From contig JAPNXP010000001.1 of assembly GCA_028753945.1 (NCBI GenBank), positions 15,118,501 through 15,182,500 of the forward strand: a stretch of DNA of 64,000 bases, given 5' to 3'. The notes under the pieces were generated by a model that saw only the letters and a program-made list of their open reading frames with translations, had not been told where the DNA came from and ran no database searches. The stretch comes from Hexactinellida sp. DTS-2022. Its lineage: Eukaryota > Porifera > Hexactinellida. Positions 1-64,000 of this stretch are shown here, piece after piece (the stretch's first letter is position 1; the number at the start of each line of letters is the position of its first letter). A program made the position numbers and the translations under genes.

Positions 1-540
1 AGTCACTAGACTAGAGAATATTTAAAATCAGCTGCAAATAAGAATGTAGAAATAATTTGTTTTTTAATTATTAGAGATTGTATTCAAATATAAACAAATA
101 GTACATACAGTTAGGTCCGCTTATTGGGAAAGAGTTTTTACCTGCTTAATTAATATTAATTTATGAAATTACGAACAAGACTATGATCAGAATATACCAA
201 TTTACATAGTGGGTTGTATCTTATTTGGTAATTCATTGAATTATCTTTCAGTCGATAAATTTGCATAATGGGAATTTATTATTACTGTAGTTTGTTTCAC
301 TTATTTAGGGCAATGGTCAAAAAGATGGGGATTTAGTATAACATGTTTTGAGATATGGTCCAGGCAAATTTTGAATGGTGTCAACATGTGTTCCAAAAAA
401 TGAAATTCAAAATTTGGGCCACGATATATACATTAGTAAGCAACTAGACAGTCATCGAGAAATTTTCCCACCTGTGACACTTACAATCTAGGCTGTAGAG
501 CCGTCACGGAGAAACAAAAACAATAATAACCAACCAGAGC

Positions 541-590
541 CGTGAGATTAGAACTGGCCCACTACGTAGTATTCGGCATAGTAAAAATTG
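541..590 (+). repeat. Single degenerate unit of the palindromic minisatellite
   Basis: A lone, mutated copy of the unit found in arrays near 34.5, 50.1 and 63.4 kb (GGCCCACTA...TAGTATTCGGCATAGTAAAAAT). It lies in the third intron of the NRF1-like gene. Confidence 0.6.
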
Positions 591-599
591 AATACTTAC

Positions 600-2161
600 A
601 CAATATGCATTGATAACAACATCCGATAGCATTGTCATGTGGTTTGAGAGTTCTGTTATGCATTTTTTTCTTGTTTGTGAAGTTAAAGGCTTATATCCAT
701 TCTTGGGCTGTGAGATTACATGTGAATCTCCCATTAATATAATTGGGGAGTTTAGAGGTTGTTGAGGTGTATCAAGTAATCCTCCATAAAAAGAACTATT
801 TGAATAAGAACTACTTTCATCCAGTTTGGTTTTCTTAGGCAGGGGACTAGGAAAGTAGTATTTTCTTTGTGCCTTTTTGGAGTGCTAGTAACATACTCAA
901 CAATAGAGGTATTCAACCCTAAATATTGTTTATATGATTCAGCAATAGTTATCAATTTTTCCTTCGTAATGGAATGCTTTTTAGTTTGCTTGGAGATATA
1001 AACAAATGGTATTTTGCTTGGCCACCATGAAGGTCTAGATTCGTCAACCCAAATGTTCTTTCTTTGTCCTAAAATTATGTAATGAATGTCAATAATAAAA
1101 AGACAGTAAGTATTATACAATAGTTACATAATTTTTTAAATTATAAACTTAAAATTAAAGATTAGTGAATAAGTACATTTTTAATGGAAATTATTTATAA
1201 GTCAAGCAACAGCCAGCATCAATTGTGTGAAAAACAATAACGAATTCTGGACATATAAATTCGAAATTTACAGATGTTAATAATAAAATTGTTTAGTTTA
1301 AAAAAGATAATAATATAGTACTGCAGTGCAACCTCTATAAGTGGGGGAGCTTGGGACGGGCAAAATTTGAATTGCCCCCCATTCCCCAGTTATAATTTTC
1401 AATGGATAGACACTACATATGGTCATATTATGAAATATATACTTATAACACATCCATTATTAATGTAAGTTATAGTCAGTATTTGTATATTTTGACAATT
1501 TAGTTAAATTCTGATCCACTGCCGATGATTTCTTAAAAAACATTATAGTAGAGACATCAAAAATATTTTTATCTGTAGAACTTTAGAGTGTATTTATTAG
1601 AAATGCAGCATAATTTATAAGTTTTATGTTAGAATTTGTCCATATCCCCCATTTATATAGGTCATTTTGTATGGGAATACTAATTCCTTTAAAATTAAGG
1701 TCCCCCATTCCTCCACTTCCCCGCTTATAGACGATCATTTGTATGGAAATGAACGAATATGGACCAAAATTCCTCCGCTTATAGAGGTTCCCCATTTATA
1801 GATACCCCACTTATAGAGGTTTGCATGTATATCACCTATTTGATTACTAACCGACTGATTTTTGAACAGCCCAAGAAATAATCCGTCTTAGTTTTTCAGA
1901 ACTGCAATTGCGAATATCTTCATGAATAATTTCGAACATGTCTTTGTCCAATAAAGGTTTGGTCTTCATGGTTTCCATTGGAATAGCTAAACTGAGCCAA
2001 ACCTTGTCTTTATTTTCCTTGATTATTTCTCTGAACCCATTTGGGCCTAGAATGTCGAGACTACCGGCCCAGGTAAAAGTAACTCCAACCGATTCGCCAG
2101 TCACCCTTTGAAACTGATCACAAACATTCAATAATATGTCTCGGGCGTTTTTCTTTTTCAT
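600..2161 (-). CDS. NRF1/P3A2/Ewg-like transcription factor, 5' part, at least 3 exons
   Basis: Minus-strand gene read as three exons: 2161-1852, 1068-897 and 846-600, 243 codons in one continuous frame. Introns: 1851-1069 (donor GTTAGT, acceptor ATTTTAG), 896-847 (donor GTATGT, acceptor TTTCCTAG, only 50 nt), and a third opening with GTAAGT at 599. The gene therefore continues towards or beyond the left edge. The end of exon 1 plus exon 2 resembles the NRF1 DNA-binding/dimerisation domain: a helical stretch (LRRIISWAVQKS), then a basic/aromatic linker and the tract SRPSWWPSKIPF, which matches the WWPxxIPW tract of that family, followed by a helix ending SYKQYLG. Exon 3 is polar with a basic PLPKKTKLD motif (possible nuclear signal). 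If the family call is right it is a nuclear homodimeric factor binding GCGCATGCGC. Similarity is from memory and divergent. Upstream exons are possible because an AG lies shortly before the ATG. Confidence 0.6.
1321..1826 (+). mobile_element. Tigger/pogo-like MITE in intron 1 of the NRF1-like gene
   Basis: About 500 bp with ends reading CAGTGCAACCTCTATAAG on the left and its near inverse CTTATAGAGGTTTGCATG on the right, with TA at or near both borders. It holds no coding sequence. A related left end occurs at 46185 beside the Helitron fragment. Confidence 0.6.
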
Positions 2162-2299
2162 ACGTTGAATAATTATTTTCTAAATTAACAAGCTTATTAA
2201 ATTGTGTTGAATACTTGTATATTACCTGTATAAATATTTCAAACTAATCATTCGAAGATGTGCATATTATTTGCGCTCTAAACGTCACTTAATTAATAG

Positions 2300-2375
2300 A
2301 CGCATGCGCCTCGTACCTTTGGCGCATGCGCCTGGTACCTTAGACGCATGCGCCTGGTAGCTGAGGCGCATGCGC
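2300..2375 (-). promoter_or_regulatory. Array of four NRF1-type palindromic sites, 22-bp period
   Basis: Four cores start at 2300, 2322, 2344 and 2366, exactly 22 bp apart: ACGCATGCGC, GCGCATGCGC, ACGCATGCGC, GCGCATGCGC. The second and fourth match the NRF1 consensus core exactly and the other two differ by one base. The array is 139-214 bp upstream of the first ATG of the NRF1-like gene. A 22-bp period is about two helical turns, so bound dimers would lie on one face of the DNA. Autoregulation is inference. Confidence 0.65.
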
Positions 2376-2439
2376 CTCGTCGAATATAATATATGATATT
2401 TTGTCCTTTTTTTGAAAAAAAAAGCTTGAGATTTTGTCT

Positions 2440-2665
2440 AAAAAGCGTGGAAAACAATTTTTCACCTCAAAAAGCAGTATATTGAGGGTTTTGTTTAGCG
2501 TCCACCAGGGTGTTATCCAGGCGTGCTGGGCGCGCCTAAAGGAGCGTAATTTGGCAGGATTTTTATCCAGGCGTACAAAATTCGATTCTAGGCCTCAATA
2601 TCGAGAGTTGCTCCCATAGACCTAATACAAAATAACTAATCTAGGCGTACAAAATGAAAACTGAA
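2440..2665 (+). repeat. Dispersed repeat, inverted partner at about 52.88-53.0 kb
   Basis: Contains a tract around ACACCAGG..CAGGCGTG, then a tract with GGAGCGTAATTTGG and later CTCCCATAGAC; the same blocks occur in reverse orientation near 52880-53000. Small ORFs here are not supported as genes. Confidence 0.5.
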
Positions 2666-3019
2666 CTAGCTCTAACAAAATCTAGGAGCGCGGTTAATTT
2701 TTCCTGGATGTAAGCCTGGCGTCCACCCCTTAATTTTATGCTACTTCCTCAGGCGCGGGACGTCCTTTCTAACGTGAAGTTTTGAATGTAAGTGTGAGAT
2801 CGTGAGATTTAAAAAAAAAGCGTGAGACCTGGACCAGGAATTGATCTTTACAATAATTATTGTATATCACGAAGTATTTAATTAACATTTAAACTGCAAT
2901 CAGTAGCATAATAAAAATATGTACAAACATTTGCTTTCACTTCTCAAATAGGCTAGAATTGGGAGTCACACTCCTCCCGTTTTCCCGACTTATTCGAATG
3001 CACACAGTTAATGGCGACG

Positions 3020-3350
3020 GAACACTGGTTAGTTCCAATAAAAGCAAATGGAAGCCTATATTTTCACTTTTGACAGACTTAAATTGACGTTTGACAACAT
3101 CCTACAGGGGCGTATACTCGGGATGGGGATTGCCCGGATTGGTAGGGCCATTTATGCTAACTTGCATCATACTTAATAGAAGATGATGGCTCTTGACAAA
3201 TTATTGGTAGGGCCATGGCCTCACCAACCCTACCGGAGCCTACGCCTATGTCCTATATAACAACGTAAACTCAATAAGGGTGTAATTATTAATAGCTTAT
3301 GTTAGGGCCTGATAAATGCTGTATGACGATAGGTAGAACTTACAACATTT
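3020..3350 (+). repeat. Dispersed repeat R, copy 1 (split by a MITE)
   Basis: Flanks of the MITE at 3105-3250 match 7590-7800 closely (blocks such as AATTGACGTT, GTAAACTCAATA, GATAAATGCTGTATGA). Copy 2 has no MITE and preserves the empty site. Confidence 0.7.
3105..3250 (+). mobile_element. hAT-like MITE, termini CAGGGGCGTA / TACGCCTATG
   Basis: Terminal inverted repeats CAGGGGCGTA and TACGCCTATG with related internal blocks (ATTGGTAGGGCCA) near both ends. The flanks read TCCTA on both sides, and the paralogous site near 7704 has a single copy of this 5-mer, so a 5-bp target duplication is likely. A close relative lies at 20689-20859. Confidence 0.7.
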
Positions 3351-3388
3351 ACGCTTCTATAATATTGACATTTCAAGTAACATCTACT

Positions 3389-3525
3389 ACAGTGGATGCC
3401 GGTTATAAGAACATCGTTGGCAACTGCATACAATGTTCTTATAACCGGCATAAATATTTAGGTCATATGGCAACCTTTTCCCAGTAGAATGTTCTTATAT
3501 CCGGCATGTTCTTATAACTAGTATT
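3389..3525 (+). mobile_element. Tigger-like MITE remnant
   Basis: Left end ACAGTGGATGCCGGTTATAA follows the CAGTGGA.. pattern of TA-flanked Tigger-like elements in this window. Internal inverse copies (TTCTTATAACCGGCAT) occur, but the right end is not clear. Confidence 0.45.
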
Positions 3526-3719
3526 CTTTTACCAGATCAACAACAATACTCTTACTTTCATGTTCTACAGTATAAGCAAATGTTTCGCTAATTCCAACAG
3601 ACTATAGCAAACAAATGGATTCACTTTCCCATATACCTAGGCAGCTTCCCTTATAATCACACTAACATTATCTATACTATAGAATACACAATGTAAAATA
3701 ACATTAATGCAGTGCCGGC

Positions 3720-3803
3720 TTTAGCTCTTTCGGCGCCCCACGCAAAAAGTATCTTGGCGCCCCACGAGGTTGCTTGTGTTGCGTGTGCCTAAAGCCGGCC
3801 CTG
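3720..3803 (+). mobile_element. Very short hAT-like MITE, 84 bp
   Basis: Inverted termini CAGTGCCGGCTTTAG and CTAAAGCCGGCCCTG, with a repeated GGCGCCCCACG motif inside. A clean target duplication is not visible. Confidence 0.55.
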
Positions 3804-4759
3804 ATTAAATACATACCATTACTCCTTCAGGTTGTGGAGCAGTTGTTGAGCAGAATAAATGAGGGAGATAATTGCATAGAATATCAAACATAAGCAATTA
3901 ACTAATAGGCTATCACTTAGAATATTCCTAGTATTATTATACTGTTATGACTACTGTCTGTTAAACTTCTGACATTCAGTTAAGCGTTTTCGAACGCGCC
4001 TTACAAGATATAGCTTGTCACCAATTCGTATCCATATAATGATAGGACAGTTATGGAGTCATTTGCATATAATTGAAGTTTAATTCCCATAGCCTATACA
4101 AATGCATGCATGTGACCGATTAATATGTACGAACATATTTCGACGGTTCCCAGTTGTTCTTATTAACTAGAGTATAAAGTCTAATATATTTCCCTTATTT
4201 GTGTAACAATTGTGTAACAAACAGGTACATTATAATCACTTTTTTCAAATTGCGATAAAATTATATTGCATGTTTTCTTATGTGACTCGGGTACTTGGTC
4301 ATACAAGTTTTTCTCTACAAATCCATTTGATTTTGTCTGTTGATCCATACTTGGTGATATTCTTGAATCTTTTTTCTCTGTCACTTTCTATGAAATTGAA
4401 AATTGAACAACTAATTCTTTCATTTTCGAATTATCCCTTGTCTATTTATGAGTTAGTTACATAATCATTTTAATAAATTTCACTTTCACAATATACATTC
4501 CCTTATCTGTGATTATAATTATTAGAATAACTTTCTATATGAATTAATGTGGCTAATTAGAGGAGAAACTAAATACACTATTCTATACTGTTACATAATG
4601 TTATTTAGAATAATCAGTAATAGTATATTAGTTTTAGTCGTAATAGTTTTAGTTTTAGTTTCTGAAATTATTTAACACTATTGTATAAATAGTAGTTTAA
4701 TGTTTGTATAATTAACAAATCATTGCAATTGTAAAACTTCAATTACTAACGATAAGTAA
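3804..4759. other. AT-rich intergenic DNA upstream of the 4.76-kb gene
   Basis: No convincing gene, repeat or RNA was found. The last 200 bases are very AT-rich and would contain the promoter of the next gene. Two overlapping ORFs near 4181-4464 look like AT-rich shadows. Confidence 0.5.
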
Positions 4760-7088
4760 ATGGGAGCTTCTCAAAGTAGCAGAGCAGAAAGTAAGTTTGT
4801 TCAGTACAAAGCAAGACTGGGAGAAATTGCGTTTATTTCAGATTATCGAGTAAGGTTGGAAAGATTAGAGGAATTAATCAGAGCATTAAAATCAGAAATG
4901 TGTGCACTAATTAGTGACGAGGGATCCAAACTATCAAAGGAAACACGCTATTCACTGAAGTATCACTATAACTTGCTTATACAAGAGTGTAAGGACATCG
5001 TGAGATATTATGAACTAATTCCCGAGTTATCTAAAATAAAAGCTCAAATTTCCCAAATCAATGAAGCTCTTTTTGAGAGAGGAATAACTGTGGCCAGACG
5101 GGAATTGGAAAAATTAAAGTCAACTCAAACAATCGACATCTTCCATAAAAAGGACCTAATAACAAGAATCGAAACAGAAATCCAGGGACTATACAAAGAG
5201 GTTATTGATCAGTTTTTCCCACAAGTGTCTCCTGAAATACGTGCCTCAATAAAGGAGCAGTATCTAACGTCAATAGTGCAATGTAGGGTAATCGTGGGAT
5301 ATTATGTGAGATACTATGCACTAGTAAAACTGAAAGCTCCAATCTACAAAAGCCATGTAGCTCCTTTTGAGAGACAAATAACTACGGCGAGACGGGAATT
5401 GGAAGAATTAAAGTCAAATGAATATATCGGTAACTACCACAAACGTGACATAATAGCCAGAATCCAAATAGAACTCCAGCGGCTAGACAAAGAGCATACG
5501 GATCAGTTACTGCATGTAGAAGTCAGAGATAGCATTGACCTGATTGAGAAGACGCTGGAAGAACCTCATTTATATTCACTCCCGCACCTAATCATGTGGA
5601 GGGACACTGCTCGGGAGAAGATACACAAAATACAAAACTTTCCTCTACCAATCCCACAGGAATTAGCCCAAGCATTAATAGAGAAATACGAATCTCTGTA
5701 CAAACAACTGAGAGCTGAAATCCTTAAACTGAGGACCTACCCTATTCCGGAGCCTTGGCGCTCACATTGCATGCGACAGGGATTAACTCATCTGATCAAG
5801 GGAGAGTTCATATTCTTTGTGCATCCTGGCATAGAGGAGGATCTGAGACCTCTCATCCTGTCTGAGCGAGACAAACTGCCCGGGGGATTAACTCGTCAGG
5901 TATACGACTCTAGAATGGATAGATTTAATAGGGAGTCAATAGTAGCTAGTGAAAGGTTAAGAGCATGGTATGTTAGTGATAGTAAAAGCAAATTGAAATG
6001 GATTGAGAGTTGTTTGCAGGAATCGAGAAAGATGTTAACATTGCATTTGAAGAACTTCCTCTCTTACACAGGGATGGAAGGTCGCTGGATTACCTGGTTA
6101 ACAAGAATGAAGATGACGCCTTATTGAAAGAAATATACGACATTCTTCTGAGACGAATACGTCACTTCCATGACAACAGGATTAACATTCCATCTGCTGA
6201 TATAGATTATGAGGAGAAACCATTACTCGTAGCTCCACCCAAAGCAGAAAGGAACATTCCGATTGCGTCTGGAGTAGACAGAGGGGCAACTGAAGGGTTA
6301 CAGTTAGTCACTCCAGCTCCTGTCCTTGTGTTTAAAAATAATGTGTTTGTAGCAGACAAATGCGGGCATTTAGTCACAGGCTACAGAAATGGTGATCTGG
6401 CGGCACTTGGATGGAATCATCTTGAATCAGCTGACTCACCTGTCTCTCTAACAATCTTTAAAGATTCTTTATTCGCGTGTTATGCCAATGTATTCGTGAA
6501 ATATAGCTTGTCATGGGATGATAAATTTCATGTACAGCGCATCCAATTCGAGACTTCCATTGAAATACTAGAGCTCTGCTGTACAGCTTCTAATGATTAT
6601 GATTTGTTTGTTGGAACTCTCAAACCGAGTCTCATCCACATAGACAGAGATACTCTCAGAATAAAACGAGATTGCCTACTGAGACCCATTCGCTACTCTA
6701 ACAAGAACAACAGATATCCTTGGTTACAGGATATGAAAGCCACAAGCTATTCCATCTTATGTCTCTTCACAGGATCTCCCTCTCCTCTGCAAGAAATCTC
6801 ATTTAATGGAGAACTCCTTAGATCCATCCTAACAGAAGATCAGATAGTGGGAGCTTATCACTTCAACCTGTTCTGGAATCCTGTCAGTGCAGAATGGAGA
6901 ATTTACATTACGGACTTTTGGGACAGTTCTATAAAGATATTTTACATGGAAGGACGATTTATAGAAACGTTTTCAGAAAAGGGATTCGAGTTGGGACAGA
7001 TCTTCCACCGACTGGAATATTCGTAGAAGAATCAGGGCTCATCACCGTCTGTGACATGAAAGAGGAGAACTGTCTGCAGAGACTCTGA
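4760..7088 (+). CDS. NHL-like beta-propeller protein with internally repeated helical N-terminus
   Basis: Starts MGASQSS, which fits an N-myristoylation signal (Gly2, Ser6). Residues about 10-255 are helical and internally repeated: FERGITVARRELEKLKS near residue 105 recurs as FERQITTARRELEELKS near 204, each followed by H-K-(K/R)-D and a second helix. From about 6.3 kb the protein becomes a propeller with short strands such as VLVFKNNVFVADKCGHLV and WRIYITDFWDSSIKIFY. The frame changes near 6000; a tiny intron ending TTTGCAG at 6019 (38-44 nt with weak donors at 5976 or 5982) would join the frames, otherwise it is a frameshift. Near 7010 the frame changes again by one base inside the usual NHL phrase F-H-P-T-G-I, so the last blade is out of frame as sequenced. 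Either a sequence error or a decaying gene. The product probably acts as a protein-binding scaffold; partner unknown. Confidence 0.65.
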
Positions 7089-7241
7089 AGTGGCATATTT
7101 CAGTACAGCTATACGCATATAATCCTATCGTGTGTCACAACATAGATAGCTAACCTACCCCAGTGACTTGTTGTTGTTTTTTTCTTCTTTTATATCAATT
7201 GATTAAAGTGTTTTGTTGGATTTCTTATAATTTTCTTTGGC

Positions 7242-7247
7242 AATAAA
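7242..7247 (+). terminator. AATAAA polyadenylation signal
   Basis: AATAAA lies about 155 bases after the last codon of the NHL-like gene, in AT-rich DNA with no other nearby signal. Confidence 0.5.
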
Positions 7248-7589
7248 TTATGTTATGGGATGACTATTTTTTAAATGCAGGAAGTTGTATTGCAACAACA
7301 AAAAATTATCAACTGTGCATGTGTAACATTTCGCTAGGAATTCTAGGTCTCTAGTAGAAACTATAATTCCTGTGTGATGGTAATCTAAATGTATATTTGT
7401 TAAACTACTTACTCAACCGATTACCATTATTTTGGTTGAACAACTGTTCGCTTAGATCGGTGACTTTTTGAAACGGTTTCAACCTTGCATATTCCTCATT
7501 ATTTCAGTTAAAAACAATTTGAACTAAAAAAGTCAAATATTAGATCCACTATAATATAGTGATTTTTAATAGTGTTTATTATATGGCAA

Positions 7590-7800
7590 CACAAACACCC
7601 ATTCAGATATCCATAGATAGTTGAAACTTTCCAATAAAGCAAATTGAAACATATATTTCACCTAATCACCTTTGACAGTCTAAAATTGACGTTAATTATA
7701 ATATCCTATACAACAATGTAAACTCAATAGGGGTGTAGTTATACATATTAAATAGCTTATGTTAACGCCCGATAAATGCTGTATGAATAGTAATGTCGTA
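7590..7800 (+). repeat. Dispersed repeat R, copy 2 (empty site)
   Basis: Matches 3020-3350 on both sides of the MITE there and lacks the MITE. Confidence 0.7.
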
Positions 7801-7879
7801 CCAAAGTTGTACACAAGTGTCGCAGTAAATTGTCTGCATGCTTATTAATTACCAAGATTTGCTGTCGAATGTCTTATAT

Positions 7880-7940
7880 ATAAAGACCCGAGTGCAAGTT
7901 GCAAAGACGAGCGTAGCGCGGACGACAGCTTGCAATTATA
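7880..7940 (+). repeat. GC-rich hairpin cluster, family 2
   Basis: Degenerate copy of the CCCGAGTGCAAGTTG...GCGTAGCGCGGACGA...CAGCTTG block seen near 29.9, 31.05 and 37.0 kb. Outer CAAG/CTTG arms enclose a GCG-TA-GCG hairpin. Confidence 0.7.
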
Positions 7941-7964
7941 TTATACTTCAAAGGGTTGTACATT

Positions 7965-8050
7965 GCTATGTTTGTTTGTTTGTTTGATTGATTGTTTGTT
8001 TGTTTGTTTGTTTTTTTGTTTGTTTGTCTATTTGTTTGTTTGTTTGGTGG
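7965..8050 (+). repeat. (TTTG)n microsatellite
   Basis: Imperfect TTTG run following the hairpin cluster. Heads of other hairpin modules in this window also start with TTTG runs. The translated low-complexity ORF across it is not a gene. Confidence 0.85.
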
Positions 8051-8504
8051 CTGAAAATGAAGCTGAAATTTTAATAACTCCTCCAGTTCCCATCGGATTG
8101 TCTTCTATAAATAGTTTTAGTCATTGTTGATAGAACACTACAACAAGCTTTATGTTGAAAAAATCTGTGAATTTATGTCTCTTATACTAGTTATCACAAA
8201 TATGATGCTTGACAGTTGATATTTGGTCAAACAGACAGATGCGGTCTTACCTTACTAGCCACTTTGTAGTTGACTTTAAACTGAAGAGTTTCATGTTGAC
8301 CTGTCGTCGATTTCGCGGGTCACACACAGGTGAAAATATTATCCATTATTTTGAGGAGATATATTGGCATTATTTGGTATAACTGGAAAAGTAGATAGAG
8401 TAATTAGTGATAAATGCTAGTAATATGAAGAAAGTTTCGATATTAGTAATACTGGGGATCAAGATGATAGTGTGACGAGTCACCTAGACCTTCAGGGGTA
8501 CTAT

Positions 8505-8585
8505 CCTTGGGAAAAGTAGTAGGCGGCAGTACGGGGCGCTATATGAGCAACTATGTGATAAGATCCTGTCAGTATGACTAGTAAT
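8505..8585 (+). repeat. Repeat end with inverted partner at 13440-13694
   Basis: Blocks GGCGGCAGTACGGGGCGCTA, ATGAGCAACT and CCTGTCAGTA recur in reverse orientation at 13440-13694, where a hAT MITE splits them. Confidence 0.65.
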
Positions 8586-8708
8586 TCATTGCACCGACAT
8601 TAATGCCAGTGCTTAATATGTTGTCATGAGTATAGACTGCAATTGGGCATTCCCCAGCCAAGGGTACTTGCCGTCCACTAGCAGCCCAACTCATGGAGAT
8701 GTCATGTA

Positions 8709-8759
8709 GGTGGTTTCGTCCTATCTCAAGGACTCATCAGGAGGGTAACCCTCGACCAC
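8709..8759 (-). ncRNA. Type III hammerhead ribozyme, copy 1
   Basis: Read on the minus strand in order: stem III 5' arm GTGGT, cleavage triplet ending GTC, stem I GAGGG with loop TTA and CCCTC, the invariant CTGATGA, stem II GTCC/GGAC with an 8-nt loop, the invariant GAA, and the stem III 3' arm ACCAC. Every core residue of the hammerhead consensus is present, including the A-U pair next to the cleavage site. It opens on stem III. Predicted to self-cleave just after GTC. Usually such ribozymes process transcripts of small repeats, but here the host element is not certain. Confidence 0.85.
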
Positions 8760-8920
8760 ATTCTGCCCATTGGCTCTATGCCCGTCGGCATCTGGTACCA
8801 GTCGTGCTGCCAGGCTGCACCTACGGTATCTCTCCTCAAGGTGCCTCGTACTGACACCTACCCAAGGCTCCCAACCCTAGGTACTCCTGAGGACTGGTGA
8901 GTATATATTATAGTGTCATG

Positions 8921-9092
8921 CAGGGTCGGCGGAAGCAATTATAAAGTGGTCAGGCCATGGCTTGACCGGCGTAACTAGTGACGTAAGAGTGGTCAGGCTA
9001 TCGGCCTTGAGAAAAGTGGTCAGTGGTTTCGTCCCATTGCAGGGACTCATCAGGAGGGTAACCCTCGACCACCATGCGTACTGCCGGCCCTG
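8921..9092 (+). mobile_element. hAT-like MITE enclosing ribozyme copy 2
   Basis: Termini CAGGGTCGGCGGAAGC and TGCCGGCCCTG resemble those of the MITE at 13476-13632. Internally AGTGGTCAGG and the inverse CCTGACCAC-type motifs occur. No exact target duplication was found, so the borders may have been rearranged by the ribozyme-bearing sequence. Confidence 0.5.
9022..9073 (-). ncRNA. Type III hammerhead ribozyme, copy 2
   Basis: Same fold as copy 1, about 314 bp away on the same strand: stem III GTGGT/ACCAC, cleavage after GTC, stem I GAGGG-TTA-CCCTC, core CTGATGA, GAA. Stem II is longer and different (GTCCC/GGGAC with a 6-nt loop), so pairing is kept while sequence changes. A phrase ACCAGTCGT follows each copy on the plus strand, which suggests a repeat unit larger than the ribozyme. 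Confidence 0.85.
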
Positions 9093-9458
9093 TGCCTCTG
9101 CACAACCCGTACTAACCATGTGTCCTCACACATGGTTACCAGTCGTAGTACAGTGCTGCCAAGTCTCCGTAAATTTACGTAGATTACGTAAATATGACCC
9201 CTATCTACGTGTCTACGTATCAAGACTTATTTCTACGTATTTCTAGCGAAATATATTTAAGACTTATTGTTTAACAAATAATTGCGTATTGTTCTTACTA
9301 GTGAACCACCATATCATTACGTATTTAATTTATGTTTTATAATATGTTAAATAATAACATAGTGATGAATTATTCCAATCGCAGAATACTCTGATTCAAA
9401 ACAGTTGCACAATTCTTAATTAGCTAAATTAAATATTACTTTGATAGTTTGATACATG

Positions 9459-12400
9459 TGTTTTGACAAAAACTGTCCCCCCTACAAAACTTGTCCGGGG
9501 GGACACTTTTTGACAAATATCCATGGTCCATGTCAAAAACTGTCCCCCCTCTATTTTTATTGATTAGTCATATCGTGAAGTTTAAGGTTTCTATTTGCGA
9601 TCGAAATGTTTTGGTAAATGTAATCATTACGCAAGCTATTGCGCGAGTTTTGGTTACGCAGTTATTTGCACGAGTTATTGCGCGAGTTATTGCGCAAGTT
9701 GTTAGGCGTAGGTTGTCTTCCAATAAGTTATGTTATTGTAGTTTGTCTAAGTAGGAGTACTATTTAATTACATAGTTAAAGTTGGCAGCTGCAAATTTAT
9801 TCTAATCTAAACACTAACTCGAATTACCGTACTTCTAAGTTCTAACGCTACAATATTATGGATCCCCTCGAATACGAGTCGATTTCAGCATACCTCACTT
9901 CTGACAGATATCCACTAAATTTCACCAAAGATCAAAAGAGAAATTTACGCAGAAAAGCGTCAAAATTCCGCATCTTTGGGGAGAAACTAGTTAAGCCCTT
10001 CGAAAATCAACATTTGATCGTAATAATGCGAACCGAGGTGGGGGCCATTCTCACAGAAATTCACGACAACTCTGGCCATCAATGCATTCGGTACACTCAT
10101 AGCATTGCAAAAGATCGGTACTATTGGCCCAGTATGCTCAAGGATATCGAGCTCTATGTACAAGCCTGTGCCCGTTGCATCAGAAATCAGCCCAGTTTGA
10201 AAAGTCCCACGGTTCCTCTACAACCGCTTCCAGTAATCACCAAAGTTTGGTTCCGCGTTGGTATGGATCTGACTGGGCCTCTGATAGAATCGAATGGGTA
10301 CAAGTACATATTAACCGTTATCGATCATTTTACAAGATGGATTGAGACGCGCCCTCTTCGTACGAAAGAAGCTATCGAAGTAGCCAGAGGTTAGTTTTCT
10401 ATTTACTGCAGACAAGGAGCACCCGTTCAAATAATTAGTGACAATGGTACTGAGTTTACAAACAAGTTACATAAATCTTTACACGAAGCATATGATTGCA
10501 AATTAATATTCTCAACGCCATATCACCCTCAGACCAATGGGCTAGTAGAATCGTCGCATAAAGCTTTGAAGCGATCCCTTGTAAAAACTTTAGATGGGAA
10601 AAAAGAGAATTGGAGTGACTATCTGGAAGAGATAACTTTTTCATTGAATATTCGACCTCGACATACAACACAGTTCTCTGCCTTTGAGTTGATGCACGGC
10701 TCTCGTAAACCTCGACTTCCAATCCAAGCTGAGAATCTTGCGGCTCTATATCCTGATGCTGGTATCTTAGACCTGGACGAATGGGCTGGAGAGGAGCAAA
10801 TAAATGAATTCATCGACACTATGCAAGAAGCTCAAATGGATAACCAAGAAATTGCCGGAGAATCTCTTAAACAATTCTAAAACATTGATGAAAAGGCAAT
10901 TTGATAAAAGATTGAACCCGGTCACTTTAAACACAATCGAAAAAGGAGATCAAGTTCTTATAGAAAATGTATATAATAGGAAAAAAGGAGGCAAGCTAGA
11001 AGATAAGTGGATTGGCCCATATCTTGCAGATGAAGTAAATCCTACTAATGTCCGTGTAAGCCGAAATAAATCAATCCAACGTGTGAAGAAATCTAAAACA
11101 AAGCTCTGGAAAAAACGATCATTACCACTTCCAGATTCACCTAACAGCAAACGTTTACGTTTAGATGGAGATTTCGATTCAAACGAAGAGGAAATTATTG
11201 CCTCTCCTTTTCTTGGGCAAGAAGAAATCATACCTGTTTCGTCAAACAAATCTAACAGAAGTCGAGAAGAAATTTTGCAAGTGCTAGTTTCATTCAAGAG
11301 TAAAATCATAAACTCCATTCTAACTTCAACTCCTTTATCCCCACTTCACTCTCAACTTCATATCAGAAGCCACTTTGATTTTAGAGATCTAATGGATTGG
11401 AGATATGCTCACTATCCTTCAATCAACAGTGAAGAGTTCGAAATGGATCTCGATACCACGCAAGAGATAACTGAAGTCCTAACACAGTTTTATTTGGAGA
11501 GCTATAAGGTTAAAATTCCAGAGGTACCAGACACCTCTCAAGACTTTGAATTCTCCACTAAATGGGCCACGGATAGTATGAATTATGCAACAAAAGTTCT
11601 ACTACCTGTGGTCAGGAACTTCTGGCCGCACACTTTGAACCTTCGGTAGCTTCAGAATATCAAAAATTACCACCACTTCAAAGATTTTCTAATTCAGGAG
11701 CTTCATTTGAGGAAATGTGCCCCACTTGGGGAGGTCACTATGATGGAGTAAAATTAACTAACACGTGTCAATCGATAATTTTATCACATTATTAAGTCTA
11801 CACAAAGAGGCCATATTAGCAGCATTCGATCTAACTGGAGATTCGCCAAATCCTACACTTCGATCTATCTTCTCAATGGTTGATGAACAAATTTTTGACA
11901 AACTTAGACTGTGGACAGCTCCTAAGCTAGGAATGTCAATTAGCGACTCTGAATGCAACATGTTAGGATATGAGGGGAAAATGGTCAAATTCTTGCAAGA
12001 TAACAATTTTTGTCAAGACATTTATAGAATTGTATTTCAATGCTGGAGTTGTTGCTGTGAGTCAGAGAAAAGACTCAATCTAACTTCAGTCTTGGAATTT
12101 AAAACTAATTGTCAATTTTCAATCGACTACCAAATCAATTCAGCTTATAACTGTTTGACGTGTCGAGAGCCTAATGCCAACATAGAGAGTTTGTCAAAAG
12201 AATTTTCTTCAGTGCCTCCTCTTATTATTCTTGAAGTTGGACATCTTTTAATTAATTAATTAATTAAACACTAGTACTATCCGTGAGAGCAGTATTGAAG
12301 ATCATATTAGGATCACTCATCAAGAGAAGCAACTACATTACTCACTCCTCGCTTACACAATTCATTCTGGAATACACTTCCATATGAAGACCAAGTACCG

Positions 12401-12902
12401 TGATATCTGGTATGTATATGATGGAATGGAAAGGCCGAAATTAAAGCAAGCTGAAAGGATAATCCATGATAGTTCTCAAGGTCGAATAAACTGCGTCTTT
12501 TACGTATTGACCTCTCAAACACTATCCACTTGAAAACGATTTTGACAATGTGAGACAATAAAAATACTATTATTTGATTTTTGTTACTAAGTATTCTTTG
12601 TTTTAGTGATCAATTAAAACAATTGAGCTAAACTTGTACACGATTAACTTGTTGCATGAAACATTTTTCCATCGTGGGACTTAAAATCATATCATGTAAG
12701 TTGAGTTTTGTACGCAACATTGTGAACTCTAATTTACCTTGAATACTGAATAGAAGAAATGTTGGTAACTAGATTGATTGCCTTCTCCATATCGCGAGGC
12801 ACTGGTAGATACAAGAACTACTTTTATGATGATGTGATAATTCGATTTAATTTTCTGAGTAATTCACATTTATATAAAAATATCTAATTAATAAGTACGT
12901 AG

Positions 12903-12933
<31 letters not shown>

Positions 12934-13233
12934 AAAACTTCATTAAATTTCACCAAAAATATACAAAATTGCACGAAAAAATATTAATGCGACTTTGTTG
13001 GAATATGTTTAACTTAATTAAGTAGCAATCATCATTATTGTGATTATATATTATATTTCACCAAAACATTTCGATCGCAAATAGAAACCTTAAACTTCAC
13101 GATATGACTAATCAATAAAAATAGAGGGGGGACAGATTTTGTAGGGGGGACAGTTTTTGACATGGACCATGGATATTTGTCAAAAAGTGTCCCCCCGGAC
13201 AAGTTTTGTAGGGGGGACAGTTTTTGTCAAAAC
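9459..13233 (+). mobile_element. Ginger-type DNA transposon, fossil
   Basis: A 3,775-bp element with long terminal inverted repeats of about 170 bp (ends TGTTTTGACAAAAACTG / CAGTTTTTGTCAAAACG) flanked by CATG on both sides, a 4-bp target duplication. Coding parts in order: integrase with an HHCC-type zinc-binding region and a DDE core near 9.9-10.9 kb, a basic C-terminal region near 10.9-11.6 kb, and a downstream region near 11.8-12.3 kb with paired Cys motifs and PPLIILEVGHL that recalls ubiquitin-specific protease finger/palm sequence. No gag or reverse transcriptase is present, and the inverted ends plus 4-bp duplication fit Ginger rather than an LTR element. The coding region is broken in several places. 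Near 9.62-9.71 kb a repeated TTATTGCGCGAG-like motif is present. Confidence 0.8.
12911..12932 (+). repeat. (AC)11 microsatellite inside the Ginger element
   Basis: Perfect AC dinucleotide run of 22 bases. Confidence 0.95.
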
Positions 13234-13439
13234 GCATGCAATCAGTGAGTATATCTTATTGTTTACAAGCGCGGAAGCACCTTTATAATTGATTATTCAT
13301 ACAAATAATTAATTTATATTATTTGATTAAGCAAATTAAGAACTTTTGGGTTGCAGAAGGAATTTTAGCATGATCCGTAAATAATTTTTTTCTCCGTAAA
13401 ATTTTATGGTCAATCTCCAGCAATTTATCTGAACTCACT

Positions 13440-13694
13440 TTGCAGCACTGAGTCGTACTGACAGGTTCTTACTACCAGGGCCGGCGGAAGCTCGTGAGAG
13501 GTGGGGCGGCCTTGTATTATGATGATAATTGTGAGGATTGCAGAGTCAAAAAACACGCCCGGGAAATTTCAGAGTACCAAAAAATCACAGGAAAAGTGGG
13601 GCGGCCCAACCGCCCCACTTCCGCCGGCCCTGCTTACTACAGAGTTGCTCATGTAGCGCCCCCGTACTGCCACCTACTACCTTTCCCAGAATTT
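13440..13694 (-). repeat. Inverted partner of 8505-8585, split by a hAT MITE
   Basis: Reads on the minus strand as GGTGGCAGTACGGGGGCGCT, ATGAGCAACT, then, beyond the MITE, CCTGTCAGTACGACT, matching the left-hand copy. The pair brackets the ribozymes and the Ginger element. Confidence 0.6.
13476..13632 (+). mobile_element. hAT MITE, 157 bp, target duplication CTTACTAC
   Basis: Termini CAGGGCCGGCGGAAGC and CTTCCGCCGGCCCTG are exact inverses over 14 bases, and the 8-bp sequence CTTACTAC is present at 13468-13475 and 13633-13640. Inside are inverse GTGGGGCGGCC / GGCGGTTGGGCC-type blocks. No coding capacity. Confidence 0.9.
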
Positions 13695-14083
13695 GTCAGA
13701 ATCTTTCGAAGATTCACTGGATCGTAAAGGCCATTGCTGTTCGAATCCATGCAGGTATCTCCGATCTCATTACCGAGTCGAGGAGTATTTATACAAACCC
13801 TGCTTATCAGGAGATGCAGATCCTCATGAATACTGGAAGAAAATAAACACAATTCTCAAGCACTATCACGAATTGCATGCTTATACCTTCAAATCGTGGT
13901 TCAAGTCCTCCAGTGAAACGGCTGTTCTCTGTAGCTGGAAAGTTATTCCGTCTGAAATGTGCAGATTAGCTGACAATTTATTCAAAAATTAACGTATATT
14001 CGAAGTACGTAATAGTAAATTAATCATAGGCGTAGGCTCCGGTAGGGCCATGGCCCTACCAGCCCTTGAGAAAGCCCTGTCAC
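13695..14083 (+). other. Unassigned 390 bases
   Basis: Two overlapping ORFs cross this stretch but neither shows a recognisable domain. A short AGGCGTAGGCTCCGGTAGGG block near 14029 is the end of a CAGGGGCGTAG-type MITE, truncated. Confidence 0.4.
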
Positions 14084-14307
14084 GGAAATTTTGGTCCCCT
14101 TGGAAAAAATCTGTGGAAAATTGGTCCCTCTGAGGTTTGTGTTTATTTAGTTATCGAATTTACTTAAAACTGGTCCTAGGACCACTTTTCATGGAATTTT
14201 GGTCCCCCGGACCAATTCTTTGTCTAAAATTGGTCCCCCAGACCAAAATTCCATGGAATATTGGTCCGCCGGACCAATTTTTTCGGGAAGCAATTTTCCA
14301 GTGACAG
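14084..14307 (+). mobile_element. hAT-like MITE with GGTCC palindromes
   Basis: Ends CCTGTCACGGAAA and TTTCCAGTGACAG are near inverses; inside are at least four TTGGTCCxxCxGACCAA palindromic blocks. It ends about 140 bp before the NHL start codon. Confidence 0.55.
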
Positions 14308-14446
14308 TGCCATTGACTAGTATGGATTCACTATTACGCTATTTTAAATTTTTTATCAGTGTAGCTTGAAATATTCTCTTGTTGTTATATGATATTTACT
14401 TTTTATTGTATTTTGTAATATCCATACCTCTACATCGGTTCCACAG

Positions 14447-15670
14447 ATGGCTAGTGCTAATGTGCCAGCAGAGAATCCATTCCTGACACAGCTAGAGAGG
14501 GTGCGAGTAGAGCTACGGGAGAGAGTAGCCAGAGCTCATCAGGTGCTGCGAGAGAGAGAGACAGCATTGCTGTCAGAGCTGCAGCAGCTAGAGGATGTCT
14601 ACAGGGGAGAGGGAGTTGCTGGACAGATTCTAGAGTTGTCTCTCACGAAGGAACAAACTATCTCCACTCTACAGAGAAACGATAATCAAGAATTCCTCGA
14701 ACAGAGTGTGTCTCTACTGGATGCACGCATGAGAGAGCTAGAAGCTAGTCTCGAGACAGCTAGAGACAGGATGAGACAAGTGGAGCTGGAGTGGGATACA
14801 AACATAGAAGGAATACTGAGTAGGACAGGATCGATTCTAGTGAGAGGAGTAGCAGACTACAAGGAGAAAGGAAATCCTATAAAGGTAGCTGGGAAACACA
14901 GGAATAAAACCTCTTCCACAGCTGGAGAGTTCTATTATCCAAATTCAATCGCAATTGACTCTGAAACGAATATTATTTATATTTGTGATGGAGGTAATAA
15001 CCGGGTACAAGTCTTTAATGAATCTTTAGGATTCTTATTAGCATTCAGTGAAGAGATGAATGACCCAGTTGGTATCTGTATCCATCTTAACAAAGTCTAC
15101 GTCACACAGTATGATGCTAATTCCCTCACTGTACACTCTACTGAAGGTAGATACATACAGTCAGTTGGGAGAAGAGGCGAGAAAGAACTGGAATTTTATT
15201 CTCCAACAGGTGTAGCTGTATCAACTGTGAATAATCTAATATACATTTGTGACTATTACAACAATCGCATTCAATGTTTGAATTTAGTTTTAACTTTCCA
15301 TTCATTCATTCCTAATGTTGACACCCCAAGAGATATCAAGCTAACTCCTCAGAATATTATTGTATTGACAAATAGAAATCCATGCATTCGTTTCTATAAC
15401 TACTCTCATCAGCTGATTAGAGAGATAATACCTCGAGGAGAAGGCAATCAGGTGATTAATCCTTATTGCTTCTGTCTCGACAGAGATTTCAATATTCTAT
15501 TGACTGACTTCTCAGCTGATTCTGTTCTCATATTCTCTAGCAGAGGAGAACTGCTACACAAGTTTGGGAAGAGAGGAGACCTTATCTCTCCTATTGGGAT
15601 AGCTACGGATAGAGAAGGTAGAATTATAGTTATGTCTCGAAACCCTGAACATTGTATTCAGATATTCTGA
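14447..15670 (+). CDS. Coiled-coil plus NHL-repeat protein (RING-less TRIM/NHL type), 407 aa
   Basis: Single intact exon. Residues about 10-130 form a long coiled coil rich in Arg, Glu and Leu (ARAHQVLRERETALLSEL, LDARMRELEASLETARDRM). From about residue 150 a six-bladed NHL propeller follows: AGEFYYPNSIAIDSETNIIY with CDGGNNRVQVF, then LEFYSPTGVAVST with CDYYNNRIQCL, and a final blade ending RNPEHCIQIF. The N-terminal RING and B-box of true TRIM proteins are absent, so ubiquitin ligase activity is not expected; a multimeric scaffold or RNA/protein-binding role is inferred. The last blade lacks about five residues that the paralogue at 60018 keeps (EGRGD). The ATG follows TTCCACAG, a splice-acceptor-like sequence, so a non-coding first exon or a trans-spliced leader is possible. 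Paralogues: 18674, 21341, 60018. Confidence 0.85.
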   Translation: MASANVPAENPFLTQLERVRVELRERVARAHQVLRERETALLSELQQLEDVYRGEGVAGQILELSLTKEQTISTLQRNDNQEFLEQSVSLLDARMRELEASLETARDRMRQVELEWDTNIEGILSRTGSILVRGVADYKEKGNPIKVAGKHRNKTSSTAGEFYYPNSIAIDSETNIIYICDGGNNRVQVFNESLGFLLAFSEEMNDPVGICIHLNKVYVTQYDANSLTVHSTEGRYIQSVGRRGEKELEFYSPTGVAVSTVNNLIYICDYYNNRIQCLNLVLTFHSFIPNVDTPRDIKLTPQNIIVLTNRNPCIRFYNYSHQLIREIIPRGEGNQVINPYCFCLDRDFNILLTDFSADSVLIFSSRGELLHKFGKRGDLISPIGIATDREGRIIVMSRNPEHCIQIF

Positions 15671-15908
15671 TTCCATTTTAGACCTTTCAAAACTTTATAT
15701 ACTTTTTTTTGAAATATTTATCTAGTGTTAAGTTATTAGCTAATTAGTCCCCAGTATCATTAAGTATCCGATCAATATAATCCATTGTAATTAGATTGTT
15801 TGTAGATACCTTTTGTGTCTCTTTTATTTCTGGTATTATTTAATATTCATTTAATATTAACGTACTAACGAGGCAGGTTTGCTGTAATGAGATATAAAGT
15901 ATTGACAT

Positions 15909-16378
15909 CAGTGGCGGCAGGGGGGCTCTGTCAGGGAGAAATCAGGGGGGCACAATTAATAAATATTTTTTAATGCTCCATTACAAGACTATAGTATTAA
16001 GTTTAAGAAATCCATCAAATTTATAGTAATAAACGAGCTACGGTAGAAAAGGGAACTCGATTGCGGTGAAGGCATTTAGAAATACTTGAAAATTTCATAA
16101 TTAGAATAAATAAAAATTATTTGCCATTTTTTAATGAATTATATAACTTAGATAATGAATTAGTGATTACGAAATGAAAACAAATGAATTCCAATTACTA
16201 TGTATTTGCTTTCATTTTTCTAATATTCATTCTAATTCAAAGGTACAAGGACAACATAAATGTAATTTATATAAACAACCTCGTACAGAGGTTGTAATAT
16301 CCTTATGAGGATGATATTCCATTGCAGCTCCGGGGGGGGGCTCAAGCCCCCCTTTGCCCCCCCGTAGCATCGCCACTG
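15909..16378 (+). mobile_element. hAT-like element, 470 bp, ends CAGTGGCG / CGCCACTG
   Basis: Terminal inverses CAGTGGCG and CGCCACTG with C-rich and G-rich subterminal runs. No coding sequence. A clean duplication is not visible. Confidence 0.6.
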
Positions 16379-16442
16379 AGTATTGTATATAATTAGATGC
16401 AGGGGACCGGACCGACCGGTTTCAGTCGCTGGTCTGGACCGG

Positions 16443-16608
16443 TGTAAGCGCGCTTTGGGGCCCCCCAGCGTTTTAGGGCCCTTGTCCCTAAAATCCCAGC
16501 GTTAGGGATCCCGTCCCCATATCGCTAGTGTTTTAAAGCACAGGAGCCCAAACGCTAGCGTATTAGGGACATGGGCCTAAACGCTGGGGTTCTCATAACG
16601 CGCTTACA
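16443..16608 (+). mobile_element. Nested 166-bp TIR element, duplication CCGG
   Basis: Termini TGTAAGCGCG and CGCGCTTACA, bounded by CCGG on each side, inside the hAT element. The interior has several AGCGTTTTAGGG-like blocks and their inverses. Confidence 0.75.
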
Positions 16609-16801
16609 CCGGTCCAAAATAGCGATTTAACGATTTGGATTCATCCTAAAACGATTATGCTCCTATCCGTTATTACCCATTGTTTACAAGCACATAAGTA
16701 ATCCCCATTAAACCAATGAAATTTCCAGAGGTACGATTTCATGAATTAAGTCACTCGACATTCTACGACAACAGGATCTTTCAACTCGCCATTAACCAGG
16801 G

Positions 16802-16985
16802 GAGTTTACTTATACAGCGATCATCGGTAGCACCGATCATCGGCGTTAATATTAAAAACCTGGCTTCTTTATACCGATTGTTCTTTTTATGTTTATAAAA
16901 AACACTATCGGTAGAAAGTAGCCAGGTTTTTTTAATACAAACGCCGATGATCGGCGCTACCGATGATCGCTGTATAAGTAAACTC
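16802..16985 (+). mobile_element. Nested foldback MITE, 184 bp
   Basis: Almost fully self-complementary: GAGTTTACTTATACAGCGAT at the left and its inverse at the right, with CCGATCATCGGCG and AAAACCTGGCT arms inside. A transcript would fold into one long hairpin. Confidence 0.8.
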
Positions 16986-17240
16986 TACCCAGGGAATGTG
17001 CTTCATGCCCTTATTTGAACAGATTATTATTGTAGTTGAAAAATATGCACTAATTTAAATTTTAAATTTTAATAAGTATATTATAAATACAAGTGGATAT
17101 AATTAGCCACTCTACTATGCGGTCTGGACCAGTCCAAATCGATCTAATATTTTGATCACACGGTCTGGACCGTCCAGAAAAAGTCAATGACGGTCTGGAC
17201 CTGTCCATTACATTGCCGGACCGCTGCATCTGAATTAGAT

Positions 17241-17570
17241 ATGTCGGACACAGACCGCAAGGACTCTCCTCCAGCCAGTATCCGGGAGGGAGATTTGGAC
17301 CCAAAGTGCGTCAATTCCGGTAACCCAGTCTTCACGTGTCGGCCCCCCCCTCCCGCCTCCCCGACACTCGCGCCCACCGAAGACCCCTCCCAGAAGCCCC
17401 GCCCCTTCTACCAGACTAGCTCCAGCAGGTACGGCGTCTCGGGCCCCAGCGACGAGATGCTCCCTCTCACCTACCACGGGAAATCCAACAAGTTCTCGGA
17501 GCACCTCATGAATGCAGGCATGTATCGGAACAACTCTCTCAACACGGCCACTGACAAGAGTCCCTTCTAG
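17241..17570 (+). CDS. PIERCE1/2-like ciliary microtubule inner protein, 109 aa
   Basis: Single exon, GC-rich compared with its surroundings. The first half is disordered and Pro-rich. The C-terminal half carries the family pattern: PRPFYQTSSSRYG, DEMLPLTYHGKSNKFSEHL, AGMYRNNSLNT and a terminal KSPF, resembling the FxxTSxxYG ... HEMPxxFY ... NKFSxxL ... GMYRNNxxN pattern of PIERCE1/PIERCE2 (C9orf116, C15orf65). These proteins sit inside the axonemal doublet wall near the A-B junction. A longer in-frame start at 17187 lies within the transposon end and is unlikely; the ATG at 17241 is chosen because MSDTDRKDS begins directly after the target duplication. Expression in flagellated cells is inference. 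Confidence 0.85.
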   Translation: MSDTDRKDSPPASIREGDLDPKCVNSGNPVFTCRPPPPASPTLAPTEDPSQKPRPFYQTSSSRYGVSGPSDEMLPLTYHGKSNKFSEHLMNAGMYRNNSLNTATDKSPF

Positions 17571-17667
17571 CCACACACTGCAGTACTGTATGCACCGACT
17601 AACCACTTATTCTCCCTGCTATTGGTACTGTATTAACGTATCCATAGTATTTGTATTGTATGTACGG

Positions 17668-17780
17668 CAGGATTGTCGTGGGAAGGGTACTTTATTCCCA
17701 CAGGATATCTGTGGGAATTCCCAGTAGGAAACCATTTCCAATTATCATTCATATATTTATATATTGAATCCCACGGCAAC
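17668..17780 (+). mobile_element. MITE remnant, ends AGGATTGTCGTGGGAA / TCCCACGGCAACGCG
   Basis: Near-inverse ends with internal GGGAATTCCCA palindromes; a related palindrome lies at 22765-22835 (CAGGGTTGCCGTGGG). Confidence 0.5.
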
Positions 17781-17949
17781 GCGATGCATGCATTTATCAG
17801 AATTTTGATATATTTGAAGTTTTGCGTTTTGCCCGAATTAATTTTTTAGGTTCCTTAATTGTTCCATTGAATGTTTATGCAATGTCGATATACAAACTTT
17901 TTGCTAATTGCAGCCAGCGGGCAACTAACATCCCATATGTAGTAAGATG

Positions 17950-17955
17950 AATAAA
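17950..17955 (+). terminator. AATAAA, candidate polyadenylation signal for PIERCE-like gene
   Basis: First clear AATAAA downstream, about 380 bases after the stop. Confidence 0.35.
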
Positions 17956-17959
17956 GTAT

Positions 17960-18670
17960 TTATTTATTAACTAATTTACTCTACCTAGCTGCTTCCCAGT
18001 ATGTAACATGTTTCTCCAGCATTGGATAAGGCCGCCTAAAGCATTTCCGTATGAACTTTGTACCTCTAAAGCCTGAGTTTCAATTCTTCTCGCAGAGGCA
18101 GATATCTCCATTACGTATCCTTATTTACTCAAATAATAGTCCATACGGGCAGTGGCGTAGCCAGGGTGCGCACTTAGGAAACACCCCGTATCCAAAAACA
18201 ATTGCCCGCAAAATGTCCACTAGTATAATACTATAGTGCGGAAATGCCGCACCCATAATTACAGTGCAGCTAAATTCATTATATCCTAGGCTATTATTCG
18301 AGTGAATACGGTACGTATTATATTCCAATACATAATGCGACTCTCTAGACAAGTGCATGGTGTTGTATAAACCATGGATTGTATTTGTGTGACAGTCTAC
18401 TCCCGTTATAAGTTATAACGAAGTCGAATATATCAAAATATCGCTTATAACGAGTTATTTATGTTCTCCCAATCTAGTAGTTTTGCGAACTAAATGAAAC
18501 GGTCCCTTTAACTTCGTTATAGCGAGCAGTTCATAAACAAAGTTTACAAATTTGAACATTTTCATCAACTTTGCTCTACAACTGACACATTACAATGTCC
18601 CAAAAAAATTATTTTAATGTGAATATTTGTCAATTCTGAGATCATAATTATTACAGAAACTATCGAGTGT
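17960..18670. other. Repeat remnants between genes
   Basis: A GCAGTGGCGTAGCCAGGGTG end at about 18150 and a Tigger-like end (CAGTCTACTCCCGTTATAA near 18395 with inverse TTCGTTATAGCGAG near 18513) are visible. No gene was found. Confidence 0.5.
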
Positions 18671-18673
18671 AGA

Positions 18674-19278
18674 ATGGCAACTGAGTTTGTAGCGGACATG
18701 CGAGAAGAGACAGCCAGAGAGCTGGAACGAATTCGAGGGGAAGTGGTGATAGCGAAAGAGGAGTTACGAGTCCGATTCGAGGGTTATATCCAAGTGCTAC
18801 GTGGCAGACACCTCGAACTGGTGGCACAGCTGGATGAAGTGGTCCGTGTGGCAGAGACACAAGTGGAGGATAGACAGGTGAAGCTGAATCAATTGAAAGT
18901 GACCAAAGCTGATGCGACACACAATCTCCAACACAATGAGCTCAATGAGACTCTAATAAATGTGTCCCGAGAGTTGGACGAGAAGATACGGGGACTAGAG
19001 GCACGGTGGATCGGATTCCATCTGTGTGGCTCGAGTGGCATGACGGGTGGTTGGAAGGTGGCATGGCTGGATTGTGTCGCTTGTGTGAGGGTGTATCCTA
19101 CGTGAACAGACACAGCCCAGTGTGGTCTGGTGTCAATAGAGGAAAGGGACAGATGGAAATAAAATATCCTTCTGGTCTGTCAATAGACAGAGACAATGGA
19201 GATATTTATGTGTGTGATACATGGGCTCACAGGATCCTGAAGGGAATTATTCGAGAACGATTACACAAACTGGTATGA
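18674..19278 (+). pseudogene. Truncated coiled-coil/NHL gene
   Basis: Begins MATEFVADMREETARELERI and continues as an Arg/Glu-rich coiled coil to about residue 110, like the family members at 14447 and 21341. Near 19006 the frame shifts by one; in the second frame a first NHL blade is clear (GKGQMEIKYPSGLSIDRD, then IYVCDTWAHRILK). Homology stops after that blade and the remaining five are missing. Frameshift plus truncation make a functional propeller unlikely. A short coiled-coil protein could still be made. Confidence 0.75.
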
Positions 19279-19507
19279 CTGGTTCTTCAATTTGAGATTC
19301 AATTTGATTCAATAGCTACTTGTATATAAATCGATCTCTAATACTTATTTGCATTGAAATTTTCTACTCTATGAAAATTCAATTTAGTTCAACAGTTATT
19401 AAATTTCAAAACGATTTCTGATATCCAAACAATAGATTAATGATATAGAATATCTATGAACATTCGTATGTGTATTTGTTTGGTGCCCGAAATGTATTAG
19501 AGTGATA

Positions 19508-19526
19508 GGGGGGGGGGGGGGGGGGG
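19508..19526 (+). repeat. Homopolymer of 19 G
   Basis: Uninterrupted G run; assembly errors in length are common at such sites. Confidence 0.95.
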
Positions 19527-20271
19527 TTACCGCATTTATAATGGAAATACGTATAACTTAATCCTCTTTGTCATTCTAAGTAAACAAGTATACTGATTTC
19601 GAATTTACGAAACTATTATGTTTACATATTGTTGACGTTTACAAACAGGTAAACAAATTGGTTTGGTTTATAATGAAGTTGAACCTATTTACTATCTTAC
19701 GATTGTTATAATGGGTAGTATTGGGTACAGTATGCTAATAACATATTTAGTTGCACGGATATATGATTTGAATAACTATTGCATTGTTGCTGTTCATAAA
19801 AAGTTATACAAATCGATGAAAACTTATATGTACATGGAAGGCAAAGGGTATCACAGATAAATGCATATACTGAAGACTCTGTCAACTGGGTATTGATTAA
19901 TAATTATTGGGTGTAGTGGTGAAGATGAAGAATATCTTAGCTAATATATCTTAATGCGTAGCGGTTAGTTGATCCATCGCCAAGCTGACGAGAACAAAGG
20001 GGTCGTTACATTTATATTCATTTCACTCTATGGGAGAAAAAATATAAAATTACAGCTGTGCAGACAGCATATTCTGGTGGAGGCACTATTAGTCTCTGAA
20101 CCCCAAATATAGTGCCTCCATAGGCGCCAAGTTTGGGGTTTTTGGGGGGCTGGGGGTCACTGGGAGCGACCTCCCGGACCTTTCGGTGGATTAATTTTTG
20201 TATGAAAGTGGTCCTTTTAATCGACCAAGGGATGATAGAGGGTGAGAATCACGTTTGTTTACTCAATATAT

Positions 20272-20303
20272 CCAGATTTTGTTTCTGAAGAAACAAAATC
20301 TGG
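20272..20303 (+). repeat. Perfect 14-bp stem hairpin with TGAA loop
   Basis: CCAGATTTTGTTTC pairs exactly with GAAACAAAATCTGG. No gene end is adjacent, so a terminator role is not supported. Confidence 0.8.
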
Positions 20304-20688
20304 AAATATTTAGCAAACCTCCCAGTGGCCCCCCCATCTTTGATTATAAGTTCCAAAACTTGACACATATGAGTGCCTCCAAATGATTATTTCAACTTGT
20401 GATAATTATCTTGATTATAAGTACGTACTAATTTTATAAACCAAGTATATAAAGTAGTGCGTATGTATTTTATATGCATGGTGAAAGTACTCGGAAATAC
20501 GTACATATTTTCCTTTCCCGAAGGGGTACGGTGTAAACGAGTTCTGCTGTATTCTGTATAACTTATATTGTGATCTAATGACCTACTCGTCATATCCTAC
20601 ATTGCAATTGTGCAGTTTAAACAACAAAAATTATTTTTAAAAAGGATTGTCTCACATTAGGACACCTCTCACTCCCATTGAAACATTT

Positions 20689-20859
20689 CAGGGGCGTAGA
20701 CTCAGAATGGGGATTGGTAGGGCCATTTGGCCTGGACTCAGGATTGGTAGGGCCATTTATGCTAACTTGCATCATACTTAGCTTAATAGAAGATGATGGC
20801 TCTTGACAAATTATTGGTAGGGCCATGGCTTCACCAACCCTACCGAGCCTACGCCTATG
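20689..20859 (+). mobile_element. hAT-like MITE, relative of 3105-3250
   Basis: Ends CAGGGGCGTAGACTC and GAGCCTACGCCTATG, and a long shared internal block (TTAGCATAAATGG type, on the inverse strand) with the copy at 3105. Confidence 0.75.
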
Positions 20860-21340
20860 CATGATTTGGACTCCCAATTAACACGTCACTAAGACCAGAG
20901 TATGTATTAACCGTATTCTAGTAACGAGAGTTACAGGGATAATAGCAATTATACATTATTGTAAATGTTAAAATACTTAAATAGTTAAGACAATATATAT
21001 TGGAGAATAAAATCCCTGAGTTCAAATATACAACCAATCAATGTACAAACGAGTGTGTCTAGCAGAGTTCAATAATACAACCACTAATACAACTAACTTA
21101 GGAAACAACTTTATTGATTCTTCTATAATACAAACATGTTTGTGGAATAATATTGTGTAAGGCTTACAGAGTTTAAAGAATAGTACACAGCACTAACCAC
21201 TGTGAAATCTAGTCATCTTATTTCTACTAATTATGTCGGATAAGCAGTTTCTACAGAGCTAATGCACACAGTTATAAATAGAAATAGTATTATGTTGCAA
21301 CTAACTCAATAAACTGAATAGTATCAGAATCAAGCTTACA
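20860..21340. other. Putative upstream region of the 21.3-kb NHL gene
   Basis: AT-rich, no recognisable repeat or ORF. The promoter and 5' leader of the NHL gene presumably lie here. Confidence 0.35.
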
Positions 21341-22585
21341 ATGGCGACACATATTCCAGGACCCATACCAATGCCACGCGTAGACCCAATAGCGACACAA
21401 ATCAACCAATCGATAGACAGGTTGATACTCTCTCTCGAGCAGAGAAGAGTCCAGCTGTTGACCGACTTAAGGAACAGACGAGAGGAAATGAGAGCCAATC
21501 GGGTGGCGCGACAACAAATCGAACTACAAATAACAGAAATACGCGCGCTTTTGGAAGGCCAACTAATACACAATAAGCTCCATCCCATGCAGGAGAGAAT
21601 GGTGGCAGAGTTAGAATCTACGCGAGCTGAAATGCAAGCCAATGCCCCGCCTTCTCAAGACCTGAAGTTCCTGTGCGACACACGGGACCTAGAGGGACAC
21701 ATCTCCCGTCTCGGAGAGATTGTACATCCCGACATTCCAGCAGCAGTACCTGACTACGCTGCATTCCTACAGCCCAGCGTTGCTGTTGGGAAACAAGGGT
21801 CAGCTCCCGGAGAGTTCAACTGGCCAAGTGGTGTTACAATCGAACAGACATCTGGACACATTTATGTGGCTGATAAAAACAAAAAAATAATCCAAATATT
21901 CTCTGAAACAGGAAAATGCCTCAATCAATTCGGGCATCAACACCTAAAGGATCCATGGGGCATATTAACCTACCAAGACAGTATATTTGTTACGGACATA
22001 GGCCTTAACGCTATATTCCGATTCAAGTTGTCAGATCTCACAATGGTAAAGCGAGTGGGGAAGATCGGATCTGGAAAGAAAGAATTCAATCATCCGGGAC
22101 AACTCGCCATCTCTCCCAGTCAACGCTTCTACGTGCCAGATACAATCAACAACAGAATCCAAATCATGTCGACAGATCTAGCTTTCCAAGGCTCGCTACG
22201 ACATCAATCAATGACAGAACCTGTTGATGTTAAGTTCACAAACATTGAAATATTTGTGTTAAGCCGTGAAGACAATCCCTGTATCCACGTGTTTGCACTT
22301 TCAGGAGAGAAGTCCCGCTCACTAATTACCGGAGGAATAGGAATGCAAGTTTCAGGAGCATATTTCTTCTGTTTAGACGGACTCCATACTATTGTCATCA
22401 GCGACTGCTTAACTGATTCTATCAAAGTATTCTCTCCAGCAGGAAACCTCCTACACACGATAGGACAACGAGGATATCAAGCTGGAATGTTTTACTGCCC
22501 TAGTGGCATTGCAATCATCAGCAACACCAAATTAGTTTGTGTCTCTCGAAGCAAACACTTCGGTCTCCAAATATTTACTGATTAA
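21341..22585 (+). CDS. Coiled-coil plus NHL-repeat protein, 414 aa
   Basis: Intact single exon. Residues about 20-110 are coiled coil (SIDRLILSLEQRRVQLLTDL, RREEMRANRVARQQIELQI). After a linker the propeller starts near residue 148: AVGKQGSAPGEFNWPSGVTI with VADKNKKIIQIF, then LKDPWGILTYQDSIFVTDI, KKEFNHPGQLAIS with NNRIQIM, and a closing blade YQAGMFYCPSGIAI ending GLQIF. Like its paralogues it has no RING or B-box. The coiled coil differs strongly from the 14447/60018 pair, so this is an older branch. Scaffold or ligand-binding role inferred; partner unknown. The reverse-strand ORFs across it are shadows. Confidence 0.85.
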   Translation: MATHIPGPIPMPRVDPIATQINQSIDRLILSLEQRRVQLLTDLRNRREEMRANRVARQQIELQITEIRALLEGQLIHNKLHPMQERMVAELESTRAEMQANAPPSQDLKFLCDTRDLEGHISRLGEIVHPDIPAAVPDYAAFLQPSVAVGKQGSAPGEFNWPSGVTIEQTSGHIYVADKNKKIIQIFSETGKCLNQFGHQHLKDPWGILTYQDSIFVTDIGLNAIFRFKLSDLTMVKRVGKIGSGKKEFNHPGQLAISPSQRFYVPDTINNRIQIMSTDLAFQGSLRHQSMTEPVDVKFTNIEIFVLSREDNPCIHVFALSGEKSRSLITGGIGMQVSGAYFFCLDGLHTIVISDCLTDSIKVFSPAGNLLHTIGQRGYQAGMFYCPSGIAIISNTKLVCVSRSKHFGLQIFTD

Positions 22586-22764
22586 CTAACTGCTATTTCT
22601 GCTTAGCTACTGCGCTCAATAATCAATTTTATTGAGCAATAATTTTTTTAGTACAAAATATGATGAATTTTCTTCGAAATCCCAAAAATTAATAGCAAAA
22701 TAATGCTGTCAACAGCTAACAGCTAATTCGGTTATTAACAACTTTCTGCCACGCCTGATCAATT

Positions 22765-22835
22765 CAGGGTTGCCGTGGGTATGGGAATTCCCATGGGGAT
22801 CCCCATACCCATGGGAATGGGAATCAGATTTTCCC
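22765..22835 (+). repeat. Palindromic MITE remnant
   Basis: CAGGGTTGCCGTGGG followed by GGGAATTCCC and ATGGGGATCCCCAT palindromes; related to 17668-17780. Confidence 0.5.
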
Positions 22836-22893
22836 CATTTTTGTTTTCACAATAGAGAGATTTCATAATTAGCGAACTCAACTTAAATATATA

Positions 22894-23078
22894 CAGTGGA
22901 ACCTCGTTAATACGAACACCAACGGACGGTAAAAAATTTGTTCGCTTTATCCGGAGTTCGTATTAACCGGAGTAATACCCATTCAATAACCATTGTAGGG
23001 ACTTTATTTTGTGGATCTGTTTGTTCGGCTTATCCGGAAATTCGTATTAAATGTGTTCGTACTAAAGAGGTTCTACTG
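22894..23078 (+). mobile_element. Tigger-like MITE, 185 bp, TA duplication
   Basis: Ends CAGTGGAACCTCGTTAATAC and the near inverse ending GAGGTTCTACTG, flanked by TA on each side. It holds several TTCGTATTAA motifs. It lies about 107 bp before the FMO start codon. Confidence 0.85.
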
Positions 23079-23185
23079 TATTTGTATGAGTTGTTACTTT
23101 GTCATTTATGGTATTCCTTTGTTAGTACGTATTATAAATTATCTTATATTCTACATGGTCAAGACACCCAATTGAATTTTGTCTG

Positions 23186-24538
23186 ATGTCGAAAAGGATA
23201 GCAATTATAGGAGCAGGGCCATCTGGACTCTCAGCTATGAGAGCGTTCCGAATGGCAGAATTAAAAGGCGAAATTTTCCCGGAAATAGTTTGCTTTGAAA
23301 AGCAAGAGGATTGGGGTGGTGTATGGAATTACACATGGCGAACAGGCACTGATGAATATGGTGATACAGTGCATAGCAGTATGTATAGAAATATGTGGTC
23401 GAATAATCCGAAGGAGATTGTAGAATTCCCTGATTACACGTTTGCGGAGCATTTTTGTAAGCCAATTCCTTCATTTTTACCACGAGCGGTACTTCTTGAT
23501 TACATATTAGGGAGAGCAAAGAAATCGGATATAAGACAGTTTATCAAATTCAACATGCGAGTTGAAAGTGTTGTGTGCATGAATGATAAATTCATAATTC
23601 GTGTATGGAATAAAAGAGAAAATTGTGTGTTCTCAGAAGCATTTGATTATGTGATTGTCGCAAGTGGCCACTATTCAGTCCCGCATATTCCAGAATACAA
23701 AGGAATTAATTCATTTCCGGGTCGTATTATCCACTCACACGATTTCCGAAATGCAGAACAATTCAAAGGTCAGGATGTAATAATAATTGGTAGTGCACTT
23801 TCTGCAGAAGATATTGCTATTCAATGTTGGAAGTATGGTTCTAAATCTGTTACAATTGCTTATCGAAAAAGACCTAGGAAATTTAATTGGCCCGAAGGTA
23901 TTATAGAGAGACATCTTTTAGATCACATGGAAGGGAAAACAGCAGTGTTCCACGATGGTTTTCGTCAGAATGCAGATACACTGATCTATTGCACTGGTTA
24001 TTTATTCCATTTTCCTTTTATGGAAGATAAGCTGAAACTGAAGAATGATGCACAACTGAAATATTGCCCGGGACTCTACAAGGGAGTAGTTTGTCAAAAT
24101 AATCACAGACTATTTTATATGGGAATGACCTGTCTATTGTACCCTTTGATTAACATCGACATTCAAGCTTGGTTCTTGCGTGATGTAATTTTAGAGAGAA
24201 TCATTTTACCTTCGAATGAAGATATTCAGAAAGATATTTGCTTTTGGATGAAAAGAGAGGAAACTTGTAGGATGTCTATTGAGAAATTCTACTTTCAGAC
24301 TGATTATCTCAGAGATCTTTTGACACACCTGAGTGATTATGCTAAACCTAATTTTGACATACTTTCACAGTATTATTTAATTCGACAAGAGCATAAAAAG
24401 AAGGATGTTCTCACATATAGGGACCATTCTTACACTTCGGCTACAACTGGAATAGTCTCTCCTAATCGTGCTGTAAAATGGATTGATGCGAAATCTTTGG
24501 AGACGTTGGACACATTTTTAGAATCCGAATTTATCTAG
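23186..24538 (+). CDS. Flavin-containing monooxygenase-like enzyme, copy A, 450 aa
   Basis: Intact single exon. FAD-binding motif IAIIGAGPSGLSAM at residues 5-18, the FMO phrase FEKQEDWGGVWNYTW near 37-51, the FMO-identifying motif FPGRIIHSHDF near 178, the NADPH-binding glycine motif VIIIGSALSAEDIAIQ near 195, and the C-terminal LIYCTGYLF segment near 268. No N-terminal signal or C-terminal membrane anchor is evident, so it resembles the shorter, soluble FMO-like enzymes of about 450 residues rather than vertebrate microsomal FMOs of about 530. Expected chemistry: NADPH- and O2-dependent oxygenation of a nitrogen or sulfur nucleophile; substrate unknown. Nearly identical paralogue at 53918-55270 with 19 substitutions. 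Start chosen at MSKR because the conserved pairing with copy B begins there. Confidence 0.9.
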   Translation: MSKRIAIIGAGPSGLSAMRAFRMAELKGEIFPEIVCFEKQEDWGGVWNYTWRTGTDEYGDTVHSSMYRNMWSNNPKEIVEFPDYTFAEHFCKPIPSFLPRAVLLDYILGRAKKSDIRQFIKFNMRVESVVCMNDKFIIRVWNKRENCVFSEAFDYVIVASGHYSVPHIPEYKGINSFPGRIIHSHDFRNAEQFKGQDVIIIGSALSAEDIAIQCWKYGSKSVTIAYRKRPRKFNWPEGIIERHLLDHMEGKTAVFHDGFRQNADTLIYCTGYLFHFPFMEDKLKLKNDAQLKYCPGLYKGVVCQNNHRLFYMGMTCLLYPLINIDIQAWFLRDVILERIILPSNEDIQKDICFWMKREETCRMSIEKFYFQTDYLRDLLTHLSDYAKPNFDILSQYYLIRQEHKKKDVLTYRDHSYTSATTGIVSPNRAVKWIDAKSLETLDTFLESEFI

Positions 24539-24638
24539 TTTTATATGTTTTTTCATTATTATTCAACATTTATATATTTGGACAATTTAGTACGGAATTG
24601 AATTGTCCCATAATTCATGGGATTAACTTTTTTTCACA

Positions 24639-24714
24639 AGCCCTTCGGTCTCGTTCGCGTTGCAACAGATCGGTGCCTCAATTTAACGGCCGCGTAGCGG
24701 CTTTACTCTTCACT
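24639..24714 (-). repeat. GC-rich hairpin cluster, family 1, inverted
   Basis: Minus-strand copy: GCGG-CCG type, ACGAACGAGACCGAAGGGCTTG at its end, in the same order as at 37689. Degenerate; some stems are lost. Confidence 0.7.
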
Positions 24715-24739
24715 AAACAATAGATTACATAGTTAGTAA

Positions 24740-25020
24740 TATTTGTCATAGTTATATACTTACACGTAATATCCTTTGAAAGCAAACTTATAGGTTGATT
24801 TTGAATTTTCATTAATTTGTTTACCCATTTTGTGTAAACAACAACAACAACAAATATGCGTATTAGAAATTATAAACGCGAAATTCGTGTTCAGCATACT
24901 TGTTTACCTATAATACCCGTTGAAAGCTAACTTCTAGGTTGATTTTAAATTTTCATTATTTTGTTACTTATTTTTGTAAACAACAACAATAAATATAGAA
25001 ATTTGTAAAGAAATATATAA
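24740..25020 (-). repeat. Copies of the 136-bp repeat, inverted
   Basis: Minus-strand blocks AAAATTCAAAATCAACCTA, GAAGTTAGCTTTCAACGG and GTATGCTGAACACGAATTTC are the same as in the array at 35.1 kb. Confidence 0.75.
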
Positions 25021-25779
25021 ATTTGTGGTATCTCAGGATACCAAATTCTTTAAACATTTCTTTTCATTTCTCTAAATAGCCAATAGTGACACTGTCAGGT
25101 CTGTACGAATGACAGAATGTGGGCATGATATACGAAATAGAGGAAATGTAGTCTTTCCAAAAAAAAAACATTATGGAAAACCCCGAAAAAAGTTTTTTCC
25201 ACCCAAATGGCAGTTTTATTAGCGTGGAATGCCACAAATTTGCAGTTTGAATTTCTATAATGTCGAGTTCTATATTCTAAGAGTTTATCGGGTATTATTA
25301 ATTTCAAGAGCGAATTGGTTGTAAGTGTCAACTTAGATGTGAGATTTAATTTTCTGGGCTTTTAAGATTTAATAAACTATGCAATTTCGGAAATTTTATT
25401 GTAATTTATTGTAGTTGAAGATTAGATCGCCAACCTCAACCACTTTATAAAAGAGATACTTTTATACAGAGTAATATTTCAAACGAAATCTAAATGTTAT
25501 CAACTAATCATGATAAATTTAATTAATATCGTTAGCATACACGTTTACATTAGACAAAATTCCACATTTGATTGTGCATCCAAATGTAAGCTTACATCAA
25601 GGTATTATAGCAAGTAATAGAATTTGAGCAATTATTGAAGACAAGTTAAGCATACGTGAGATTACAAAAATGTAATATAGTTAATTAAGGAAATCATTTC
25701 AAGATACAAGTATAAATAAGAAATAACATGCTCTCACCTATCAACAGAAAGTTTCATCAAGGATCTACAAAATCTCAAA

Positions 25780-26274
25780 ATGAATTTCCCTACAAAAATT
25801 GCAACACAGATTGCTTTTCTTCTATTCCTCCAACAAATCAATCTCTCACATTGCGCTAACACAGCAGTAACAGTGATCGCATGTGATTTAAGATGTATTG
25901 GTGGCATTGTAACAGTAATTAGTGCATTCGTTACTTTAACTTGCATCACTCTGGGTTGTGTGGGATATTTCTGTAAGAAGCGAGCACTGCAAAACGCTAT
26001 CCGAGCAAGAGCCAATAACCAGGGACGCATTGTTAGAGTTCGCGTTGTAGCCAATCGTAATGCACCCCATCCCACCACAAATACAGTTAGCACTGTGGTC
26101 GCCAATGCAGTTGTAGCTCCTCAAAGCAATCAGCTTACAGTCAGCAATAATAGCATAACTAACCCCGACACACTCCCTCCTGTCATTCCTGGATACACAT
26201 ACACTATTCCCAATCAGGTTGTTGCTGCTAATAACACAGTCTTACACACTCCAACTGATAATGATCCTGAATAG
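25780..26274 (+). CDS. Small single-pass membrane protein, 164 aa, unknown family
   Basis: N-terminal signal peptide (about residues 1-26, hydrophobic IAFLLFLQQINL then SHCAN), a very short Cys-containing extracellular part (VIACDLRC), one transmembrane helix at about 40-65 (IVTVISAFVTLTCITLGCVG), then CKKRA and an Arg-rich stretch as the membrane stop, and a cytoplasmic tail of about 95 residues rich in Asn, Thr, Val and Pro with PPVIPGYTYTIP. Cysteines within and next to the helix could be palmitoylated. No family is recognised. A type I orientation is inferred. The gene is absent from segmental copy B, where the flanking sequences are joined near 56.1 kb. Confidence 0.6.
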   Translation: MNFPTKIATQIAFLLFLQQINLSHCANTAVTVIACDLRCIGGIVTVISAFVTLTCITLGCVGYFCKKRALQNAIRARANNQGRIVRVRVVANRNAPHPTTNTVSTVVANAVVAPQSNQLTVSNNSITNPDTLPPVIPGYTYTIPNQVVAANNTVLHTPTDNDPE

Positions 26275-26588
26275 AATAATTATGAGCTAACCCCATTAGT
26301 ATAAGTTTGTAATATATAATCTGAATGTTGTTCTCTCTTCCTATCCTATGTATCTGTTTTTTTCATGTGAATGCTGGTAATGATCTAATGTTTTATGGGC
26401 TTACTTACACACTGGCCAGCTACATTTCAATTGTTAATCCTGTTTAGTATAATTGATTTTTATCCTAAAATATTACCCTGTCAGTACCAGAAAAATATAG
26501 TATTATCAACTTCTTGAAATTATGATACTTAGGCTAACTTAGCCATTCAAGGGAATTAAGACGGGCTTGTTTGATCATGATGTTCACC

Positions 26589-26594
26589 AATAAA
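26589..26594 (+). terminator. AATAAA, candidate polyadenylation signal
   Basis: Located 315 bases after the membrane-protein stop, but inside sequence shared with copy B, so its link to this gene is uncertain. Confidence 0.25.
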
Positions 26595-26973
26595 TCTTCC
26601 TGAAACTTAATCAATTATTTACAGAGTTGAATCTGAGATGTTTAATTTAGGAGCACCTTTGAGTTATGTGATGCTTGGCATAGCCCAAGGCTATCAACAG
26701 GAGTTTAGATACTAGATGATTATTGATCTAATTTTGGTTGCTGCCTATCAATCTTGAAACTTATAAAAATGGATTAGTTTGCAAGAATTAATAGAAAAAT
26801 ATGGTAAACAAATTAAAGAAAATTCAAAATCTGTCTAGAAGTTAGCTTTCAACGGGTATCAGAGGTAAACAAGTTAAAAGTATGCAAAATGGTAGTTATA
26901 GGTGTGTATATATAACAACAACAACTATTTACTAGCTATATAATCAATGGTTCAGTAACTTCAGTGAGGAGTA

Positions 26974-27047
26974 AGGCCGCGTAGCCGCCGACAACTTGAG
27001 GTGCATTGCACCGATCTATCGCAAAGCGACTGAGACCGAAGGGCTCG
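26974..27047 (+). repeat. GC-rich hairpin cluster, family 1
   Basis: GGTGC-ATT-GCACC and TCGC-AAA-GCGA stems are kept, followed by GACCGAAGGGCTCG. The loop of the second hairpin differs from the GTA loop at 37.7 kb while the stem is preserved. Duplicated in copy B at 56699. Confidence 0.8.
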
Positions 27048-27459
27048 TAGATAGATTAAATCACATTTATTTGGTGTTTTTTTAGTGTGTTTCTTCTAGT
27101 AAAAAAAACGTCACAGTAGAGTACTATAGTTTTATACTATAAGTGCACACTTGAAATCGTTCTGATGGAGTTAACATCAATGGCCTGACCAGACCATTGG
27201 TGGTAGAGATTTGAAATTTAGACAGGGGATAGATAATTTCCGGGAGATGATCGTCTCGAAGCCCAAATTCTCAATTTTGTCTTTGTTCCTCAGTTATATC
27301 GAACCGTGGACTACGAAATATTAAGGACGGAGTACTGAAATGAAAAAAAAACGGACCATGGATATGTTAGAAGTGCCATATTGAAATTCATGATTTCCTC
27401 AATGAATCAATCATCTTGTTATATAAAAAATGGTATTTAAGTTCTATCATAATTCCAGT

Positions 27460-28137
27460 CCTAATTGGAATTTATTATCAACAATATCAATCAAAAGCTT
27501 TGATGATTGCAATTGTAGACACCATACATAATAAGGTAATAAAACTGAGGAGAAGTAGATAATGTTTGTAAAAATTGAGTTATTAATTCATTAATCTTTA
27601 AACTTTTTGAGTTTCCGATAGTGGATATTTTTTGTTGTTCTCGTAGAGCGGAATTGACATTGCGTACTTTATTTGCCAAAATAACGTTCGCTGTGATTGT
27701 AGTTATCTTTCGGAGGATAGTCCACCCTTGCACATTGCAAAAACTACATGTATTTCTCCAGTTTATGCTCTGGCTTTCTTCGATTAAAATAATTGTCAGC
27801 TGAATTAGGATTTGTCTAGAGGGCCCTGTTAAAAATCGTCGCATTAAGTTTCGTCATTTTCGAGTGTAATAAAGATCATGAGATGACCATTTGAGAGCGC
27901 CTCGGTCAATAAGTTGAATTAGTTTATAAGTATCTTCCTTACCAACAATTTCGAGTTGTTTATCCTGTGTAATCAATGACATACAAGTATCACACTTGAC
28001 AGATTGCTTCAAATATGAGTGTACAGCATATCCACCGACAAAGGCAACTGATTGAAGAAGTGAGCTATCAAAAGTAATGGTCGAAAAGGATTGCAATGCT
28101 ATGAGGTATATATCTAGGTTTAAAGCATAATTGGAAG
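27460..28137 (-). pseudogene. P-element-like transposase, C-terminal half, copy A
   Basis: Minus-strand remnant with FVGGYAVHSYLKQSVKCDTC, then IDRGALKWSSHDL and QILIQLTIILIEES, matching the order seen near the C-terminus of P-element/THAP9-type transposases (a GY..R/K motif, a Cys pair, then an RGxLxxPS motif). Several frameshifts break it. Its N-terminal neighbour at 32244-33060 is separated by the transposon nest at 28138-32235. Copy B at 57320-58730 lacks that insertion but is also broken. Confidence 0.6.
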
Positions 28138-28884
28138 CAGAGTGGACCATGGGTCGATGGGTCATGGGTCACCTAAATCGATGGGTCAGATGGGTCATGG
28201 GTCACGGCTCTGTGACCCATGACCCATGACCATTTGGAATTTGGATGTTCGTCCAGTTATAGTACGAATCAAATTAACCCAAAACATTCAGGGTATTTCT
28301 TTGGTATTAGAAGTCTACCAAAATTAATTGATTGACAAGCATCATACATTTATTATAAGTCGGATTATGTTACTAGTAGGGTCAAAAATGAAGGTTCCGT
28401 GACCAACCTCTGGCTAGTTAAGTTTTATGCCTGATTCTGATACTTTAGGATATAACTCGCGATTTAAGCTCCCATTCCGCTCTGGAAAGTTTGGGCAAAC
28501 TTTTTTATAGCGACAAATTCAAAGGGCCTCCGGCAATCATTTTGAAAAATTAAGGCCCCTCTCTGAACATTTCATAAATTGAGATTAGAGTATTTTTGAA
28601 CAGTATGCAATAAGTAGTAGCTGCACTGAAAATTTTAACTCAATCGGGACTATACTTTTAATGTAGTAACCTTTTGAAGATTCTTGCGTCATTTGTCACC
28701 ATGGGAGGTCCCTTCTTTAAACTATTTTTTTAAGGGATTTGAAGCATATCTCATCCTATATACATGCAATAACCTTTTAACTCGCTATGTAGTATGTCTC
28801 CATGTAAATCTCGGTAATAGACCTAAATTTACCACTTTGACTATACAAAAATTAAAAAATCCAGTCATTTGACGTCAAAATTGT

Positions 28885-29981
28885 GATAATTATCTTATAT
28901 ATTAAATCACAATGATTTGTTTTTTTTTTTTTTTTTCAGAATTGATTGAGGAACTGGTAAGAGCTGCAGACTTGAAATTTGGCAGGGGGGTAGGGAATAA
29001 TGTTTCTAGGAACAAGTTCTAATATCTAAGAAAAATATTCATGTCTTCCCTCTCAAAAGGTGTCAAAACTATCAGCTGTTAAGTATGCATTATAGAGAGC
29101 CTAACTGAGACTGCAATTTAATTGGCTGAAAAAATAAACACAAATAATTCTGGGTCAATACATTTGACCAATAAATTTTACCCTATAAGTTAGTACTTCA
29201 ATAGTCCCATTAATCGCATAAATAGTCTATTTAGTAAAAGTTAAACTCAAACCTTTCATTCCACCTTTTTATAAACTCTTCATTTCCAAACTTTTGATTA
29301 ATTAATCAATTAGATTTCAGATTTTCTACTCATAAACCCGAAAAAGATATATTTGTTAGTTAGGAATAATTTTCGTATCAATGACTTTATTAGCATGGAT
29401 TAATGTATTATATTTACCGAGGCTCATGAGCATATATTATTATGATTTAGTCTAAAGGTATTTCTTTCTGAAATAACAAAATTTGTCTATTCTAATTAAG
29501 GAATCAAAATTGTTGTAAATTCACGCGAGGGCCGAAGGCTCGAGAATAAGTTGTGAGAACGCGCGTAGCGAGGTCGGTCAGCTTAAATATACTGCTTAGG
29601 CGGCCACTACATACTGTAAAGTAGAATCTGCTAAAGGTTACTCTATACACGGTGATTTGTACATAGGCTAGCGGACAGCTATTATAATTCCTAATTGATT
29701 TCCCGTATTATAATTAACCTGCGTATGAGGCCTTCGTGTTACGTAACGCTTTGGAGGGGGGAGAAGGATTTCGAATGTCACAGATCGTACTTTTTATTCC
29801 AAAATGGCAAAAAACTTGAAGTAAGGAAAGGGATGTATAATTTTCGTTAAATTTCCGTTACACTCCACAGTATCTAAATACAACTGGCATACATTTGAAA
29901 AGGTATTTGCCATGAATACAAGCGAGGGCCACAGGCCCGAGTGCAAGTTGTAAGAACGCGCGTAGCGCGGACGAGCAGCTT
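28885..29981 (+). repeat. Hairpin-tailed module 1
   Basis: Head: TTATATATTAAATCACAATG followed by a T run and AGAATTGATTGAGGAACTGG. Tail: GGGCC-ACA-GGCCC and GCGC-GTA-GCGC triloop hairpins enclosed by CAAGTTG / CAGCTT arms at 29921-29981. An internal, weaker cluster lies at 29522-29584. No ORF of note. Confidence 0.75.
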
Positions 29982-29986
29982 TAATA

Positions 29987-31111
29987 ATAATCTTATATAT
30001 TAAATCACAATTATTATTATTTTTTTTGTTTTGTTCGGAATTGATTGAGGAACTGGTAAGAGCTACAGACTTGAAATTTGGCAGAGGGGTAGAAAATATT
30101 GTTTCTAGGAACAAGTTCTAATATCTAAGAAAAATATTCATATCTTCCCTTTCAAAAGGTGACAAAACTATCAGCTGTTAATTATGCAATATAGAAAGCT
30201 TAACTGAGACTGCAATTTAATTGGCTGAAAAAATAAATACAAATAATTCTGAGTCAATAAATTTGACCAATAAATTTTACCCTATAAGTTAGTACTTTAA
30301 TAGTCCCATTAATCGCATAAATAGTTTATTTAGTAAAAGTTAAACTACACCTTTCATTCCACCTTATAAAATCTTCATTTCCAAACTTTTGATTATTTAA
30401 TCAATTTGATTTCAGATTTGCTACTCATAAACCCGAAAAAAGATATATTTGTCAGTTAAGAATAATTTTCGTATCAATGACTTTTTTAGCAAGAATTAAC
30501 GTATTAATTCATCGAGAATCATGAGCATATATTTTTATGATTTAGTCTAAAAGTTTGAGCTGTTTACTTTCTTTCTGAAGTAACAAATTTGTATAATCTA
30601 ATTAAGGAATCAAAATTGTTGTAAATACACGCGAGGACCGAAGACTCGAGTGAGAACGCGCGTAGTGCGGTCGATCAGCTTAAATATACTGCTTAGGGGT
30701 AACAGCTCAATAAAGTTGGGATCTGCTACCTACATACTGTATAGTAGAATCTGCTAAAGGTTACTCTATACAACTGTCATTTGTACATAGGCTAGCGGCC
30801 AGCTATTATATTCCTAAAAGATTTCCGATAATATAATTAACCTGCGTATGAGGCTTTCGAAATTTAAGTAACGCTTTCGAGGGAGGAGAAGGATAACGAA
30901 TGTCACAGACCGTAGTTTTTGTTCCAAAATGGCAAAAAATTGACGTAAGGAAAGGGATGTATAATTTTCGTTAAATTTCCGTTACATTCCACAGTATTTA
31001 AATACAACTGGCATAACATTTTGAAAATATATTTGCCATGAATACAAGCGAGGGCCACAGGCCCGAGTGCAAGTTGTAAGAACGCGCGTAGCGCGGACGA
31101 GCAGCTTGTAT
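29987..31111 (+). repeat. Hairpin-tailed module 2
   Basis: Same order as module 1 and directly after its tail: head near 29990, internal cluster at 30630-30681, terminal cluster at 31047-31111. Roughly 90 percent similar by eye, with small insertions and deletions. Confidence 0.75.
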
Positions 31112-32243
31112 ATATAAAGTGGCCGATTAAAACGATTATGGGTCAATTTTCTTTGCTTCGTCACCCCCATGTGAGATCTCCAGAAGAGTCAAAGTGGTAA
31201 ATTTAGGTCTATTACCGAGATTTACATGGAGACATACTACATAGCCAGTTAAAAGGTTATTGCATGTATATAGGATGAGATATGCTTCAAATCCCTTAAA
31301 AAAATAGTTTAAAGAAGGGACCTCCCATGGTGACAAATGACGCAAGAATCTTCAAAAGGTTACTACATTAAAAGTATAGTCCCGATTGAGTTAAAATTTT
31401 CAGTGCAGCTACTACTTATTGCATACTGTTCAAAAATACTCTAATCTCAATTTATGAAATGTTCAGAGAGGGGCCTTAATTTTTCAAAATGATTGCCGGA
31501 GGCCCTTTGAATTTGTCGCTATAAAAAAGTTTGCCCAAACTTTCCAGAGCGGCATGGGAGCTTAAATCGCGAGTTATATCCTAAAGTATCAGAATCAGGC
31601 ATAAAACTTAACTAGCCAGAGGTTGGTCACGGAACCTTCATTTTTGACCCTACTATACATATTAATGTTTAGATATTAAAAAAATAGATATTTAAAAAGG
31701 TCAATGGGTACACGATGGGTCAAAGCGTTACTTGATGGGTCAATGGGTCACTCGATGGGTCATGGGTCAATGGGTCATGGGTCACAAATGCGATGGGTCA
31801 TGGGTCACCAATGTTGACCCATGGTCCACTCCAGAGTGGACCATGGGTCGATGGGTCATGGGTCAGATGGGTCACCTAAATCGTTGGGTCAGGTGGGTCA
31901 TGGGTCACGGCTCGCCATGACCTATTTGGAATTTCGATGTTCGTCCAGTTATACTAGTACGAATCCAATTAACCCAGAAACATTACAGGGTATTTCTTTG
32001 GTATTAGAAGTCTACCAAAATTAATTGATTGACAACATCATATGTTTATTATAAGTCGGATTGTATACATAAAAGTTTAGATATTTAAAAAGGTCAATGG
32101 AATCACGATGGGCCAAAGGGTTACTTGATGGGTCAATGGGTCACTCGATGGGTCATGGGTCAATGGGTCATGGGTCACAAAGGCGATGGGTCAGATGGGT
32201 CATGGGTCACCAATGTTGACCCATGGTCCACTCTGATTGGAAG

Positions 32244-33060
32244 GTTCGTTAGATGAGGAGGAACAGGAATCGATCATATCCTTTAAACTGACGTAATTTG
32301 ATTGTTATTTTTTCGAGAATATATTGAGGATGCTTGATAGCTTGATCCGTCGTTCACTTTCAATTATTTGAGATTAACTAACATGATAATGTGCACCAGA
32401 CATCATACGATACAAATCAAAATGATGTTCGATTGGGTCATTTTGTAATCTTGATGTGAGCACTTAATTAAATCCACAATTTTGAGTGAGATGTTTACTA
32501 TTTCAATCAGGGCAAGGCACGAGTGAGAGAAGCTTGTGAAGGTTTTGGGACTCAATTTACCGTGTTTATTTTCACGAGATCGCCATCGTGCAAGCCAATT
32601 AACAATGAGCCGTAGAAAAATAAAACGATAATCATCACACGTAAGAGGTTTGAAAAAATCATCATTAAGTCTGATATGCTTATGTGTTGTATTGACATTG
32701 AAGATTTTCCAAACTTTTATAATAATGTCAAGAAACTCGTTTGTTTGGGTTTCGGAATTTGTTCGTGCGGAGTTGTAAATAGATAATGTAGCGAGTGTTG
32801 ATGTGTCGAAAATCTTTAAAGCTAGGCTGACATTTTGCCGCTCTAAACTTGTGAGCCAGCAAGCTTTAGCTGTTAAACGATGACCCTGTTTGATGATTAA
32901 ACTCTGCTCATTTTTGTAAAGCATTCGAATATCTTGAAATTTCGCAATACGTATATGTTGGATATTTTGATAGCTCGGAAAAATAAGTGTGTTTGGATAA
33001 GAAAATGTATGTTCCCAAGGTTGTTGAATTGATCGGTGGATCATTTAGAGTCCGTAATAG
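32244..33060 (-). pseudogene. P-element-like transposase, central part, copy A
   Basis: Minus-strand frame with LTSLERQNVSLALKIFDTST, RLNDDFFKPLTCDDYRFIF, LARWRSRENKHGKLSPKTF and SHSCLALIEIVN, then (in other frames) a stretch corresponding to EHHFDLYRMMSGAHYHVSYS in copy B. The order and spacing recall the RNase H-like domain of P-element transposases, where the last block matches the DHLELFF..IRS region. It is frameshifted and lacks an N-terminal THAP domain. Assignment is by pattern memory. Confidence 0.55.
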
Positions 33061-33390
33061 TGTAGGGAGCTATCTAGGATTTGTATAGTGTTGTTGACTT
33101 GTTGTCAAAATCTGTTATGAAAACTTCCTTATTAGTAGAGACGGTGAGGTTTGTAGGAATTTGAACTCTCCTTTCTCAGTTCCCCATTTCCCTTTTTAGC
33201 TACTAATCGTATGTCAGATTCTATTTTAAACTGAAACACAGGATGTACTCTGTATCCGTAAAGTACAGTTGTTTGTGTGCATAGCAATACTGCTACTGCG
33301 GTAAACGGAACTTGCGTCTCTGGAAAACTCGTCCCCAGAATTTTCTCTTAACAGAACTTAATTTAGGAAGCTTTGCTATAGTTGAGGAGC

Positions 33391-33728
33391 TCATTGTCGC
33401 AATCCCACTAGACAATATGATATCACCCGGGTACTTTCTTCCGAGTTTAATGAGTGTTGTATGAGAGCATTGTACCCTTTAAGCATATCGATGCGTGCAG
33501 GATTTGAGCCATGGTTATGACTAGAGTGAATCTCGTCGATAAATGTCGGGATAATTACTTGATTATCTCTAGTATACAATCGTGCTTTACACACCCCTCT
33601 CTTTTCCCAAACCATTGCTCTACATTTTGTGAAAACTTGGTCAATGTATAAACAAACCCTTCGATAGAGGCTTTATCTTTTCCTCTAGTAACTCCTGATT
33701 TTAATTCTATTGTGAGTGACGTTGACAT
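33391..33728 (-). pseudogene. FLYWCH-type zinc-finger fragment, copy A
   Basis: Starts MSTSLTIELKSGVTRGKDK and runs through GFVYTLTKFSQNVEQW, then in a shifted frame EKRGVCKARLYTRDNQV and HSSHNHGSNPARIDMLKGY. F-x-Y, W, the two Cys and the HNH dyad are those of a FLYWCH finger, a DNA-binding type also found in MULE-related proteins. The frame changes near 33600. Copy B keeps only the first part. Confidence 0.65.
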
Positions 33729-33949
33729 TGCAGAATTGTAAAGTGATACGTATAACGAATAATAGTATTTTAGGTTTTGAAGGCCATTCTTATATACAGT
33801 GCCGGGAATTTTGTATACTTTCGTCAAGATTGTGTGGCTATTGAAGATTATAAACACACATTATTTATGTTATGAAACAACAAGGTAGGTAATGAGTTTT
33901 GGGCTTCTTAATAATTAGAAAGACAGTGAAGAAAATAGACGAGTTTTCC

Positions 33950-34045
33950 GTTGACGAAATTCTGGGGACGAAAATTCCAGGAACGAATTTTCTGGGGGAC
34001 GAATATTCCGGGGACAAAAGTTCCAGGGACGAAACTTCCGCCATT
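33950..34045 (+). repeat. Five imperfect units of GGGGACGAA-ATTCC
   Basis: Units of about 15-17 bp: CTGGGGACGAAAATTCC, AGGAACGAATTTT, CTGGGGGACGAATATTCC, GGGGACAAAAGTTCC, AGGGACGAAACTT. The same array occurs in copy B at 59255-59340. Confidence 0.75.
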
Positions 34046-34501
34046 CTGCTCCTCCGTATACGTTCCATGTATTCGTGCGTGTAACTGTTTAGGAACTCTG
34101 ATAATATGGAGATAGGCGATAAGTTAGGAACATGCCACCCTTCTGCAACCATATAATTCAGTATTTGTTGATGTAGTATTTATTTTAATTCTGTAGATGC
34201 ATTTTTGAATCCCTTCGAATTATGAGTTTAAGTTCCCTCAATAGACCATGGTTATGGGTCAGAGTGAATGGTGGAATTTCTGAATTTTACTCGAAATGAC
34301 TGAATGGTGGAAAGTGGTGGAATTTCTAAAAATCGACTTAATGGTGGGAGTCAAATAGTCCACAATTCATGGTAGATTAGTTAAGCACCAAAAGGAAATT
34401 TGGTGGCTTAAATAAGATCTTTGGAGGCTAAGGTCACCAAACCACCTAATTTGTCGAGCACACACGAGCATCAGGGGCGTAGCCAGGGTGGTCACTAGGG
34501 G

Positions 34502-34940
34502 GGCACTGATTCCAATACTGGGCCACTATACTATAGTATAGTCGGCACAGTAAAAATAAAGGCAGTGATTCCAATACTGGGCCACTATACTATAGTATAG
34601 TCGGCACAGTAAAAATAATAAAGGCAGTGATTCCAATACTGGGCCACTATACTATAGTATAGTCGGCACAGTAATAATAAAGGCAGTGATTCCAATACTG
34701 GGCCAGTATACTATAGTATAGTCGGCACAGTAAAAATAATAAAGGCAGTGATTCCAATACTGGGCCACTATACTATAGTATAGTCGGCACAGTAATAAAA
34801 TAATAAAGGCAGTGATTCCAATACTGGGCCACTATACTATAGTATAGTCGGCACAGTGAAAATATAGAATAATATTAAAGGCAGTAAGATTAGAACTGGG
34901 CCACTATACTATAGTATTGTCGGCACAGTAAAAATCGTGA
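34502..34940 (+). repeat. Palindromic minisatellite, seven units of about 60 bp
   Basis: Each unit has GGCAGTGATTCCAATACTGG, the perfect palindrome ACTATACTATAGTATAGT, and CGGCACAGTAA with a variable AATAATAAA spacer. Further units: 35050-35100, 50070-50250, and inverted at 50360-50480 and 63364-63480. Confidence 0.9.
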
Positions 34941-35109
34941 CCCCAGGTGCACATCTGTAACCCATGAGACACCTGTCCTGAAAATTTGGGCTCTTAGTTA
35001 ATTATACTCTGTTCTGTGGACGATCTACGGAAGAATAATATACCAAAGCAGTAAGGTTAGAACTGGGCCACTATACTATAGTATAGTCGGCACACTAAAA
35101 GACCTGTTT

Positions 35110-35560
35110 TGTATAGGTAAACAAATTAATGAAAATTCAAAATCAACCTAGAAGTTAGCTTCAACGAGTATTATAGGTAAACAAGTATGCTGAACACGAT
35201 TTTCGCGTTTAAAAATTTCTCATATGAATATTTGTTGTTCTTTACACAAATAGGTAAACAAATTAATGAAAATTCAAAATCAACCTAGAAGTTAGCTTCA
35301 ACGAGTATTATAGGTAAACAAGTATGCTGAACACGATTTTCGCGTTTAAAAATTTCTCATATGAATATTTGTTGTTCTTTACACAAATAGGTAAACAAAT
35401 TAATGAAAATTCAAAATCAACCTAGAAGTTAGCTTTCAACGGGTATTATAGGTAAACAAGATGATGAACACGATTTTCGCATTTATAAAATTCTAATATG
35501 AGTATTTGTTGTTGTTGTTGTTTACACAAATAGGTAAACAAATTAATAAAAAATTCAAAA
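35110..35560 (+). repeat. 136-bp tandem repeat array
   Basis: At least three near-identical units containing GGTAAACAAATTAATGAAAA, CAACCTAGAAGTTAGCTTC and GTATGCTGAACACGATTTTC. More copies at 35810-36054, 37210-37620, 24740-25020, 26790-26930, 55440-55640 and 56520-56660. Confidence 0.9.
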
Positions 35561-35606
35561 TCATAACGTCCCTTTCTACCATTTCCATGATAGAAAGTGT
35601 GAGGAG

Positions 35607-35682
35607 TAAGGCCGCACAGCGGCCGTTAACTTGAGGTGCGTAGCACCGGTCTATCGCAAAGCGACCGAGACCGAAGGGCTCG
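35607..35682 (+). repeat. GC-rich hairpin cluster, family 1
   Basis: GGCCGC-ACA-GCGGCC, GGTGC-GTA-GCACC, TCGC-AAA-GCGA, and CGAG..CC-GAA-GG..CTCG in a row. It is followed at once by a new head (ATTAAATCTCGATTG and a TTTGTGTG run). Confidence 0.85.
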
Positions 35683-36054
35683 TCTATATTATTAAATCTC
35701 GATTGTTGTTTGTGTGTTTGTGTGTTTGTCCGGATTATATTAAAGTGATGGGGGAATAGAAACCGCAATTAATATTGGGATATAAACTAACTTTCAAATG
35801 TTATATACTAGGTAAACAAATGTTATAATAGGTAAACAAGTATGCTGAACACGAATTTCGCGTTTATAAATTTCTCAGAATTAATATTTGTTGTTGTTGT
35901 TTACACAAAATAGGTAAACAAATTAATGAAAATTCAAAATCAACCTAGAAGTTAGCTTTCAACGGGTATTATAGGTAAACAAGTATGCTGTACACGAATC
36001 TCGCGTTTATAAATTTGTAATATGAATAATTGTTGTTGTTGTTGACACAAATAA

Positions 36055-37209
36055 GGGGAAAATTCCAAAAATAGTCAAGTTTTTTCAAAATTTCCAAATA
36101 TACTCAACTTTTTACTGACACTCAAATATAAAACTAAATATTTCCGAATCTACTCAAGTTTTTCAAAATAATTCCAATTCTACTCAAGTTTTTCAAAATA
36201 ATTCCAATTCTGCTCAAGTTTTTTCAATAAATTCCAAATCTACTCAACTTTTCTGTAAATTCACAAATCTACTCAAGTTTAGAAAGGCTATATTTGGTCT
36301 ATCTTATATATTGAATCACAATGTTTTTGTGTTTGTTTGTTTGTTTGTTCAGAATTGATTGAGGAACTGGTAAAAGCTACAGACTTGAAATTGAGTAGGG
36401 GGTAGGGAATACTGTATGTACAAACAAGTTCAATATCTAAAGATTTTTCACATCTTCCATCACAAAAGGTGTCAAAACCTTTAGTCAATTAAATTCGAGG
36501 GTTGTTCCAGTATAGATTAGCAGCTAGCATTCAATTACCTAGTATAATTGAATGCTTTAGTGTCTGTCAAATGTTAAGATGCATTATAGAATACTGAAAC
36601 AGTAATCTAATTGATCGAGAGGAAGTTCAGACATCTAATCAGTTATTTGTGTTCATACATTTCTAACATTCCATTGTGTTATTTGATATCAAATTATTAT
36701 CAATCAATTCAATAACTTCTCCACATCCCAAAGTTAGGGGTCCACTGGTACAGTTTCTTAGTGATATTTAATTTTATATTTGGAGTTGGTATATTATTAT
36801 ACACGGGCAAGCTTTAATATCTTAATATCTAGAAAATTATCTGTTCAAATTAGCATAAATATCTAAATTATTTACTCTATAAAACATGTAGCTAAGATCC
36901 ACGGATATAAATAGACAGCTAGGGGCCACTCATCAAGAACGACATTTAATTTGAAAAGGAACATGCTTGAAGTACAAGCGAGGGCCGCAGGCCCGAGTAC
37001 AAGTTATAAGGACGCGCGTAGAGCAGACGAGCAGCTTGTACTAATAAATATTTATGTTTAGGATCTCCATACTAGTTTCAATAATCCAATAAAACTTGAG
37101 CATATTTGGAATATTCCAATAAAACTTGAGTATATTTGGAATATTCCAATAAAACTTGAGTATATTTGGAAATTTTGAAAAAACTTGAGTATTTTTTGGA
37201 ATTTTCCCC
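36055..37209 (+). mobile_element. TIR element with subterminal repeats, duplication ACAAATAA
   Basis: Ends GGGGAAAATTCC and GGAATTTTCCCC with ACAAATAA at 36047-36054 and 37210-37217. Next to each end are arrays of a TACTCAAGTTT-type motif (inverse AAACTTGAGTA at the right), four to six units each. It is inserted in the 136-bp repeat, which resumes exactly on the right. Its cargo is hairpin module 3. Confidence 0.85.
36296..37039 (+). repeat. Hairpin-tailed module 3
   Basis: Head TTATATATTGAATCACAATG with TTTG run and AGAATTGATTGAGGAACTGG as in modules 1 and 2; tail GGGCC-GCA-GGCCC, CGCGTAGAGCAG and GAGCAGCTTGTAC at 36964-37039. The middle differs from modules 1 and 2. Confidence 0.7.
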
Positions 37210-37688
37210 ACAAATAAGTAAACAAATTAATTAAAATTCAAAATCAACCTAGAAGTTAGCTTTCAACGGGTATTATAGGTAAACAACTATGCTGAACACG
37301 AATTTCGCATTTATAAATTTATAATATGAATATTTGTTGTTGTTGTTGACACAAATAAGTAAACAAATTAATTAAAATTCAAAATCAACCTAGAAGTTAG
37401 CTTTCAACGGGTATTATAGGTAAACAATTATGCTGTACACGAATCTCGCGTTTATAAATTTATAATATGAATATTTGTTGTCGTTGTTGACACAAAATAT
37501 GTAAACAAATTAATGAAAATTCAAAATCAACTCAGAAGTTAGCTTTCAACGGGTATTGTAGGTAAACGAGTATGCTGAACACGAATTTCGCTTTTATAAA
37601 TTTAAAATATGAAAAACAAGTTAAACATGGAAATCTTATAAAGGGATGTCCCTTTCCACCATTTTCCATGGTGGAAAGGGTGAGGAGT

Positions 37689-37763
37689 AAGGCCGCACAG
37701 CGGCCGTTAACTTGAGGTGCGTAGCACCGATCCGTCGCAAAGCGACCGAGACCGAAGGGCTCG
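37689..37763 (+). repeat. GC-rich hairpin cluster, family 1, best copy
   Basis: Four consecutive hairpins: GGCCGC-ACA-GCGGCC, GGTGC-GTA-GCACC, GTCGC-AAA-GCGAC and CGAG-A-CC-GAA-GG-G-CTCG, each with a three-base loop. In a local context of about 30 percent GC this block stands out. Confidence 0.9.
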
Positions 37764-37769
37764 TATATA

Positions 37770-38230
37770 TATATATTTGTTTGTATGTTACGAGTTGATT
37801 GAAGAAAGTGGACGGTTTCCAAATGAGATTTTTGGCATATAGGGGTCACTTTTGGCACCCGTCAACAAGTTGAGGTTTCCACACAAAATTTCTCACACCT
37901 CGACAAGTTATGACGTCATTGTCACATTTCGAGAACCCTGAAAATTCACTTAATCGCACAGAATTCGCGCCCTCTAAGAGATAAATATCTGAAAATTTAA
38001 TAGAACATGCACATTAATGATGCGGTCACACCAGATCACCAATATGCTTACTCATTATCGCATGATGACGTAATCACAAAAATTTCACATTGTTAATTTG
38101 ACTATTTTAGGCCTATTTACGCTTTATAATCAATATAGGAGTATATAAAACCACACACCAACCGCGAAGCGGTTGGTGTGTGGTTGTGTTCTGCCGCGAA
38201 GCGACCTAGCAAGCGAAGCGCGCTAGTAAT
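37770..38230 (+). repeat. Hairpin-tailed module, family 3
   Basis: Head TATATATTTGTTTGTATG then CGAGTTGATTGAAG; tail at about 38153-38228 contains a long hairpin (ACACACCAACCGC-GAA-GCGGTTGGTGTGT) followed by CTAGC..GCGAAGC..GCTAG. A central block (ATGACGTCATTGTCACATTT and CCTCGACAAG) recurs inverted at 45440-45560. Confidence 0.75.
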
Positions 38231-38952
38231 TTTTTAATGCAGGAAATACTATAATAGTTGTATACTATTAACCTTTTCAACAACTTCCCAGACTAGCTTA
38301 TTCGGCGTAGTATTATACTATATGTGCATCTATATTCATATTTTTACGTTTAATTGGTGCCGACAAAATAAGATAAGCTGTTATGGTGAATTTATAAATA
38401 AGAACCAGGGCTAATCAAGAATATAGTAATGGTATTGCCCGTATTGGGCCGAAAATAACGCTGCATAACGTAAGGTTTCAAAATGAGGTTCGAAATGTGC
38501 GTCAGATCTTTCTTTTGTTTACCAATAGTCCCCCGACCCGACGCCACCTGTCGACCGGTGCCGGTCAGACCCGACCGGTTCCGTCTCTGATGGAGCGGGA
38601 GTCAAATTTTGGTAAGATTTTGCGTTACTTAAAGCCAGTGTTAATAATAATATTGTTTCAGCTCCACAAAAGGTTTATCTGAGGATGCTGGCGGGCGGCA
38701 TCTCATTATCATTATCTCATTATTTGATGACGACATAGTTAAAATTATCTGAGCAAATATTCTAATTTGTGAGTGCTTATTGATATAATATGCAATCGTT
38801 GGGTAATAATTATTGCTTGTTATACGTAGGTTCTGATTTTATTACTAGTGTTATGAGTCTTGTTATCTTAGTCGCATAGCAACAGTCGAACACCCATTAC
38901 GTATTAGGCCAGGACTTATCCCAGTTAATAGTATAAGTAGTATAGCGTTAGG

Positions 38953-39770
38953 CAAAGGTTAAGTATCCCCTGGAAATCTAAATTGTACTTGGGCACGTTA
39001 GTCTGTCTCATAATATCCCTTCCAATTATCTATTGTTTAAGACAAAGTTTGACTCTCTAGCTTATATACTTCCCGAGATACAGCAAGGTATGTGGATATG
39101 GAACTAAAGGACAAATAATTGACCATAACATTAATTAAAAATTTTCTATAAACAGAGTCAGATCTGAAATTTGGGTAGTTATCAATGCGATGTTAATGCC
39201 TATATAGTTAGTACTAACTACTAGCACGGGGGCGACAGAGAGCTTTAAGCAATTACGTGATTGATTAAAAATATTTCTCGAGTGACTAATCATAATTTTC
39301 TGGAATGTTTAATCATTCTGAAAATTATGATAACTATACAGTCGAAATCGGGTTTTTTTGCCACGGGTTTTTTTGCTTATTGGGTTTTTTTGCCTCCTTT
39401 TGTCGTGCAAAAATGTGATATCTTAATGTGTTTTCCATCGGGTTTTTTTGCTTATTGGGTTTTTTTGCCTCCTTTTGTCGTGCATTTTGGGGGGCAAAAA
39501 AACCCGATTTCGACTGTATAGGCATTAACATCGCATTGATAACTACCCAAATTTCAGATCTGACTCTGTTTATAGAAAAATTTCAATTAATGTTGTGGTC
39601 AATCATTTGTCCTTTAGTTCCATATCCACATACCTTGCTGTATCTCGGGAAGTATATAAGCTAGAGAGTCAAACTTTGTCTTAAACAATAGATAATTGGA
39701 AGGGGTATTATGAGACAGACTAACGTGACCAAGTATACTTTAGATTTCCAGGGGATACTTAGCCTTAGGC
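38953..39770 (+). mobile_element. Long-TIR foldback element
   Basis: Left arm 38953-39204 and right arm 39517-39770 are inverse copies of about 250 bp (for example AAGTATCCCCTGGAAATCTA and its inverse). The short spacer carries the Tigger-like MITE at 39339-39516. No coding sequence. Confidence 0.85.
39339..39516 (+). mobile_element. Tigger-like MITE, 178 bp, TA duplication
   Basis: Ends CAGTCGAAATCGGGTTTTTT and the exact inverse, flanked by TA. Inside, a 45-bp block (GGGTTTTTTTGCTTATTGGG type) is directly repeated. ORFs across it are translations of the T/A-rich repeat. Confidence 0.9.
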
Positions 39771-39875
39771 ATTAGTATGATTCGCATACTGTTCAGTATT
39801 TCTTCGTACTTTACATTACTTATTAAAGTATCAGTATACTTCCAATCTTAACATAAATACTGAACGTATTCCGCG

Positions 39876-42800
39876 ATGGCTACTCCCCTCACGATAGCGA
39901 TTCCGCCTCTGCAAGAACGGCAAACAATAGCGACATGGGAACCGCTGTTTATCTCAGCAGTGTCAGGGATAGACCAAAAGGCAGCAGTGAAGCTCCTAGC
40001 GGCGTACGTAAAGAGAGGTAGACTCGAAGAGAAAGTCGTGTTAGTGGCGGTGGAAAAGGAGACACTTGCAGAAGCTTTCGCTTACCTCAAAGAACGTCTG
40101 GATCCGGAAGAAGACATATTCGAGGCTGCAGCTAAATTCCGCAGGATGGCTTGGAGCCCTGGGGAACCGATCCAGGATTTCTTCACGCGCTATCTCGAGG
40201 AGGCGGTGAAGGCGGGACTCTCAGCCAAGGCTGCATGCGTATTCATGGCTCCCAGAGCCCAGTGGAAATTTAACCCAAACTGAAGGATTGGATCCGGCCA
40301 AAGGAAAATGACCTGTCTGAAGACGCCGCACTACAATTCGGAACAGTAATCCGAAGAATGTTAACGGAAAAAGGTATCTCGGTAGACCATGGATATCGAG
40401 TACAGCACGTTACGGAGACCTCACCTCTCGTTGAGCCCTCACCCCTCCTCGAGCCAGACAAGCCAGGAGAAGCAAGCGACGATTCTAATGAACCTGTGTA
40501 CCCGAAGGTGCAACAAGTTAGAGACTACAAAGGAAGGCCTGAACGTCTGCAGTGATATTGCTGTGGTTAACGTGAACATCTAATACGCTATTGTCCAAAC
40601 AAGCGGTGTACGATTTGCGGGACGTTAGGCCATAGGCCGTCCGAGTGCCCACGCAAACCGAGGAGAGCAGGGGGACAGAGAGACACCAGAGCTACGTTTA
40701 CAGGGGAGCAGAGAGAACCAAAGACTACTATTAAGAATCGAATATTCTTGGCTCAAGGAGACGAAGATGCCGTGACGATCGAGGTGTACATAGGTCCCCA
40801 TAAAGTTGAAGCTATGTTAGACACAGGTGCCCGGCCCAGCGTGATTGACATCAAGACAGCACATAGACTGGATCTTCCGATTATTCCCGCGGTGCGCCGA
40901 GTCTACGTCTCTGTAACAACCCCGTTAGGGTTACCGTTTACGTGGAGGCCATGGTCCAAGTTGGCAACAGGAGCCCTGTGATGGAATGGATCGAAGTACT
41001 AGATAGTGACGAACCGACACTACTGCTTGGGAGGAGGTTCATGGAACAACTGGGGCAAGTTACCTTCGACTGGGTTAACGGGCGAGTCCGTTTCGGGCGG
41101 TCTTGGATAACCGTACATAATACTTCAAGTGGAGCTACACCACTGGCACGACCCAGGGTGGCTAAACAAGACGAACCCGAGGTCGCTACGATTAGTGCCG
41201 GTATTACACGATGATATGTACCAAGCTCACCCCCGAGGAGAAAGAGACGCTTGAGCAACTAACGAGGGACTTCAAGCGCGTATTCGCCCTCCATCCCAAG
41301 CGTCCAGGAAGATGCCTTATCGATGAGCCACATCGCATACAGACGGACAACGCAGCACCCCAGAGATCACGGCCAAGGAGAGTGCCCCTACATTGGGAGC
41401 CAGAGATTTCAAGGCAATTGGAGGAGATGCTAGCTGCCGATCCTCCCATTTGTAGACCCAGCAATTCACCTTGTTCCTCCGACATAGTCTTGGTCCAGAA
41501 AAGGGATGGGACGTTACGATTTGCAGTAGACTACCGTCGGTTGAACGCCGTTACAAAGCGCGACGAGTACAGTCTTCCAAATCCGCAATCGATTTTCGAT
41601 CGTCTCGCTGGGAATCGTTATTTCTCAAAGTTGGATGTTGCCTCCGCTTATTGGTCGATTCCTGTCCACCCGAGCGACATCGAGAAAACGGCATTTCATA
41701 CCCCTAGGGGACTGCATGAGATGAACGTAATGCCTTTCGGGCTATGCAACGCCCAGGCCACCTTCCAGAGGGTGATGGACCGTACCCTAGGGAACATCCC
41801 TAATTGCGAAAGCTATGTGGATGACATTTTGATATATTCCCCGACCTTCGAAGCTCACGTACAACACATAAAGGCGGTGTTTAACCGGCTGGGAGAGTCT
41901 GGCCTCTTACTACGCAGGGTCAAGTGCAAGCTGGGCCAGGGCCACAGATCTATCGAGTTTCTTGGACACAAGATAGCCGAGGAAGGGCGAATAATCTGGT
42001 CGTTGAAATTCCAAAATGGGTCATACCTAGAAAAAATTCATACAAAGCGTATTTTACTATCATTAGAAGCAGAATTTTTCGTAGAATAACATATCCAAAA
42101 TCCGCTAAAATCCGTTGTGGCGAAAATTTTTTACACGGGTGGCAGTGTCGGCCATTTCATAGTAAATCGCCGACATTTTCGTAACTAACTTTCTCAAATT
42201 AATTCTAATCAACTTATAATCATCATCCCTCTAAAATGGGATTGTCGAGATTTAGCTGAAAATCTTCAATTTTAGATTTATCTCGATTAATCTCGACAAA
42301 TCCCATTTTAGAGGGTCGATATGTGTATAATTATACTAGTGGAGTTGAACGAGGGGTCACTAGATTGGATAGGCACACAATTTGAGAATTGAATGTTCGT
42401 ACATTCCTGACGTGTAAAAAATTTTCCCCACTACGGATTTGAGCGGATTTTGGATGTTATTCTACGAAAAATTCCGCTTCTAATGATACTAAAATACGCT
42501 TTGTATGAATTTTTTCTAGGTTCAACCTTCCAACGACCAGACTAGAAGCCCAGTACCAGAATACCTAGAGAGGCTCAAGTCGTTCCCGGTGCCCAGAACG
42601 CTTACGGAGCTACAGCGGTTTATCGGTTCAGCAAATTATTACCGGTGCTATATTGAGAACATGTCTCTCATTGGTCAACCTCTATATTCCCTGTTGCGAA
42701 AGGGAAAAGTGTGGAATTGGGACGCAGCGTGCCAGAAGGCGTTCGAGGAGCTACGCACAAGACTAGTACGCGAAACCCGTGTCCCTCGCTCATCCTAAAT

Positions 42801-44460
42801 GGAATAAGGAATTGTACGTGGAGGCCGACGCAAGCTCAACAGGGGTGGCAGCCATCCTATCATAGCTGGACGAGAACACCCGTAAACTACGGCCTATCCA
42901 ATTCTTTTCGTCTGCGCTCAGTTCTAGTCAGAAGAATTACTCGGCGGGACAGTTGGAGGCGTGGGAATTGATCGCAGCGACTCGCAAATGGTCAGTATAC
43001 CTTAAAGGCGCCCCGAGTATAGTCCTCTTGACAGACCATTGCCCCCTCCAATGGCTACAGACACAGAAGGATCCAAAACGTACCTATACACGTTGGCTGA
43101 TGGAGCTGCAGGAGCTACCCTTTAAAATTAGTTACCGATCCGGGAGGGAGAACGTAGTGGCAGACTACCTTAGTCGATGAATGAACTTGGATGAAGAAGT
43201 CAACCACGATGTCTTTGAGGAGAAGATTTTTCACACAATGGGACCCGAGGATTTGTACGAGAGGATAGGAGACCAACAACTCCAGGACGGCACCGTTCGG
43301 ACAGTACTCGAACAACTACGACGCGGAGACGTGGCATCGGGCCAGTTTAAGAGGGTCAGTAGTAGACTCGGAATCATAGGGGGTATACTCCATTTTTCCA
43401 GCAGAGTGGTCGTTCCGGCCCACCTTCGTACGCATTGCCAACACCATTTCGGATAGGCTGCGACCCTAGACTCTCTCAAGAAACATTTCTTTTGGCCCCA
43501 CATGACACGCGACGTAAAGGCGTTTTGTAGGAGTTGCCTTGCCTGCCAAAGGTCCAAGTACGATAACAGCGGACGCGAGCCAATGTGTCCAATGAGGTTG
43601 GGGGAAGGCGTGCCGGGCGAAGCAGTTGCGATGGATATAGGGACGTTGCCATGGACGGACAGTCAGGAAGGGGGCCACAGGTAAATCCTCCTAATGGTTG
43701 ACCTGTTCTCTCGCTATGTGGAACTGGAGCCCCTAAAGGACCAGGAGGCGAGTAGTTTGCTCAGGGCATTCGAACAGGGCTGGGTTTACAGGGGTCACGG
43801 CATGCCCTCGATCATACTGACGGATAAAGAAACAAACGTGGATGGTCAGGTTTTCCGGGAGTTTTGCCGGTTAGCAGGGGTAAACAAGAGACGCACAACA
43901 CCTTATCATCCTCAGTGCGACGGCATGGCTGAGCGCCACATAGAGGACTAGTGAAACAGGTAATTCAGTGTTTACAAGCAGACCGCCACCTACCGCAAGC
44001 AAGTTGGCCAGGATTATTAACCGAAGTGAGTTTTCACATAAACTGCATGAAAAATGCGACCAGCCGCCTGTCACCGCATATCCTCACATTTGGACGCGAG
44101 CCCCACTCTCCACTTGATGCCTGGTGCGAAAATCTCAGCGAAGGCGAGAGGAACTCCCATGAAGAGTACCTTCACACCCTGAAAAAGAAAAAAGAAGAAC
44201 TATAGAACATCGCCCGAGATTGTATCGAGAGAAACCTATCTAGAGTTAGGCAGCGGTACAACGCGGGAAAGCGTGAGACGGAGGTTGATAAGGGAGATAT
44301 GGTTATGCTGAAAAGTAATATAACGAAAGACTCGCTGTCACCGAGGTATAACGGCCCATATCTAGTCATGGAGAGGAGAGGACCGGACGTTAAGTTACGC
44401 CTGAAGAATAAGTACAGGTGGGTACCACCTCAACAACGTAAAGAAGTACGCTGAACCAAA
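39876..44460 (+). mobile_element. Ty3/Gypsy-type LTR retrotransposon fossil
   Basis: Parts in order: gag near 39.9-40.3 kb, a CCHC zinc knuckle near 40.55-40.65 kb, aspartic protease near 40.75-41.0 kb, reverse transcriptase near 41.2-42.0 kb, RNase H near 42.6-43.2 kb, and integrase with a zinc-binding region near 43.5-44.4 kb. The order protease, RT, RNase H, integrase places it in the Ty3/Gypsy (Metaviridae) group. It is GC-richer than its surroundings. It is broken in many places, no LTRs were recognised on either side, and a MITE is inserted in the polymerase region at about 41995-42541. It looks like an old, inactive copy. Confidence 0.9.
41995..42541 (+). mobile_element. Long-TIR MITE inserted in the Gypsy fossil
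   Basis: Ends TCTGGTCGTTG and CAACGACCAGA, with long inverse arms (ACCTAGAAAAAATTC and GAATTTTTTCTAGGT, then AAAGCGTATTTTA and inverse). A central hairpin at about 42228-42318 uses CTAAAATGGGATT arms. Borders are approximate. Confidence 0.75.
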
Positions 44461-44918
44461 TCAGTCGATGATGCTTGGAACTAGCCAATTACAGGGTGGC
44501 AATCAAGCAATAGTAATTTTGAAAACTTTAATTACGTCTATTCTGGGTAGATAAATTTATAATATAATATCAGCATTCAATAATCCGATATGAATTAAAT
44601 GTATACTTGACGCCAAAAAAATATCAAAATAAAAACTGTATTGTGATTTTATCACATTTTAATGGAGTGGAATCATTTGAAATTAATGGTCTTTGAAATA
44701 TTTTCATAAATAATCTCCTGCTTAATGATACGAATTTTAAATACACTTGTTTATCCATTAGTTCTACTGTATTTAGGAAAATATAATCTTAGTGACGGAG
44801 TCATGGGCGTAGCCATGGGGGGCCTGGCCCCCCAAATTTTCTACAATAACTTTGAATAAGGATAGATTGAGCTTTCGCTCACTTTATTGTAATGACTCAT
44901 CTAAATAATGACCCCCCC
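44461..44918. other. AT-rich DNA with one MITE end
   Basis: ATGGGCGTAGCCATGGGGGG near 44803 resembles the GGCGTAGCCAGGG ends at 18150 and 34480. No gene was seen. Confidence 0.45.
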
Positions 44919-45967
44919 ATGGCCTACTTAATATACGGCTAAATATGTCACCGACGAGGCCATGAAACGAGAAGGCCAGTTTCTAATTTTCCTTTTAGGA
45001 TAAACTATGCCTCCTATTGTTGTTATTTGGGTTGTATATGGGGTAATTAACCATTGCGAGTCCATTAGAACCACTTTTGAGAATCTTAAAATTGTGGTTA
45101 AGCTATTTAGGCGCCATTTAATGATGACGGGAACAATTTATGTTAAAATGAAAAAAATTCAAATATCATAAATTTCAGTTTCTTCCTATTTTCTAACAAT
45201 TTTATAACAGGAATACTAATGTAGGGAAATATTTCATACACCAAAGGCTACTAAATCACAAAATGGCGTCATTATAAAATTTATAAAAATTATTAAGCAA
45301 CCACATGCTAAAATACAAGTATTATCCGAATTAAAACTACTATTTTCGTACATTTAACGTATATAATTGCTGGTTTATTTATTTTCATTCTCATTATATA
45401 TTCGGAAAATGTATTCTAAGCGCGAATTATGTGCGATTAAGTGACTTTTCAGTGTTCTCGAAATGTGACAATGACGTCATAACTTGTCGAGGTGTGAGAA
45501 ATTTTGAGTGAAAACCTCAAATTGTTGACGGGTGCCAAAAGTTACCCCTATATACCAAAAATCAGATATGGAAACCGGAAACCTAATGCTTGTTCAATTT
45601 TTAAAATTGGAGCCTCTCAGACTCCAGTTAAAAACCCCGAGATCGCGACGTTCCAGTCCTTATCTAAAGGAGTCTATGATTCTAAGTATATTAGCAAATT
45701 ATTTTCATTTTCTCGTAGTTCTTTAGACTCGAATTGTATATTTTTGTATATTTGTGGTGTCAACATTAAATGGCGCCTAAATAGCTTAACCACAATTTTA
45801 AGATTCTCAAAAGTGGTTCTAATGGACTCGCAATGGTTAATTACCCCATATACAACCCAAATAACTACAATAGGAGGCATAGTTTATCCTAAATGAAATT
45901 AGAAACTGGCCTTCTCATTTCATGGCCTTCTCGGTGACATATTTAGCCGTATATTAACTAGGCCATA
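44919..45967 (+). mobile_element. Long-TIR element, about 1.05 kb
   Basis: Left arm about 44919-45125 and right arm about 45765-45967 are inverse copies (TTAATATACGGCTAAATATG and its inverse; GGATAAACTATGCCTCC and inverse). The interior carries a block related to 37845-37930 in reverse orientation. No transposase. Confidence 0.8.
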
Positions 45968-46184
45968 CCCCCCAAAAATGATTATAATAGCTATAATTCA
46001 AAATCATGATAGTGACTCTACTGGAGTTGTTTGTACTAGTCTCTGTAAGACGATATAGTTCGTTGAGATTAAATTAATGAACTTTAAGTTCAAATAATTG
46101 TCTAGGAACATTCTGGAATTGCAAAGTTCATTATGTAGAATAATTTGATACGAAGAGTGTATCGATGTCAATAATTATTTGTAC

Positions 46185-46258
46185 AGTGGAACCTCTATAA
46201 GTGGGGAGCATGGGACGGGGAAAATTTCAATTGCCCCCCATTCCCCGGTTATAAATTC
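46185..46258 (+). mobile_element. Tigger-like MITE left end
   Basis: CAGTGGAACCTCTATAAGTG and the following 60 bases match the MITE at 1321. It breaks off where the Helitron sequence begins. Confidence 0.65.
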
Positions 46259-47274
46259 AAAATGACTAATCGACTACCTATTTCATCTCCCACCCCAGGA
46301 ATGATGATAGCGATTTCAGAGTTTGAAGTTGACGGTGAATTGTACCTTCCTTGATGTTCGTTACCCGGTTTATGGTCGGCATGCAATCCTATTCGTACTT
46401 CATGTGGATTTATAACACCAAATTCCACCATCTCATTAACTGATAGAAACGATTGAACATATGGGTTATAGTTCCTCAGCATATTCTCGAGATCTCGAAG
46501 ACATGTTACATCTACAGTATGTCGTACTTGTTCAGGTATTCCTAGCATGCGTATAGTAGTTTGTTGATCCGGGTCAACGAAATACGTCTGAAGACTTTTG
46601 GGTTCTCTCCCTTCTTCTGGTCTCATTGGTTTTATCATACGATAAACAGCCCCATAAATTCCATAACTTTGAATTCCAGATGGTAGTATGTCCTCCTGGG
46701 TTGCCTTCATTGTTGCCATAGCCAGTCCCGAATTATATGTTCTTATATTCTTTCGGAATTTCTTTGATACTGCATCATTATTTGTCAGAAGCTCTCGGAG
46801 GGGGGATGGTGGAATTGGAAGTTCTGATAATTTAATCATCCCCGAGAGACAACAAAGTCCAAATTTGGGCTCTTTTATTGAAGAAGTAGACAGTTTTTCT
46901 CCTATCCACATAAGGGCTCCACACTCTCTGCACTTTGTGTTCATTCCACCGCAACTATGTGGTTCAACTAATGTATCAACTGATTCTAGATCGTCGATAT
47001 TACAGTGATTCGCCTTTTCGAATAGTTTTTTTTGCTTTCGCATGCGCATATGTTGCTCCCTATCTGAAACATTTTCAGTTGAGCGAACTTCAGGATCAAG
47101 GCGTCTCCTTTTCTGAGTATTTCTATTGGAGGCATTTTCAGCTGCGCGAACTTCAGGATCAAGGCGTGTTTTTCGTTTCAACATTTTATTGCGCCATATA
47201 CGATTTATGGCACACATTTCCCTAGGTGTAAGTGGTATTTCCGATGAGTTCCCCGGGTTTGTAGAAAGTTCCAT
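46249..47274 (-). CDS. Helitron Rep/helicase N-terminal domain fragment, 341 aa
   Basis: Minus strand. Residues 1-95 are basic and hold two direct repeats (RLDPEVRAAENASNR, RLDPEVRSTENVSDR). Then comes the Helitron-like N-terminal domain: CRECGALMWIGEK, FGLCCLSGMIKL, FRKNIRTYNSGLAMATM, GIQSYGIYGAVYRMI and YFVDPDQQTTIRM, followed by LENMLRNYNPYVQSFL and IAIIIPG. The Rep nuclease and helicase domains that should follow (about 1,000 further residues) are missing, because the frame runs into a Tigger-like MITE whose sequence supplies the stop. It is thus a truncated rolling-circle transposon ORF, open over its whole length. Confidence 0.8.
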   Translation of the reverse strand: MELSTNPGNSSEIPLTPREMCAINRIWRNKMLKRKTRLDPEVRAAENASNRNTQKRRRLDPEVRSTENVSDREQHMRMRKQKKLFEKANHCNIDDLESVDTLVEPHSCGGMNTKCRECGALMWIGEKLSTSSIKEPKFGLCCLSGMIKLSELPIPPSPLRELLTNNDAVSKKFRKNIRTYNSGLAMATMKATQEDILPSGIQSYGIYGAVYRMIKPMRPEEGREPKSLQTYFVDPDQQTTIRMLGIPEQVRHTVDVTCLRDLENMLRNYNPYVQSFLSVNEMVEFGVINPHEVRIGLHADHKPGNEHQGRYNSPSTSNSEIAIIIPGVGDEIGSRLVILNL

Positions 47275-47394
47275 TGAATGTTTTTAAAAATGATTTTTGT
47301 TTCCGAATGTGGTATTTATTCAAAATGAATGTCAACAATGCATATTAGGAGATAAATATTAGTGGTTGAATTGGGCCAATAAAAATGCGATCAA

Positions 47395-47530
47395 CAGTAT
47401 CAAAAATCCAAAATTGCAGCTGTGCCACGCATGTTCCTTTGGTGGCACTATATCTTGTTGGTGGTTTATTGATAGTGCCTCCAAAGGAACATGCTGTCAG
47501 CACATCTGCAATTTTGGATTTTTTTCGCCA
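47395..47530 (+). mobile_element. Foldback MITE family GCATGTTCCTTTGG, copy 1
   Basis: About 125-135 bp hairpin: AAAATCCAAAATTGCAGCTG and inverse at the ends, CATGTTCCTTTGGTGGCACT and inverse inside, loop with TTGGTGGTTTATTGA. Other copies are at 48.68, 51.18, 52.75, 61.70 and 62.33 kb. Confidence 0.85.
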
Positions 47531-47689
47531 TGTCATCAACGCCTCAAGGTGTCATGATTCATTTGTTAATTGATCCGAGCCACAAGGAACGGTTGATAAA
47601 TTTGAAGTTTGTTTCTATCACAAACCATCTTGAGTTTAATGTCATTCATTCATTTTGTATTGATAATAAATTATATTATTAGTTATTTA

Positions 47690-48187
47690 TTTTAGCAATG
47701 TTATCCATGGTTGGTTGAGTTGATTCAACAAATTCCTTATATTATATTATTTTATTTAATCAATTGTATAGTAATACTAGAATTAAATAGAAGCCAGCTG
47801 GAATTTATAAGTTAAATCAATATAATTATCGCAAGTTGAATCACTAGAGTAGGATTTAACAAGTTAAATCAATATAATTATTACAAGTTGAAACAATAGA
47901 ATTAGATTTAACACTTTACTGAAATTGAAATGTGAGTAAACAAAGAAATTTCAACCCCCATTTATGGCAGAAATTGACCCCTTTATTGGAAGATTTCTTC
48001 TCCCAACAGACGCAGAATTTTATGGCGAATCCAAATGTGAAATAAAATTTGGGGGTTTAGTAAAACATATTTTGAGTTATGGACCAGACAAATTTTGAAA
48101 GGTGTTAAAGATGTGTCAAAAATTTAATAATAAAAATTCGTAACCCCAGGTGCAAATTAGACGGTCCCATTGCACCTACATGCCAAG
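47690..48187 (+). repeat. Dispersed repeat family F, copy with hAT insertion at its right
   Basis: Blocks CAATAGAATTAGATTTAACA, TTTATGGCAGAAATTGACCC and ACCCCAGGTGCAAATTAGAC recur at 49550-50060, inverted at 50560-50900 and 63480-63960, and in a remnant at about 320-430. No coding sequence. Confidence 0.75.
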
Positions 48188-48617
48188 CAGAGATGCAGCG
48201 GTCTGGACCGGACTGCGGTACAGACCGGGACCGGGCCGGACCGACCGGTCTCAGGTCGGTCCGGTCCACTTATTTTCAAGTGCGGTCTGGACCGGTCCAA
48301 ATTAACGATATAACGGTCTGGACCGTTCATAGGTCTGGACTCATCCTAGAATGGACAAACGATTAGCCTCCAATCCGTTATTTCCTATTTTAAGTAATAA
48401 GTATCTAATAAATACAAGTGGATATAATTAGCCACTCTACTATGTGGTCTGTAACTGTCCAAATAAGGGATATAACGGTCTGGACCATTGATCGGTCTGG
48501 ACCGGTCCAGACCGATCCAATATTTTTATCATACGGTCTGGACCGTTCCGGACCGTCCAGAAAAAAATCATGACGGTCCGGTCCGGTCCATGAAATTTCC
48601 GGACCGCTGCATCTCTG
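48188..48617 (+). mobile_element. hAT MITE, 430 bp, duplication ATGCCAAG
   Basis: Ends CAGAGATGCAGCGGTC and GACCGCTGCATCTCTG are exact inverses; ATGCCAAG is at 48180-48187 and 48618-48625. Many GGTCTGGACCGGTCC palindromes fill the interior. It is the intact relative of the element next to PIERCE. Confidence 0.95.
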
Positions 48618-48674
48618 ATGCCAAGTTTAAGCCCATCAACTATAAAGCTCTGGCCAGGGCACCGTCTACGGAGA

Positions 48675-48805
48675 AAAAAAAAATCCAAAATTGCAGCCTG
48701 TGCCGACGCATGTTCCTTTGGTGGTACTATATTTTGTTGATGGTTTATTGATAGTGCCTCCAAAGGAACATGCTGTCGGCGCAGGCTGCAATTTTCGATT
48801 TTTTT
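48675..48805 (+). mobile_element. Foldback MITE family, copy 2
   Basis: Same stem as copy 1: AAATCCAAAATTGCAGCC, GCATGTTCCTTTGGTGG and their inverses. Confidence 0.85.
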
Positions 48806-50060
48806 TCGCCAAGTCATCATCACTATAAAGGTGTTAAATAATTTCATGAAAGGTGTTTCAGAGGCTACGAGCCTTAGAGTGGTATAAGTTTCCATCTTGC
48901 TCACTTCATTTGAGAGATATTCAAGTTTCATTAGAATATAATATGTGCTGAGTCAGCATTTTTGGGTGCGTGTTGGGTATTCACCCAACTCCAACCAACC
49001 CATGCAAATTATTTAATTCACAAAATTGTAAAAATACATTTTCTTGACGATGTCATAATCACCTCAAGGTGTCAAGACCCACTTGTATAGGTGGTACCTG
49101 GCATAAGGACCAATTGATAAATTGAAAGTTTGTTTCTATCTTGTATCATCTCTGAGATTAATGAAATTTAGATAATTAGTATAAATATTTAATTTATTAA
49201 TTTATTATTTAACACCATTATTATATACAGCAAAATAAACTATGTTCAATTATTTGTAATTATTATTAATTTAAATTGAATTTCACTATAATATTTGAAT
49301 TCCACGCACTCGATAACCCCAATAATCTAATTGGAACCGACTATAAGTTAAATACAAAATGAATTAATTATAATTAATTACGTCAGTACATTAATTGTGC
49401 AAGAATATTCTCGCCGAAATAAATATAATCACTTAATCTGTCGTTGTTGTGGAATGTAAAATCTTAACGGTTCCATCATAAACCATCTTTAGTTTAATGC
49501 CATTCATTCATTACTTATTGATAATAAATTAAATTATTAGTTATTTATTTTAGCAATGTTATCCACGGTGAGTTGAGTAAAGTCAACAAATTCCTTATAT
49601 AAATTAATTTAAATATAAGCCAGCTGGAATTTATAAGTTAAATCAATATATTTATCGAAAGTTGAAACAATAGAATAGGATTTAACAAGTCAAATCAATA
49701 TAATTATTACAAGTTGAAACAATAGAATTAGATTTAACACTTTCAATGGAACTGAAGTGTTAGTAAACAAAGGAAACTTGCAACTCTATTGTGGCACTAA
49801 CGAAACCCAATTTAAAAATTCGTGCACTGTGAAAAGGTGTAGAATTTAATTCTCTATCCGTACATGTAAATTTTATCAAGCTCAATATTAATTATTTCAT
49901 GTTATGAGCTATAATTAGTTTAAATAGGTTTTGAAATCATTTGATAAAAAATCGTAACCCCAGGTGCAAATTAGACGGTCCTTCCGCAACTACATGCCAA
50001 GTTACAGCCCTCAATGTATAAAGGTGTGCCCAGGGCACCGTCTACGGAGAAAAAGAAAAT
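48806..50060 (+). repeat. Dispersed repeat families, no gene
   Basis: 48810-49450 is a unit with GAGTCAGCATTTTTGGGTGC and CACCTCAAGGTGTCAAGACC that recurs at 61820-62320, 62460-63110 and inverted at 50930-51170. 49550-50060 is a family F copy. Confidence 0.7.
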
Positions 50061-50069
50061 ATTAAAGGC

Positions 50070-50250
50070 AGTAAGATTAGAACTGGGCCACTATACTATA
50101 GTATAGTCGGCACAGTAATAAAAAAAATAATAATAATAAAGGCAGTGATTCCAATACTGGGCCACTATACTATAGTATAGTCGGCACAGTAATAATAAAG
50201 GCAGTGATTCCAATACTGGGCCACTATACTATAGTATAGTCGGCACAGTA
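50070..50250 (+). repeat. Palindromic minisatellite, three units
   Basis: Three copies of the ACTATACTATAGTATAGT unit, the first variant with GTAAGATTAGAACTGGGCC. Confidence 0.9.
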
Positions 50251-50359
50251 AAAATGAATGTAAACAATGCATATTAGAGAGATAAATATTAGTGGTTGAA
50301 TTGGGCCAATCAAAATTTGAGATCGGTTGCGGACACACAGACACTGCTCTATTAATAGT

Positions 50360-50490
50360 ATAGATTATTACTGTGCCGACTATACTATAGTATAGTGGCC
50401 CAGTATTGGTCTTAAACTCTTAGTGCTTTGGTATATTATTACTGTGCCGACTATACTATAGTATAGTGGCCCAGTTCTAATCTTACTGCC
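50360..50490 (-). repeat. Palindromic minisatellite, two inverted units
   Basis: ACTGTGCCGACTATACTATA twice on the plus strand, the inverse of 50070-50250. With it the two arrays form an inverted pair about 100 bp apart. Confidence 0.9.
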
Positions 50491-50559
50491 TTGGTTATTG
50501 GTCCGTATCGTCTCCACAGAACAGAGGTATAATTACTAAGAACTAAAATTTTCATGACA

Positions 50560-51177
50560 GGTGTTTCATGGGTTACAGATGTGCACCTGGGGTCACGATT
50601 TTTGATTACAAATTTTTGGCCACATTTTTGCACCTGTTTAATATTATTAGAAAAAGAACAATTAATAGTGCGCGAATATTTAATTTATATGCATTCAATA
50701 GAGAATTAAATTCTACACCTTTTCACAGTGCACGAATTTTTAAATTAGGCTTCGTTTGTGTCACAATTGAGTTGCAAGTTTCCTTTGTTTACTAACACTT
50801 CAGTTCAATTGAAAGTGTTAAATCTAATTCTATTGTTTCAAATCATTATTATTATATTGATTCAACTTGTGAGATCGAGTAGGCTTCTATTTTCTAATTG
50901 AAACTAAGAGGCGATGATGACATCGTCAAGAAATGTGTTTTTACAATTTTGTGAATTTTTTATTTCGAAAGGGTTGGTTGGAGTTGGGTGAACACCCAAC
51001 ACGCACATAAAAATTCTAACTCATTACCTATACGTTTGACTGAAACTTGAATAAATCTGAAATGAAGTGAGCTAAAACGAAACTTCCAACTCATTAAGGG
51101 TCGTTGCCTTTTGAAACACCTTTCAGAAATAATCTAACACATTGACAGTGACGATGACATGGCGAAAAAATAAATAA
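50560..51177 (-). repeat. Inverted copies of repeat families
   Basis: Mirror order of 48806-50060: family F (50560-50900) then the CAGCATT unit (50930-51170). Confidence 0.65.
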
Positions 51178-51306
51178 AAAAAATCCAAAATTGCAGCTGT
51201 GGCGACAGCATTTTCCTTGGAGGCATTATCAATTACCCAACCGGTAGCCATAAAAAGATAGTGCCCCTAAAGGGAAATGCGTCGGCACAGCTGAAATTTT
51301 GGATTT
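51178..51306 (-). mobile_element. Foldback MITE family, copy 3
   Basis: Diverged hairpin with AAAATCCAAAATTGCAGCTG and inverse AGCTGAAATTTTGGATTTTT. Confidence 0.75.
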
Positions 51307-51739
51307 TTTTCTAACTGAGTAATAACTAAATTGTGTCTAATACACTTTGTAATTATATTGTGAGGTTTGTAAAATTTAAAAACAAACTATTTCGTTTATT
51401 ACATTTCGAATATTCGTTTCGTTTCCATCCTAGTGAACGGTTTGGTTAATGAACTGCAATTTCAAAACGATAGAAATATTGTAATTAGGAACAATTAATA
51501 AATGAACTAAAGAATACTTATTAACCTAAATAAATACTAAACGAACAAGTTTATTAATACCAAACCTAATTAATTATTAATTAAACTCTCCTCTAATGAT
51601 AGCAAACGAATTTTGATACAATACAGACTTGTGTTAGAAATAGATAACAAAGGAACATAGATAACATTAGCGTAGTTCCATAGCATACCACCATAACGTT
51701 ACATAACAATAACTATCCCCAATTCAATAGAAAATTTGT

Positions 51740-52339
51740 TCAGAACAAATAAGGTAGCATTCTCCATCTGTTTTCTCTGTAATGCAGGAATTCTATTCCA
51801 AACATACTTTGTAACATTTCTTCTTCTTTTGTTATTCTTATCATAACTGATAAAATCATCTGAACAAAGGCAGCGACTAGAATGGCAGATTGGAATGCTA
51901 TGCATGTACCTAAAAACATCATGCACAGTCCTAGATAGCTTGGATGCATCAAGTGGGAGTAGAGTCCGTTTGTGATCAGTCTCTGACCCTCACTCACTCC
52001 CAGCTGATACGTGAAGAACTCTCCTAACTGCTGCTTAGTTCTCGTTCTCAAACAGCTTCCAGCTACGCACACTACCAACCCTACAAGAAACAGTCCATTG
52101 CTCAACACAACTATGCTAGCATCAGCCTGTTGGTACCCTGATGCTACGTAGTATCCCATGTAGTAACACTGAATGGAGATGTTGACGTAGGATGCTGTGT
52201 AGAAGAGGATTCTTTCGCTCTGAGGCGACGTGTGTGTTTTCGCACCTTTGTTTAGCTTATTTGGGTCTTTCAGTTCATAAATGAATAGAGACAATATGAT
52301 GGTAATTCCCAATACTATGCACAGTGTTAAGAAGTCCAT
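51740..52339 (-). CDS. ICMT-like membrane methyltransferase, 199 aa
   Basis: Intact minus-strand exon. Hydrophobic helices at about residues 3-21, 45-62, 76-95 and 143-165 make a multi-pass membrane protein. The C-terminal half carries the isoprenylcysteine carboxyl methyltransferase/PEMT signature: LGEFFTYQLGV, LITNGLYSHLMHPSYLG, KEEEMLQSMFG and YRENRWRMLPY. These regions bind S-adenosylmethionine and the lipid substrate. The usual RHP triad reads M-H-P here, so Arg is replaced by Met, while the His and Pro remain. Length (199) is shorter than human ICMT (284) but near the minimal prokaryotic relatives. It could be a true CaaX-protein methyltransferase or another ICMT-family enzyme. ER location inferred. 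The flanks are repeats. Confidence 0.8.
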   Translation of the reverse strand: MDFLTLCIVLGITIILSLFIYELKDPNKLNKGAKTHTSPQSERILFYTASYVNISIQCYYMGYYVASGYQQADASIVVLSNGLFLVGLVVCVAGSCLRTRTKQQLGEFFTYQLGVSEGQRLITNGLYSHLMHPSYLGLCMMFLGTCIAFQSAILVAAFVQMILSVMIRITKEEEMLQSMFGIEFLHYRENRWRMLPYLF

Positions 52340-52749
52340 TGTTATGAAATGTTATATTCTTTACTTTTGTTTCTGTGATTGCTTTGTGTCATAGTTATCC
52401 TTGTTTAATCCCTGTATTTATAGTATATTGGACAGTATTATGCGAGAATGGCTTCAATTAGATTCACGCACTCGTTAATTGTGCACAATTATATTATAGC
52501 AATTAAAATACGTTTACGGGCGAAACTAACTCAATTTACATCATACGATTTAATGTGAATTACCAAATTATTGAATATACCGTTACAACGCTCACATAAA
52601 AAATGCTGAGTCATCAGCTATTATATTCTACTCATACTTGAATATCTCTAAAATGAAGTGAACTAAATGGAAACTTCCACCACTCTAAGGGTCGATGCCT
52701 TCTGTAACACCTTTTTGAAATAATTTGACACCTTCATAGTGATGATGAC

Positions 52750-52870
52750 AATGCGAAAAAAATAATCCAAAATTGCAGCTTGTGCCGACAGCATGTTCCT
52801 TTGGAGGCACTATCAATAAACCACCACCAAAATATAGTGCAAAGGAACATGCGTCGGCACAGGCTTTTTT
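52750..52870 (-). mobile_element. Foldback MITE family, copy 4
   Basis: Stem with CCAAAATTGCAGCTTGTGCC and inverse; the right arm is truncated after GTCGGCACAGGC. Confidence 0.75.
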
Positions 52871-52879
52871 TTTCATTTT

Positions 52880-53005
52880 GTAGGCCTAGTTTGCACATTT
52901 TGTATTAAGTCTATGGGAGCAGCCTAGAATAAAATCCATCCAAATTACGCTCCTTTAGGAGCGCCCAATACGCCTGGATAACACCCTGATGGCAACCGAG
53001 GAATG
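52880..53005 (-). repeat. Inverted partner of the 2.44-kb repeat
   Basis: GTCTATGGGAGCA, AATTACGCTCCTTTAGG and GGATAACACCCTGATGG mirror the blocks at 2480-2640. Confidence 0.6.
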
Positions 53006-53700
53006 TGTAACATTCCATTTATAATTTCGATATATTTCATTCAACTTGTCATGGACATCCTCATGTTCCAATTTTGAACATTTATAACGCGTTTAACTAT
53101 GTTAAAAGCAGGCTATAAAAACACGATAATTCCCACGAAAAATAGCGATTACGTAATCAAATGGTGATATATCACAATTCTAAAGGGTGTTATGTATGCC
53201 TTGATATCATGTTCCTAACTTCCTATACAATTATAATGCATTTCTCAGGTCTCTCAATACTAGCTATTGAGATAAAGATATGTCAGCTAATAATCAATGG
53301 CCTTTAAGTAATCCATGGCCCAGCAAAATCTACCCAGTAGTAAGGCCTTATATAATGAAGGTCACGGAATATCCTATTTCTACGAAGGTTGCCCTATACT
53401 GATAAATAGCATAACAACATAGCTCCTAGAGAACCTAAATGGTGCATGGTAGAATGCCTTTGATAGATTTTTAGGACTAATATTTTTCTATTTATCAGAA
53501 CTAAGCTTTTAGTACTGTATTATTCTGTGTGAGTTATAACTTATAACTTATAAGCAATTAGGTGGATTTTCACACTTTCAAAAATGTGACAATGACGTCA
53601 TAATTTCATGGTAGGTGTGATTTAAAAAAAAAATACGTGTATAGATTTGATAGAATTGTTACTTTCTCATTTATATTATCAGTGTTTCATACACGATTTG
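53006..53700. other. Unassigned AT-rich DNA
   Basis: No gene or clear repeat apart from a GACAATGACGTCATAA block near 53588 shared with 37.9 and 45.5 kb. Confidence 0.4.
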
Positions 53701-53825
53701 CATACAAGGGGGGCAATCTGGTTATGTAAATTCTCAAGGGGGGCACTCTGGGATACTTTATACTTATGTTATTAAGGGGGGGGGGGACTTGAAGGAACAG
53801 GGGGGGGGGGGAAATGCCTCCCACA
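53700..53825 (+). repeat. G-run cluster, possible G-quadruplex
   Basis: Runs of G of six or more occur at about 53708, 53740, 53775 and 53803 on the plus strand, 90-210 bp upstream of the FMO copy B start codon. Copy A lacks them. Confidence 0.6.
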
Positions 53826-53917
53826 ACCCCCTGTATAACCCCTGATTATTCCTTTCTTAGTATTTTTAAATTATCTTATATTCTACATTGTCAAGACACC
53901 AAATTGAATTTAATCTG

Positions 53918-55270
53918 ATGTCGAAAAGGATAGCAATTATAGGAGCAGGTCCATCCGGACTCTCGGCTATGAGAGCGTTCCGAATGGCAGAATTAAAAGG
54001 CGAAAATATCCCGGAAATAGTTTGCTTTGAAAAGCAAGAGGACTGGGGTGGTGTATGGAATTACACATGGCGAACTGGCACTGATGAATATGGTGTTACA
54101 GTGCATAGCAGTATGTATAGAAATATGTGGTCGAATAATCCGAAGGAGATTGTAGAACTCCCTGATTACACGTTTGCGGAGCATTTTTGTAAGCCAATTC
54201 CTTCATTCTTGCCACGAGCGGTACTTTTTGATTACATTTTAGGGAGAGCAAAGAAATCGAATATAAGACAGTTTATCAAATTCAACATGCGAGTTGAAAG
54301 TGTTGTGTACATGAATGATAAATTCATAATTCGTGTATGGAATAAAAGAGAAAATTGTGTGTTCTCAGAAGAATTTGATTATGTGATTGTCGCAAGTGGC
54401 AACTTTTCAGTCCCGCATATTCCAGAATACAAAGGAGTTAATTCATTTCCGGGTCGTATTATCCACTCACATGATTTCCGAAATGCAGAACAATTCAAAG
54501 GTCAGGATGTAATAATAATTGGTAGTGCACTTTCTGCAGAAGATATTGCTATCCAATGTTGGAAGTATGGTTCTAAATCTGTTACAATTGCTTATCGAAA
54601 AAGACCTAGGAAATTTAATTGGCCTGAAGGTATTATAGAGAGACATCTTTTAGATCACATGGAAGGGAAAACAGCAGTGTTCCACGATGGTTTTCGTCAG
54701 AATGCAGATGCGCTAATCTATTGCACTGGTTATTTATTCCATTATCCTTTTATGGAAGATAAGCTCAAACTGAAGAATGATGCACAACTGAAATATTGCC
54801 CGGGACTCTACAAGGGAGTAGTTTGTCAAAATAATCACAGACTATTTTATATGGGAATGACCTGTCTATTGTACCCTTTGATTAACATCGACATTCAAGC
54901 TTGGTTCTTGCGTGATGTAATTTTAGAGAGAATCATTTTGCCTTCGAATGAATATATTCAGAAAGATATTTCCTTTTGGATGAAAAGAGAGGAAACTTGT
55001 AGGATGTCTATTGAGAAATTCTACTTTCAGACTGATTATCTCAGAGATCTTTTGACACACCTGAGTGATTATGCTAAACCTAATTTTGACCTACTTTCAC
55101 AGTATTATTTAATTCGACAAGAGCATAAGAAGAAGGATGTTCTCACATATAGGGACCATTCTTACACTTCGGCTACAACTGGAATAGTCTCTCCTAATCG
55201 TGCTGTCAAATGGATTGATGCAAAAGCTTTGGAGACGTTGGACACATTTTTAGAATCCAAATTTCTATAG
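53918..55270 (+). CDS. Flavin-containing monooxygenase-like enzyme, copy B, 450 aa
   Basis: Intact paralogue of 23186-24538 with 19 substitutions in 450 residues (96 percent identity). All motifs are unchanged: IAIIGAGPSGLSAM, FEKQEDWGGVWNYTW, FPGRIIHSHDF, VIIIGSALSAEDIAIQ and LIYCTGYLF. Changes are scattered and often conservative (for example I to V, F to Y, D to N), none in a cofactor motif. An in-frame ATG 30 bases upstream exists only in this copy through a few base changes, so the start shared with copy A is used. Upstream sequence diverges from copy A just before the coding region (G-rich here, Tigger MITE there), so the two genes probably have different promoters. Confidence 0.9.
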   Translation: MSKRIAIIGAGPSGLSAMRAFRMAELKGENIPEIVCFEKQEDWGGVWNYTWRTGTDEYGVTVHSSMYRNMWSNNPKEIVELPDYTFAEHFCKPIPSFLPRAVLFDYILGRAKKSNIRQFIKFNMRVESVVYMNDKFIIRVWNKRENCVFSEEFDYVIVASGNFSVPHIPEYKGVNSFPGRIIHSHDFRNAEQFKGQDVIIIGSALSAEDIAIQCWKYGSKSVTIAYRKRPRKFNWPEGIIERHLLDHMEGKTAVFHDGFRQNADALIYCTGYLFHYPFMEDKLKLKNDAQLKYCPGLYKGVVCQNNHRLFYMGMTCLLYPLINIDIQAWFLRDVILERIILPSNEYIQKDISFWMKREETCRMSIEKFYFQTDYLRDLLTHLSDYAKPNFDLLSQYYLIRQEHKKKDVLTYRDHSYTSATTGIVSPNRAVKWIDAKALETLDTFLESKFL

Positions 55271-55366
55271 TTTTATGTTTCCATAAATATTCAACATTTA
55301 TATATTTGGACAAATTTTGTATGAGGAATAGGATTGTCCCATAATTCATAGGATTAACTTTCATGA

Positions 55367-55425
55367 TTGCGACAGATCGGTGCTACACACCTCAAGTAAA
55401 CGGTCGCTACGCGGCTTTAATCCTC
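55367..55425 (-). repeat. GC-rich hairpin cluster, family 1, inverted, truncated
   Basis: ATTGCGACAGATCGGTGC and CGGTCGCTACGCGGC: the last stems are lost compared with 24639. Confidence 0.6.
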
Positions 55426-55439
55426 ACTAAACAATGGAT

Positions 55440-55790
55440 TACATAGTTAGTAATATTTGTCATTGTTATACACGTACTTATAATATCCGTTTACTTATAA
55501 TATCCGTTGAAACCTAACTTCTAGGTTGATTTTGAATTTTCATTAATTTGTTACTTATTTTTGTAAACAACAACAATAAATATTCATATTAGAAATTTGT
55601 AAATGCGAAATTCGTGTTCAGCATACTTGTTTACTAATTATAACATTTGAAAGTTAGTTTATATCCCAATATTAATTGCGGTTTCTATTCCCCCATCACT
55701 TTAATACAATCCGGACAAACACACAAACAAACAAATACACAAACAAACAACAATCGAGATTTATTAATATAGATTAAACTCGTTATCTGG
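55440..55790 (-). repeat. Inverted 136-bp repeat and module head
   Basis: Minus-strand order is module head (TAATAAATCTCGATTG, then TTTGTTTGTG run, TTTGTCCGGATTGTATTAAA), then the 136-bp repeat, then the hairpin cluster at 55367. This is the most complete example of a head-to-tail module of this type, about 0.4 kb. Confidence 0.7.
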
Positions 55791-55889
55791 TTGTTTGTCA
55801 TTCCCTGTGGCAAAATATTTATGGGTTGCCCTTTCCCACTGTTCTACCACTGACCTCTGGGTACCAAATTCTGAAACATTTCTTTTCAT

Positions 55890-56105
55890 TTCTCTAAACA
55901 GCCAATAGTGACACTGTCAGGTCTGTACGAAAGTTAAATTGTTGTTAAACTAGAAAGTTAAATTGCAGAATGTGGGCATGTTCTACGAGATGGAGATAAG
56001 CTCAAGCGGAGCATTGTAATGATTAATGAAGACCATCCCAATACAGTGTTCTGTCGCACAGGATGCAATGCAATCTTTCCAGAAAAGACAATGGTGGAAA
56101 AACAC
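55890..56105 (+). pseudogene. Possible exon remnant with Cys/His pattern
   Basis: An open frame from about 55970 reads ECGHVLRDGDKLKRSIVMI, NEDHPNTVFCRTGCNAIF and PEKTMVEKHENIVFPP, ending soon after. The Cys spacing and HE hint at a zinc-binding module. The stretch follows TTTCTCTAAACAG, a splice-acceptor-like sequence. Copy A has the same flank but the frame is decayed there (25095-25200). The parent gene is not recognised. Confidence 0.35.
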
Positions 56106-57319
56106 GAAAATATAGTTTTTCCACCCAAACAACATTTCAATTGTTAATCCTGTTTAGTATAATTGATTTTTATCCTAAAAAATATTAGCCCGTCAGTACC
56201 AGAAAAATATAGTATTATCAACTATATTTTTCTGGTACTGACGGAAATTATGATACTTAGGCTAACTTAGCCAATCAAGGGAATTAAGACGGGCTTGTTT
56301 GATCATGATGTTAACCAATAAATCTTCCTGAAACTTAATCAATTATTTACAGAGTTGAATCTGTGATGTTTAATTTAGGAGCACCTTGAGTTATGTAATG
56401 CTTGGCATAGCCCAAAGCTATCAACAGGAGTTTAGATACTAGATGATTATTGATCTAATTTTGGTTGCTGCCTATCAATCTTGAAACTTATAAAAATGGA
56501 TTAGTTTTCAAGAATTAATAGAAAAATATGGTAAACAAATTAAAGAAAATTCAAAATCTGTCTAGAAGTTAGCTTTCAACGGGTATCAGAGGTAAACAAG
56601 TTAAAAGTATGCAAAATGGTAGTTAAAGGTGTGTATATATAACAACAACAACTATTTACTAGCTATATAATCAATGGTTCAGTAACTTCAGTGAGGAGTA
56701 AGGCCGCGTAGCCGCCGACAACTTGAGGTGCATTGCACCGATCTATCGCAAAGCGACTGAGACCGAAGGGCTCGTAGATAGATTAAATCACATTTATTTG
56801 GTGTTTTTTTAGTGTGTTTCTTCTAGTTAAAAAAAAAACGTCATAGTAGAGTACTATAGTTTTATACTATAAGTGCACACTATTGAAATCGTTCTGATGG
56901 AGTTACCACCAATGGCCTGACCAGACCATTGGTAGTAGAGATTTGAAATTTAGACAGGGGATAGATAATTTCCTGGAGATGATCATCTCGAAGCCCAAAT
57001 TCTCAATTTTGTCTTTGTTCCTCAGTTATATCGAACCGTGGACTACGAAATAATAAGGACGGAGTACTGAAATGAAAAAAAAACGGACCATGGATATGTT
57101 AGAAGTGCCATATTGAAATTCATGATTTCCTCAATGATCATCTTGTTATATAAAAAATGGTATTTAAGTTCTATCATAATTCCAGTCCTAATTGGAATTT
57201 ATTATCAACAATATCATCAAAAGCTTTGATGATTGCAATTGTAGACACCATACATAATAAGGTAATAAAACTGAGGAGAAGTAGATAATGTTTGTAAAAA
57301 TTGAGTTATTAATTCATTA
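56106..57319. repeat. Duplicated non-coding block, partner of about 26.42-27.45 kb
   Basis: Includes the 136-bp repeat unit near 56520-56660 and the family 1 hairpin cluster at 56699-56773 (GGTGC-ATT-GCACC, TCGC-AAA-GCGA). It also holds a 20-bp inverse pair around 56200-56240 (ATATTTTTCTGGTACTGACG) not present in copy A. No gene. Confidence 0.7.
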
Positions 57320-58730
57320 ATCTTTAAACTTTTTGAGTTTCCGAGAGTGGATATTTTGTTGTTGTTCTCATAGAGCGGAATTGACATTGCGTACTTTATT
57401 GGCCAAAATAACGTTCGCTGTGATTGTAGTTATCTTTCGGAGGATAGTCCACCCTTGCACATTGCAAAAACTACTTGTATTTCTCCAGTTTATGCTCTGG
57501 CTTTCTTCGATTAAAATAATTGTCAGCTGAATTAGAATTTGTCTAGAGGGCCCTGTTAAAAATCGTCGCATTAAGGTTTCGTCATTTTCGAGTGTGATAA
57601 AGATCTTTAACACAATAATAATGGCATCTATAACAATATGAGATGGCCATTTGAGAGCACCTCGGTCAAGAAGTTAAAGAAGTTTATAAGTATCTTCCGT
57701 ACCAACGATTTCGAGTTCTTTATCCTGTGTAATCAATGACATACAAGTATCACACTTGACAGATTGCTTCAAATATGAGTGTACAGCATATCCACCGACA
57801 AAGACAACTGATTGAAGAAGTGAACTATCAAAAGTAATGGTCGAAAAGGATTGCAATGCTATGAGGTATGTATCTAGGTTTAAAGCATAATTGGAAGGTT
57901 CGTTAGATGAGGAGGAACAGGAATCGATCATATCCTTTAAACTGACGTAATCTGATTGTTCTTTTTTCGAGAATATTTTGAGGATGCTTGATAGCTTGAT
58001 CCGTCGTTCACTTTCAATTATTTGAGAATAACTAACATGATAATGTGCACCAGACATCATACGATACAAATCAAAATGATGTTCGATTGGGTGATTTTGT
58101 AATCGTGATGTGAGCACGTAATCAAATCCACAATTTTGAGTGAGATGTTTTACTATTTCAATCAGGGCAAGGCACGAGTGAGAGAAGCTTGTGAAGGTTT
58201 TTGGGACTCAATTTACCGTGTTTATTTTCACGAGATCGCCATCGTGCAAGCCAATTAACAATGAGCCGTAGAAAAATAAAACGATAATCATCACACGTAA
58301 GAGGTTTGAAAAAATCATCATTAAGCCTGATATGCTTATGTATGTGTTGTATTGACATTGAAGATTTTCCAAACTTTTATAATTATGTCAAGAAACTATT
58401 TGTTTGGGTTTCGGAATTTGTTCGTGCGGAGTTGTAAATAGATAATGCAGCGAGTGTTGATGTGTCGAAAATCTTTAAAGCTAGGCTGACATTTTGCCGC
58501 TCTAAACTTGTGGGGGCCAGCAACTTTAGCTGTTAAACGATGACCCTGTTTGATGATTAAACTCTGCTCGTTTTTGTAAAGCATTCGAATATCTTGAAAT
58601 TTCGCAATACGTATACTATGTTGGCTATTTTCATAGTTCGGAAAAATAAGTGTGTTTGGATAAGAAAATGTATGTTCCCAAGGTTGTTGAATTGATCGGT
58701 GGTCAGTTTGAGTCCGTAATAGTGTAGGGA
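57320..58730 (-). pseudogene. P-element-like transposase, copy B
   Basis: Uninterrupted by insertions, so it shows the layout better than copy A: RMLYKNEQSLIIKQGHRLTA, RLNDDFFKPLTCDDYRFIF, LARWRSRENKHGKLSP, then TSRLQNHPIEHHFDLYRMM with SGAHYHVSYSQI, ESERRIKLSSILKIFSKKEQ, VVFVGGYAVHSYLKQSVKC and a final helical region ending in the LTGPSRQILIQL segment. Several frame changes break it. No N-terminal THAP finger and no terminal inverted repeats were identified. It was already decaying or decayed independently in both copies. A host-domesticated origin cannot be excluded. Confidence 0.6.
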
Positions 58731-58904
58731 GCTATCTAGGATTTGTATTGTGTTGTTGTCAAAATCTGTTATGAAAACATCCTTATTAGTAGAGACGGTG
58801 AGGTTTGTAGGAATTTGAACTCTCCTTTCTCAGTTCCCCATTTCCCTATTTAGCTACTAATCGTATGTCAGATTCTATTTTAAACTGAAACAAAGGATGT
58901 ACAC

Positions 58905-59036
58905 TCCTCTCTTTTCCCAAACCATTGCTCTACATTTTGTGAAAACTTGGTCAATGTATAAACAAACCCTTCGATAGAGGCTTTATCTTTTCCTCTACTA
59001 ACTCCTGATTAATTCTATTGTGAGTGACGTTGACAT
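58905..59036 (-). pseudogene. FLYWCH-type fragment, copy B
   Basis: MSTSLTIELI.. to FVYTLTKFSQNVEQW, then a jump into unrelated sequence; about 0.35 kb present in copy A (second half of the finger and beyond) is deleted here. Confidence 0.55.
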
Positions 59037-59254
59037 TGCAGAATTGTAAAGTGATATAACGAATAATAGTATTTTAGGTTTTGAGACCATTCTTATATAC
59101 AGTGGCGGGAATTTTGTATACTTTCGTCAAGATTGTGTGGCTATTGAAGATTATATACACACATTATTTATGTTATGAAACAACAAGATAGGTAATGAGT
59201 TTTGGGCTTCTTAATAATTAGAAAGACAGTGAAGAAAATAGACGAGTTTTCCGT

Positions 59255-59345
59255 TGACGAAATTCTGGGGACGAAAATTCCAGGAACGAATTTTCTGGGG
59301 GACGAATATTCCGGGGACAAAAGTTCCAGGGACGAAACTAAAGCC
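59255..59345 (+). repeat. GGGGACGAA array, copy B
   Basis: Same units as 33950-34045, the last followed by ACTAAAGCC instead of ACTTCCGCC. Confidence 0.75.
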
Positions 59346-60017
59346 ATTCTGCTCCTCCGTATACGTTCCATGTATTCGTGCGTGTAACTGTTTAGGAACT
59401 CTGATAATATGGAGATAGGCGATAAGTTAGGAACATGCCACCCTTCTGCACCATATAATTCAGTATTTGTTGATGTAGTATTTATTTTAATTCTGTAGAT
59501 GCATTTTTGAATCCCTTCGAATTATGAGTTTAAGTTCCCTCAATAGACCATGGTTATGGGTCAGAGTGAATGGTGGAATTTCTGAATTTTTCGTCGAAAT
59601 GACTGAATGGTGGAAAGTGGTGGAATTTCTAAAAATCGACTTAATGGTGGGAGTCAAATAGTCCACAATTCATGGTAGATTAGTTAAGCCACCAAAGGTA
59701 AATTTGGTGGCTTAAATAAGATCTTTGGTGGCTAAGGCCACCAAACCACCTAATTTGTCGAGCACACACGAGCATGCTCTATGTATCTTATGAGCATGCT
59801 CTGTGTACTTTTTGTTATATGAATTTTCCATCATTCAGCTATTTTCCACCATTTTCCACCTTTCAGTCAGACCATGAACACTCAAAGGAAGTCATTTCCT
59901 ACGACTAGAAAATTGACTGAAATACTAATTTTGAGCCTTATGTGTATGATAGTTATACTAAGTAGTTATTACGATTCACTTGTATTAATTAAGTAATTAT
60001 TCCACTTCTTATATTAT

Positions 60018-61181
60018 TTGTTCTACTTTCGACCTCATCAGGTGCTGCGAGAGAGAGAGACAGCACTGCTGTCAGAGCTGCAGCAGCTAGAGGATGTCTA
60101 CAGGGGGGAGAGAGTTGGTAAACAGATTGATCAGCTGAGAATAGCGAAAGAACACAACATTGCTACTCTTACGAATAATGAAAATCAGGAATTCCTCGAA
60201 CAGAGTGTGGCTCTACTGGATGCCCGCATGAGAGAGCTAGAAGCTAGTCTCGAGACAGCTAGAGACAGGATGAGACAAGTGGAGCTGGAGTGGGATACAA
60301 ACCTAGAAGGAATACTGAGTAGGACAGGATCGATTCTAGTGAGAGGAGTAGCGGACTACAAGGAGAAAGAAAAGCCTATAAAGGTAGCTGGGAAACACAG
60401 GAATAATACCTCTTGCACAGCTGGAGAGTTCAAATGGCCTCATTCAATCGCAATTGACTCTGATACGAATTATATTTATATTTGTGATGGAGGGAATAAC
60501 AGAGTACAAGTCTTTAACGAATCTTTAGAATTCTTATTCACATTCAGTGACAATATGAATGACCCACTTGGTATCTGTATCCATCTTAACAAAGTCTACT
60601 TCACACAGTATGATGCTCATTCCCTCACTGTACACTCTACTGAAGGTAGATACATACAGTCAGTTGGGAGAAGAGGCAAGAAAGAACTGGAATTTCATTC
60701 TCCACTAGGAGTAGCTGCATCTACAGTGACTAAGCTAATTTACATTTGTGAATTCTACAACAATCGTATTCAATGTTTGAATTTAGATTTAACTTTTAAT
60801 TCACTCATTCCTAATGTTGACAGGCCAAGAGATATCAAGCTAACTCCACAGAATATTATTGTATTGACAGCTGGAAATCCATGCATTCGATTCTATAACT
60901 ACTCTCATCAGCTGATTAGAGAAATAATAACTCGAGGAGAAGGCAAGCAGGTGATTAATCCTCTCTACTTCTGTCTGGACAGAGATTTCAATATTCTGTT
61001 GACCGACTTCTCAGCTAATTCTGTTCAGATATTCTCTAGCAGAGGAGAAGTGCTACACAAGTTTGGGAAGAGAGGAGAGGGAAGAGGAGACTTTATCTAT
61101 CCTACTGGGATAGCTACGGATAGAGAAGGTAGAATCATAGTTGTGTCTCGAAACCCTGAACATTGTATTCAGTTATTCTGA
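60018..61181 (+). CDS. Coiled-coil plus NHL-repeat protein, 5'-shortened paralogue, 387 aa
   Basis: From CATCAGGTGCTGCGAG (about 60039) on, it is close to the gene at 14447 (coiled coil LDARMRELEASLETARDRM and all six blades, closing with RNPEHCIQLF). The first roughly 30 residues of that paralogue are missing and replaced by MFYFRPH, read from unrelated upstream DNA. The last blade is complete here (GKRGEGRGDFIYPTGIATD), unlike at 14447. Either the true first exon lies upstream and is spliced (TTCTACTTTCGACCTCATCAG resembles an acceptor ending in CAG) or this is a 5'-truncated copy. The downstream frame is fully open, which argues for recent origin or function. It lies right after segmental copy B, but the 14447 gene does not follow copy A. 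Confidence 0.75.
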   Translation: MFYFRPHQVLRERETALLSELQQLEDVYRGERVGKQIDQLRIAKEHNIATLTNNENQEFLEQSVALLDARMRELEASLETARDRMRQVELEWDTNLEGILSRTGSILVRGVADYKEKEKPIKVAGKHRNNTSCTAGEFKWPHSIAIDSDTNYIYICDGGNNRVQVFNESLEFLFTFSDNMNDPLGICIHLNKVYFTQYDAHSLTVHSTEGRYIQSVGRRGKKELEFHSPLGVAASTVTKLIYICEFYNNRIQCLNLDLTFNSLIPNVDRPRDIKLTPQNIIVLTAGNPCIRFYNYSHQLIREIITRGEGKQVINPLYFCLDRDFNILLTDFSANSVQIFSSRGEVLHKFGKRGEGRGDFIYPTGIATDREGRIIVVSRNPEHCIQLF

Positions 61182-61481
61182 ATCCATTTTAGACCTTTCA
61201 AAACTTTATATATTTTTTATTTAGTGTTAAGTCCCCCGTATACTTAACTATTCCTATCAATATAATCAATTGTAATTAGGTTGTTTTCAGATCTTTTCTA
61301 GATACCTTTTGTGTCTCTATTAATTAATTAATTAATTGTCCCCACGTATACTTAATTATTCGGATCAATATAATCTATTGTTGTGGGTTACAAAATTTTG
61401 GCATTATGGTCCCCATGGTGCAGTCCTTACACTTATTCTCTCCAAATATTGTTAGCTCCCCAAATGTTATACTGTACACCA

Positions 61482-61690
61482 GTGATGTGCTCCGTTACTA
61501 AATCTTCCGTTACTCCGTTACAGTTACTTTATATCTCCCGTTACCGTTACCGTTTACTTTATTTGTTCCGTTACCGTTACTCCATTACCGTTACTTTATT
61601 TCTTCCGTTACCGTTACTTCGTTACTTTTGTTAAGTTTATCCGTTTTCCTATATTCAGTACAGTTTACCTTAATGTAACGGTAACTGATT
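61482..61690 (+). mobile_element. hAT-like element end with CCGTTAC subterminal repeats
   Basis: CAGTGATGTGCTCCGTTAC followed by about ten CCGTTAC or CGTTACTTTATT units. Subterminal short repeats next to a CAGTG terminus are usual for hAT elements. The right end is not clear; an inverse GTAACGGTAACTG at 61675-61690 may be it. Confidence 0.6.
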
Positions 61691-61694
61691 TTTA

Positions 61695-61815
61695 AAAATC
61701 CAAAATTACAGCTGTACCGACGCATGTTCCTTTGGTGGCACTATATTTTGGTGGTGGTTTATTGATAGTGCCTCCAAAGGAACATGCTGTCGGCACAGCT
61801 GCAATTTTGGATTTT
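61695..61815 (+). mobile_element. Foldback MITE family, copy 5
   Basis: AAAATCCAAAATTACAGCTG, GCATGTTCCTTTGGTGG and inverses; near-perfect stem. Confidence 0.9.
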
Positions 61816-62331
61816 TTTGCCACGTACTCATCACTATGAAGGTGTTAAATTATTTCAGAAGGGTGTTTCAAAAGGCAACGACCCTTAGAGTGGTGGAAGT
61901 TTCGTTTTAGCTCACTTCATTTTAGAGATATTCAAGTTTCAGTAGAATATAATAGGTGATGAGTCAGCATTTTTAGGTGCGTGTTGAGTATTCACCCAAA
62001 TCCAACCAACCCATGGGAATTATTTAATTCACAAAATTGTAAAATACATTTTTTTGACGATGTCATAATCACCTCAAGGTGTCAAGACCCACTTGTATAG
62101 GTGGTACCTGGCATAAGGACCAATTGATAAATTGGAAGTTTGTTTCTATCTTGTATCATCTCTGAGATTAATGAAATTTAGCTAATTAGTATAAATATTT
62201 AATTAAGTTATTAATTATTTAACACCATTTATTATATGCAGCAAAACAAATTAAGTTCAATTATTTGCAATTATTATTAATTTAAATTGAATTTCACTAT
62301 AATATTTGAATTCCACGCACTCGATAACCCC
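61816..62331 (+). repeat. CAGCATT repeat unit, copy
   Basis: Nearly the same as 48810-49330; no gene. Confidence 0.75.
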
Positions 62332-62460
62332 AAAATCCAAAATTGCAACTTTGCCGACGCATGTTCCTTTGGTGGCACTATATTTTGGTAGTGGTTTTTT
62401 GATAGTGCCTCCAAAGGAACATGCTGTCTGCACAGCTGCAATTTTGGATTTTTTTTTAGC
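62332..62460 (+). mobile_element. Foldback MITE family, copy 6
   Basis: AAAATCCAAAATTGCAACTT and inverse ends, GCATGTTCCTTTGGTGG stem. Flanked on both sides by the same repeat unit. Confidence 0.9.
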
Positions 62461-63360
62461 CATGTTATCATCACTATGAAGGTGTTAAATTATTTCAGAA
62501 AGATTTTTCAAAAGGCAACGACCCTTAGTGAGTTGGAAGTTTCGTTTTAGCTCACTTCATTTCAAAGATATTCTAGTTTCAGTAGAATATAATTAGTGAT
62601 GAGTCAGCATTTTTTGCGTGTTAGGTGATCACCCAACACCAACCAACCCATTCGCAAAAAGCAATTATCAAAATTGTAAAAACACAGTTTTTTGACAATG
62701 TGATCATCACCTCAAGGTGTCAGGACCCATTTGTAGAGGTGTTAGTGGCATAAGGATCCATTGATAAATTGGAAGTTTGTTTCTATCTTGTATCATTTCT
62801 GAGATTTATGATATTTAATTAATTAGTATAAATAATTATAAATATTATTTATGATATGACACCAATTTCAATGTCAACTTACAATTATTAAGTTAAATTA
62901 TTTTGTCATAAATAATTAATTAATTATTTTGGCTATCAAATTTCAATTCCGCACACTCGATAACCCCTAATAAACAAATTGGAAGCATCTATATAAGTCA
63001 TATACTGACGGAATTAATTATAATTAATTACGTCAGTATATTAACAGTGCAAGAGTATTCTTGCAGAAGGAAATATAATCACATAATCTGTCGTTGTTAT
63101 GGAATGTAGAATCTTAGTTTTCAATTGGAAAATAGAAGCCTACTCGATCTCACAAGTTGAATCAATATAATAATAACGAGTTGAAACAATAGAATTAGAT
63201 TTAACACTTTTAATTGAACTGAAGTGTTAGTAAACAAATAAATTTAAACCCCCACTTGTGGCATGAATTAAACCCATTATAAAAATTTGTCTTCTCCCAT
63301 AAGACGCGGAATTTTATGGTGAATCCAAATATGAAATAAAATTTGGGGGTTTAGTATAAC
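62461..63360 (+). repeat. Repeat unit and family F, no gene
   Basis: Second copy of the CAGCATT unit to about 63110, then family F sequence (CAATAGAATTAGATTTAACA). Confidence 0.65.
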
Positions 63361-63363
63361 ATT

Positions 63364-63480
63364 TTTACTGTGCCGACTATACTATAGTATAGTGGCCCAG
63401 TATTAGAATCACTGCCTTTATTATTATTACTGTGCCGACTATACTATAGTATAGTGGCCCAGTATTAGAATCACTGCCTT
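63364..63480 (-). repeat. Palindromic minisatellite, two inverted units
   Basis: ACTGTGCCGACTATACTATA units twice, inverse of the 34.5-kb array. Confidence 0.9.
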
Positions 63481-64000
63481 TATTTATATTATTATTTCTC
63501 CGTAGCAGGTGCCCTGGCCACACCTGTATACATAGAGGGCTGAAACTTGGCATGTAGATTCGGAGTCGACGTCTAATTTGCACCTGGGGTTACGATTTTG
63601 TATTAACAAATTTTTGACACATCTTTAACACCTTTCAAAATTTGTCTGGTCCATAACTCAAAAAATGTTTTACTAAACCCCAAAATTTTATTTCACATTT
63701 GGATTCGCCATAAAATTCTGCGTCTGATGGGAGAAGAAATTTTTCAATAAAGGGGTCAATTTCTGCCATAAATGGGGGTTGAAATTTCTTTGTTTACTGA
63801 CACTTCAATTTCAGTAAAGTGTTAAATCTAATTCTATTGTTTCAACTTGTAATAATTATATTGATTTAACTTGTTAAATCCTACTCTAGTGATTCAACTT
63901 GCTATAATTATATTGATTTAACTTGTGAATTCAAGCTGGCTTCTATTTTGCAATTGAAAATTAAAATTATATATTTCATAACAACGACATATTATGTGAT
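63481..64000 (-). repeat. Family F copy, inverted, to window edge
   Basis: Inverse of 47690-48187; with 63110-63360 it makes an inverted pair around the minisatellite. Confidence 0.7.

Follow-up and report, generated by a model that had tools for sequence, protein, structure and literature searches.

Type III hammerhead ribozymes of a hexactinellid sponge as probable remnants of a non-autonomous LTR-type retrozyme family

We propose that two hammerhead ribozymes encoded in a 64,000-nucleotide stretch of the genome of the sponge Hexactinellida sp. DTS-2022 (hereafter, the window) belong, as remnants, to a large family of small, non-autonomous LTR-type elements that carry one type III hammerhead in each terminal repeat, in the manner of the LTR retrozymes of plants, a reading to which we assign a probability of about 0.7. 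The hammerhead units have moved and duplicated 4 bp of target sequence, and their ribozyme fold has been kept with covariation; the sequences also suggest a purine-rich tract before the 3′ repeat, and we infer self-cleavage, circularization, reverse transcription, an LTR retrotransposon as helper, and a snap-back step. Judged from its sequences, the family would work like LTR retrozymes, closest to the plant form, and we do not claim full membership for it. In the consulted parts of three accounts (PMC7229834, PMC7761336, PMC4918200), retrozymes fall into two sets, the LTR elements of flowering plants, which bear type III hammerheads, and the non-LTR elements of animals, whose hammerheads are of type I. 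An animal with plant-like retrozymes in many near-identical copies would break this division, and would bear on the origin of LTR retrozymes and perhaps on that of viroid-like circles. The compact 112-Mb sponge genome would also be a place where the helper element and the step from circle to DNA could be traced.

The sequence-only reading of the window had pointed to two minus-strand type III hammerheads, and the covariance-model search that it called for bore this out: cmscan of the 64-kb window returned exactly two matches to RF00008 (Hammerhead_3; Table 1) and zero other Rfam families over gathering score. Both copies have the CUGANGA..GAA core and three stems, with stem III the open one, a three-stem type III fold is predicted for each, and at the level of sequence they are confirmed as genuine; their folding energies are unremarkable by themselves (z = −2.05 and −1.30). 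The predicted cut sites, just after GTC on the minus strand, lie 313 nt apart. Stem II had been described as varied but paired, and pairing is indeed kept, although stem II has five pairs in both copies (GTCCT/AGGAC and GTCCC/GGGAC), so that the difference amounts to one compensatory change of the fifth pair, T-A in one copy and C-G in the other, and not to an additional pair.

Table 1. Ribozymes and mobile-element fragments of the hammerhead cluster, in window coordinates.
Feature	Positions	Strand	Evidence or remark
Hammerhead 1	9021..9074	-	Predicted cut 9067/9066; RF00008, 60.7 bits, E 4.6e-11 (cmscan, 64-kb window); three-stem fold
Hammerhead 2	8708..8761	-	Predicted cut 8754/8753; RF00008, 61.6 bits, E 2.6e-11 (cmscan, 64-kb window); three-stem fold
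LTR fragment with hammerhead 1, 3′ part lost	9021..9146	-	90% alignment to L074
LTR with hammerhead 2	8622..8892	-	3′ end CATGACA at 8622; 5′ end uncertain
Piece of an unrelated MITE with a CAGGG..CGGCGGAAGC terminus	8921..9023	.	Separates the two LTR fragments
5′ part of a hammerhead LTR, ribozyme absent	8472..8584	+ (opposite orientation)	Starts TGTGACGAG, as the LTR of L039/L044
Inverted partner of part of 8508-8562	13633..13688	-	Inverted repeats I4 and I5, 87-93%

These ribozymes belong to a family spread through the host assembly (112.4 Mb, 18 contigs). The core pattern CTGATGAGTCC-N4..24-GGACGAAAC had 192 exact genome matches versus 0 for the reversed control, which excludes chance, and the 177 places listed from among them fall on 17 of the 18 contigs. 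A profile search of the genome with RF00008 gave at least 68 scored matches, 64 of them over the cut-off, a lower bound in that 68 of 12319 first-look candidates were scored. No match to the type I model RF00163 appeared at E ≤ 0.001 among the 73 of 14702 candidates scored in the genome, and no control genome matched; the type I hammerhead typical of animal non-LTR retrozymes was thus not encountered, the matches going to RF00008. Single places made up 148 of the 177 listed, and 29 lay within 1 kb of another. Among the listed places, adjacent pairs less than 1 kb apart were on the same strand in eight cases (spacings of 238, 313, 385 (twice), 486 (twice), 527 and 653) and on opposite strands in nine. 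The 237-nt repeat of locus L077 recurs at 21 more places with at least 98% identity over at least 235 nt. About ten hammerhead places lie in 12.9-13.9 Mb of contig C1, including L052 and L053 (13.05 and 13.36 Mb), which have an identical LTR with identical flanking bases and look like a segmental duplication.

Across 32 distinct 56-nt ribozymes (four distinct copies of other length were excluded), 95.5% of cells were paired and 5 of 16 pairs had changed on both sides, with a covariation score of 0.142 versus 0.069 after shuffling and 0.014-0.048 with partners slid, values biased towards pairing because the copies are mutually related and the scanner that selected them requires every stem to pair. 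The outermost pair (columns 3/54) is unpaired in 20 of the 32, leaving a stem III of 5 bp in most copies; in the subfamily of L042, L045 and L078 stem III has just ~3 bp, a possible weakness. Covarying ribozyme stems imply selection on an RNA.

The hammerheads sit in repeats of ~230-325 bp that start with TGT and mostly end in CA. Starts at the loci examined were TGTGATGACGG, TGTCATGATGG, TGTGACGGA, TGTGACGAG, TGTTGTGAATGAG and TGTTATAGACATT, and the ends included CTCATAACA, CTCATGACA and CTCACCACA. Such repeats occur alone, as repeat-internal-repeat elements, as one tandem pair (L040; 238-nt period, TSD CTCC) and as inverted pairs (L010, TSD ATAC; L043, ATAT; L048, CGTA). Two complete elements, L042 (TSD CTAC) and L045 (ATAG), consist of two direct repeats, alignable over 231 nt at 97.8 and 97.4%, with a period of 385 and a short internal part, and the second repeat is directly preceded by AGGACTAACAAGGGGGGTGA or AGGACTAACAAGGGGGTTGA. 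The same plan recurs in another subfamily at L082 (repeat spacing 311, TSD AAAC), where the core of the first hammerhead is broken. In the composite L039, five hammerhead repeats, three of them in one orientation and two in the other, are flanked as a unit by CTAT. Type III hammerheads therefore lie within terminal direct repeats at L039, L042, L045 and L082, and genuine head-to-tail units elsewhere in the genome than the window have repeat or hammerhead-to-hammerhead spacings of 238, 311, 385 (twice) and 486 nt.

Of the 15 bases that directly precede the 3′ repeat, purines account for 12 in L042, 11 in L045, 12 in L039 and 11 (by eye) in L082, compared with 6, 7, 10 and 11 of 15 in control flanks before 5′ repeats, so that the purine tract is a weak sign. 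In longer elements (L004, L039, L049 and L059) the repeat end reads CATAACA or CATGACA and pairs with TGTTATG or TGTCATG through the hairpin that comes next; similarly built hairpins stand at the centre of the inverted pairs of L010, L039, L043, L048 and L056. A conserved motif resembling TGGACTCGCGAGC follows the boundary hairpin in L042, L049 and L059 and takes an altered form in L004 and L045, and a single pattern search for a tRNA matching the PBS-like TGGACTCGCGAG gave 0 matches. In three of the four direct-repeat elements (L042, L045 and L082, from two subfamilies) the tails of the 5′ and 3′ repeats are unlike; the arms of the inverted pair at L043 likewise end in unlike tails.

Mobility is recorded in the flanks: an exact 4-bp TSD borders 17 of the 22 insertions with both outer ends recognized (18 of 23 including L082), whereas 20,000 shuffles of the 22 averaged 0.95 and never exceeded 7. 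The comparison carries some bias, since the TSD scan itself supplied the start of L060 and the flanks were in sight when several reference ends were determined. The L078-type start was set independently, since 14 other places, including the 5′ repeats of both L042 and L045, match from within two bases of it. Drawn from 72 cores examined, the 22 insertions comprise 15 solo repeats, two complete elements, one tandem pair, three inverted pairs and one composite; left out were L053 as a duplicate of L052, L004, L041 and L056, whose outer end is not known, and cores that were truncated or of types whose ends were not recognized. The five of 23 without an exact TSD are L002, L050, L055, L063 and L076, and of these L002 and L063 miss by one base.

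Ends and duplications of this kind also fit an explanation that we consider unlikely, namely that the repeats are MITEs mobilized by a Ginger element, a cut-and-paste DNA transposon whose transposase is of the integrase type, and that the hammerhead is a passenger, at most trimming read-through transcripts. TGTNR termini (TGT..ACA) and 4-bp TSDs would be expected of such elements, Ginger-like integrases exist in the sponge genome, and inverted pairs and complete elements with unequal tails are easier to understand if the units move as DNA. The RNA-level selection implied by the covarying stems speaks against a passenger. Ginger1 DNA transposons were reportedly described by Bao, Kapitonov and Jurka in 2010. 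As far as the accessible part of PMC2836005 goes, Ginger1 shares TGTNR ends and a 4-bp TSD with the sponge family but duplicates CCGG or CCGT, has TIRs of 40-270 bp, encodes a transposase and has no ribozyme described, whereas the sponge repeats are otherwise in these respects: CCGG, CCGT or ACGG is found in 0 of the 18 exact TSDs, and the inverted ends of a single unit span ~5-8 bp (by eye), long arms being present in the inverted pairs. A solo hammerhead repeat at L080 (4215-4452, TSD GATA) is inserted in a Ginger1-like gene with an OTU domain, and this Ginger1 has CCGG followed by TGTARCAGCC at both ends (by eye), unlike the hammerhead repeats. On account of these differences in target sites and ends we reject Ginger1 as the mover; the target-site mismatch concerns Ginger1, and Ginger2 has an AT-rich target with a 4-bp TSD. 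At two more places (C14:4210857 and C14:1128225) an LTR similar to that of L080 and an integrase-like match lie 640-810 bp apart, and Ginger copies may thus have spread with the insert.

A further explanation, that the repeats are solo LTRs or deletion derivatives of a coding LTR retrotransposon with a hammerhead in its own LTR, strikes us as improbable. It would agree with the TG..CA ends and 4-bp TSDs and with the predominance of single copies among the listed places, but no coding element was seen between hammerhead repeats in the loci examined. One candidate span, between two direct hammerheads 5.3 kb apart on contig C1, proved to be a minisatellite and not a large element.

Under the retrozyme reading that we prefer, the transcript of a two-repeat element would cut itself at both hammerheads, and the freed, highly self-paired RNA (238-486 nt in the observed units) would be circularized by a host ligase. 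Circular folds between the predicted cut sites are more stable than those of 40 shuffles in 4 of 4 canonical units tested (z of −3.5 to −6.6): L040, 238 nt, z = −3.54; L042, 385 nt, z = −3.91; L045, 385 nt, z = −3.54; and L039, 486 nt, z = −6.59. The reverse transcriptase that copies the circle would come from an LTR retrotransposon acting as helper, a role for which we identified no element, and an integrase would insert the cDNA through its TG..CA ends with duplication of 4 bp. The extent of copying would decide whether a solo repeat, a tandem pair or a complete element resulted. The 5′ repeats of L042, L045 and L082 are without the 3′ tail, so circles cut from these elements would miss the element's own 3′ end; the unequal tails could arise if uncut transcripts served as template, if the structured tail were skipped in copying, or through movement as DNA.

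The strong hairpin at the boundary between LTR and internal part may in addition let the DNA fold back and prime its own synthesis, yielding inverted repeat pairs; a DNA end at the hairpin that primes a copy of its own LTR would be the simplest reading of the central hairpins. At L048 the two LTR arms match the L066 repeat at 100% identity and the central arms retain mismatches, as snap-back predicts. The arms of the inverted pair at L010 are 87.5% alike, giving no sign of a recent snap-back and remaining neutral on an old event, and two loci do not amount to a test. Our literature search for inverted LTRs formed by self-priming turned up a paper on fungal Copia elements. The joint reading, that the family is a recently active one of type III LTR retrozymes belonging to an early-branching animal and that self-priming at the junction hairpin, in contrast to the plant form, makes inverted LTR dimers regular products, we advance tentatively, at slightly less than even odds. 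On that reading LTR retrozymes would predate the separation of plants and animals, would have passed from one kingdom to another, or would have originated twice.

Comparison with known systems places the sponge family nearest to plant LTR retrozymes. As outlined in the consulted part of Cervera, Urbina and de la Pena 2016 (PMC4918200), those elements carry type III hammerheads in LTRs of ~350 bp and have 4-bp TSDs, a tRNA-Met PBS and a PPT; shared with the sponge family are type III hammerheads in terminal direct repeats, TG..CA-type ends, 4-bp TSDs, a short non-coding internal part, and the occurrence of solo repeats and direct dimers. The sponge family differs in its animal host, in hammerhead-to-hammerhead distances of 238-486 nt instead of 600-1000 nt, in having a hairpin after the LTR and no tRNA-Met PBS that we could see, in the commonness of inverted LTR pairs, and in 5′ and 3′ repeat tails that are often unlike. 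With the animal non-LTR retrozymes treated in the accessible part of Cervera and de la Pena 2020 (PMC7229834) it shares an animal genome and small hammerhead units (~170-400 nt), but those contain type I hammerheads without LTR, PBS or PPT, whereas here the motifs are of type III and lie in terminal repeats flanked by TSDs. Penelope-like elements and Terminons likewise have hammerheads in the repeats of an animal retroelement, but according to the portions consulted of PMC7229834 and PMC7761336 these are minimal type I motifs and not canonical type III ones. A search of mainly openly accessible literature, largely at title level, found no type III LTR retrozyme from a sponge or other animal. 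The sponge ribozyme pattern had 0 matches in prokaryote genome contigs, and its stem I pattern had none in viral contigs (IMG/VR), where the core and stem II pattern matched one contig, L081. On inspection by eye, the arrangement there looks like that of a type I hammerhead, which would make the match a matter of chance or convergence and not the same ribozyme. Several 60-94-nt repeats with a hammerhead-like core, probably of type I, lie between phage-like genes at 9600-11480 of this contig.

At the window locus itself, the hammerhead cluster is nested and decayed, and the pair is a broken-up, rearranged remnant of the hammerhead-LTR family. The alignment of the hammerhead 1 fragment to L074 runs from 71 nt upstream of the ribozyme through the ribozyme end, and its GAAACCAC abuts the MITE fragment directly, at 9023. 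For hammerhead 2, positions 8709-8892 match L010 and L011 at 79-81%, and the LTR 3′ end is placed by motif alone. The MITE piece has matches of 85-96% at other loci, with modal boundaries at 9023 and 8921; its terminus is complete in L012 and L016, and a hammerhead core with GAAA was present in 0 of the 26 loci fetched for this match. The sequence-only reading had likened the pair, from its spacing of about 314 bp, to the dimers of small ribozyme-bearing retroelements. A type III motif in an animal and a retrozyme-like mobile family both stand, but the spacing fails as a repeat unit, since the two copies have no common register outside the 50-nt ribozyme and their sole other common piece (23 nt, 74%) recurs at an offset of 341 instead of 313. 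That the pair is itself a functional dimer giving a 313-nt circle is hardly credible: both ribozymes are intact in sequence and head to tail, and 313 nt could be freed from a transcript that spans them, but the 313-bp interval joins different LTR fragments across the MITE piece (~103 of its 313 bp), neither terminal direct repeats around the hammerheads nor a TSD or purine tract/LTR junction was recognized at the locus, and the fold predicted for the 313-nt RNA is no more stable than those of shuffles (z = −0.81; circular fold, 40 shuffles).

Between the two inverted LTR fragments at the outer ends of the cluster lies a Ginger-like integrase element (9455-13238) with inverted repeats at 9455-9618 and 13057-13238 and ORFs from 9846; these match Integrase_H2C2 over the cut-off (60.7 bits) and rve below threshold, and the 40 homologues of the integrase include two from the glass sponge Oopsacas minuta (65-66% identity). 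The outer inverted repeat is ruled out as the long TIRs of a hammerhead-carrying Ginger-like transposon, because 4 of the 10 other matches of 8470-8625 lie just upstream of listed hammerheads, at ~90-200 bp for the LTR fragment, and 0 of 10 have any of the three closest integrase copies (C4:4397k, C10:1626k and C1:10406k) nearby. Inside the right-hand LTR fragment sits a further MITE (13472-13632) that has CAGGGCCGGCGGAAG at its ends, is flanked by the 8-bp repeat CTTACTAC and, in our view, resembles hAT elements.

Elsewhere in the window, Gypsy-like gag-pol fragments (aspartyl protease, RVT_1) occupy a GC-rich stretch at 39864-42089, and no LTR pair was found between the 36-kb and 48-kb positions of the window. 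Two almost identical ORFs for 466-aa flavin monooxygenase-like proteins (23138-24538 and 53870-55270) represent a recent duplication, and NHL-repeat ORFs at 14393-15670 and 59997-61181 form a similar duplicate pair; protein searches returned 4930 homologues for the monooxygenase and 486 for the NHL ORF.
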